A DNA stretch of 64,000 nucleotides from Liolophura sinensis (Eukaryota > Mollusca > Polyplacophora > Chitonida > Chitonidae), in assembly GCF_032854445.1 (NCBI RefSeq), contig NC_088295.1, forward strand, positions 4,900,501 through 4,964,500. Direction: 5' to 3'. The notes under the pieces are model-generated. The model saw only the letters and a program-made list of their open reading frames with translations. It was not told the DNA's origin and made no database searches. A program made the position numbers and the translations under genes. Positions 1 through 64,000 of the stretch are shown piece by piece. Within the stretch, counting starts at the first letter, position 1, and the number at the start of each line of letters is the position of its first letter.

Positions 1-35
1 GGGGAAACCAGGAGCAGGGTGTTTATTCTCTCTCT

Positions 36-6514
<6,479 letters not shown>

Positions 6515-7250
6515 CTTTCCATACTTTACTAATCACTTGTCCAGTTTTCATCTCATTGTTCCAGACAACATAACTGAATGTCATTTTTGTGGTTTAAATA
6601 CTGTATATACTGAGTGTATAAAGTTCATTTTTTCTTAATTGTTGTCTGGCTATGTAGGATAATCCCTGATTGTTCTTGTGGCTAGCATTGGAACCCTGTC
6701 TGTTTTACTCCACATTAGTCACAGGAACCTTCGTTGTGCAAATTCCATACAATCTAGATCAGTGTAATTGTTCCTAGGCGGGCCTCGAGCACAGAAGGGA
6801 TATCTATTGTATATCAGCCATCCTATTACTGTCCTAGTCAGTTATTGCATTAGCTTAATGTAAAATGATAATAAAAGCAAAAATGGCCATATTGTGCCAT
6901 GTGGCCTGGGTAGACTTGTTGGATGTCTCTTAATAAGTAGTTATGACTTATAATGAACATGAAATAATATTGAAGAGCAATCGCAGAACTTTTTCTATAT
7001 CTGGACATTTAAGGGAGATAAATAAGATGAGTTATGGGAAGGTCAAGATATTTTACTAGGGAAAAAAAATATGCTGTGTTGAAATGAAGATCTTTTACTA
7101 GGATGAGTGAGAGAGGCTTTGTATTTATTCTGTTGTAAATCAATACATTGTTTTATGGTTTTCATATCCTTGGAATAGGTCAGCTTTTGGAAATCAGTAA
7201 CTTTTTTTTTTTCTGTGTACAAAGTCTAAATAAACTCTCATTATTTCATC
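6515..7250 (+). other. UBE2I: UBE2I 3' UTR with two candidate poly(A) signals
   Basis: After the stop codon there are canonical AATAAA hexamers at 6870-6875 and 7229-7234. Either could end the transcript, and alternative use of both would give 3' UTRs of about 380 and 740 nt. Cleavage positions are inferred. Confidence 0.55.
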
Positions 7251-10200
7251 TAGCATTTTTGCTTGCAAGTTTGTCAACCATGTTTACAGTTGGTAATTGA
7301 GCTTTGATTATTTACATGATTTAGGGGTTAAATGCCGTACTTCTTCACTTTGATGATGGCATCACATATTTGATGTCGTTATACAGGGAATATTCATAAA
7401 GCTACTTTGATATTTCATTGGTCTGTCCAAGTTCTGTGATCAGTCATATTTTGTTCTAAATGACCCGTCCTTGATACGTGATCCATTGCTCACATGATGT
7501 CCGTGGTCAATATTTTTTATCTCATGTCTGCAGCAATTGAGATTCAAAGTAAATATTATGATCTTGCTTTGTTTCTCGTCTATCCAATCAGTAAATTTCA
7601 CTGATGAGGAACTGCCATGTTAGGAATTAAATATGATCACTTCATTGTGTTTCATTATCCTGAGGATGTACGCTGCACATTACAGGTGCACTTCCCAGCT
7701 CTTCGCGAAGTTTAATTTTAGGCTGGCTCACATATTTGAGTTTGCATTTTTGAGTCCTATCACATCACTGACACCACAAGAAGACCATGGTGACAACTCA
7801 GCAAAGTCTGGAGAGGCAGGAAATACACACCAAATGACATCGGCTGAGTGGTGAATAAAAATGCTTAATAAGTAAAGGAGAATGTGCACTTTATACCAGA
7901 CTCCTCACAATTTTTTCACCAAATACTAAATTGCGTTTCCAGTGATATAAATGGTGAGAGCCTCTGGCCCGTAGGCAGCCCCAGGACATCACCTGATGGG
8001 CTGGGATAATACTTCCACTGCCTCAGCCCCCGAAAGTTTACAACATTCCGCCACTCCTGTGGGTTGTAGGTGGGAAGGTCTACTTGCAGCCAGCAGATTG
8101 TCATGGGTTTTCCCTGGAATTGCCCAGTTTCCTACCGTAATAATGCTGGCTGCTTCTGTATAAGTGGCATATTCTTGACTAGGACATGGAACACCAATCA
8201 AATCAAAATCAAGAAAAAAAAAACAAACTTTTTTTAAATCACTGCCCAACCATAATCTTAAATCATTCAAACCAAGGGACAGGGTAATGAAATTCTTCCC
8301 AGGACTTCTGGATATGTTGCCCGAAGTAATAATTGCTCCAGATATGATAAATTAATTTGTAAAAGAAGATTGGCTCATTGTAAAATTGTTTAATTCTAGA
8401 GAAACTAAGCAGACAAGGTCACAGAGGATGGTGGGTGAAGAACAAACAATATATCTTCCTGAACAATGGAGATACCATGAAAATCACCGTGTTCACTGAC
8501 ATTAGAGAATAGCCATGACAATAATGTCTATGGCAATGATGGTAAATGAAGTGTTACCACATTACCACTACCGTGACTACTCCGAGAAACAGCAGCCTGG
8601 TCATAACCAAACACAGAATGGCTCTCTGAGGCTTAACGCCACATTCACAAAAGAAACTGAAATGATACAAGTGCCATAAGTTACCTGAGCTGAAATGGTA
8701 CAATAAATTACCTGACCACCAAGACACTAAAATTCTCTGCAAACATACATCCCTCAGAAAAGCTTGAAAGCTTTCTGTGGAAAATGAGCAGAGTCGTGTC
8801 GGTTGTACCATAAACATATATCTCTATATTGGGATTGACCTGAAGCATGATACGTACATGTACCTCTACATTTAGATTAAGATGCATCACATGTATATGT
8901 GGGATAGACAGAACACTACGAGATTGGCAGGACCATCCTACACAAGCACACCTGCTCCAAATGTGTACCTCCATATGTGGATTTCTGGAAGCATCAAATA
9001 CATGTGTATCTCTACATGAAGACTGACAGGACTATCATACAAGTACCTCTACAAGTTAACTGATGGGACTATCACATGTGTACCTCTACATGATAATTTA
9101 TGAAAACATCATATGCAGGTGTACCTCTACATGTTAACTGATGGAACCATCACATATATGTACCTTCACATGTTAACTGATGGAACCAGGATGTTTATCT
9201 CTACATGGTGACTGATGGGACCATTAGATGTTTATCTTTACACAGTGACTGATGGGAACATCACGTGTAACTCCTTGACATGTTAACTGATGGAAACATT
9301 ACATGTGTATCCCTACATGTTGACTGATGGGACCATCACATATACATGTAAGTGTACTTCTACATTTACGTGTAAATGCTGTCTTGTCAGGGATCCACGC
9401 TAAAAAGCTGAGCTTGGAGCTTCACTTCAAGAAATCCTTAGTTCAAAGAGACATATTGCCATTATATTAGACATTATCTGCATAAAGTTGAGACTTTCAA
9501 ATGTCTAATGACCTGTATCTGATTCTGAGTGAACAATCAACTGTTCGGTTTTATCTGGGTTTCCCTTCGACAATCAACTTAAGTCACTATATTTAGAAGA
9601 CTGACTTTTTGACTGGATTACCTCCCCTTGTCATCTAGATGACAGCGAACTTTGAGATCTCAGACACAATATAATTGTGTTGTACTTATGTGGCCTACCA
9701 CGTACATGTAACTTGTAACATGTAGCAGTTCTGCCATACAGACCGCTTGAAATTATCACTACTTTATAATACATTATCGATAGAATGGAAGATCGTATTC
9801 GGGTTACTAGTCTTATAATGTTGCATTGTGGGAATCTTTGCACTGCCTCATTTGCATGTTATCTCATCAAGCAAACAGTTTAGATCGGTGACGTATTTCC
9901 CCTCGTAATACTCTTCATTTACATCTTTCATAAAACAGACACCCAGGAGTTTAGTCAAACGCAAAGTTCTCAATTTTGTATTTACCTCAAAAATTCTGAA
10001 TTTCTTTGGACGATATGTCCCTTTAAAGGTACATTTTAATAGCCAGTGATTTTCACCACAGTACGTGATGAGCTGCAACTTGTTTACTTCATATTAAAAA
10101 TGTCCACAAATAGGGCACGTGATTCCTAAGAGCCTGTGCGCTCCCTGTCCATATCCAGACCAGAGTTAAAGACTACTTGCTCACAGTTATAGTGCCTGAA

Positions 10201-10531
10201 ATGTTTCCTCAATACATAGTTCACTTTGCATATGATACATGTAGTCCCTGCCACTTCTTGAATACCAGTATATACTTACAAAAGGTAACCTGATTCCAAT
10301 TTGAAACAAATTTCTGACAAATAACGATGACATCATGCCATAATAAAATAATATTAAAACTGTGGTACATGTAAGTTGATCACCATGTCCATTTTAGTAG
10401 AAACTACACAGTTCTGTATAAACATGTAAACTGTCAATTTAATGCTTCAGACTGGGCTTGCTAGGATAATATGGTAATTCCTGGGCAGGAATGTAACTGT
10501 CCAACAGCCTGAGTTATGGTTCCTGTTATCT
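7251..10531. other. Intergenic region between the convergent UBE2I and E4F1 genes
   Basis: No coding region is supported in this stretch. It holds AT-rich unique sequence and the degenerate minisatellite at 8835-9345. The E4F1 3' UTR must run leftward from 10531. A possible ATTAAA signal on the minus strand lies at 10438-10443 (TTTAAT on the plus strand), but no AATAAA close to the stop was found. Confidence 0.6.
8835..9345. repeat. Degenerate minisatellite, about 38-45 bp unit
   Basis: Diverged tandem units carry the recurring strings GTACCTCTACATGTTAACTG and ATGGGACCATCACATGTG. Spacing varies and the array is old-looking. It lies in the UBE2I-E4F1 intergenic region and has no coding potential. 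Confidence 0.75.
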
Positions 10532-13500
10532 CTAAGTTGATTCTGTGCCTGTCAGAGGATCTCCAGCAGTGGTACTCTTTCCCAGGCCTGAAGGTTGTCC
10601 CTGCGTGTTGTTTTCTCCGAGGCGTTTGTCCTGGAGGATTACCTGATTGATTGAGTCTGTCACTTCCATCTGCTCCTCAGTCATCATAATGATGGTCTCC
10701 ACACATGCCTCTTCCTGGCTGACCACATCGCTGTCCTGGCTCATGGTCACAGCTTCTACATTACCACTAATCTCACTCATTGTCTCCACTTGAGCACTGC
10801 TGCCAACCTCACTCATGTTAACAGTTTGTACAACATTCCCATCCTCACTGATCCTCACAGTGTGAACACCATCCTCAGCCTGCATGATCCTCACATTTTG
10901 CACACCATTGCTATCCTTGTTTATCCTCACAGTCTGGACATCACTGCCATCCTCGTTGATCCTCACAGTCTCTACAGCACTCCCATCCTCGTTGATCCTC
11001 ACAGTCCGTACACCACTCCCTGCATCAATGATCCTCACAGTCTGTACCTGACTGTCATGGATGGCCTGAGAGCTGCTATGCATGACCCCTAGTTGGAACT
11101 CCTGGGGGTATTGATGGTCAGAGTTCATGACCACTCCCTCCACGTCATTGTCAGGGTTCATGATCAGGGCCTCTATGTCACCCTCTTCCTGGGCCATAGA
11201 GACCATGTGGGCAGGCACGGTGGCCACTGTCTGCCCAGTGTGTGGGTCCAGCACTCTCAGGTCATCGCCTGGCTCCCCGAGCACCACATACTGGGAGCCT
11301 TCCTCCAGATCCTCTGCGCTATTTAACACCATCGTCTCCTCTCCTGCTCCAGAGGCTATGATCTCCACATTCTGAATTTGATCCACAGGAATCTCAGAGG
11401 CCTGAACCACAACCAACTCTGTGGACTGTAGCAAAAACAATATCAATGAGCATACATACAAACATGAGTTTGAGACTGAAACCAGACTCTATGAATGCAC
11501 CTGTAAATAATGGGTCAGACACAGACGTAAACGCTAGTTTATTCATTTAAGACAGCTTAAGACAGTTTGGTCAAGTCTATTGGTTTACTCTGGTAGATAC
11601 AACCTTTCGATTTCTGAGAACAAAACACTATCAAATGAAACTGATCCCAGGAGGAAATAATGAAATAAACTTAAACAAATGAACTCCTCAAGTTAATGTT
11701 ACTACATCATATCAAACACATTTGTGGGATTTCAAATCAAGCAGTAAGGATTTATTATTTCCCTGATTAGAAAACATATTTCTAAGTATGCTATATCAAT
11801 AAAACTTTTTCAATGTATCATGTTCTATCATAAAGAAATGTAAAATCTAATGTTTGAGTGTGACAGCCATGACCTGAAGGTACGACTAAGACACCTACCA
11901 GTTGTCCATGTGAATCCTGGGACGCAGTGGACACAGGAAGGGTATCAGGCATGATATACTGTTGGGTGTCAGCCACCACTGAGGAGAACTCTGCCAGTAC
12001 TGTTGGGTAGCCCTCCTGAGATTTGTTTTCCCCCTGAGGGAAATACGTACAAGGCACTGAAAAACCACAACGAAATCTGCTGAAATCTGACACAATCACA
12101 CTATAAAACTTTGGGCTGTGCTGCATATTTCTAAACAAGGGATTTTACATAAAGCAGAGTCAATACGTCAGAAACTACGATAACCGTCATTATATAGGAC
12201 TAGCACTGCTTAAAACACATATCTATTACCCTAGCCTTAAAAAAGTAAAGGATGTCTGCCAGAAACTACAAATTTTTCAAATAAATTCACACCTGTTCGT
12301 ACCTGGTTTCCAATGCAGCTCAATAGAACACTTAGTCAAGAGATCTTTTGAAGAAAAACTGAATCAGTGTTAGGACCAGGAACAGTGTATATTACACACA
12401 TAACAGACTGAGATGAACTTAGGCAAGCAACAGGAATAACAGAAACGCACCAAGGGCTACCTTTTGCTTTCAGGTGTCTTCCCAAAGTGCCATGTTCGGC
12501 AAAGGCTCTGCCACAGTGCTTACACTTGAAAGGTTTTTCACCAGTATGCATTCGCACATGTCGTTGAAGAGAGCCTTTTTCACGGAAGAATTTGTGGCAC
12601 TGAAGGCATTCATAAGGCAGAACATCACTGTGGGTTCTTGAGTGAACCTTGGCAGCATTCTGAAAGGAAAACCATATTGCTTGTGTATGTTTGTTAGGCT
12701 TTCATTTGGAAATCAACAAAAAGCTATTAAACTTTATACCTGATAACAATTAAAGTTCTAAAAAAACTTACAATATTATGTGATGATTAAGCACTTTTTC
12801 TTTCTTTTTTTTATGTTTTCTGCTTTATTTTCACTTACAAGTGTGTATGGTTTTTTTAAGATATAAATAACCTACATGCAGAGACAAATAGGGCAATCAA
12901 CTGCAGCTCCTACACGGCATTGATTAGCTGTGGACATGTTAGATATAACGAGTGGGCATAAAAGAATGGGCTGTACTTTGATGCTGCATAGCTCCATTAT
13001 TCTTTCTTTAAACCCTTTCAAACTTTAGACATGCAAATGGCACGATATTGTAAATATACTGACCAGTTTTCAAGGTCATAGCTTGAGTAGTGTCTACACA
13101 GGGTTAAAATGAAAACATAGCCTCAAAAACCTGATAGCTGTCATGAGTAGACCGTGCGCTGCACCTGTGTGACACGCGTCAATCGAGTGTCGTCTGGAAA
13201 AATTGTCTGGCTCTACTGTCAGAGAAACTCTTCTGCCAGATAGGCACAAGTTTTGCTAAATCAAGATGGTTTTCTCTATGGCGGACAAGGAATTGATCGC
13301 CTTTTCAAGTAAAACAAGGTAGAACATCATTTTAAAATATCTAAAAAAAACATGAGTTTTTGACTCTATTTTGATTTTGGTCCCATGAACCAATCTTAAA
13401 GGATGAAAATGAAATTTGGTCTATATACTTAGGACATAATGCCTTTTGAGTGAGTAAATTTTTAGAAGCTGACATAAGAGGGTTTCGGAGATATTGAGTG

Positions 13501-16500
13501 TCAAAGTATGGCCCATTTTTTTATGCCCACCCTACATAACAACAGGTTTCAAAACTTTCAAGCATATTACGGTAAGCACCACAGAAGAACATTGTTGTTA
13601 TGGGAGTGGCATTCATGTAAACAGGTACGCTTTGTGAAATGGTCCATGAAACAAGGTGTGCTCTAGTTAGAAATCGCGGGTACGGTAATGCAGGAGGTAA
13701 TGTTCACTAAGTGGAGGGGTTTGTCCACTCACTGATGTTTTGAAGGTCTTCTCACAGACGTTGCACTGGAATGGACGCTCTCCACTATGGCTCTTCAGGT
13801 GCTCTCTGACATGAGAGATCCTCTTAAACAGCTTCCCACACTCTCCACACTTGTACTGTCTCTCCTCTGTGTGCACGGCCACATGTTTGGTCAGGGTGTC
13901 CCGACAGGTGAATGTCTTCTCACATTGCATGCATTTGAAAGGGCGTTCCCCTAAACACATCAGAATGACAAACTGAAGCAAAGATCTTAAAACTCAAAAG
14001 CACTTAAAACAGCTGGGTTTGAGTACAGATATTACATCTGCGCGTTACTATTACAGCTTGATTGCAGTATGTACATGCACAGATGTCTTATATACCAGTG
14101 TGTTCTTGACACAGGACATTTTTTTTTTACAAAAAGCAAATGAAATCTAATATTATAGCTGAGGATACATTGCTTACCTGTATGAGTCTTCATGTGCTGG
14201 TTGATGTAGCTCTGACCACGTAATGATTTCTGACATATCGGGCAGGTGTACACGGCCTTCTCCCCCTGGCTCATGCTGACCGAGGACACATCAGAGCCAT
14301 ACCCTTGAACCTCCAACAGCTGCTGAACAGCCAGTTTAGCATCCCTGCTGGGAGATAAACACACATCTTGTTTGACAAACCTTAGAAGATTCACGAAAAG
14401 GATGATTATGGTTTTAAGAATACCCTAAATGACCATAAATTTGCCCATGACTAACTTGCACATTTTTCCTGATTCTGAGAGTTCTACTGAGATTAGAAAC
14501 GTATTTGAGGTTTGCTTGGAACATGGGTGATATTTCCTACTGGAAAAATGTGAGTTTCAGCACCACAAATAAAATCTTGTGACATTTACATGCCTCTAAA
14601 AATGCACTGTAGTGGGTGAAATTTGAGGTCATTTAGGGTAATAAAGAAAGTTGTGCTCAAAAAGTGAGGAAAGAAAATCCATTTTTGAAGCTTATTTTTA
14701 TACCTCTTAACAACTGCTGTCTTGTGCATATTTTCCGGCAGTGGTCTGAAATGTTCAGGAATGCCGTCATCGATCAACTAACTGGAAATGAAGACTACTT
14801 AGCACCCTCTTTTCACGTTGATATCATGACTACTGGCTACTTAATTTCTCGACTGACCTGTTGCTTAGAGCCCCCTAAGAATAAAGCTGAGAAGACTTTT
14901 GTACATTTTTGTGTAAGAACACACCTGCAACTGTAACCTGCATATTACAAAATAAAGATCAAACGTTTCTTATATCCTTTCATGTCTACTGCTGGTGCAT
15001 CAGATCATGGGGTTTAGTGTACCAGTGTGTAAAGCTACCAGCGTGTACCAGTGTGTAAAGCTACATGTATGCGTATATAATATGCGTTACTATCAACAAT
15101 GATAAATGACAAATATATATCAAATGTATACATCAAATGTATATATACATGTATTTCACAAACTATAACAATAACAGCCAACCACTGTATAACACTGGTG
15201 TGGAGATTTTGATCTACATCTGTATTCTTGAGCATGGCATAGAATACCAACCAAATAAAAAAAGTCTACACCTGCAGAAACACCTGCTACACATGCTTCT
15301 GGCAGGTATGGTACAAGTGGTCTCTGTATCTTACCACCAGCGACTCATGTCACTAATGATATTGGTCATTCCTTCATAATGCAGTTCTACAACTTGTTGC
15401 CACTAGCAATTTCTGATCTGATCAAGTGCTATCATGAATTCAATCAGATGTGCAATCACAGAAGCTTATGACTCCCATCTTGTGAAGTGCTACCATGGAT
15501 TCAGACAGATGTGCAATCACAGAAGCTTGTGACCCCCATCTTGTGAAGTGCAACCATGGATTCAGACAGATGTGCAATCACAGAAACTTGTGACCCCCAT
15601 CTTGTGAAGTGCTACCATGGATTCACACAGATGTGCAATCACAGAAACTTGTGACCCCCATCTTGTGAAGTGCTACCATGGATTCACACAGATGTGCAAT
15701 CACAGAAGCTTATGACTCCCATCTTGTGAAGTGCAACCATGGATTCAGACAGATGTGCAATCACAGAAGCTTATGACTCCCATCTTGTGAAGTGCTACCA
15801 TGGATTCAGACAGATGTGCAATCACAGAAGCTTGTGACCCCCATCTTGTGAAGTGCAACCATGGATTCAGACAGATGTGCAATCACAGAAGCTTATGACT
15901 CCCATCTTGTGAAGTGCTACCATGGATTCAGACAGATGTGCAATCACAGAAGCTTGTGACCCCCATCTTGTGAAGTGCAACCATAGATTCAGACAGATGT
16001 GCAATCACAGAAGCTTGTGACTCCCATCTTGTGAAGTGCTACCATGGATTCACACAGATGTGCAATCACAGAAGCTTGTGACTCCCATCTTGTGAAGTGC
16101 AACCATGGATTCAGACAGATGTGCAATCACAGAAGCTTATGACCCCCATCTTGTGAAGTGCAACCATGGATTCAGACAGATGTGCAATCACAGAAGCTTG
16201 TGACTCCCATCTTGTGAAGTGCTACCATGGATTCACACAGATGTGCAATCACAGAAGCTTGTGACTCCCATCTTGTGAAGTGCAACCATGGATTCAGACA
16301 GATGTGCAATCACAGAAGCTTATGACCCCCATCTTGTGAAGTGCAACCATGGATTCAGACAGATGTGCAATCACAGAAGCTTATGACCCACATCTTGTGA
16401 AGTGCTACCATGGATTCACACAGACGTGCAATCATAGAAGTGTATGGCCCCCATCTTGTGAAGTCCTAACATGGGTGAAGAGAAATCCTGTGCTTTAAGC

Positions 16501-19500
16501 AATCTGTTCATACAACTCAGCTGGGCACAGAGAGAAACCTAGCTACTAATTACCTACCTGAGTGTTTTCTCTGAAGTGGCAGCTGTACTATCATTGGGTA
16601 CCTGAGCAATGGTGACAACGGGCCCCTGATGGGTCTAAAACACAGCAAATATATTGTACACTATTTATTTGATCAGTGTTTAATACACTACTCACGAATT
16701 TTTCGCCTGCTTATAGCAGTCAGGTTTGTGGGTTGAGGAAACCATATTGTCTAAAGAAACCACCGTCCTTTGTCAGATCCCTGACAAACTTCCTGACTTA
16801 AAGCCGCAGCTGAGACAGTGAGAGCTGAACTTTAGCAAAAAAACTGTGCCCGACAGTCGCAGCTAACCAGTGCTTGAACAGTCTGAGTCAGCAAGGGCCC
16901 CAAGTCACACTAAATCATCCCCCAAACAGATAGGTACTGGACTGGATATGGCACTTAATACTCACATTTGCCTTATTTGTGTGGGTCACACTAAGCTGTT
17001 CAGCCAGTCAGCTACTTCACCAGTTATTCTTTAAATAACCCTTTTGTGTCAATACTGTTAAAAGACTGCAGCAAATGGTTTCTGGGTAAATGGTGTAACA
17101 TGTAGGAATGAAAGTGCAACATGTAGGAATGAAAGTGTTTAAGGTGATACATGTATGTATCAGTATCTAAAGTGCCTGGACAATATGACATAACTCACAA
17201 ATCTGATAAATCAGATGGTGTCAATCTGATTTGTAAGACAATGTTACATGTATCATACAAACTTGGTGACACTGAATGTACTTCTTAACAGAGGAGCAGC
17301 CTTGACCTCACCTTTTGGACATGTATATTCTGTTTATGGTGAAGCAGTTGGTCTTGTGAGTCGGCCACATAGTGACACAGTTCACAGCGGAACGAGGTAT
17401 CAGCCAGGTGCAGGCGTAAATGTGATTTGAGATCCTCCACACTGCCACAACTCAATCTACACACCTAGCCAGACAAGCAGAAACCAGAAATTAATATCTC
17501 CATATATCTTCATGTATCTTAATATATTCATAATATCTTAGCATATAAATGGCAGCCTCTTTGTAAAAACACTGTTGGTCATTTTTATGTATGGCATGTT
17601 TTACAAGGCATTGAGAGGACACCTATACCTCACCTCATGGAGCAGTTCATAAAACTGCATAATGTTCGAAAAAGAAGTGATACATTTAAATACTGACCTC
17701 TACAACAAAATAAAGTAGAATGATGTTATCCATTAATTAAGCACTGCTAATGTCATGCCATTAAATCAACAGTGATTAAGTGCTTAGGGTTTAACACCGT
17801 ACTTAGGGTTTAACATCGTCTTATGACGATGGACTCCTTGGAGTGCATGCACGTGTAGTTTGCCTCCTTGTTGTAGGACAGATTTCCGCTGCTCTTTCAT
17901 CTAGTGCAACTTCACTGAGACCACTTAAGGCAAGTAAGCCCCCCAACCAAGTCACTGTGGACTATGGCCTTTGATATGCAAATCGTGTACCATCGGTGGT
18001 AATTGCAACCCTGTGAATGGTTCAGCAAATGTTGAGCATTTGTACTAAAAAACTCATTGGAGCGGTCTTTGATATGCAAATCACTAGCTACAGTTGGCTC
18101 TCCTTGTACTATGGGTGGCCGCTGCAATCATATGATTGGCTGATACTCAGATGATAAAGTCACTGCCTACATGGATGGTTTAAACATTCCGTAGCAGTCT
18201 AAGAAGGCACATGCTTCAGCTATTGTCATAGGATCCTAGCAGTAATGTGGAAAGCTTTTTACAGATAATGTGTGTACCAGAGATAATGAAATCCAACAAT
18301 TAAATGTAGGTAAACTATGAAATTCTATACACCTGATAAAATAGCTAGAGAGACAATAAGCTTCTCTAGATGTATATGTTTGAATAAGAAACTGTAGCCC
18401 AACATGAACGAAACCTGTGCTTACAGGAGAACAGAGTCAGTCAACAAAACTGAAAAATGATTACACATCTGGCAAAATTGCCCGACACACAAGAGAAAAA
18501 AGATCTCTTATCAGCCTAGTTTGTAAGTGCAGACATGATCAATGTTAAGTATTGGGTATTTGGATGAAAAAAACGAGAGAGATGGACGAAGTACAGCTTA
18601 CCCTACAGGCGTTCTCTGGCAGTTGCACAGGCATGGTTAAGATAGTCTTCTCCTCAGAAGCGTCTATAACTTCCTCTCCTAATTCAACAGAATCCCTCTT
18701 CTGAAATTATACATTGTCCACATGACACATACACTCTATGCAGATCTACAACTTCATGATGCCTGCTATATGAGTCATTATATGCATAGTTGTCCCCCTT
18801 AATGAATGTGCAGAGGTAAAGGATGAAATTCAAGCCGTTGCTGTTGCTCCCAACTCTCCTCATCACACCAACACACCAATTAACAGATTTACCACTATCC
18901 AACCCTTCTACCAGCAGCCACGTTACCAGTCGTTCCTCAATGTGTATCTCATTGTAGAGCTACTGTTTTATCACTTGCCGTGTTTATCTCCGGATTTACG
19001 GACGCCCCCTCTTTCTCTCCTTGGCTGTCCTCTACATCAGCCTCCTCGGCCCCTTTCCCACCCTTCTCCTCCTCACCTCTCTCTGCGGTTACCTGGAGGT
19101 TGACAGATGGCCCTTGTACACTTCCAGGTGCTTTTTCATCTATGGGTGCTGGGTGTTCAAAGCCCCATCTCTTTCCATACCTTGGAAGGTCTGTGTCCGA
19201 CTTATTTCTACATGGAGTTCTGTAAGCGGAGGTTAGCATGTACAAGTATGTGACCCTAAACAGCAGCCATCAGCAGGAGAGAGCCTACTTATAATGGTCT
19301 TAAAAACACCTGTATGCATCTTACATGAGACTCACTGGTTTAGCTACAGTTTTTCGTCAGGATGTATCACAGGTAAGTGGCAAATGATGGTGGTCTCCCC
19401 AGGGCTCTGTGTAGTTTTCTCCACCCAAAGACTTCATATTGTTCAGTACATTGAGTTGGGCTCAAATGAACAAATAATTTTACATCTGATTCAAAATCAG

Positions 19501-22500
19501 AGGTGCATGGAGGCAAAATGACCACTATTTCAGCTTACTAAAAACCTGCCAAAAATACCACTAGCATACATCTGAATATCTAGCATCACTATGCAGTCAA
19601 CATGCATATTTTTTCTCCATTATCTGTTAATCTATATGGAAAGTATTTATAAACATAACAAAACATTTGATTTATTTGATTGGTGTTTTACGCCTTACTC
19701 AAGAATATTTCACTTATATGACGGCAGACAGCATGATGGTGGGAGGAAACCGAGCAGAGCCAGGGGAACTCAACGACCATCCACAGGTTGCTGGAAGACC
19801 TTCGCACGTATGACCAGAGAGAAAGCCAGCATGAATTTGAACTCAAAGCGACTGCACCGATGACGTGCTAACCCCATCGGCACCCCCTAAAACATCTGAC
19901 ATATTATGCTATTAGTATACATGTAGATATATGTAACATATCTTTTACCTTGATTTTAAATGCCTAGTGAGGGCCCCACTTTCAGAAAAGCTACGACCAC
20001 AAAGGTTACATGAGTAGGGCTTTTCTCCTGTAAAGAAAAAAAAAAACTGGACAAAACATGAACATCCTCCTGTAACTAATGACTCTTAGCTATAGTATGA
20101 ATAGTATCATTTATGGCCGCGCATTTGTTTGCCATTGTTTGTACATTTACTTTTCCCTTACTCTTTCCTTAATGAAAGTTCTGTCATAAACAGTTTCCCT
20201 TAAATGTACATGTATAATCATTTTTCTTGACGAGCATATTTCAAAATTCTGAGGTTTGCATACACTGGATATAGTCATCACAAGTTGGGTGCAACATAAC
20301 ACTGTCCGAAACTGAACACTGATGCAACAGGCAGCAAGAAGGAACAGCCAGGAATATCACAGAAAATGGCCCAAAGATGTCCCCATCAGCTATATGTAGA
20401 TGTACAGCTGTAACAGTGCTGCATCAAACAATGGCAGACAAAGATTCCCAAGGCTGAAAAGCTCACATTAGGCATGAAATCATCTAAAGCTATGATTGCA
20501 AGATCAGTAATAATATTTAAACATATTTACATAAACATAAACATATTTAAACAAATAATTGTTAAAGCTTGAGAGCGGGGAACATCTGTTCCCTAGTATG
20601 ACCCCTGGGGGAGTACAGGACCAGCTCAGTTCTCTGTAGCATGGATCACTCACCTGTATGACGCCTGAGATGTCGGGTAAGTGAACCCTTGGTCTTGAAT
20701 GAGTACGAACATCCATCAACTGTGCAGGGAAACAGTCTCTCATTGGTGTGAATCAGCATATGGGTCTTCAGCACACTAGCCTAGGGAAAATAATAGCCAG
20801 AATCACACAACAACACCAGGAAGATTCAAAGTGACATAGATGACAAAAGTAATACTGACACAGGGGGTGGCAATATGTTTGATTCAAAGTGATATAACAG
20901 ATGACAAAAGTCAGGCTGACACAGGGGGAGAAAACAGTAAAATCACACAACAATAATATGGGTGTTAAGCATGCTATCCTTGGGAAGACAATAACAAGAT
21001 TCACACAACAATAATATAGGTCTTCGGCATGCTAGCCTGGGGAAGACAATAGCAATATTCACACAACAATAATATGGGTCTTCAGCATGCTATCCTAGGG
21101 AAGTCAATATCAAGATTCACACAACAATAATATGGGTCTTCAGCACTCTATCCTAGGGAAGACAATAGCAATATTCACACAACAATAACATGGGTCTTCA
21201 GCATGCTATCCTAGGGAAGACAATAGCAATATTCACACAACAATAATATGGGTCTTCAGCATGCTAGCCTGGGGAAGACAATACCAATATTCGCACAACA
21301 ATAACATGGGTCTTCAGCATGCTATCCTAGGGAAGACAATAACAAGATTCACACAACAATAATATAGGTCTTCGGCATGCTATCCTAGGGAAGACAATAA
21401 CAAGATTCACACAACAATAATATAGGTCTTCGGCATGCTAGCCTGGGGAAGTCAAGAGCAATATTCACACAACAATAACATGGGTCTTCGGCATGCTAGG
21501 CTGGGGAAGACAATAGCAATATTCACACAACAATAATATGGGTCTTCAGCATGCTAGCCTGGGGAAGACAATAGCAATATTCACACAACAATAATATGGG
21601 TCTTCAGCATGCTATCCTAGGGAAGACAAAAGCAAGATCCACACAACAATAACATAGATCTTCAGCACGCTATCCTAGGGAAGACAATAACAAGATTCAC
21701 ACAACAATAATATGGGTCTTCAGCATGCTATCCTAGGGAAGACAATAGCAATATTCACACACCAATAATATGGGTCTTCGGCATGCTAGCCTAGGGAAGT
21801 CAATATCAAGATTCACACAACAATAATATAGGTCTTCAGCACTCTATCCTAGGGAAGACAATAGCAATATTCACATAACAATAATATGGGTCTTCAGCAT
21901 GCTTTCCTTGGAAAGACAATAGCAAGATTCACACACCAATAATATGGGTCTTCGGCATGCTAGCCTAGGGAAGACAAAAGCAAGATTCACACAACAATAA
22001 TATGGGTCTTCAGCATGCTAGCCTAGGGAAGTCAAAAGCAAGATTCACACAATAACAGTAGGAATATTCAAAGTGACACGACAGATGAAAAAGCAGGATT
22101 GACGCTGGGGTACAATACGGAGATTCAAAGCGACATTAGAGCTTAGAATGTGACTCAACTCAACCGATCAGAACTGGCCCCAGCTGCTGATGGCCATACG
22201 ACTTTAAGATTAAAAGGCTGGCTACCAGTCAAGTAAAGCTTCAGCCAAGTCCAGACAATATTTCACATACAAGAGTGCGTAGAACCCGATGCAACAATTG
22301 GATTATGTAGAGTTTGTTCTTAAGCACTTGTGTATGTCAAGCTTTACAGATTACATTTCATCTGACAGCAAGTGACTACCTCTTTGAACTTGTTGCCACA
22401 GATTTCACAGATGTGAGGTTTATCCCCCAGGCCTGTTGTCCTCCTAGTCCGGGGCTTCTTCTGGACAGGCTGATCATCTTCCTCTCTGTCCTCCTCCGCT

Positions 22501-25499
22501 GCACCCTCATGCTCCTCGTCTGTCCCTGAGGTGTGAGCAGACTCCTTGAAAGGGTCAGAGTCTTGTCGTAACTTGTGGTCATACTCCAGGTGCCGTTTCA
22601 AAGCTGCTACCCTACAAAGTACAAACACTGTACAGAACATGTCATTCACTGTTTGCGACTTAATTCAGCACTACAAACACAGCACTACAAACTATTCAAT
22701 GTTCAGGTTTAAAAACATGCAGCGACTCACAGCACTATAATTTTAATGTCATCAATGAGAACTTGACAACAGCAAAAAATATCTCATTACTTATTAATTT
22801 ATACATTTCAAGCCATCTTCATTATTTCCCTTACATGATGGCAGTCAGGTTAATGTCCAGAAGAAACCAGGCAGAGTGGGAGGAAAACCACTGCTCCAGT
22901 TGTTGTCTTTTAATATGATAAACCTTAACCTTCTGACTTAAAGCTGCAGCCGAATCACCTGAGCTATACAAATACATGTACCCGCACCCAAAATTTTTCA
23001 TGCCAGTGATGAGATTTTACTTTCTTTCATCCTCCATATTTAAAAGCTATAGTATTAAAAACCACTTGTCTACACACACATATCTTTACATAGCTCTAAG
23101 ATTCAAGATCACTTTTATTCAAGCCAACATCGCTGATTGGGAAGAATATCTAATCATCAACTATCAACTAAATTTTTCACATCTGCATTACCTGTTGAAT
23201 TCTTTGGTACAAACAGAACAGCTATAGGTGAACTTCTGAGTAATCAAGCTTTCATCCACAGCCTTTTGTTGGCTGGATACTGCCAAATCAAATATCATAA
23301 AATACAGTTTACTTCAAGATGAGAATAATATTTAACAACTGCTTTAAAGAATAAAACAAGAGGGTACTGTTATCAAAGGAAAAAACATGTAGAGGAATGG
23401 TTGTATAATGAAAGTCATGAATGATGGCAATGGATAGACCTAATGTAATGATACATTTAAATTATAATTTTATGATACATTTATGCATGGATTAAGTGTT
23501 GTGCTAGAAGAGAGCTGCTAATGTTATATATATATATATAATAAAAAGACCTTGAAGACTTAAAAGTTACCTGCATAATTTAATTGGCTTAAACTATCAG
23601 TTATTTCTGCATGTCACAAATACCTCTCTTCTGGACCGGTTTCTTCTCCTGGCTTGTCTGTGTGGCAGCTGCATCTTGATTGGTTTTGATGTTTTTCTTC
23701 GGAACAACATTGGGTACAAACATGCGCCGGTCTTTTGCAGAGCGACTGTATGTCACTTGACAGCTGTCATGTGAAACCTTATGCTCCAAATAGTCTTTGA
23801 TATTAGAGAAGACCAACTTACACTTCCCACAATAGTGAACATCATCATATGTTGTCCCTTCCTCTGGAAGAGACATAATGGAAATAATCCAATTATTATT
23901 ACAGAACTAATCTATGATAACTATCATCCTGCTATTCACTGCTGTCCTCATGTGTGATTTACAAGGAAGCTCTGAAAGGACAGAAGACCTGTTGGCCTAG
24001 TGAAAAGCCTGTCCATTTTTCTTACTGAGTGACCCATTGAGCATGGAGCAAGATATACATGTAGTTCCAACAGCTCCTATGGAGAGAAATTTCCACAAAT
24101 GTGATTTACCTGTAACTTAATCACTGAGTGATTGACTGACTGATGCTGAACGGCACACTTAATTTTTCACTGATATGATTGCAGCCAGATTCATCACATC
24201 ATGGGGGAAGGTATTGGGGAGGGGGCGTGAAAGGTACTTGCCTCCAATCACAGACAAGGCTTGCTCACTCAGTCACCTAAAGACGCACATGACATAATCG
24301 TAGTATTGTCAATCTTAGACGTTTCTCAGAATTGACAGAACAAGCAACAAAATGTCAACCACAGCATGGTATTACAGCTTTAGTTGCTTAACAGAAAGTA
24401 AATTTTCATGCAAGTTAGTAAGGTTGCCGTAGTACACTTGTTTATCTGCAAGTCTCAGAAAAGGTAACTACCATGTTTGATGCTAGTGACTTCATAAGAC
24501 CAGTAATGAATCATTTATGGAAATAGAAGGAGTATATATATATATGTGTGTGTGTGTGAAAGGCTCCTTCAGACAGTCTCTTGTCCGATAAGTCCTTTCT
24601 AAACAATGGCTGCTGTCACAAAGTGGTGTCAACTGGCTCTTACCTCTCAGCTCGCCTAAATATGCAACATCCCAGGTATCTTCCATTAGGTAATGGCACA
24701 CCAGCCCCGTATTCACGACACGGCAGACCATTTTTATACAAGGCGGCCATTAGGCTCGTCTTTTCAGATTTGACGCGCATGAGCCATCTAGGAACAATAA
24801 CTTTTTCAAGACTCATAAATGTGATCAAGGCAAAATGGCTGCTGCTTAAGCGATAACTGTGAGGTTAATTTGGGTCTCATGTGTCGATCCTTACCAAGTG
24901 GAATATCTGTGAGATCGAGCTGATAGGTAAGAGACAAAGTTTACACCACTTTTGGACTGCAGCCATTGGTTTAGAAAGGGCTTATCAGAGATAGCGTGAA
25001 TCGGTGTATGGTTCCCCCTGGGGTTACGATAGTCCGCCAGCCCAATATGAAGAGTGAAGTTGAAGTAGGCACTTCAATATTACTTTTCACCAACTAATCA
25101 CCTCTTAATTTGTACTAAAGTTCGAACAGCGGACATATTTGTTGGTGAGAACGTGCTCGAAATTTTGGTACTTGACTTTGTTTGGTACTAATATGATTCA
25201 TTCATTTTGCTTCAAACCTGACGCAGTGAGTAGGACGATCACATCAATTTGGAAAAAGAGACCATATTTAGTTGTTGACATTTTTGTCCCCAGTAATCTA
25301 AGCCACGCAATCGAAGTGCAATCAACTTATTGAGACAGCTATGGACGCTGTTACTCAAGCCCGTATACGTAATGCACAGATTTGCTCTAATGAGAAGTTC
25401 ACATGGGACATTTTCATTCCATCGTCTGCTAAATTTACCTTCCCCGGCGACGACAATGTGAACCCGAACCGCTGATGGTTTGTCGCTCTCGGAAGACAT
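10532..25499 (-). CDS. E4F1: E4F1-like zinc-finger transcription factor / atypical E3 ligase, 15 coding exons
   Basis: Minus-strand coding exons in order: 25439-25499, 23624-23863, 23192-23279, 22380-22611, 20654-20780, 19949-20027, 18964-19219, 18602-18700, 17312-17464, 16558-16634, 14178-14347, 13733-13950, 12461-12659, 11899-12056, 10532-11425. All splice phases agree, giving about 1016 residues; human E4F1 has 784. Diagnostic matches to E4F1 are the N-terminal [13 protein letters not shown] finger, [23 protein letters not shown] followed by [17 protein letters not shown], and [17 protein letters not shown] after the fingers. Thirteen C2H2/C2HC fingers can be counted at roughly residues 32-53, 121-142, 198-219, 225-275, 393-440 and 505-670. 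Two of them (CRVC... and FRCELC...) seem additional to human. E4F1 binds DNA and regulates p53, RB, BMI1 and metabolic and cell-cycle genes. Exon 11 has a CAGCAG acceptor allowing a one-residue choice. Several junctions use weak donors (exon 7 ACA|GTAGCT), so small boundary errors are possible. Confidence 0.92.
10720..11060 (-). repeat. E4F1: Coding 36-bp repeats giving 12-residue units in the E4F1 C-terminal exon
   Basis: The last coding exon encodes a run of about nine 12-residue units with pattern V[11 protein letters not shown], for example [24 protein letters not shown] and [12 protein letters not shown], decaying to [12 protein letters not shown]. The DNA unit is 36 bp, so copy number can change without a frameshift. 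The segment is acidic and valine-rich. It occupies the region following the conserved [14 protein letters not shown] block, which in vertebrates is a low-complexity acidic tail. Confidence 0.85.
12950..13533. mobile_element. MITE-like element with roughly 30-bp inverted termini in E4F1 intron 12
   Basis: The left end GTGGGCATAAAAGAATGGGC (from 12952), followed by TGTACTTTGA, is matched by the reverse complement of the right end: GTGGGCATAAAAAAATGGGC then CATACTTTGA (ending about 13530). About 30 bp of inverted termini carry only a few mismatches. The roughly 580-bp interior has no reading frame of note. Exact ends and target duplication are unclear; TA dinucleotides lie near both ends. Confidence 0.6.
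15412..16455. repeat. 61-bp minisatellite in E4F1 intron 10
   Basis: About 17 highly similar head-to-tail units of 61 bp are present, with landmarks GTGAAGTGCTACCATGGATT, CAGACAGATGTGCAATCACA and GAAGCTTGTGACCCCCATCT. Variants (GCTACC/GCAACC, CAGACAG/CACACAG, TTATGACT/TTGTGACC) alternate along the array, suggesting a higher-order pattern of two or three units. It starts about 100 bp past the exon 10 donor (minus strand). No similarity to the flanking exons was seen. Confidence 0.93.
17782..17944 (-). mobile_element. Diverged tail fragment of SINE family 2
   Basis: The stretch with GTTTAACATCGTCTTATGAC, GTGCATGCACGTGTA, TGCCTCCTTGTTG and CACTGAGACCACTTA matches the tail half of the intact copies at 43179-43549 and 43850-44197, in the same orientation as the latter. 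It has no tRNA-like head. It lies in E4F1 intron 8. Confidence 0.7.
19667..19888 (-). mobile_element. tRNA-derived SINE, family 1, in E4F1 intron 6
   Basis: The element carries the family core GTTTTACGCC, CAAGAATATTTCACTTATA and GGAGGAAACCGAGCAGAG. Flanking AAAACAT at 19660-19666 and 19889-19895 is a target-site duplication. On the minus strand the family starts with a tRNA-like head whose B box resembles GAGTTCAAGTCC, and ends in a TTTA-rich tail. The head here is decayed. Confidence 0.8.
20930..22050 (-). repeat. 58-bp minisatellite made of the E4F1 exon 5 splice acceptor
   Basis: About 19 units of 58 bp are present. Read on the minus strand, each holds TATTGTCTTCCCTAG (or CCCCAG), then G(C/A)TAGCATGCTGAAGACC, then CATATTATTG. 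The true E4F1 exon 5 acceptor at 20781/20780 reads TTTTCCCTAG, then GCTAGTGTGCTGAAGACC, then CATATGCTG. The unit is therefore a copy of the polypyrimidine tract, AG and first 24 or so bases of the exon, multiplied on the upstream (intron) side. Most units keep an AG at the junction. An accompanying segment (ATTCAAAGTGA, CAGATGACAAAAG, GACACAGGGGG) also recurs at 20822-20930 and at 22065-22130. Confidence 0.92.
23521..23541. repeat. AT microsatellite
   Basis: A short (AT)n run lies in E4F1 intron 2. A similar (TA)n(TG)n run lies at about 24534-24558 in intron 1. Confidence 0.85.
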
Positions 25500-25624
25500 G
25501 GCGATTTGCGACAATCGACAAAAGGGGTAGGAAAGCCTTTGCGCCGGCGCAACATTTTGATAAAATCGCACTGCGCATGCGTCAGGATAGCAGAACCCGG
25601 ATGATGCTGGACAAGGGTGCAAAA
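25500..25624. promoter_or_regulatory. Divergent promoter between E4F1 and RNF2
   Basis: Only 125 bp separate the E4F1 ATG (25497-25499, minus) from the RNF2 ATG (25625, plus). The interval is locally GC- and CpG-rich. It holds the palindrome GCGCCGGCGC (25541-25550) and TGCGCATGCGTC (25572-25583), a near-match to the NRF1 consensus YGCGCAYGCGCR, which is common in bidirectional housekeeping promoters. No TATA box is evident. Transcription start sites are not known and may lie inside the opposite gene's first exon. Confidence 0.7.
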
Positions 25625-28600
25625 ATGGCAACCGAAGTGGTGCATGCCCCGAACAAAACCTGGGAATTAAGTCCCTACGAGCTGCACAGGACTCCACAGG
25701 AAGCCATCACCGACAGCACAGTTATTGCTGTATCCCCAAGAAGCTTGCATAGCGAGCTAATGTGCCCAATATGTCTAGATATGTTGAAGAACACAATGAC
25801 TACAAAAGAATGTTTACATCGTTTTTGCCAGGATTGTATTATCACTGCTCTTCGCAGCGGCAACAAGGAATGTCCAACGTGCCGAAAAAAACTTGTTTCT
25901 AAAAGGTCATTAAGACCAGATCCCAATTTTGATGCGCTGATCAGCAAGGTTTATCCCAGTAGGGACGAGTATGATGCTCTCCAAGAACGAGTGCTTGCCA
26001 AACTTAACAAAAGTCACAGTAATGCAGCTCTGTCAAACAGCATCCAAGAGGGAATTAGACTTCAGTCCATAAACCGACCACAGCGCGTGCGGAAACATGC
26101 CTCTATGGATGGTGATACGCCACGGCCCGATAATCTGGATTTACTTGATGGGGAAACATCAAATGAGACCACTCCAAGAAAGAGACAGAAAACCTATTCC
26201 GACGATTCCAGTGGGGAGAACTCAGTTGGTGAAGGTGTGTCAGAGCCTCCATTAGAACCCCCTGAGATTCCTGTCAGAGACATTGAACTGGTGTTCAAAC
26301 CCCACCCACAGGAAGCAGATGGAGATGGCACATTACAAACACGATATATCAAAACTACAGCAAATGCATCAGGTGTGTTGGCTGTCTGTTTCAGGTCATG
26401 TAAATTTGTGAGGTGGTAGTACAGTTTTGATGAAATATTTATTTATTTGATAGCTGTTTTACATGATACTCAAGAATATTTCACTTACACGTCGGTGGCA
26501 AGCATTATTGTGGGAGGAAATGGGGCAGAGCAGGTTGGTGGGGGAACCCACGACCATCTGTAGGTTGCCAACAGACCTTCCTACATACGGCTAGAGAAGA
26601 AGTCCACATGAGCTGGACTTGCACACACAGCGACAGTATCAGTGAGAGGCTCCTGGGTCATCGCGCTGTGCTGGCCTGCTAACCCCCTTGGCCTGACAAA
26701 ATATGAGGCTATGGAATTTAACCTGTTTGGCCAAAATTCTGCACATCTCTGTTCTCAGCTCTGTGCTTTTACTATTAACCACAGAGAGTCAAACACTACT
26801 GGCTTAAATCAGAGTACTTCTTCACTGGAAGTTTATAGTGTTTTCGCCCCGCCTCAAGGCATATCAAATGCAACATATAAATCTTATACCCATACCGTCT
26901 CTGCTCAGCCAGAAGCACATCGTCTCTGTCAGAAGCATATTGTCATGACTGCCTGCAGTAAAATGCCATTGGTGATTGTCATCTTTTGTGATGTCACTGA
27001 AATGATATATTATTGATAAGGTGGTAAGTATGTGTCGTCCTCGTATGTCTGAAACTCATTTGTGGTTTAGGTCAACATGGCTATGGATTAGAACTTGAAA
27101 ATGGTACTCAGCGCTGTTTGGCACTGCATTTTGGGCATTTGAACCACTCCTCACAGGCTCATCATGTTTTGTTGGGTTTGGTGTCATGTTGTGTGTAGTT
27201 CGGGTGTCGGTGAGTGAAGCAAGGCAAGAATTATGTTAGAATGGAAACTGAACTCTTGCCACAAGGAGACATGATTATAATAAGACCAACAGAATGGTCA
27301 AGTGCACTTATTATTGGTATCTGGTAACACTTTCTAATACATCAAAATTCAGTAGTTAGTATTGTTGGGCTGAGGTAGTTTTGTTGGGCTCACTTAGCTG
27401 TCCGGACTCAATACATAGCACCAGGTGGTGCCCAAAAATTCAATGTCTAAAACAAGTCCACCATGATTTAGTTCCTTACATTGGGTTCTTTTTACCATGT
27501 ACACTAACGAAGCAAGGCAATGTAATTTCCTCTAGGATCTGTCCTGTTTTTATTTCTCACTTTATACTTGCGTGTCTGTGTCATCATCATAAAAGTGAAA
27601 TACATCTACATGTAAGTTTATGTGTCAGAGAAAGGAAACATGGTATCCATTCAAAGGGAGGTAATTCAGTGTGTTTTCTGGCAAAGTCTTTACTGCCCAG
27701 CAGACTGGAGTTAGTGCTAAACGACCAAAGAGTCTCAAATTTAATACTATTTAATGTATGAGTATTGTATGGGAAGTGTCTTTCCAGTGTCTGACTTTTC
27801 AAAAACATTATTTACCATACCAGAGTTGATGTATGTTTATAAGGATGTACATTGTTAGAACACACTCTGAAGGGAATACATGCACTTAAGGGTATATATG
27901 GAATATGGTATTAGTAATCCAGAGTTAGAGAAAGGTAGGAGAGCCTAACTTGTGCTGATGTGCAAGAAGTCCCCTCATTATTGAGGGGATTATTAAGTCC
28001 CCTCATCCCCCTCATTACTGGGCGATTTGGTAGATCATTTGCCTTGATTCTGGAGACCCATTATCAAACCTGCAACTGGTTTTCCATTTAAAAATGATAT
28101 TTGTTGCAAAGATGCAGCCACATTAGTATCTGAGGAGTTCTGGAGAGATAGAAATATAAAGTGAATCAAAATAATCTGGATTGTTTTCTTGTATTGTTAC
28201 CAGCTTGAAGGATATTCATGCTTTGTAGTCTTGGAGGAACATAAGGGAAACAAAAGTTTTCTGTTGCTTCTTCTTTTGTGTGATACGATGACATCAACTT
28301 TCCCAATACTGAATGATGTCTGGTAACAAATGAAGAAATCATAGGGTTTTTGATGTTATTTGATCAGAATTACAGGTACGTCCATATCATATAACATGCA
28401 TCTGCCTTGCACAAGGTCAAATCTTGAATATTAAGCTCCATGTAAACTAATCGAATGTTTCTTCACTGGAGACCTTGTTTCCAGTGAAGAGACTGAAGTG
28501 CATGTACTAAGTTGATTATATGATTGTATGTTGCTGTTCACAGAGTAAGATTTGTTGCATATGGGCTTGTGTAAATCACTGTGGTCAAAAGCTGCAAAAC

Positions 28601-30107
28601 TCTTGCACATGAAGTATAACACCACTCAGACCTTCCTGTGGTTTCCTATCTTGAATGCTTCTGAAGTTTAGTTCCTCTAGTGATTTGATTTATAAGCTTT
28701 GATGTGAGGTTATGGAACTCGTCTTTATTCGTCATTATCTGTATGTAATGTAGTACTAATCACCGGTGAAGTGAACTACTCTATTGGACATTAGTTGATC
28801 TGTACATGTATACCACACATTTACTAAATCTTTTTCTTTGCGTATTTTTTTTTTTTTTTTTTTTTTTTCGCAGTTGAACATTTGTCCAAATACCTGGCAA
28901 TTCGCTTGAAACTGGATGCTCATAAAACGGAAAACGGTATGTATTCATTAGTTTATATCCTCCACTTGATTCTCTTTGTCTTGTGTTGTGTTGAAGTTAC
29001 CAGACACAGACCTTTCAAGGTGCACGGGAAAACTTGAAAGTGAAAGGGAAAGAATTTTGAGAGTAACATTCCCTAGTAGTGTTTTCTTACACTGTAACAA
29101 AAGTTGTGCTGTTGCTGACAATTTTTTTAATATTCTATTCTGAAGTGAAATCTACTCTTTATTGGCAAAATTGAGGTCTGTAACAAGGAAATTACATAGT
29201 TTTGGTTAGCAATCTCTCTCCCTAGCTGTTCGTATTGAAAAATGAAGAGATTTGTAGGCTTTGAAAAGGGCTTGAATAATCAGTTAATCACGCTGAGATC
29301 CTTGAATTTTGGCTTGGAGTAGTGTATGATCCACGACTTCTTGAACTTGTTTTTTACCCATGGGATGGGTGTGGTCACAAATGAAACTTGCAGAAGTGTT
29401 AATGTAAAGAATGTAATTATGTTCTGATTATGTAGCCAGCTTTGTGTATAAGTTATTAAAATGTCAGTAATGAAAAGTCCAGTGCCCAGTTGTTTTAAAG
29501 TGTATTACAGTTGTCGCAGTTGAACCTGATATTAATTTTAGTCTAGACTAAAGTGCCATTGGTTTTTGTAATAGGCCAAGATGGAATTGTATTAAGATTT
29601 AAGCTTGGCATAACTTTTAATACACTTGTGAACTACCAACCCCAGAATAATTAAAATTAGCATTGATCACACAGAATGAATGATAAGAAGGCATATGCTC
29701 AGTTTAGTTCTGTGATAAATCCTTATAGGGGAAGTTACTCTTTATCAAATGAATCTTTTACTCCAGTTAACCAGCAAGGTTATGGTGATTCTAGCAGCAG
29801 GCTTTGTGTTAACACACTAGGAGAACTGGACTTGGCGTGAGATAGGAACTTTACATGTACTTGGTCAGTGTTACACATATTCTGATGTCCCGTTACAGGA
29901 GGAAGTCCTGCCGACGAGAAGAAATATGCCATCTATATAGCCACGGCACCTGGCTCCTACGCTATGCTGAATGGACTGATGACTCTAGAGCAAGTGAATG
30001 AGAAATTTTGGCGGATCAATCGGCCCCTGGAGATGTACTATTTACAAATGAAGAAGGAGAATGGGGTGGCAGTCACCAGCAGCCGAAAAGACTCTGAGAA
30101 AAATTGA
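25625..30107 (+). CDS. RNF2: RING2, PRC1 E3 ubiquitin ligase, three coding exons
   Basis: Coding exons are 25625-26372, 28874-28936 and 29899-30107, phases 1 and 1, giving 339 residues (human RNF2 has 336). RING2 is the catalytic core of Polycomb repressive complex 1 and ubiquitinates histone H2A near its C terminus, with BMI1/PCGF partners. KTWELS and RTPQEAIT precede a full RING finger: Cys47, Cys50, Cys63, His65, Cys68, Cys71, Cys83 and Cys86 (CPICLDML ... CPTCRKK). After it come [20 protein letters not shown] and a basic/acidic linker. The C-terminal RAWUL ubiquitin-like domain begins around IELVFKPHP and ends with [14 protein letters not shown]. The reading frame stays open upstream to an ATG at 25475, but the chosen ATG gives the family's usual short N terminus and avoids overlap with E4F1. 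A long poly-T tract precedes the exon 2 acceptor. Confidence 0.96.
26431..26695 (-). mobile_element. SINE family 1 copy in RNF2 intron 1
   Basis: From 26437 the sequence follows the family: TTTATTTATTTGAT tail, CTCAAGAATATTTCACTTA, GTGGGAGGAAATGGGGCAGA, then CATGAGCTGGACTTG and the head remnant near 26690. It is diverged, with no clear target duplication. It lies just downstream of RNF2 exon 1. The rest of this 2.5-kb intron shows nothing else recognised apart from small hairpins. Confidence 0.75.
28845..28870. repeat. Poly-T tract immediately before the RNF2 exon 2 acceptor
   Basis: An unbroken run of more than 20 T lies just before CGCAG and exon 2 at 28874. It forms an extreme polypyrimidine tract for that acceptor. 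Confidence 0.9.
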
Positions 30108-30237
30108 TTGTTTTTGCTAACAGGCAACATGTACCCTGTTTCAGACCATGTTATCCCTTATGTTTTTGGCCTATAACATCACGATTGGTTACAAACAGGA
30201 GATGATCTACATGTGATCATTTGGGTTGATGTGAGCA

Positions 30238-30243
30238 AATAAA
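30238..30243 (+). terminator. RNF2: RNF2 poly(A) signal
   Basis: Canonical AATAAA lies 131 bp after the RNF2 stop codon, predicting a short 3' UTR with cleavage at about 30255-30265. Confidence 0.65.
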
Positions 30244-31193
30244 GAGGAAGTGCTGATTATTTGAAAATAGTGTAAATTAGAGCCCTGCTCCGCAAGATCA
30301 GTATTATCCTATTGCCATGGCCAAATCATCTCTACTTCCAGATGTAATCTTTTTACTGACAGTAAAATTCAAAAAGGTACAAGACATTATCATAGATTAC
30401 TTGTCTGTAACCTTTTTGTGGGAGTGGTGGTTGCAAACCGAAGATTTACAAAGCAGTCTCCAGTTTAATGTGTATAGTCATCTATAGTTGATGTCCTTTC
30501 AAAAAGAGTAAGAGGTACTTTCATCCACTTGTATTTTATTTGGAGAGTTTATACTTGAAACACCTTTACACTATTCATGCCTGATATTATTATATGTTCG
30601 ATATAAATTCATTCCTAGAGGGGCGTGTCAGTTTTAGATAAGGGTTATTGAGGTACATGTATGATGCTGATTAGATGGGAACTGTTTACCCCGAAACTGT
30701 GGCATTTTGTAACAGTTTAACGGACAGTGTCCAGGATATTGCATTTGTGGCCAATGACCGTTACCACACTAATATGGTCATGGGTTATAAAACTCTGACA
30801 CCTTTATGACAGCATGATCTCAGAACCAGTTTCAGAGGAATGCTCTTTACCTGTTGTGTGAATATAGTCTGTGTTGTCTTTGTTGTCATTATATCCAAAC
30901 TGTGGACAGTGGAAAATTACAGGTGCCAGGTGTGTAACTTTTATAGTTGTGATGTGAGCTATATACTGGATTGTTGTATACTGGATAAAGATATTCAAGA
31001 CGGTGTGCACAGTCCTTGGAACTCCTTGAAAGTGCTTGAAAAATACAATTTCATTTTCAAGTACTTGAAAGTCCTTCAAAAAGACGAATACTCTTGGAAA
31101 CTCCTTGAAAATCCTAGTTTGTCCCGAACTTAAATATCGTCTGCTGACCGCCCAGTCTGTCTATCAGGAGCTCGCTGATAATTCTCCCATAAT

Positions 31194-32126
31194 CAGGGCT
31201 TCCGCACAATTTTTTGAAATGGCAGTAAAATTTGAAAAAATGTGAATGTTTTTGGCAACAAATTTATTTACATAAGAAAAAATATAAACATCATACAAAA
31301 TCTACCATGAGAGTTTTCTGGGGTTTTTAGCAGATTTTCACAATTTTTCTTATGAAAATAATCCACTTTCATTTCCAACAGCCTCATCTCGGCGAAAAAA
31401 CAACACAGTTTTATGGCAATTACTTGACAGAAATCTACAAAGAGAGGTTCAGCATTGTTGCAAGTTGACTTACATTAAATAACGCTTGAAATCATTTTTG
31501 TTGGATAACGAATGAGAATTTTGGGGGATGCCTTTCATTGCCAATTGTCAAAAAAAAAAAAAAAAAATTATCGGTATCATGGGAAATAAATCAAGGTAGT
31601 TACACCTGTAAATGAAGTTATCTCCCATGAAAAATTTAAACTTTTCCACATAATAAATTATTTTTTTTTTTGGATCCGAAGTAAATCAAATGTTTCAGAG
31701 TATGTGCCATTACATAAATGTGTATGCCTTCTGTGTTAGTCCAATGTACTGATCATAATGTTACATTTAAATGAACTGAATTTACAAATTAATTTTTTAA
31801 CAAATTTTTCTGATAGAGGAATTTACATTTTACTAGGATCCTAGAGATAGCTTGAAAAAAGGATTGATTTTTTTTTTTCAGAAACATGCTGCCAAGCATT
31901 GGTCCATTATTTTGAGGGCAGTTGTTCTAAATGTAACGATAAACTCCAGATATAGCTGGACGCGACCACCTAATTCTAGCAGCTACACCAAGGCAGATAA
32001 AAATGAATTACAGAAGTAGACCTACAAGAGTCATGGCCCAAAGGAAATTTGGCTAAAGAAAAAACGTATTTACTACAAAATCCGATGAATGGCTAAAAAA
32101 AAAGTACTGACCCAGAGGAAGCCCTG
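31194..32126. mobile_element. Non-autonomous hAT-like element, copy 1, with 6-bp target duplication
   Basis: The element begins CAGGGCTTCC and ends GGAAGCCCTG, perfect 10-bp inverted termini. It is flanked by CATAAT on both sides (31188-31193 and 32127-32132). The interior is AT-rich with no transposase. It shares ATCTCCC, GAAAAATTTAA, TGAGGGCA, TTGTTCTAAATGT and AGATATAGCTGGA with the copy at 39829-41066, so the two belong to one family. Confidence 0.82.
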
Positions 32127-32459
32127 CATAATGATGTATGAGGTTCATTTTTTTGACTGAGCCAAGGCCGGGTCAAAGAATGTGTCGCATTACAGAGGTG
32201 AAGGTCAGATATTTTTTGCAAAAGCAAGTGTATTATTCAATATACATGCATGCAAATTAAAGCATCTATAATTCAGACTTAAAATATAGTCTACAATTTG
32301 CATCATGGTATGTTTAAACTAGACTTGAAAATGACAAAAAAACTCCAGGAGAACTCCTTGAATTTCATTTTCATATACCTGTAGGAACCCTGCAAGATCT
32401 TACTGGTGGTTAGTCATGATGGGTGATGTTGCTTCTGTGATTTTCATTTTGTCATTCAA

Positions 32460-33340
32460 GATATTCACGTAGGTCATGTTTTCAGATAACAGGTCATCCA
32501 GTTGTCAGATTATGTGATCCGTTTGGCATGTACTCACTTGATCAGTTGGCATGTTCTCAGTTGATCTGTCTGACATCTTCTCAGTGGTCGTGTCAGATGA
32601 TCAGTTTGACATGTTCTCAGTTAATCATTTGGCATGTTTTTATTTGATCAGTTGACATGTTCTCAGTTTATCAGTTGGCGTGTCAGATGATCATTTTGGC
32701 ATGTTTTCAGTTGATCATTTGGCATTCTAAGTTCTAAGTTGATCAGTTGACATGTTCATTTTATCAGTGGGTATATCAGAGGATCAGTTTGACATGTTCT
32801 CAGTTGATCAATTGACATGTTCAGTTTATCAGTTGGTATGTTTGATGATCAGTTTGACATGTTCTCAGTTGACAAGTTCTTAGTTGATCAGTTGACATGT
32901 TCTCAGTTGATCAGTTGACATTCTCAGTTGATCATTTGACATATTCAGTTTAGCAGTAGGTATGTCAGATGATCAGTTTGACCTGTTCTCAGTTGATCCG
33001 TTGGCACGTTCAATTTTTCAGTTGGTTTGTCAGATGATCAGTTGACATGTCCTCTGTTGATAAGTTGACATGTCCTCTGTTAATTTTGGCATGTTCTCCA
33101 TCAATCAGTTGACCAGGTGACATGTTTAGTTGACATGTCAGATGATCAGTTTGACATGGTCTCAGTCATTCAAGTGCCATGTCAGATGATCAGTTTAATG
33201 TGTTCTCAGTTGATCTGTTTGACGTGTTCTCAATTTATAAGTTGACATGTTCTCAGATGATCAAATTAACATGTTCTCCGTTGATCATTACCAGTTGGCA
33301 TGTTGGTCCATGATATCACCAAATCATTAGTTTGGCTTGT
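32460..33340. repeat. Degenerate short-unit array rich in TGATCA
   Basis: Irregular repetition of GTTCTCAGTTGATCAGTTGA and CATGTTCTCAG, with unit lengths of about 20-45 bp. The palindrome TGATCA recurs many times. There is no coding potential. Confidence 0.8.
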
Positions 33341-35189
33341 ATGATGTTCTCTTGACCAGCTGACTATTGTCTGAGGACGATGACTTGTATTACAACTTAA
33401 TACTTCAGAACAAAATTTCAAGAAAGTGCGTGTATTTGATTGCTCACTTATGTGGGTGTCCGTTATTTTTTTTTACAACACTACATTAAAGTCAAATTGT
33501 ATTTGAAACATTTTGCTACTGATGATCTAATATACTGAGTACACCAGCTGGCTTGTTGAACTCCTGGTGATTGCCAGCCACAAAATCCCAGTTTTGGTTC
33601 TGATGTAATACTTGTGTTAATGTGCATCAGTATGCAAAATGCTGTTGGAATGCCATTGGTCAGCTGCAGTTGTATCACTAGTATTCATGATTTTTGACAT
33701 GTTAAAAAGCAGCATCTGATTGGCAAAGGCAGTAACTGTCAGATAGGCCGGAGTATTGCCAGGTTAGACCTGTGCTTTACACGCATTTGAAATATGGGCT
33801 GACATAAATTAGACTGAACATTGCAGAGCAATTTTGGCGGAATGTGTGTGCATTGTGGCTGGTCTCTGGGGATAATGTTGTGAAATGTCAGTGGACACCT
33901 GTGATGTCATTGGTTGAAATCTTTTGCTTTTTGGCCAATATCCGTATTCTCTAATCAGATTTTCTCTATTTGCCAAGAATAGCTCAAATTATTGACTTTC
34001 AATAAATACCATACTTGTACAATAGAGTCCTAAGATGATTCTAAAGTTTGAAGGGTTACATGCTCAGACGAGGCTGTTATTTTATGAAAGGTAATTTATT
34101 TGGGCTATTCAAAAATAGCAAAAATCCAACAGAATTTACACCGATTGATTTTTTACCAAAAATCTCCTGTATAGCATCTTCAAATAGTTTTTTTTTTAAT
34201 TTTCTTTGAGTAACACTACTTGTTTGGTAGCCTACATGCATATGAATTGGACTACGTTTGTATACTGTGTGCATGGTCTGTATTATAATGTGTATATATG
34301 GAGCAAAAGTTGCATATGATAAGTGGAATAGTTGTACCAAAACTACTACCCTGTTCCCTCAACATTGTCTCATTTATTACAGAATGCAACATTAGATTTA
34401 TTTTCTGCTGCACACTGATTCATAGTTTAGAACACATTCTCATACCCATCTTCATCATTTGACAAATGTTAACATATTTGCAAACCTAAAAATTGATCAT
34501 TGTATGAAAAGATTAGGCCATTTGGATATATTATTTCCGTACTTGTTGGTTGAGCATTATTAACCTGAATACAAACAGAAAACGGTCTGGATTCTGTCTA
34601 AACACTTTACCTGGCCAGTACCATGTCCGACAAGGAAGGACTTGTGCTAGCTGTCCTAGTGTGTGCATAAGTCTTTGTTTCAACATAAACAGTGAATTAA
34701 TTTAATAGTGCTTTAGTAAACTGGTATTGTTCACATGAAAAAATCCATGAGTCTCGATCTTGTCTTTTCTTTATTTTTCCACTCTGAGGATTATCTGAAT
34801 ATGTACCAAGTCTTGCAACATCCTGAAGTGCCAGTGGTTCAGTGGAATAATAGGTAAAATGGTGCAGGTTCAATGTTTAGATAACAATTAAGGAAAGAAA
34901 AGTCCAGTGTTTGCCTGTTATAGCTTTAACAGCATTCACAAGCTACATCACTGGAATACTGACTGTAAAGTGTTGGACAGTCGAGAGCTGATAAAGCATT
35001 ACCTTCAGATGAAATTTTACTGGAGCATGTATTGTTAGATGTCTAACTACATACACAGTACCAAAAAATATTTCATTTATTCTCTAAGCAAATTAATATT
35101 GTCATCAACCTTTATATGCTTTGCAACCCACTTCCAGACAAGGTTTTGAACTAATTACGGTGTAAATTGTTTTCTCATTCGGGGAAAGG

Positions 35190-36430
35190 CCAGAGTGGAG
35201 TACCAGCAGTGTAAACGGATTGTTATTTTACATTATAGTCACCTCAATGCTAGTACAGTAATAGGGTTGGTGTTTTACATTATGGTCACCTCAACACTAG
35301 TGTGAGTAATGGGTTGGTGTTTTACATTATAGTCACCTCAACACTAGTGTGAGTAATGGGCTGGTGTTTCACAGTGACCTCAACGCTAGTACAGTAATAG
35401 GGTTGGTGTTTTACATTATGGTTACCTGAACACTAGTGTGAGTAATGGGTTGGTGTTTCACATTATTGTCACCTCAACACTAGTGTGAGTAATGGGCTGG
35501 TGTTTCACATTATAGTCACCTCAACACTAGTGTGAGTAATGGGCTGGTGTTTCACAGTGACCTCAACGCTAGTACAGTAATAGGGTTGGTGTTTTACATT
35601 ATGGTCACCTCAACACTAGTGTGAGTAATGGGTTGGTGTTTTACATTATAGTCACCTCAACACTGGTGTGAGTAATGGGTTGGTGTTTCACAATATAGTC
35701 ACCTCAACACTAGTGTGAGTAATGGGCTGGTGTTTTACATTATGGTCACCTCAACACTAGTGTGAGTAATGGGCTGGTGTTTCACAGTGACCTCAACGCT
35801 AGTACAGTAATAGGGTTGGTGTTTTACATTATGGTTACCTGAACACTAGTGTGAGTAATGGGTTGGTGTTTCACATTATAGTCACCTCAACACTAGTGTG
35901 AGTAATGGGGTTGGTGTTTTACATTATAGTCACCTCAACACGTGAGTAATGGAGTTGGTGTTGTACATTATACAGTCACATGAACACCAGTATGAGTAAT
36001 GGGGTTGGTGTTCCACATTATGTTCACCTCAACACTAGTGGAGTAATGGGTCGGTCTTTCACATTAGTCACCTCAACACTAGTGTGAGTAATGGGGTTGG
36101 TGTTTTACATTATAGTCACCTCAACACGTGAGTAATGGAGTTGGTGGTGTACATTATACAGTCACATGAACACTAGTATGAGTAATGGGGTTGGTGTTCC
36201 ACATTATGTTCACCTCAACACTAGTGTGAGTAATGGGTTTGGTGTACACTATAGTTAACTGAACACTAGTATTAGTAGTGGGATTGGTGTCTTACATTAT
36301 AGTCACCTAACACTAGTGGAGTAATGGGGTTGGTGTTTTACATTATTGTCACTGAAGACCAGTGTGAATAATGGGGTTGGTGTTTTACATTATACAATTA
36401 GCTGAACACTAGTGGAGTAATCAGACTGGT
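35190..36430. repeat. 47-bp minisatellite upstream of the ALYREF 3' end
   Basis: About 25 units carry GGTTGGTGTTTTACATTATA, GTCACCTCAACACTAGTGTG and AGTAATGGG. A shorter variant of about 42 bp (CACAGTGACCTCAACGCTAG then TACAGTAATAG) is interspersed at intervals, giving a higher-order pattern. The array fades out 400 bp before the predicted ALYREF poly(A) site. Confidence 0.92.
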
Positions 36431-36829
36431 GTTTTTGATTGCACTTGGATTTGTTTCATACACAGCCACACTGGCCTGTGAAAGCCAAATTCATGATGTG
36501 ATCTTAATGCTTTTCCAGCACTGACAGCTTTGACCCAGTCAACAGCAGCTGTTTCAGACTCATGATAATACTGTGCAAAGCTCACAATTCATGGACATAT
36601 ACATGTAGCCAATATTATTCAAGGCCAGATGAATGTTGGGGCAATCCCCAGATTCTCCAAACTTATGGGTAATGTGTCCAGAGCTTACATATCTAAAACG
36701 GTTAAAACCACGAGATGAATTAGAACACCTCACCTCAGTAGCCCAAGGCTGACTCTACAGTGAGAGATAGTCGACAAATGAACGATAAATTTAGTTTAAG
36801 AGAATACATCAATCATAAAATAAGACAAG

Positions 36830-36835
36830 TTTATT
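36830..36835 (-). terminator. ALYREF: ALYREF poly(A) signal
   Basis: TTTATT on the plus strand is AATAAA on the minus strand, about 700 nt after the ALYREF stop at 37533. It predicts a 3' UTR of about 37532-36815. No open frame in this stretch looks coding. Confidence 0.55.
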
Positions 36836-37532
36836 TTTTTCTTTACATATGAGATTTCAAACATGTCAACAGTATTGAGTTGCTGTAGATACAGAATGGC
36901 ATGTAATAGTTTAAAATAAGTACACAATCTATAACTAAAAGCATGACTGTTACAATGGGGATGACCTGAGCTTCCTTCTACACCATTCACCACAATCACT
37001 CTTTCCACAAGCACTCAACATGTTCCAGGAGTTTAAAAAACAAAAAAAAAAAAGTCATGGAGATGAATGAAAACCTAAACCAATCTTTCAAATTCCTAAA
37101 TTACTTATGACACTAAAACACGATTTATGTAAAGACCACCATGACTGATCAAAGTCCAACATCTGACTGTTCATGTAAGTTCAGCTGATGTGAGTGGGGA
37201 GGACAATGGATGCCTGTCTTAAAACACTGTCCAGTGCACACGGAACTTGACAGTTATATACATTATGATGAGGGGTCACCAGGGCTGGTGGGCTGTGCCC
37301 AATGAAATAGTTGTCTTTCCAGTACCACCCCTACAGGCATAACCTTGGTTTGTCACAGCAGAGGGAGTCCACTTATCTGGAGCTGGAGAACAATAAAAAT
37401 GATAAGGACAGCCCTAGGAACACAAGCCACCCCTCACTGGACCATGCAACTATTCATCAGTCAGCATAATCCCACCAAAATACACTTCCACTTACAAGTG
37501 TCCATCAAATCTTCAACTGCATCTAATTTGTT

Positions 37533-40500
37533 CTATTGTACATCCATCTGAAATACAAATTTAGAAAATGTCAGTTAATTACTGTTCAGATTGCTTAATA
37601 CAGTCTATATTTTGTTGACCTTTCCAATACAACAAATTAATTCATGTTCTCTCTGCTGAATGAGGACATATATATATTATTTTTGAAGGGTAAATTTCCA
37701 TAAACTATGTCAGTTTAAGTAAAAGTTTTTCCCATATACTATGTTAGTTTAAGTAACAGGTTCCACACATTCTTTTAGTGCATCTTTGTTGCAAATTAAC
37801 ATAATCTGAAATAAAACTCCGACAGTGGCAGTTAGGAACCTTAGCAAGGAAACCAAGGAATTCATGTGGAAATCAATTCCCACCAACATATACTCACAGA
37901 ATTCTGACCCACCTTCAGGTCATCAATGTTTAAGACCTACCTTGGAATTGTATGCGTCCAGTTCCGCATCTAGCTCTTCCGCTGTCATTGGCTTCTGTTG
38001 ATTTCGACGACCACCTCGGTTACCCCCTCTTCCCCTCCCTCGACCTCGCCCAGCTCCACGGCTTCTTGTGTTGCCTGATCGGGCACCTCCACCACTGCCG
38101 CCGCCATAGCTCCTAAGGAGAAGATACCACAGAACATGCTACTTAGCATACAACCTAAAATTCTAAATAAACGACCTGTTAACACTGGTAAACAGGCACT
38201 TACTCAGGTTACCAGTTATATTGTGAAAGATTACCTCGCCACTTGGCAATAGAAAATGTTTAAAAAAATACAGAACACATATTTTAAGTACGGTCAAACC
38301 TGTACTTATGGCTGCCTCAAATCAATCGCCACCTGCTCTAAGCAGTCACTGTGTGCCACGAATGATTGACTTTTCCATGTTAACTAACTTGAAATATGTG
38401 GGTACCTGTCCAATGTGGCCAGTGGCCACTACATGTGGTAACAAAGCCCAATATCAACCTGCCCTATGCGCCCTGGATTTTCTGCAGTAATCATGATCGG
38501 AAATTCAAAAATTTCAAAATGGGGGCCACAAACTGCATCAACTTTTATAGTGATTGAAAATTTGCAGTGTTGTAACATGCCACTTTGTCTTGACCGGTGA
38601 ACTTTGTGGTTCACTGCTCAATGGTAGTAAAGCCTATTGTTTTAATGCCCAGCTGGTTATTGTTTGGACACCCAGCCTCAGATTAGCCTCATGTAGAGGT
38701 CATCTGAGGTGTGAAAGCCAGTGCAGGAGTGGAGTGGGCAAACCAGGATAAAAGCTGACCTCCTGTGAGCAGTTTGATAAAGTATGTGACTTTCTTGGGT
38801 ATTATCTTTGCAGGCCTCTTGTGCTGTGTGTTTCCTTCTGGTTTGCCAATATATGACATTGCACTATCCTCTTAATGCTGAACGCCAAGGGAGGAAGTTA
38901 CAACTGCTTTTTTAACACTGTTTCCCTGCTCCTTTCAGTGCTATGCAGCAAGAAGTACTATTTTTGAAGTCTTAATATGACGTGACCCGGGTTTGATCCC
39001 AGATCTCCCGACTTCGAGGCGGATGCTTTCTCTGATTTAGAGGTCAGTCACACAAGCTTGCTTTGATTTCAATACACCTAGGTTTGGTAAGTCACAAAGC
39101 TGGCGCTTGATTTTCTAAGCACCTCAGTTTGTTATGTCACAGGCCATACCCTTCATAGTCATAGACATTTAGGTTTACAAACTCACCCTGCAGAATAGCC
39201 CAGTCGTCCCCCTTGCTGTAACCTCGATGTGGTGTCGCTGGCCGGAGAACCCACTAATTGTATGTTCATGGGCCGACCTGAAAGGACAGGTAAAGTTCAA
39301 AATAAACAATTTTGGCCTTGTTACTGGCCTTGCGAAGTTCATGTCACAAGCATTTGACAAGCTGGAAATTAACTCCTGTCAGCGTGAAACTGACCAGGAG
39401 ATGAGAAAAAAAATCTTTCCACCTTCAATTAATGAGGGATCTATAATCATGGATTTTGGTGTACACAAAAACATGAGTCTTCTGTGGCCTCAAATCTAAC
39501 ATAATACAGGATCTGGACAAAATCTGCTTCCCATCAAGGGTTTTGAATGGACCGTAGTAGAATGCCACACTCAAGGATTTATGTCCTCCTATACAGTGTT
39601 GGCCCAAACATTATGGGTGGAGGAAACTGGAATACTTGGAGTAAAACATTGTTCATTAGCAAGTTATACTGACAATCTTTCCCATAAATCCAGAAAACTT
39701 TGTGTACACAAAACACCCAGGGGAGGCAGAACAGTAGTGGAATCTAGAAAAATTCCTGTTTGAGAATGGTAAAAGTTAGATAGCCGTTTTGAGTGGCGAA
39801 TCAATGCGCAAGGGTGTAGTGTGTCAACCAGGGCTTCCGCTGGCACTCACCACTGTCACCAATTGGGAATAAAAATTTGGATTGGCGATAAAATCTGAGA
39901 AATGGCGAAAGTTGTTGGTGACAAAATTATTTACTGGAAAATATATACTGGCTATTGAAGAGGTGGAAATGGCAACAGTGTGAAGGTTCACAGTGCACAT
40001 GGCCATGTGTTATTCTTCTCTTTTCTAACAGAAATAATGAGTTGGTGAACATCGTCACAGTTTCGTATACACCACGTGCGCAGAGCTTCTGCTGGTGCTC
40101 ACCATTGTTCCAAATTTAGAACAATTTTTGGGCATGGCGGTAAAATTCAACAATATGCAAATGTTTCTGGTGACAAATATATTTACCTAAGATTTATTTA
40201 TTTATTTGATTGGTGTTTCACGCCGTACACAAGAATATTTCACATATATTTACCTAAGAAAGTGTACAAACGTTATACACAAATTACCTGGCAAAGTTTT
40301 CCTAGTACTTTTCAGGCATGAGAGTTGTTTTACGCGTATTTTTGCTATTTTGCTGATGAAAACAATCCAACTGCTAAACCGCTTCATTTCGGCAAAACAA
40401 CCACACAGTCACAGCGATATTAATTGACAAAAATGAGAGGGTTCAGCATTGGAAGTTGACTTACATTAGATAATGCTTAAAAATCATTTTTGTTTTTTTA

Positions 40501-43500
40501 TGAACGAGAATCATGGCATTTTTGGGGCCGCCTTTCATAGCCAAATCTTAAAAAAAATTAAATTAAAAAAAAATTATTAAGGCAGATAAATAGAGGTGGT
40601 TTTAGAAGTGCAAATGAAGTTATCTCCCTTGAAAAATTTAACCCTTCCACCCTTGAACTAAATTTACAAATTTATTTTATCACAAATATTTCTGAAAGAG
40701 GAAATTGTATTTTACTAGGACCCTACACAGATTAATTGAAAAAAGGTTTGATTTTTTTCAAAAAACAAAAACACTCTGCCATTATTTTGAGGGCAATTGT
40801 TCTAAATGTGGCATGGGATAAACTCTAGATATAGCTGGAAGAGACCAAATTGATTCTGACAGCTATACCAAGGCAGATAAAAACGAATTAGAGATGGAGA
40901 CCACCAAGAGTCATAGATACTGCTCCCATTCAATCAGCTGAAAATCACAAAGATTAAGTCGGGGCCGCTAAGAAAGTATGGCTAAAGAAAAATTGTATTG
41001 GCTACAAAATTGGATGAATGGCTAAAGTGACTGGCTAAAAAAGATACTGACCCAGGGGAAGCCCTGGTCAATGGTGAGATAAACAACAGCATATGATTTA
41101 TTTATGCCTATGGTATGTTACAATCCTCTGCGACAGCCCAGAATTCAACAAATTAAAATGTATAGCTCTAAATTTTTGACTTGCAACTGTCCTCGAACCC
41201 ATGTAAAGTCTCAAATGTCACAACGAGTGGAATAAAATGCACAGATTTTGATGAATTGTGTGTGACTGCCAAGTGTCATAATGCTTTAACACGGTCCGAT
41301 GGATTTCCTCGTCATGCAACGATGAATCTTGATCAAGCGCACTGGAAACAGCTATTCGGTTTCTTGAACTGGTCTCTTGACCCTTGCGACAGACAGGCAA
41401 TGGCCTCAACAACAAAATATTCCGTATGCAGCAAGTAGTATATAATAATTACCATCAAGGGGCACATTATTGTACTGCTTCATTGCTTTGACAGCATCTG
41501 ATCTCCGCTCAAATATAACTTCTGCTGTGCCTAAAGATCTCCCAGATCGATCATAATGGACAGCAGCTTTCTTCAAGGGCCCAAACTCCGCAAAAAGTTC
41601 CTGAATAAGGACACAAAAGTGCAAACACAAGGTTTTAGAAACTATCATTTCTGAAATTTTACCTTTCAGCAAAAACAATCTAGCATATACCCTAAATGAG
41701 AACCTAAATGAGAGGGAAAGTATCAATAACTCTAAAGTGGTTAACTTCATAATGTATGGGACTTAAAAGCAACGCAGCAACTTGAACTGTGGATTGAAAC
41801 TATTTAATATCTTTACTGATAGTAAGGAACTTTGTGTTCTCCTTACCTGTATGTCGGAGTCGTTGACTCCAAAGTCCAGGTTTGAGACGAGCAGTTTGCC
41901 TGCCTGCAGGCCTCCTCCTACTCCCCCTCCTATAGACCCTCCAAGCTTCTTCAAGGGGCTGGACCCACCATCAAACATGTCGTGCTGCCACACATCAGGC
42001 ATCTCTTTGGGCTGGGAACATATAAACAAAAACACCCATGTATACAATCCTGCCCAGCTCTGAGAATGGCTGAGGCTGAGTACCTTCCTAATTCACTGAG
42101 CCACATGATCTCCTTATTTAACATTATGGAATTTACCTTGTCAGTCAACAATCAGCATGTCTCCAATTCTTCTCTGTATAGGCTAATCAGGGCATACTGG
42201 CATGGGAAGCTGGTACATTAAAAGTCTGCATCGGGGAGTGGAAGCATACTTATTTCATAATCTCCAAGGAAGGCACAGTGTCACTTTGATTGGCTATGTT
42301 CTGCAGAAGTTACTGCTTGAGTAGCCTTTGATCCTTATTCAGTGGGCCAAATAAGCTCCGTTCAGCAAAATGAATGATCTCCCACTTAGTTCATAATATA
42401 AATCATAAATATTAACGCAAGCCATCATCATAGTTCAATTTTCCTGGCATAAAAGTCTAGTAATACTTCAATCAGTCCAGTATATTTGTTCAACAACTGG
42501 TCCAGCGGTCTGGTGAAAAATATTAACTTTTTCACTGTAAAACGACTTTCAGATGTATCTATCTCTGTATAATATCTAGTATTTGTTTACTTTGGAAGCA
42601 ATAACTTATTTCCTGTGAGAGACTGCATTACTTCATGTTGTTGATGTGCAAAAACTTGCCGCTTTTCATAGCACGAAAGACAATTTTCATTTGACTCATA
42701 CACTGTTCGAAAATTTGCATTGGCTGTAACAGACTTTCACATATTTCTGTGGAGTTTTACCAAAGGGTTGGGGTCCAGAAGGTCAAAACGAAAGACTGAC
42801 ATGCTTGAGCATCAGATACTAACACAACAAACATGTGACAATTCCTGATAAAGACTTAGTAAACTTTCTCAAAACCAGGTGGACAAACCATGTTCTTGTT
42901 GTTGAACGTGTTAAAGACAGTGACAATTTACAAAGTTACATGCAAAGAAGTTTCAACAGGGCTTGAAATAACCGGGCGCCAATTCGCCACTTGTGAGTAC
43001 AACAGTGTTTTGGCAAATGAAAATTTTGAAAATTGGCGACTAAGCTTTATTTAGGTTGTTGTACATGTTGAGTGAATGCATTTAGTGTAGGCCTGTTCGA
43101 AAGGTTGAATCCAGCGATAGTCACCCATTTTGACAGCTATAGCATTTTTGTTGCTAATCATAAGCTTCCCCGCAATGGGGCCGGCCCGGATAGCACAGTT
43201 GGTAGAGCGTCCGCTTCGGGACCGGTAGATCCAGGATCAATCCTTGGTCGAGTCACACCTAAGACTTTAAAAGAGGAAGTTGTAACTTCCTCGCTTGGCG
43301 TTCAGCATGAAGGGGATAGTGCAACGACTGGTTGACCCGTATCAGTATAATGGCTCGGGCGGGGCGGCTTACTTGCCTTCGGTAAGTCGTCTCAGTGATG
43401 CAGCACTAAATAAAACAGCGGTGGAAATCCGTCCTGCAACAAGGAGGCACATTACACGTGCATGCACCCTAATGATTCCTTCGTCGTCATATGACTGAAA

Positions 43501-46500
43501 AATTGTTGAGTACGACGTTAAACCCCAAGCACTCACTCACTCACTCACTCCCCGCAATGGAAAGTGGGCACAAGTTTGAAAAACAAAGGTCTTTGCTGGA
43601 TTTCATGTCGCCCAAAGCAACGAGTGACATTGAAACAACAACGCGGATCTTACACGCGGTACGTCTAGTGGTGTAACATCGACAGCGCCTCCAACTCCAA
43701 CTGCAAGTGCTGTCCTATCTCTAACCTTCTCCTCGCATTCCCCACCTTGCCAGGGCCCTAAACGACCTCCAGTTACCGATGTTTCCGAGGACGGGTCCAA
43801 GAACAAAATCATGAAAAGAACTTTTCCCCAAACATGGACCGTTAATAGGGAGTGAGTGAGTGAGTGCTCAACAATTTTTCAGTCATATGACGACGAAGGA
43901 ATCATTAGGGTGCATGCACGTGTAATGTGCCTCCTTGTTGCAGGACGGATTTCCACCGCTCTTTTATTTAGTGCTGCATCACTGAGACGACTTACCGAAG
44001 GCAAGTAAGCTGCCCCGCCCGAGCCATTATACTGATACGGGTCAACCAGTCGTTGCACTATTCCCTTCATGCTGAACGCCAAGCGAGGAAGTTACAACTT
44101 CCTCTTTTAAAGTCTTAGGTGTGACTCGACCAAGGATTGATCCTGGATCTACCGGTCCCGAAGCGGACGCTCTACCAACTGTGCTATCCGGGCCGGTACC
44201 GTTAATAGGCCATGGCTGAAGTTTGACCACAACACAGATCTCATGACGTGAAATATTTTGACTAAAAAAAATTCTGGTTTTGCGGCTGGAATAAACAGTT
44301 TAAAGTTAACTGCTGTGACAAAGCATGCGGCATCAGAAATGCACAGAGCCTCTGAAAATCTCTGAATTAAAAGCTTCAAACTTTTGTTGTGAATTTCTCA
44401 CAAAGCACTACTGCAACAACCAGCAGTGCAAAACCCATGTTCACTACATAGCAGAAATCTACAAGGACTGTCTACGGGAATTAGCAGTCTGAGGCTAGTT
44501 TCAGACACCATATTATGAGGCAAGGCCTACTACGACAAATATGTTGTACATGTATAACTTGCAATTTGTGAATCTTGCATCTGATTTTCCCACATATTAT
44601 ATATCATGCCTAATAACATTTTCCTCGATTGCTGAAAATAATTCTTCGCGTATAGATGGCCCCTGAATAAATTATTTGGTCCCTAGAATTTTTATGTCTA
44701 GGGGCCAATGGCTCCAATGTGAAAAAAAAGAAAAAAAAACATTTCAAGCCCTGTTCAATCAATCTTACAATTATATGCATAATCTGTAAAACATAGATAA
44801 TGTTAAACAGGCCTATACGACTCTTTGCAGGAGTAACTTTTAGTGCAAAATATTAGGATTTGAAAGCTAACCTATCAGCATGTCACATGGACTGCTAACA
44901 ACCGGCATGGGAGACTTTCTTGTCGTAAAAAGTTAAAATATTTTAAGATACAGTTTTTCAAAAATTTAAGGACGCTTTTTTGACTGACAATTAAAGTATC
45001 TGCTTCTCTTGTGGCATTTTCATGCAGTGATCAATCCCATTCAGTAAAATTTGATTTTCTTCTTTGCTGACTATTTAGTGTTTGTTTTGTTTATATCTTT
45101 ATGTGGAAACCTCACCATCAACATGGCAATAGCTAAACTGATTATTTAATATGTTTTTTATTTTTTGTGTCATTGATAGTGAACTCAGCGCTCTGCCAAA
45201 ACAAAACACAATCGAGAATATCTTCACAAAATGTCCGCTCTCTTCAGTGAATAATTCTAATATCTGCACCACTTTCCTTCCCCCGTAGTATCTCCTGACT
45301 GACTTTTTGTGGTCGAGTACCGAGTACGAAGTACTGAATTTTATCCTTCTGTATAAAGTATAACAGCAACGTATGTAGTAAGCACCTGTGTTTGTGCAGA
45401 CTTCAACAAATAAACACTGACTGTGGATAGAGTAAAGAATGTTTAAAGGGTATTCTAGTATGCAAACAAGTTGAAGTTCAAATTATTGCCAACTACATGA
45501 TTTGCTGTGTTTTGAGTTTGACAGCCACCATCTCCGTGTTCTTGTACAAGTGGTTCAGACATATTCAAAATACTGTCTGAAAACAGAGAAAAAATTGTGG
45601 CTCCTGTCTTGTGACTTGGCCCTTAGGTTTTTATTTTTCCCCCCATTACAAATATTTATGGCTGACAGGACATCTGTTGTACATTAGACATAATACCAGG
45701 TTGACTACAGCGATAGAAGTAGGCTTTTTATCAACCAAAAGGTTTTACATTCAGGAAAGCATGTGTCACCTCTTAAATGTCTACCCACTGAAGAATAAAA
45801 TGACAAATATAAAATATGGAGGTAGGGTGTAGCCTCGCTATAGAGCCACTTTGGGGACAGGTTCCTGAGCGCATTATAGACTATCTCGCGCTATAACGAA
45901 ATGACTGTGGGATTAAGTATATAGGGCTACAGCCTATCTTACAGATTATGGTTTTGACACTGAACGAAGTGTTATCGATGTAAAATGCATTTTGTCAAAT
46001 TCTTATAGTTAGTTTACTATGAACGCACAATGAACAATGTTTTGTTACCTCGGGATTCAACTAGTATTCTACAAACACAAGTTTACCTGTGCAGAGCAAA
46101 AGCATCTCTTATGATATCCTGCGAATCTAGTCTGGTATCGCGCAATCACAGGCCTGAGCTAATCTACAGAACTTGCTGCATGTTCATTTCCATGAGCTGA
46201 ATTCAAGTAACACAGTTTCATCCACTTTATTTTTAAATAAAAAAAAAACAATAATGCATTTGTTATCCAATTCATCCAGGTCTACTCGTATCAAAAGTAA
46301 TTCATTGAACTTGATGCCTCAGATTCAAAATGGCGAACAGCAGATGACTGTCAACCTGATCACATGAACAAAAAAAATAAAAATAATGTACACCATTTTA
46401 ATGTATATCATGCTAAATCAATGTATGAAATGAAGGAAAGAGGAAAACATTAGGAAGCCATTCTCAAACGTTTCTTCTTCTTTGTTGTCACTGGTTATGT

Positions 46501-48105
46501 AATACCTTTCTGCCAGGTAAACACTTTCAAACCCCTTCCAAATTATAGTTTATTTCTTTCAAAAAACATTGCTAGCATCCTTCAGAATAGAATTATCATG
46601 TAATATTCTGCAACAGTAATGTCACTCTGATCTGATTTTTTCACGATTTAATCTGAAACCACTCCTAGGTTATAACATACATGACCGATTACTGTAAAGA
46701 AAATAATTTTCTATACCCTCAGCCACTTAAAAACTCAGAAAGTTACTTGCTTCAAATAGGGCTGTTTTTTTTTTTTTAGTTAGATTCAGCCTAGATGTAC
46801 TCGCGTTCTGTAAGAAGCATACATGACCGATCACTAAGGAAAAAAATTTTCTATACACTCAGCCACTTAAAAACTCAGAAAGTTACTTGCTTCAAAAAAA
46901 GCTGTTTTTTTTTCGTTAGATCCAGCCTAGATTTACTCACAGCACATTTCCACGAGGCTATGTCCGAGAGCCTCACTTTCGTATTATTGACTTCCAACTT
47001 TGACAGGAAGTTTAACCCAAATTTATGGTTACAGAATGTGAATCTAAAGTGAAATGAACTGTTTGTTATATGGTAAGTGCACTATTTTACATATGCAGAC
47101 TATTGGCTGTTTAATTTTGACCAGGTTTATGTTACAGATGTACATCATAATGTTAATTCATTAGCCACTGAATCACTTGAGACTGTAAAACCATGGGCTG
47201 TTGTAAAGACTAGTGTTATATTTACGTGTAACTTTCTACGTCATTACTTACATCTATTCATTCATGCTTTGCTGAATGAGGCTGGCCAAATATGGAGGAG
47301 ACCCTTTTCAGATGTAGTTCACGGGACTTGCGCATTCAACCCTAACCAAGTTTATCTGTGTTAAACACATTTAAAAACCATGTTCTAGCACATCAACTAG
47401 AGTGCTGTAGTGGGATAAGCAACCGGGAAAGGACCTGACATGCTGTCTGATGGAAGTCTGAATCCAGTGTATTCCACAACAAGCTAAGTACATCCTTTCC
47501 AAAAAGTATAAATTGCGAATTATACAGTGAATGACACGTGACAAAATCTAGAAAGATAAACGTCTTGTTTACACTGTTTTCTTTGTATGTAAATTGAACA
47601 TCTCCCCATTCAGTGGGGGGGAAAATGACGCCAGAATGCACGCCCAAATCAAAATGTAAATTCAACCCTTGTCCTTACAGCTCTCAAACCATGAAGTACC
47701 GATAAATGTGCCTGAGCTGTATTTCACCTTATTTAACCTGGTGTTATGAATCAAGATCAAAGGGCAGATAACTCTTGTGTGACAGACCAATGACCGAAAG
47801 CCGTCTATATCATTACACCAAAATCAGTAAAATATAACTGCTATGATGGTAAATGAAATATCTGGACGAACCCGTGAATAAGGTGTTGGTCTACCACCTC
47901 TTCTTTTCTGCACTCCGCCTCGGAAAACCCCACCGCCAGCTGCCCCACGACGGCCGCCCCGGCCTCGGGATGTGCCCGCGCGTCCTCTCAACCCACTCGT
48001 ACCACCACGACGCCCTCCGCGGCCTCTTCCACCGCCTCCCCCACCCTTCTTGTTCATTTTTATGATGTCATCTAGACTTAGGTCTATCTTGTCGCCCGCA
48101 GACAT
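37533..48105 (-). CDS. ALYREF: ALY/REF mRNA export factor, six coding exons
   Basis: Minus-strand coding exons are 47872-48105, 41847-42011, 41453-41600, 39187-39277, 37941-38112 and 37533-37547, with consistent phases, giving 274 residues (human 257). ALYREF is the TREX adaptor that binds spliced mRNA with UAP56/DDX39B and hands it to NXF1/TAP in the nucleus. In order: the N-terminal UAP56-binding motif [16 protein letters not shown]; an RGG-rich basic region ([10 protein letters not shown]); [14 protein letters not shown]; a single RRM, residues about 105-185, with RNP2-like KLLVSNLDF and an RNP1-like GTAEVIFER; a second Arg/Gly-rich region; and the C-terminal UAP56-binding motif [18 protein letters not shown]. 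The last coding exon holds only MDVQ and stop. The exon 1 donor CGG|GTTCGT is weak. Intron 1 is 5.9 kb and holds nested transposons. Confidence 0.96.
38872..39055 (-). mobile_element. Diverged head fragment of SINE family 2
   Basis: TGCTGAACGCCAAGGGAGG, AAGTTACAACT, then GTTTGATCCCAGATCTCCCG and CGAGGCGGATGCTTTCTCTG follow the head half of the intact copy at 43850-44197, with an unrelated insert between. It lies in ALYREF intron 4, whose remainder shows nothing recognised. Confidence 0.65.
39829..41066. mobile_element. Non-autonomous hAT-like element, copy 2, in ALYREF intron 3
   Basis: The ends are CAGGGCTTCC and GGAAGCCCTG, identical to the termini at 31194-32126. Flanking GTCAAC/GTCAAT is a near-perfect 6-bp target duplication. 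At 40079 the terminal motif reappears in diverged form (CAGAGCTTCTGCTGG), so the left end is partly duplicated or one element sits inside another. It contains a small SINE insertion at 40192-40243. Confidence 0.75.
40192..40243 (-). mobile_element. 5'-truncated SINE family 1 insertion with 15-bp target duplication
   Basis: The 52-bp insert carries only the 3' end of the family (TTTATTTGATTGGTGTTTCA, CGCCGTACACAAGAATATTT). It is flanked by perfect copies of ATATATTTACCTAAG at 40177-40191 and 40244-40258. Retention of the tail and loss of the head is what abortive target-primed reverse transcription leaves. Confidence 0.88.
43179..43549 (+). mobile_element. tRNA-derived SINE, family 2, copy A
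   Basis: The head has an A-box-like TAGCACAGTTGGTAGAGCG and a B-box-like GGATCAATCC about 40 bp later. A conserved body follows (GAGGAAGTTGTAACTTCCTC, GGCTCGGGCGGGGCGGCTTA), ending in an (ACTC)n tail. CCCCGCAATGG occurs perfectly on both sides (43168-43178 and 43550-43560) as target duplication. The short open frame across it is not a gene. Confidence 0.92.
43559..44385 (+). pseudogene. Broken hAT-transposase-like N-terminal region
   Basis: An ATG at 43559 opens with [18 protein letters not shown] frame change follows near 43675, then [10 protein letters not shown] up to 43849. There SINE copy B interrupts it, and the frame resumes after the SINE as [14 protein letters not shown] stop follows directly, and then [20 protein letters not shown] and ASEMHRAS. 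The spacing of W, F, H and C positions is that of BED/TTF-type fingers at the N terminus of hAT transposases and their domesticated relatives. Frameshift, stop and SINE insertion show it is dead. Confidence 0.65.
43850..44197 (-). mobile_element. tRNA-derived SINE, family 2, copy B (inverted)
   Basis: Near-identical to copy A but inverted, running from the (GAGT)n tail at 43850 to the head at 44197. ACCGTTAATAGG is a perfect 12-bp target duplication (43838-43849 and 44198-44209). With copy A it forms inverted arms of about 350 bp around a 300-bp spacer. Confidence 0.92.
44760..47871. other. Remainder of ALYREF intron 1
   Basis: AT-rich unique sequence with no supported gene. It includes a two-copy tandem duplication of about 140 bp at 46675-46940 (shared CTCAGCCACTTAAAAACTCA and GAAAGTTACTTGCTTCAAA, each followed by a poly-T run and CAGCCTAGAT). 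Confidence 0.75.
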
Positions 48106-48503
48106 ATTTGAAGGGCGAATATTACCAGAAATTCAGCTGAAACGAGCGACTGCTTTCACAAAAGTTTGGTCACAACAGCACGCGATGGTTGATAAGTGCG
48201 GTTCCGGTTTGTGGTGGTTTATGGGTAAATTATTAAGTAAAAACCTTAAATTTTACTAAACGGTTGATAAGTAGTTATCAGCTATTTTTCTGTCCTTTTC
48301 AAAGCAAAATATTACAGAACAAACTAATAATGAGGATATGTAAATTCTTGGTTTTGATTGTGTTTAGCGGCCGTATTACGTAGGCGGACGTCCTAACTTC
48401 CGTGCGTAACCCATCAATACATATTTCTCAGCTTGTGAATGGCAGATGAGCTAAAGGAGCGTCGGAAGATCATGGTAAAAGCAAGCTAGACGTTCAAACG
48501 AGG
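48106..48503. promoter_or_regulatory. Divergent promoter and 5' leaders between ALYREF and the RGS gene
   Basis: 398 bp separate the two start codons. The interval contains GCGGCCG, TTACGTAGGCGG, CTTCCGTGCG and a CCGGTTTG element (ETS-like core GGAA/TTCC). No TATA box lies at an expected place. A 16-codon upstream ORF (48439-48489, MADELKERRKIMVKAS) ends 14 nt before the RGS start and could dampen its translation if it lies in the transcript. Confidence 0.55.
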
Positions 48504-51500
48504 ATGACAATCACACCACATGCAATGGACATCAATGAAGACAAGCGACCAAGAAGTATGGTCGTTTCCAAAGTAAGTGGTTTTGTATGGATGGCGAGGG
48601 TCGTCTGTTTGGGCTCATCAGCACCAGGTGGTTGATACACAGACAAGTTCTGTCTCTCAGCTGTGTGTATTGGGGTGGGTTAGTACAGCGTGTGGCGGAA
48701 TGCCACTGGACACGGCAAAACTGTGGGTCTCCTTGATCATACGATTGTTCTCATAGCTTGATAAATGCCAGAGAACGGTTAATCAGCTGATACGTAGATA
48801 CGTATGTTAAGCTTATAATATGCGACATCCAGAGGAGTTTTATCTACCCCTTGTCCAATCTCTTCTCTCCACACATACTATATAAGATATAGTATAGTAT
48901 AGTATAGCACTTGTTTTCCACCGGTGTGGCATACATTATTATTATTCAAGAAGTCATATATAGTCAGTAACTTGCCAAACGTAGACGGTTTATCCTAGTG
49001 GCTCTAGTTTCTTTCACCCAGAAAGCCGACTGCTGTCTTATATGAAAAAAACAATCAAGGATTCAAAAACTGTGTAAATTTATTTATTACCATTTTTTTT
49101 ATGTAGGAAATACTATTTCATGTAGAGAAGAAGGCCAGGTTAATTAAAGGTTAAATGATGTAGTTGCTATGAGAAACATTTTTGACAGCATCACAACAGG
49201 AACTCAAAGCAGCTGTGATCTATACATGACACTGTTTTCCACTATCTCTCTTGGTGATAGGTTATTGGAGGTGATAATTTGTATTGTCAATTTTAACCCA
49301 GAGGAGAAACAGTACTCATTTAGGAAGGGTTGACAGGAGTCCTTTAAATTGCCCATGTTCATCATTTTAATTTTGACTAATAGTTACTCTACTCAGACTT
49401 TTTCTAAATCAATTAATGGAGTATGTTTGGTCTTTGATCTGTGAAGTTTTTGTTTGAATCCGGCACTGTTTGGCTTCACTGCAGTTTTACTTCAGGAGGA
49501 TTGTTTGGAATATTGTTCAAGGGAATTATTTTTGCTTCAATATGTCATTCTGTCATAAAAGTGAAATATTCTTCAGTGTTGTGTAAAACGTAGATTTGAT
49601 AAATTCACTCATAAAGGTGATATTTATCATGCACTGACATGATTACTGTGTTTATGAACTGCTTATACATGTATATTGTAAGTACATGAACTATATCTAT
49701 GTTGTAAAACTGGTTTCCTCTATGTTTTATGGTCCAACACACAACAGGTTACATTTTATCTTAATTGTACTGTTTATATCCTGAATGTGTTGATTGCTAT
49801 GGTTATGTTCCTGTTTTGAATTTGGTGTTATGGCATAGAAACAGTAATTATGAGGCTGTCCTATATTTACACATATCCGGAAGTAGAAGATAGTCCTGTT
49901 CCTCTACCGCCTCTCTACACCTGGGCATATCCTGGAGGCATCCACCCTGCCTCAGTACTGATATGAGGTCACTGAGGGTACTGCTGGTTAGATGCCTACT
50001 AAATGTGTCAGTTGCCTGTGTAGCCCAAGGTGTCATGCAGATATCGGAACATGGTTAGTAGGACTATATGTACTTGTCAGGTGGCTATTTCATCACAGCT
50101 CTCTCACTCCTAAAATATAACCAGCAGCCCATACCCTCTGACATTTTGCCTGTGGTACTGTTTAGAGTTCTGAGTATGGTAGCATCAAATAAATTATGTT
50201 TTAGCATCCTGTTCAACAGACCTGTGAATTTATAGTTCATTCATAAACATTGCTTTCATAAAAAAGTTGCCAAGTCTGCATGTCCCTCATGTACACATGC
50301 ATAGTATGTTCTGTCAGGATCACACGTGTAGCAATAGTCTTTTAAATGCCAGATGTGTAGTAGATGTGCACTTTTGTACAAATTTGGAGAACAATATGAT
50401 AAACAAATTTTAATGTTAATTGAACACCAACAGTTTTTCTAGCAGTATTTATTTGTTTATTTGATTGGTGTTTTACGCCGTTACGTCGTAATATTTCACT
50501 TATACGACGGCCGTCAGCATTATGGTGGGTGGAAACCCGGGAGACCTCGGGGAAACTTCCGCAGGTTGCTGACAGACCTTCCCATGTACGGCCGGAGAGG
50601 AAGCCAGCATGAGTTGGACTTGAACTCACAGCGACAGCATTGGTGAGAGACTCCTGTGTCATTACGCTGTGCTAGTGCACTAACCAACTGCGCCACGGAG
50701 GCCCCTGTTTTTTAAGAGTAGACCTGCCATTTCTTATTACATCAACTCATCATCATGTGAAGGAGCACTAACCATGTTTTTACCTACTGCACTATTCTTG
50801 GCAATGTTGTGACTGTCTATATCATCCATATAAAATGACAACCAGTTAGGCTGTTATTATTCAGTGTGATAAAGTGTGTTACTCGTGCCCTTCTAAATTG
50901 TGAAAAGGGGCCTTGCATACATGTCTGTGTATAAAGCTCAGACTCATTGAGTCTATCAACCCCTTGTCTAATCAGTTTGCATGTTTGAAACAACAGTGGT
51001 TTTTGTCAGGAGGTTTGACATGACCTTCACAAACGATGAAGGTTTTTTCTGAGTCTTCAAGTTTCCTCTGGTTATAAATTTTGTCAACCAATGTTGATAA
51101 GTGAAAAGTCATTAAACAGCGATCAAATACATGTAAATTAGCAAAGTGTGTTAAGTTGCGATGATATTTTTGAAAAAAATTGCAAATATACTTGTTAATA
51201 TACTTGGAAAGTGTCAGACAATGAAGAAAGTGTTTTATTTTACACAATGGCTTGCATAAATTTATCCTAAATTTCACCCACAAAAGTGCATTTTTAGAGG
51301 CAGAAAATGACATAAAATATCATTTTTGGTGCTGAAAAATACATTTTTCCAGCAGAATATCATAATACCTTCCAAACCAGCCTTAAACACTTTTGTAGAA
51401 TCATTAGTTCTCAGAGCAAGTTGTGCAAGTTAGTCATGGACGATATTTTAGGTCATTTAGGGTATGTGTAGTTTGAAGAGGGAATACAGCAAAATATATT

Positions 51501-54500
51501 GGTCACTTCCAGTTGTACACTATATGTACATATAATTTATACAAAGCTCAACATTCTGTAAATCTAGACAATCAAGTCTGGTTTTTTTTTTTTTTGATTT
51601 TGATAAATATCTGCTGCATTTACAGTCAGCATGTCCAGTGCCCAGGTTTAACATTTTGTGGCTTTTCTCAATTTGCTTTCATGAACTTCATTGAATAAAG
51701 TGGACCTGTGCACTATAGCGTATTTTTAATTACATTTTTTCATTTATTTTTTTAGATGGAGAACATTATCAAAAGCATGCAGCATCCAGAGACTGGAATA
51801 CCTGTTCGCAGCCAGAAAATGTTCCTCACGACAATACCATGTGCTTTTACAGGTAAGTCCGACTAAAGGATGGTTACAGTAGGTTACATTTTAGGTTTAC
51901 CTTATTTGAGCTTAGTTTTGTCTCAACATTGCATCCGAGTGAAGAAGCAAAGCGGAAATGCTTTCCTAAATAACATTTGTCATTGCTGATGTCTTTTTGG
52001 ATGGCTGACAGTTTTATCTAGAAACAGACTTTAATCATCATTCCTCGATTCTGATTGGACTTCATAACTGAACACCCAAAAAATTTGTCTGTGCACGTGG
52101 AAAATCTCCACAGCATGCACAGTGTGCAGGTAGAAAATAAACTTTCCACCAACTTCCTTGCATAGATCCAAAATAGGAGTTGCTGCATGCAGATTTATTC
52201 CATAATACAATGCTCAACATGCGTAGACTTCATGTGAATTTGTATTTTAAGCATATAAAGTTTTCAGTAGTGAATGTCATATGGCTTGAAGCAAATCTTC
52301 ATGTAAAGTAGATTTTTCTGTTGCAGACACAAAAGGTAACATAACCTTTTCTAGCTGTTATAAATACATGTAGTAAATGCGTAAATCATATTATCAATTT
52401 TCTGTAGTGCAGCTGAAAATATTCATTGTACATGTGTAGCGTGATATATGTATATGTAAACAGGATTGTATTGAGGCAGGAATGTACATGTGCTATACTT
52501 GCTCAGGTGTCCCCAAACTGTAAGGCACATGTGTTAATGATTGGGAGCTGGGGTGGGATTCATCATGGGGTGAAGGGAAAGAGCTGCCACTGGGCTCTAG
52601 TGATTGTGAGATAAACATAGAGCATGTAATAGCTGGAGCTTCTTGGCCCTGGGTTTAGCTAAGAATGAGAAAAACACAAATATACTGTTAGATAGTATGA
52701 ATGTCTGCATGTTTTACTGGGTCATGCTACTCAGCAGCTGGAAGCTAAATGCCTGAATATATTCCCAGTGAATTAAGATCTTTATTGGACAGCTCCTGTG
52801 CTACTTAATGCCAAATGTGCCACCATACAGGGTATGTACTGGGTATATGCAGTGGTCCTTACACTTAATGTGTGGTTACCATACAGTTTGATATAATTTA
52901 GCAGCTAGGCACTTCACTCTGTAAGCCAGTAAAAAGATACTGGCATTTGTCACCTGATTATGTTGAGTGGAAGCTGGTGTTGAACACAAAGCCATATTGA
53001 CAGTGGTCTCTTCATTTCAAGAGTATTTCACGTATACAACAGTGGCCAGCATTATGGAGGGAAGAAACTCTTTTTTTATACAGTGTACACCTTGTACACA
53101 TTGGTTGATTTACTGACACCTTGTTCACATTCTTGCGGAATCAGCATGACCATAAGTACTTGTACATGTAGACATGGTTCATTGTTAACCTGTGCATCAT
53201 TTACCCATTTAAAAAATGCTGATTAAATACACTATTTATTAAATGTGGCAGGTGCTTACAAATGCAATATTAGAATGTTCACATCAGCACAAAGGTTGCC
53301 TGTGTTGTTTACACCTTGTCTTGTACACATCTTGGTTTGCAGTAGAGACACTTTGTCCATTTTACATTGTGTAAATGTTTTGCAGATTTGAGTATACAAT
53401 ATAAGACACATGCCTGGTTCACATGGCAATATAAATGTGAACAATAAATTACAATAACATGCCCACAAGGTGTAGTAACCCTGTTCACATGTGAGCTTGT
53501 AGTACAGTCTTTATTAGCTGATTCATAAAATAATGTGCTCTATAGACACCTTTATCACATAATATTGTGTAGTATATACCACTTGTTTAAATGTACATAT
53601 TGTAATGTTCAGTATTGACACCGTGTTCACACTGCAGTTAGCACGTCCTAAAGATATGCATATATAATACTGTCATACTTGTTTGTGTGTAAACCTCTAG
53701 GCAACATTATACTTCTGAAGGCAATTATTTAAGGTAAGACAATCATCTGGTAATATTGTGATGATGTCATTTTCCCTCTCTTGGGGGTTTTCAACGAGAA
53801 GGGTTCAACCCCTGTCATTCTCCTTTTGGACATGTACATGTACAGGTGGAAGGTATTTATAAAGGTATCAGTGTATGGGGAAGTGGGTTAATTGTAGCTG
53901 AACCTGAGAGGTGTGACGTCAGCCTCTGAGGGAGAAGACGTAAACCAGGGATTTGCATACCTCACAGCCACAATTAGCAGAGTGCCAGCGCTCAATCTCG
54001 TCAAAGGCACAATTTCATGGGCAGAATTAATTGATTTATTTATCCTTGCCTCAGGATGTTGTCTGTTTCAGCAAGGCACAACCATCTAAAGGAGATCCAA
54101 TGTTACTGCATCAGACTTTGTTTAATTAGATTGTGTTTTCAGCATAACTTGCAATTCATCAGTTTAATTATTGACAAGATTGAATGAGTACGTAGATGTG
54201 TTGTATGTTATGACAAACAAAGAAGTCGCTTTTCCAGTTGATTTCACTCCAAACCACAGATTCTCCTGTGTGGAACCACAACATGGAAAGTAAAAGATAT
54301 AGGACAACTCCTGTGCTGGTAGTTGTCAAGCCACTTAACTCAGAACAGGAAAGAGCTCATATTTGGCTGTTAAGGCATTTATTCTAAATTCTTTTTTTTT
54401 CCCCTTTGAGATGTTCAATAGATGCAGGCCCAGGCTTAACAAAGCTATATGAACGCATACATGCAAATGTACTGTAAAACCAAAAAAATGAGCAATATGA

Positions 54501-57500
54501 AAAAGATATTGATCATTCTAAAAAACGAGAAAGAAATTTTCATTTTTAAGGCATATTCTAAATTTCTTAATAACCCCGTTATTTTTGGCATATTTTTCAT
54601 CAATGGTCAGAACTATTCAGTAATGACGTCATTGATGAACATTTTCTGTCTTCACAGTTTCTTCCTTCAGACTTAACGGATTAATCTCAGGTTTGGGATG
54701 AGAAATCCTTTGTCACGAAACCTTCGTTGGCATTACATTTTTTTAACATTTGCTTATCTGCCTGTGTTTGTTCATTCAAATTTTCATTTTTGTGCGATAT
54801 CTTCCTTCATTTTCATATAATGTATTGATCTCATGACCAATCACTTGTCACGGCATGATATTTGACTCAAAATTACTTTAAATTGTCATGGTCTGTCTGT
54901 CCCTTCATTCATTGTAAGTTTTTCCAACTTTGTATTCTTGCATATTTACTGATTGCTGAGTTTACCCAGTCCCGATATATTGTCGGTTGTTTGTTTTTTT
55001 TTATGTAGTTCTCCATTGAAGACATTGTGTCTATAAGAATTTTCTGTTATGCCTGGCATGATTGTGTACTGAAGATCCAGTCTTGACCCCGAGTTAGAAC
55101 TGACTGTTTGTGCAATCATTGCTTTACTCCAACCCATTAACCTATACCACACTCCCTACAAAATGTAGTGGGCCTAGTAACGTTGCATGTACAAGTACAC
55201 CTATGCTTGCGTGATGTCACAGGCATAGCTTTAGCTCAGTTACCTTGTGTCTAATTGTGTTGAGTATACATTTACACATAGAAGATGCGGGACAGGTGTA
55301 TTATATGCAAGCACGGAACTGACCTGTGTTCTCCCTCACAGCTATGTATGTCTGTACACAGTACATGCTGTACATGTGTCTAGAACTGCTGATCAACTAG
55401 AGGAAGGATATGTTACTTGACTTTTGACCATCTTAATGCATGCATGAGTTCTACGGCAGATTCCATTATGATGTTCATGGAGAAGTACATAGAAACACAC
55501 AGAGATGATACCAAACCTGTTCACACATCTATTTCTGTTTAACACACTTTAATATTAGAATATGTGTCGCCATATTTATGCCGGTAGCGAGAAGAATACC
55601 GTTCTTTAGATGCAATACAATCAGGTCATTCAGTAATATTATACAAGTAGATTTTAAAAAAGTCCCATTTTTCAGATGTGATGTCGTAATGAATAGCAAC
55701 ACTACATACATGTGTATAAAACTTCGTGTTGTAGAGGGGTTTTCCAGGACCAAGCTGAATATTCATCACATGCATGCCTGTAGGTGTTCATTAGTAGCTC
55801 GTTTGTGCACAGTATAGAGAGCTATTGTCATACCTGTGGCATGGCAGTTAGCGTCTGCATTACCACAGGTCAATCAGTTCACGCTAAGATTTTAGACGTA
55901 TGGTGAGCTTTTGCAAATTTCGCTGAAAGAGTATCCTAAAAGAAAGATGCTCTTTTAATTTCGTGTCATTTTGTGCTTTCAAAAAGGCCTCCACTAAATT
56001 ACAGTAAAAATTGTGTAAACCTATTATGCCTAGTACAGTGAGAAAATATTGGTTTGCTTTGTAGGTTTATACAAAAAGAATTAGCATGCCGTAGATACAA
56101 ATTAATGGAACAAATACAAGTTGGTTTATTCAATAAAAATAACATGGTTTGCAAAATGGAGATAAAAGTGGGCCAAGATAGGCCTGGTGGGTATTGATGG
56201 TGGGTACAAGATGTCGGTTTTCAGCAGTGTCTGTGTTGGTAAGTTTCGTTGTATTTCCCTTGCCACACAATATTAATCCAGGTGCTTGACCTGATTGGCA
56301 TGTAGGGTCAAGTAGACATCACCCTCCTTTCCTTGTGATGTCCGGTAGCTTTCTTATTCTTATTGGCTGTTATATGACAGCCTCTTGTTCGCAATAGCTC
56401 AGGTATTCGTTATTCCATATTTGTTATATAACATGTCGCAAAGTTTACTTTTGTCAATATGTGAAGATCGTCTCAACTTAGCCAACGTATATAAAAAGAT
56501 ATTGAGGTATTGAGTATTATGAGAATACATGTAAGACTACAACTTATAATATCTATAATGCCATCTCTGTTGTCAGTATATGTACTGTATGAACCATTTT
56601 CGTTAGTACGAAGTAAGTATTGGTTAAAACAATTATTTGTGAATCAGAGCTTTGGAGAACCTTTCACTGACATCTCCATACAGGGCCTGCAAAGCTACAT
56701 GTATAAATGTCATCATTGTCAGATTCATCAACTTGTGACCTAACATTTGCCCTTAAAACAAAAAATAAGTCTATCATGCCTTAACAAAGTAAGAAACATA
56801 AAATTTAATTTTCTTCAAGTTCCCAAAGAGGCGGATTGTTTGAAGAAGGTGTATTTAGATAACATTGCTGGATTCACCAACAAAATAATATCTCATTTTC
56901 GAAATTATTCCCTACCTGAAGAAGGTAGAATTACATTTTGTGGGGTTGTCATGGTTCTGCTTGTCATGTTCATGGCCTGCATTTCCTTCAGATACATTTG
57001 TCAAATCTAAAAGGGATTTCCTCACTGTGTGTTACTGATTGACTGGTTGATGAACCAATTGCATGTACATAAGTGTTATTGTACTGTGTGTTCACTAGCT
57101 ATGTCTGTGACTGGTTGATGCACCATTCACATGAAGTGTTATTGTACTGTGTGTTCACTAGCTATGTGTGTGACTGGTTGATGGACCATCCACATGAAGT
57201 GTTATTGTGCTGTGTGTTTGCTGGCTATGTGTGTGACTGGTTGATGGACCATCCACATGAAGTGTTATTATGCTGTGTGTTCGCTGGCTATGTGTGTGAC
57301 TGGTTGATGGACCATCCACTTGAAATGTTATTGTGCTGTGCGTTTGCTGGCTATGATATGTGTGACTGGTTGATGGACCATTCACATGAAATGCTGGTGT
57401 ACTGTGTGTTTTGCAGGCTATGATCTTTGTGACTTGGTTAATGGAACACCCACATGAAATGCTGTTGTACTATGTGTTTTGCAGGCTATGATCTTTGTGA

Positions 57501-60500
57501 CTGGTTAATGGAACACCCACATGAAATGCTGTTGTACTGTGTGTTTTGCAGGCTATGATCTTTGTGACTTGGTTAATGGAACACCCACATGAAATGCTGT
57601 TGTACAGTGTGTTTTGCAGGCTATGATCTTTGTGACTGGTTAATGGAACACCCACATGAAATGCTGTTGTACTGTGTGTTTTGCAGGCTATGATCTTTGT
57701 GACTTGGTTAATGGAACACCCACATGAAATGCTGTTGTACTGTGTGTTTTGCAGGCTATGATCTTTGTGACTTGGTTTATGGAACACCCACATGAAATGC
57801 TGTTGTACTGTGTGTTTTGCAGGCTATGATCTTTGTGACTGGTTAATGGACCATCTGGACATTGAAGATTCTCCTGAAGCTTTGCACCTTGCTAATCTCC
57901 TATGTCAACATGGCTACTTCTTCCCCATAACAGATGTAAAAAACCTCTCTGTGAAGGATGATGGATCATTTTACCGTTTTCAGGTAAGCATGTTTTATCG
58001 GCACATTTTCAGACATTTTTGTTTAAGGGAACAAAGGCGTTGGTTTTCAAGACAGAATAATCTTTTCAATGAGTTTTAACATTTTATTGTTATTGATAAG
58101 TAAATAGACTAGAACAGGTATAACCTATAATAAAGAGACTGTGGGTGTAAGCATTTTTGTGAGACATACACTTGATTGAATTGTATCAGTTATTTTAGTA
58201 GTACAGTATGTCAGAATAACACACACCCAACACAACACATTTGTCTCCTCGTCTTGGCTGAATCTGCTGAAATAGAGCTAGTCAAAACTTGTGAGAACAA
58301 GTACAAAGATAAACTCTGACATATTAAGCCATAAGACAGCTCAAACCAAGCACAGAAGGGTGTTATAAAGATTTTAATAACCACTAGTGTTTCCATACCT
58401 TTGTTGATTGATCTCTGAACAGTTAGGTAATGTCTGTGTTATTTTGATCATTTGGACATGATTAAAACAGGACAGGAATTTTGAGGACAAATCCAAATAC
58501 ATCTAGTTGTTACAATGCTTTTGGTGCTTTTGAAAAGGTGCTTTATTGAAGAAGGATATTATTTTTCTCTCGGTTAAAAGAATTGTCCAGTTTGGCACTA
58601 AGTTCTCTGCCAGATTTGAACAGAAAGACTGTGGAAAGCATGATGTGTTTTCTCTGTGGCGAGCTGCAAACATCCAGGGTTGTTTATGGACTTAAAATCA
58701 GTGACTGCCAAACATGTCCAGCTTTACAGCCGAGGTTCCTCTGGATGAGGGATGTTTCCTTGATGGCCATATAAACTTGCACCTTACCCTTCTGCTTGCT
58801 CGCTCACCACCAGTTTACTTATTTGATTTCCTGGCCAGGCATTAAATTGCCTGTATTACCCAATCCTTGCTATTGGATTGGGAGCTTAGGAACCCTGTGG
58901 GTCAATTAGACATTAATTGATCCACTGCTAGAGGCTGTGGGTATCTGGTGGTTCACAGGGCGTAGGGGGGACTGGGTATTAATGGAAGGGTAACAGTGTT
59001 ACATGGCTATAATCTGTGCATGCCAGTAGTGACCGGAGTAGGAGCTGATGTGACAGCCTGGCAGCCCTGACCCCAGCCTCACAGCTAAACCAATCCAATG
59101 ACCTAATCATGGAGTGAAGTAGACTGAAACATTTGTATTAGTTATTGCTGTCCGAATACAAAAATATTTCGTCCAGTAGATGTCATAAAATTGCCTGTAC
59201 AATGGAAAACTGGATTCTTTGTAAAGGTCTCAGAATAACATGTCTTAGGATGGCTTCAAACCTGTAGTTTCAGTTTAAGGTGGCATAAATTCTAAGTAGA
59301 AAGAAGGAGGAAGAAGGCTTTATCTTTTTGGCATTTATTCTGCCACCTTCGGAAGAGTGATAAGGCTCGATTGGGTTTAGTTTCACCTCATTTAGTTCCT
59401 GTATCTCTCCAGATTTGATCGTCCATGTCAGTTACATATACTTCACACCATGACTGTAACCCATAGAGCTGATGTGATCCATAGCCCTGGAGGGAAGCCA
59501 GGGAGACTCGTTTCCCATCACCAGCCTTGATTCACTATAGAAGTTTAAGGCATCCCACTCCCCTCTCCTCTCTCTGCCACTTTCCTTCCCTTTTGGGGAG
59601 TGACTGACTGTGACAGATAGGCCTGGCAGGGAGGGAGAGGCAAGTTTCCCTTCACCTGGCCTCATTCCTGTATCACGCCAGCCTTTAGCCACCTTCCATC
59701 AATTATACAGCGTTATTGATTGATCCTTGCTAAATTGGTTGGCAGTCTGCCTGCCATCTCTGACAACCACTGGCACACTTACTCCTCAGAGTGATACATG
59801 CTGTTTTCTCTTCCTTTTCTTTCTTCTGGCACTCGCAGGAATTAGTTGGCTGCTCACATTACACAATTTGCCTCTCTGGTGACTACACACACAAGTGGAC
59901 TCCTCTCACAGGTGTCTGGTGACAGACATGTATCTGATGGTGTCACTGCTCACCTGGCTAATACGATAAAGTCTTCACAGTTGTACTTGTACTGTGTAAA
60001 ATGTGAGAAATCAGTCTGTGGCAGGGAATTATTACTTGAGGAAATGTGAGGCTGTGTTCTACCATCTCTCATGGACACAGTGAATGATGCAGCTTGTTAG
60101 AAGTATATGTACAGTACATACCGTCCATGCCATGAACAGAAAATTTGAGATTCTTCCTCTTAGTGTATCCATTCTACAAGGAAATCAATGATGTTTTTAT
60201 GATGTCACCAAAATAATGCTGAAAAATAACAAAAGAAAGTAAAGTCAATTACTTCATTATGTCACCAGTGCATAATCTGTATGTGTCTGTTGGGAGCCAG
60301 AACAGTGTCGGTGTATATGCAGTTACGGAGTTGCAGAGAATATACATGTAGGATTTGTATAGGTATCAATCTGCAGTATGATTGTGAGTGGTATGAGTTG
60401 AAATGCTGTCATGTATTCACATGAATGTACACACATTTACAAAGACACAATGTAGACCATTACACTTTGTGTAGCATTATAGATGTGGGTGGATTAACAC

Positions 60501-63500
60501 CTAGTGGTTGAAGTGTGGCCCACTAGGATGGTTTACTGAGTTCATCATTATGTGAAGGATTTTTATCCTAATAAACCTGTACCCAATGACGTCACTGCTG
60601 AAATTCTAAGTGGGATTTGAGATGGGTTAAGAGGAAATCCGTCAGCAAATTTGACAGGTAACAGATGATGAATTTCAGTTGGGCATAATGGAAGCCAAAT
60701 GTAGTGTTCAGTAACAACCATCTAATAAGACAAGACAATGCACACGGAAGTTTTGTCAACGTTCAGTGGCCATAAGGCTGGGAAAACATTGATTAGGGCT
60801 AAGGAGTATTAGAAATGTTGTAATGACAGAATCTAGTGGTGTGCTGTCTGCTTTTATTTATTTATTTGATTGATGTTTTACGCCGTACTCAAGAATATTT
60901 TGCTTATACGACGACGGACAGCATTATGGTGGGTGGAAACCGGGCAGAGCCCAAGGGAAACCCATGACCATCTGCAGGCTGCTGGCAGACCTTCCCATGT
61001 ATGGCCGGAGAGGAAGCCAGCATGAGCTGGACTTGAACTCACAGCGACCGCATTGATGAGAGACTGCTGTTTCATTACGCTAGGCTAGCGCGCTAACCGA
61101 CTGAGCTGTCTGCTTTTAGAAAGAGAGTCAGTTCTTATGAGGAACCATATACCATATGGTCTTCCCCTGAAGCTCTGTGTAAGACAGAAAATGTGGAACA
61201 CTGAACAATTGTATGACATTTTTCTGTCTGTATAAAGACAAGTGGTTTCATGTTTTAATAAACTTTTTACCTAACAACCATTTTCATGAAGCACAGAGTA
61301 AAAAGGTGATCGGTGTGTTGGTTTTGACTAATGCAGGCTCATATACCTTTAGTGGGTCATCAAATTAAATCAAATACTAAAAAGCCCATTTAAAATTAGG
61401 TGAAAATTTAAAAAAATATGTTTATTTATATTGCTTTTTGAAGCACATGACTGACAGATTGGCACATTTCTCAGGCAAGTTTTGGCATCTAAGAATAATA
61501 TATGTATATATAATAGTTTTGAAGAGAATGAGACATGTTACAAACCCAGCTACAAAAGGAGCACCTGCTTTACAGAAATCCCTCACTTCACAGGGACCTT
61601 AATAGGAATTTGTAAAAACCTAAAAGAGAGTAGGGACTTCAAGTGGACTTCCCTAAAGTACCAGGGTGCTCCGTAGAGACTTCTGGAACAATTGCCCACA
61701 CCAAGGGACATCAGAAGGAATTCTTAGACTCTTGTAGTTTAGAAGATGCAGGAGACTTCCGGAGAGCTTCTTGGTGTTTGTCACTTTTGCCAAGGGCATA
61801 AGGAACTTCAGAGCACTTCAAGAACTTGAATTATCTTCCCGTGATTTCATTGTTTAATTGCTTGCTCTCATTGAAATTTGAGTAATTCAGTCTACTGGGT
61901 AGTAATAAAGCACATATGCAAAAGATTAAGATAGGACAGTGGGTACTAAGTTAGCATGGGATGTATAGAAAACTGTCTTCTTGCTGTAACCTGCCAGTTG
62001 ACCAGGAAGGAATGGGATGCTAAAAAATGTACAAAATCTGGGCTTCCTTTTCTAAGCCTTACAATCCATGGTAATGGGATCCAGTTTTGCATTTATGACA
62101 GACACTATGTGATGAAGAATATCTAGATGAGTCATAATGATAAGTTTGTGTTGACAAGTAAATGAAATTTGGATGTACATGTGCATCAACCAAAGGAAGG
62201 CCAGGCACCATCTTTATGTATTGGAATACAGATTGGTTACCAATACAGCAATGTTCTAAAATGTGTAAAAAAGACTAGTATGTAGCCTTATAGATTGAAC
62301 TGTAACATGACGTTCTGGATGTATGTTCATTGCATGTTCAAGTACATGATTCTTTCTTAAATGTTATCTTTTGTGATGAACAAGCTTTATGCTGTTTTAG
62401 ATAGTATGAAAGTAGATACTTTAGACATCATTATTTTTGAAATATTTACTTAGTAACTAATAATATATACTAATCTTAATTTGTTTTTTTTATTTTATGA
62501 AAAGTGCAAGGTGGTAAAGACCGTTAGATAGCTGACAATTCTATATCTTGTCACTGCTGGCAAAGTAGAAAGTTTATGATATTTCTATATTAACAAATGC
62601 TTTCTAGTGTGCAAGCTATATCATTTTGGATGACCAGGTTTCAGGTATGTTTTTTGCTGATAGCAAACTTACATGTTGCAGGTGCATGTATAGCTCTTGC
62701 AATGAGGTAGGTTTACGTTACAAATAAAACCATTTATAGAATATCTACTTTCTGTTAAGTTTACAATGATGAACCTGGAGTGATTCTCGAGGACATCAGG
62801 GAATGCTTCTAAGGGACTTTCAGGTCGCTTCTAGGGGACTCCCTATGTACTGACTTCATAGGGACTTCCAGAAAGTCCTTTTGATGCTTCATTTGTACTT
62901 TTTGGATGGCCTTCAAAGGGACTTCCCAGTGATGGTTTACATGGGTCAAGGGACTTCAGTAACACTTCACAATTGGAAGTCCCCAAGAAGCCGGTGTGAT
63001 TTACTTTGCGCTTCACTGGGGACTTCAGGGGAAGTTCAAGCGGACTCTGTTTATAGCTGGGAGGTTGCACGGCATGTATTCACCAAGGCAACGTGGGTTA
63101 CACAGATAGGGGTTTAAATCAAATGTTCACAAAGGTAAACACCAACAAGGAAGATAACATCAGTACCGTGTGTGTCCACCACCGGCATCAATAACTGCCG
63201 TACACCTCCTCAGAGGAAAGATGACCCTGCTGAAGAAATCCTGAAGGATCAGTTGCCATGTATCCTTCAGAGAGACGCTTCCAGCTGCTGCAAGTTGAGG
63301 GGCGGAGCCATATTGGCAAGTCTCCACTCCATCTCACCCCAGACATGTTTGATGGGTATCAAAACAGAGAAGAGTGATGGCTGTGTGTCAGAATGATGGG
63401 GGTCTTCGTGCATGTAGCCCTGTCTCACGTAAACGGCAGCGCATGGTTTGAGGACCAATTTTTGCCCCTCTCCCACGAATAGCTGAAGCTGTCCTCGCTT

Positions 63501-64000
63501 CTGGCTGGAAACAGTTCCTCAAATGGGTGACCTGGATGTAGTGGTCTTATTCTGGGCTTGTGACGTGTGGTTGCCCCATTGGTTGTCGCGTGAGCTGCCA
63601 GTTTGTTGAAGACGTTGGGAGAGTCTAACAATTGTGGACATGTGACAGTTGAACTGTTGATGTATCATTACAAATTCAGCTATGAAATTAGAGACCCAAA
63701 ACCATGTCATTGCTACAAACTTAATCCCTGCTTAAAATTCAGATCGGTTCTGCCATCTGATAATTGTATGTCTGGCAACAGTTTTGGGCTTGAACCGTTC
63801 ACAGTTTACATCATCAGAAAGAGTGATGTGTGTCTAATGGCTTTTAGTATATTTATCCTAACATGTGATCCTCAAGATCCTCAAGAGTTAAAAGTGTACC
63901 TTAATTAAGAAGCTGTATTTAACTGTGTACTGTTTCTCTGCCCACAGAGCCCATGTTACTGGCCATCACATAATCCAGACCCTGACAATGTGGACTATGG
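48504..64000 (+). CDS. R7-family RGS protein, N-terminal DEP region (partial)
   Basis: Exons are 48504-48572, 51756-51852, 57823-57983 and 63948 to the window end; phases are 0, 1 and 0. R7 RGS proteins (RGS6, 7, 9, 11) have DEP, DHEX, GGL and RGS domains, pair with G-beta-5 and an R7BP/R9AP anchor, and speed GTP hydrolysis on Gi/o alpha subunits, typically in neurons. Only the N terminus is present: start MTITPHAMDINEDKRP, then MENIIKSMQHPETGIPVRSQ, FLTTIPCAFTG, and the DEP domain from YDLCDWLMDHLDIEDSPEAL through HGYFFPITD and KDDGSFYRFQ to SPCYWPSHNPDPDNVDY. The MTI start and MQ-PETG resemble RGS9/11, while IEDSPEALHL resembles RGS6/7, so this may be an unsplit invertebrate gene. Start 48504 is the only ATG in the open frame after an upstream stop. 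Its exon 3 acceptor is preceded by a tandem array of copies of itself. Confidence 0.93.
48573..51755 (+). other. RGS intron 1
   Basis: Holds a short TATAG repeat at about 48886-48906 and a SINE at 50443-50705. Otherwise AT-rich with no supported gene. Confidence 0.7.
50443..50705 (-). mobile_element. tRNA-derived SINE, family 1, full length
   Basis: Read on the minus strand it begins GGGGCCTCCGTGGCGCAGTT followed by GGTTAGTGCACTAG (A-box region of a tRNA). The B-box-like GAGTTCAAGTCC comes about 50 bp later, then the CATGCTGGC, GTTTCCACCCACCATAATGC and AATATTACGACG body, and a tail of TTTA repeats. The best-preserved tRNA head of the family in this window. Confidence 0.88.
51853..57070 (+). 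other. RGS intron 2, repeat-free part
   Basis: Over 5 kb of AT-rich intron. Only a fragment of SINE family 1 is recognised (about 53012-53070: CAAGAGTATTTCACGTATAC, GGCCAGCATTATGGAGGGA). Short open frames near 56510-57010 lack similarity to anything recognised and have no splice support. Confidence 0.65.
57085..57822 (+). repeat. 63/67/68-bp minisatellite made of the RGS exon 3 splice acceptor
   Basis: Twelve copies of the junction GCTATG can be placed: 57098, 57161, 57224, 57287 and 57350 (63-bp spacing), then 57417, 57485, 57552, 57620, 57687, 57755 and the true exon start 57823 (67 or 68 bp). The last seven all read TGTGTTTTGCAG followed by GCTATGATCTTTGTGACT, so each has an intact 3' splice site plus the first bases of exon 3. 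The five upstream units read GTTTGCTG or TTCACTAG there and have mostly lost the AG. Units alternate between GACTGG (67 bp) and GACTTGG (68 bp). The 116-codon open frame over the 63-bp block is a by-product of a unit divisible by three. Confidence 0.95.
60857..61104 (-). mobile_element. tRNA-derived SINE, family 1, with 14-bp target duplication
   Basis: Full family structure: TTTATTTATTTGATTGATG tail, CGCCGTACTCAAGAATATTT, CATTATGGTGGGTGGAAACC, GGAAGCCAGCATGAGCTGG, and a tRNA-like head ending GCGCTAACCGACTGA. GCTGTCTGCTTTTA flanks it perfectly at 60843-60856 and 61105-61118. It lies in RGS intron 3. Confidence 0.92.
63160..63690 (-). pseudogene. Internally deleted Tc1/mariner transposase relic
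   Basis: On the minus strand, an N-terminal helix-turn-helix region (STIVRLSQRLQQTGSS, HYIQVTHLRNCF, then IRGRGAKIGPQTMRCRLRE and GLHARRP) is followed almost directly by the transposase C terminus (PIKHVWGEMEWRL, NLQQLEASL, RRCTAVIDAGGGHTR). The central DDE catalytic part is missing, and stops and frame changes occur. It sits 250 bp before RGS exon 4. Confidence 0.85.

Follow-up and report, generated by a model that had tools for sequence, protein, structure and literature searches.

A tandem array of copies of its own 3′ splice junction precedes exon 3 of an R7-type RGS gene in the chiton Liolophura sinensis

In the chiton Liolophura sinensis, exon 3 of an R7-type RGS gene is preceded by a tandem array, the unit of which consists of the start of this exon joined to the end of the preceding intron. 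The array lies in a window of 64,000 nucleotides (the whole stretch of DNA that was analysed), and all positions given below without a contig are those of the forward (+) strand of this window. We interpret it as the product of neutral growth of a splice-junction minisatellite, which is probably tolerated through exon definition and nonsense-mediated decay (probability of about two in three, judged from the sequence). Arrays of this kind recur at exon edges in the chiton genome.

The gene was identified by its domains. Exon 2, from the ATG to the donor (51756-51852, 97 nt, ending in phase 1), encodes the first part of a DEP domain and is bordered by an AG that ends at 51755 and a GTAAGT donor at 51853. 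The following intron (51853-57822) is 5970 nt long and carries the array at its 3′ end. Exon 3 (57823-57983, 161 nt) is entered in phase 1, left in phase 0 and followed by a GTAAGC donor starting at 57984; it encodes the later part of the DEP domain. The true acceptor with the start of exon 3 occupies 57811-57840, and its AG ends at 57822. The protein obtained by joining exons 2 and 3 at this last AG covers all 72 positions of the DEP profile (E = 1.6e-20). Its best solved match is RGS7 (91 bits), followed by RGS9 (69 bits), and the alignment to RGS7 runs without a gap across the exon 2/exon 3 junction. RGS9/11 as the closest type was ruled out because RGS7 scores higher. Exons of the RGS domain were found downstream on the same strand (E = 6.8e-11 for the RGS exon; matches at C1:4971555 and 4973045). 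The gene is of the R7 type, with an N-terminal DEP domain and an RGS domain further downstream, and the DEP and RGS matches together with the ungapped RGS7 alignment bear out the earlier note on this DNA, which had proposed an RGS gene with exon 3 starting at 57823.

The array extends from 57033 to 57850 and is built of 67/68-bp units in its part nearest the exon. TRF reported it at 57106-57850 with periods of 68, 135 and 203. The sequence TGTGTTTTGCAGGCTATGATCTTTGTGACT occurs in seven exact copies, starting at 57405, 57473, 57540, 57608, 57675, 57743 and 57811. When the unit was searched in the chiton's own genome, matches were obtained at this locus only, in 7 places, with a search that skips very common words. 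The older part (57033-57416) opens with a relic unit (57033), continues with four units of 63 bp (57099, 57162, 57225 and 57288) and closes with a transition unit of 67 bp (57351), the 63-bp and transition units being given in the CTATG register. It is followed by six young units (57417-57822) of 68, 67, 68, 67, 68 and 68 bp, each with an exon-start copy and then an intron-end copy. The five young units that are complete in the alignment are 97-100% alike (the sixth, at 57418, is split there by a chance CTATG). Similarity to them falls to 87-90% in the transition unit, 69-75% in the 63-bp units and 56-58% in the relic, so that near-uniform units lie inside and diverged ones at the array edge; a 135-bp period is also present. 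Distance from the exon is greatest for the oldest units, and the young units agree with at least its first 18-28 nt; both points fit the view that the array was fed from the exon end. That view needs correction for the latest growth. All six young units have GGAACACCC where the exon carries GGACCATCT, and they alternate between 68 and 67 bp, which indicates that the most recent copies were made from decoys and not from the exon copy. For comparison, 30-nt junction windows of sampled genes were searched in 3 kb of another locus, and 0/286 had a copy at ≤6 mismatches. With 6 copies close to the RGS junction that carry 0 or 1 mismatch, chance is excluded.

The six decoy acceptors are located at 57405-57434 (AG ending at 57416, with the exon-start copy attached), 57473-57502 (57484), 57540-57569 (57551), 57608-57637 (57619, with an additional AG at 57606-57607), 57675-57704 (57686) and 57743-57772 (57754). 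Counted from the exon start, their identity to the true junction reaches 12-44 nt in the upstream direction and 18-28 nt in the downstream direction, in line with the earlier claim of six intact decoys that match the true site for more than 18 bases. The positions 57417 to 57823 listed with that claim are the first exonic bases, and the AGs end one base before. Reading from each of the six decoys leads to a stop: in the four GACTTGG units at 41 nt past the junction, and in the two GACTGG units at 74 nt, just beyond the next junction. Both the predicted stop within GACTTGG units and that of GACTGG units at the next junction were found, and it also holds that the most downstream AG is required for a functional protein. 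Only the last of the seven acceptors yields an R7-type RGS DEP domain. Five older copies had been described as AG-degraded. This is strictly true of three of the junctions before the units at 57099-57351, which have no AG; the other two (AG ending at 57098 and 57161) still have one, shifted one base off register.

Apart from the additional AG at 57607 in one of them, the young units have no AG between their acceptors, so a separate branch point is possible in each. For the true site, the tentative candidate is a branch-point-like TTTAT at 57776-57780, in that half of the preceding unit which derives from the exon; its A is 44 nt upstream of the last base of the true AG. At the same place TTAAT stands before five decoys and TTGAT before the first. 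Of the chiton acceptors tested, 14% have TTAAT at a distance of 15-50 nt upstream, versus 5% in two control stretches. With hand-set weights, the best GT inside the array scored 1.6, compared with 7.0 for the true donor.

To other genes of the chiton the analysis was extended through 176 exon matches (64/81 listed matches for myosin, 47/50 for CCT and 65/132 for kinesin), in stretches picked by exon density from the match tables ahead of seeing the sequence. No confident splice call was available for 66/352 exon ends, which were left out. Against 0/286 in the comparison with another locus, local copies were present at 13/285 called junctions, namely 3/137 acceptors and 10/148 donors (p = 0.09 for the difference between the two), where exons within one gene are not independent and some calls are surely wrong, because the splice scores use hand-set weights. 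The raw counts were 4/137 and 11/149, before two rows were dropped: the donor of C11:27414708, which is the far end of the L048 array, and the L045 acceptor, with a single copy that has 6 mismatches and no AG. Intact upstream acceptor copies numbered 47 in a myosin gene (L005), 27 at L041 and 2 at L020, and the donor arrays had 3 to 22 intact downstream copies. The L005 array is broken by a run of 200 N, a possible gap. Repeats were found in 128/947 intron windows and copies in 6/176 exon middles. On the acceptor side, 4/137 junctions had arrays versus 22/111 positions 600 nt upstream; on the donor side, the values were 10/148 and 15/118 (600 nt downstream). The fall towards the junction is clear for acceptors and shallow for donors. 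This pattern, with arrays common in introns and rarer at junctions, is what would be expected of a neutral process that selection prunes. Across 14 arrays, among them that of RGS, the AG or GT was kept in 165/177 counted copies, and a stop follows in 156/165. Sites of the opposite type, able to form pseudo-exons of 40-300 nt, occur in 5/14 arrays; a general rule that such arrays lack partner sites is therefore not supported.

Behind the observed structure we infer the following mutational route. A tandem duplication whose two ends flanked the 3′ splice site would have copied the intron end together with the exon start. Replication slippage or unequal exchange would then have added further such units on the intron side, where variation among copies is unconstrained. 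By origin the array would not be regulatory but one of many left at exon edges by active minisatellite turnover in this genome. Its tolerance may be explained by two effects, which we derive from the sequence and from published data on splice-site competition: exon definition would favour the exon-proximal site, and errors would meet nonsense-mediated decay. Next to long introns, exon definition should favour the acceptor nearest to the downstream donor. The true site would give an exon of 161 nt, the decoys exons of 229-567 nt, and the array has no strong donor. Any decoy products that leak through would reach stops 188-526 nt before the exon end and be degraded. In human genes with large flanking introns, the sites closest across the exon are favoured, according to PMC9225289. 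For competing 3′ sites of similar strength, the same source describes the upstream preference under exon definition as significantly reduced, not reversed, so exon definition by itself may not suffice against six decoys. Further points count against our explanation: the decoy acceptors are transcribed ahead of the true one, TTAAT, which is enriched upstream of chiton acceptors, stands before five decoys but is replaced by TTTAT at the true site, 5/14 arrays hold sites of the opposite type, and the fall of arrays towards the junction is shallow for donors.

Among the alternatives is a splicing rheostat, the tuning of RGS output that the earlier note had raised. The decoys would take a set share of exon-2 splicing, their products would decay, and array length would tune the amount of RGS protein, perhaps varying between individuals. 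All six decoys are intact with an early stop, the near-identical young units imply recent copy-number change, and the heterozygosity of the sequenced animal, ~1.2% (PMC11068029), makes length alleles plausible. Against this stand the three of five older junctions that lost their AG, which shows that decoys are not kept, and the same structure at unrelated CCT, myosin and kinesin genes, which argues for a general mutational by-product; we regard the rheostat as unlikely. Slightly less likely still is scanning from the intron side, in which a single distant branch point would direct splicing to the first AG after it (decoy 57416), leaving the gene partly or wholly disabled in this individual. 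The overall upstream preference among human competing 3′ sites in PMC9225289 speaks for it, but each young unit can hold its own branch point, R7 RGS and RGS-domain exons remain recognizable further along the gene, and the myosin acceptor with 47 intact decoys would also be disabled.

An assembly artefact is very improbable. Tandem arrays can be mis-assembled, and the L005 array has the 200-N interruption; however, the HiFi reads average 8,347 bp at 14x (PMC11068029), about ten times the length of the array (<1 kb), and substitutions distinguish the units, which follow an ordered pattern from 63 to 67/68 bp. We give the least credit to an extra protein, for which the older 63-bp units, open in the frame of the exon, would serve as an alternative exon start. 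The frame is open for 116 aa (57073-57423) and weakly resembles DEP (E = 0.00097, 19.5 bits against a cut-off of 32.7). It was rejected as a protein: it closes just past the first decoy junction without an in-frame connection to exon 3, and use of the AG at 57098 or at 57161 would put it in the wrong phase. As 63 is a multiple of three and the unit is partly coding by descent, an open frame is unsurprising without selection.

Choice among equal splice sites is usually studied with engineered duplications. The chiton genome offers a repeated natural experiment, with 2 to 47 intact acceptor decoys and 3 to 22 donor decoys in myosin, chaperonin, kinesin and RGS genes. These arrays set exon definition against a first-come-first-served choice, since transcription reaches decoy acceptors earlier than the true site and decoy donors later. 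RNA-seq of five tissues of Liolophura japonica has already been deposited (PMC11068029). It is conceivable, though rather doubtful, that about 1/20 of splice junctions genome-wide, thousands of sites, lie within arrays of self-copies, that the copy nearest the exon is reliably chosen by the spliceosome, and that a leak set by array length gives heritable, fast-mutating expression differences between individuals. A curiosity of lancelets is hereby described in a mollusc, with a first estimate of its frequency.

NAGNAG sites are one type of closely spaced tandem 3′ splice sites. In common with the RGS array, such sites place several usable AGs ahead of one exon; they lie a few nucleotides apart (PMC9225289 treats pairs ≤9 nt apart) and share first-step recognition, whereas the RGS copies are 67/68 nt apart and each may have its own branch point. 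Splice signals are also part of the internal tandem duplications that create or alter introns (Zhuo 2007; Gao and Lynch 2009; as cited in PMC3087553). In those cases the copies turn into introns or alternative ones, but the RGS array has no apparent new intron. Intronic VNTRs such as that of ABCA7 are described in PMC5954066 as repeat arrays with a possible effect on splicing; in the RGS gene the unit itself includes the splice site. Minisatellites near alternative exons are mentioned for C. elegans in PMC4039745. A literature search, which mostly lacked subscription papers, found no case of boundary arrays in molluscs.

By its sequence, the RGS array belongs to a described class, the "mirages" of lancelets (PMC3087553). 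Its unit spans a real exon-intron boundary, many but not all units keep the splice signals, edge units are diverged, and similar arrays recur in the genome; recurrence at further genes is suggested for cephalochordate mirages in PMC3087553. The chiton belongs to another phylum, Mollusca, and its 67/68-bp RGS unit compares with 150-160 bp in BflGb6 and 10-72 bp in Adh3 (PMC3087553). Length variation between haplotypes and somatic instability are features of the class; the chiton was analysed in one haploid assembly, in which a rate over many junctions was measured. Adh3 data and globin RT-PCR reported in PMC3087553 suggest that mirages leave regular splicing undisturbed. In PMC3087553 and PMC3902484, mirages occur on both acceptor and donor sides, keep AG/GT in many units but not all, evolve in concert inside with exclusion at the edges, and include imperfect ones in PGBD5. 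The closest likeness in unit structure is BflGb6, where, as in the RGS array, the unit spans the splice junction and joins the 3′ end of an intron to the 5′ part of the following exon, exon 2 (PMC3087553).

The intron before exon 3 (57823-57983) of the R7-type RGS gene ends in a tandem array, which was located by sequence inspection and TRF at window positions 57033-57850 on the plus strand. A young unit of 67 or 68 bp consists of a copy of the exon 3 start followed by a copy of the intron end. The exon-derived part is exact for 18-28 nt and divergent beyond, and its end is not sharply placed. The exact 30-mer TGTGTTTTGCAGGCTATGATCTTTGTGACT was counted seven times, the seventh being the true plus-strand junction: its acceptor AG ends at 57822, and exon 3 begins at 57823. 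All six upstream copies (decoys) are identical to the true site over 12-44 nt before the junction and 18-28 nt after it. The array with six exact upstream acceptor copies, described in an earlier note, is real and was rightly described. A search of the chiton genome (609,464,459 bases, 632 contigs) with the unit, skipping very common words, gave seven matches, every one within the array. The Liolophura japonica assembly (632 scaffolds, 609,495,693 bp) is reported to derive from PacBio HiFi reads with a mean length of 8,347 bp at 14x (PMC11068029). The array is much shorter than a single read of this mean length.

RGS exon 2 ends at 51852 in phase 1. Splicing it to 57823-57983 yields 86 residues, which cover all 72 positions of the Pfam DEP profile with an E-value of 1.6e-20 and align full-length to solved RGS7 chains (91 bits, compared with 69 bits for RGS9), gap-free at the junction and with one single-residue gap elsewhere. 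This join confirmed the exon start at 57823. The RGS-domain exons lie 13-15 kb downstream of exon 3 on the same strand. The nonsense outcome that the earlier note assigned to each decoy was also borne out: in six of six, a stop occurs 41 or 74 nt past the junction, leaving a further 188-526 nt of the extended exon after it. Since all the decoys lead to stops and the last-AG join gives the DEP and RGS7 match, the sequence predicts that a working RGS protein requires the last acceptor copy. Two further arrays were noticed by eye, from translations, in later introns of the gene (C1:4964501-4973400, approximately 616-1300 and 7239-7790 of that stretch); one of them closely follows an RGS-domain exon.

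In the alignment, the array opens with a relic at 57033; after it come the 63-bp units, four in number, then one transition unit of 67 bp and finally the young units, whose lengths alternate (68, 67, 68, 67, 68, 68); TRF also gives a period of 135. The five young units that are complete in the alignment are 97-100% identical to one another. Identity to them falls to 87-90% for the transition unit, 69-75% for the 63-bp units and 56-58% for the relic. The five older junctions had been called AG-degraded, which holds for three, where the AG is lost; in the other two it is present, displaced by one base. All six young units carry GGAACACCC; the corresponding sequence is GGACCATCT in the exon and GGACCATCC in three of the 63-bp units. 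Because the young units share GGAACACCC and differ here from the exon, recent growth appears to have used decoys as templates. A 116-aa open frame (57073-57423, plus strand) spans the older units, sharing its frame with the exon, and is probably a by-product of 63 being divisible by three.

Recurrence was assessed in three gene families sampled by exon density, using 64 of 81 listed matches for myosin heads, 47 of 50 for CCT chaperonins and 65 of 132 for kinesins. A confident splice site was assigned to 286 of 352 exon ends, and copies of a 30-nt window spanning the junction were sought no more than 1.5 kb away, with 6 mismatches as the maximum allowed. Local copies were found at 4/137 acceptors and 11/149 donors; as a null, each junction window was compared with 3 kb from a different locus, and none of the 286 had copies there. 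Two of these were dropped, a donor at the distal end of an array already counted and an acceptor that was weak, which left 13 of 285 junctions (4.6%, interval 2.5-7.7%). Exon middles had local copies in 6 of 176 cases. Repeats are rarer at junctions than in intron windows (15/286 vs 128/947, p ~5e-5), and their rate rises steeply upstream of acceptors (from 4/137 to 22/111 at 600 nt) and shallowly downstream of donors (from 10/148 to 15/118 at 600 nt). The simplest reading is that arrays originate anywhere and are then pruned at junctions. TRF arrays (period at least 20, length at least 60 bp) cover 17.8% of the myosin loci, which total 139,400 bp; in the window their share is 9.7%. More minisatellites of the window (units of 47-61 bp, up to ~26 copies) lie at 4660-5254, 15424-16474, 20943-22052 and 35226-36421.

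One acceptor array precedes a myosin exon (L005, C2:5375501-5385400, 1182-3005), with 47 intact upstream copies of a 32-bp unit, TGTTTGTAG|GTTTGAGCG; a 200-N run, either a gap or a withheld stretch, breaks it, so its displayed length is provisional. A kinesin array (L041, C9:4626001-4633200, minus strand; ~680 nt ahead of the acceptor, which is 4994 in reverse-complement coordinates) has 27 intact units of ~27 bp. In most of these units CAG abuts GTAT, placing an acceptor and a donor-like site side by side, as in a recursive splice site. The acceptor array of stretch L020 has two intact copies of a 95-bp unit. Donor arrays occur in L009 and L026 (two exons each), L012, L021, L003, L023, L048 and L052. 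The kinesin array of L048 (C11:27411101-27415200, 2040-3720, ~73-bp units) holds at its far end a longer exon piece with its own Pfam match (C11:27414708), as though bracketed by two exon ends. The CCT array of L026 (C8:53403901-53412800) has 66-bp units at the donor of the exon match C8:53405971, and its nearest six decoys would insert an open in-frame stretch of 22 residues per unit. Stretch L003 (C1:26636501-26646400) also holds two alike myosin exons ~1.1 kb apart (C1:26642195 and C1:26643291, profile 118/121-152), possibly mutually exclusive. Elsewhere in the assembly, contig C99 has seven COI matches at ~15.5 kb spacing, as a concatemer of mitochondrial DNA would. With AGA = Ser and ATA = Met the mitochondrial COI gives a sensible translation, and the mitochondrial gene order looks molluscan.

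Together with the RGS array, the 14 arrays comprise 177 counted copies, of which 165 keep the AG or GT. By hand-set weights, 103 of these 165 score above the true site or within 0.5 of it. Use of the 165 would give a stop in 156 cases. Eight others, of which six belong to L026 and two to L041, would add an open in-frame insert, and one would cause a frameshift that is stop-free over the stretch read. The copies sit intron-side, where array growth leaves the exon unbroken.

The structure, decoys, coding outcome and recurrence are demonstrated. To account for them, we propose that a tandem duplication spanning the splice junction founded the array, which would have grown through slippage or exchange; the exon-proximal acceptor would be selected by exon definition, and splicing errors may be cleared via nonsense-mediated decay. 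Exon definition is supported by the 5970-nt intron and 161-nt exon, compared with 229-567 nt for decoy exons, and by the donor scores, which reach 7.0 at the true site but at most 1.6 at any GT within the array. Among human alternative sites, large flanking introns are reported to favour the sites closest across the exon (PMC9225289). However, in the same source, competing 3' sites of comparable strength are described as having a reduced, not a reversed, upstream preference under exon definition, and 5 of the 14 arrays could in principle make pseudo-exons. On this counter-evidence a small leak to decoys is expected. We put the whole chain, from duplication origin through exon-definition choice to decay of errors, at roughly two in three.

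The RGS array is less odd than first thought and belongs to a known kind of repeat. Its sequence fits the structural features of the mirages, the exon-intron boundary minisatellites of lancelets. The mirage of BflGb6 combines the 3' end of an intron with the 5' part of an exon, and its two described haplotypes differ in unit number, six in one and three in the other; regular splicing is reported to be undisturbed, as suggested by the Adh3 data and by RT-PCR of globin (PMC3087553; PMC3902484). Among the results listed by the literature searches there was no mollusc case of boundary arrays. If our sample is fair, extrapolation from 285 junctions gives thousands of natural splice-site competitions in the chiton genome. 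Relative to the lancelet mirages, the phylum and the measured frequency are new.
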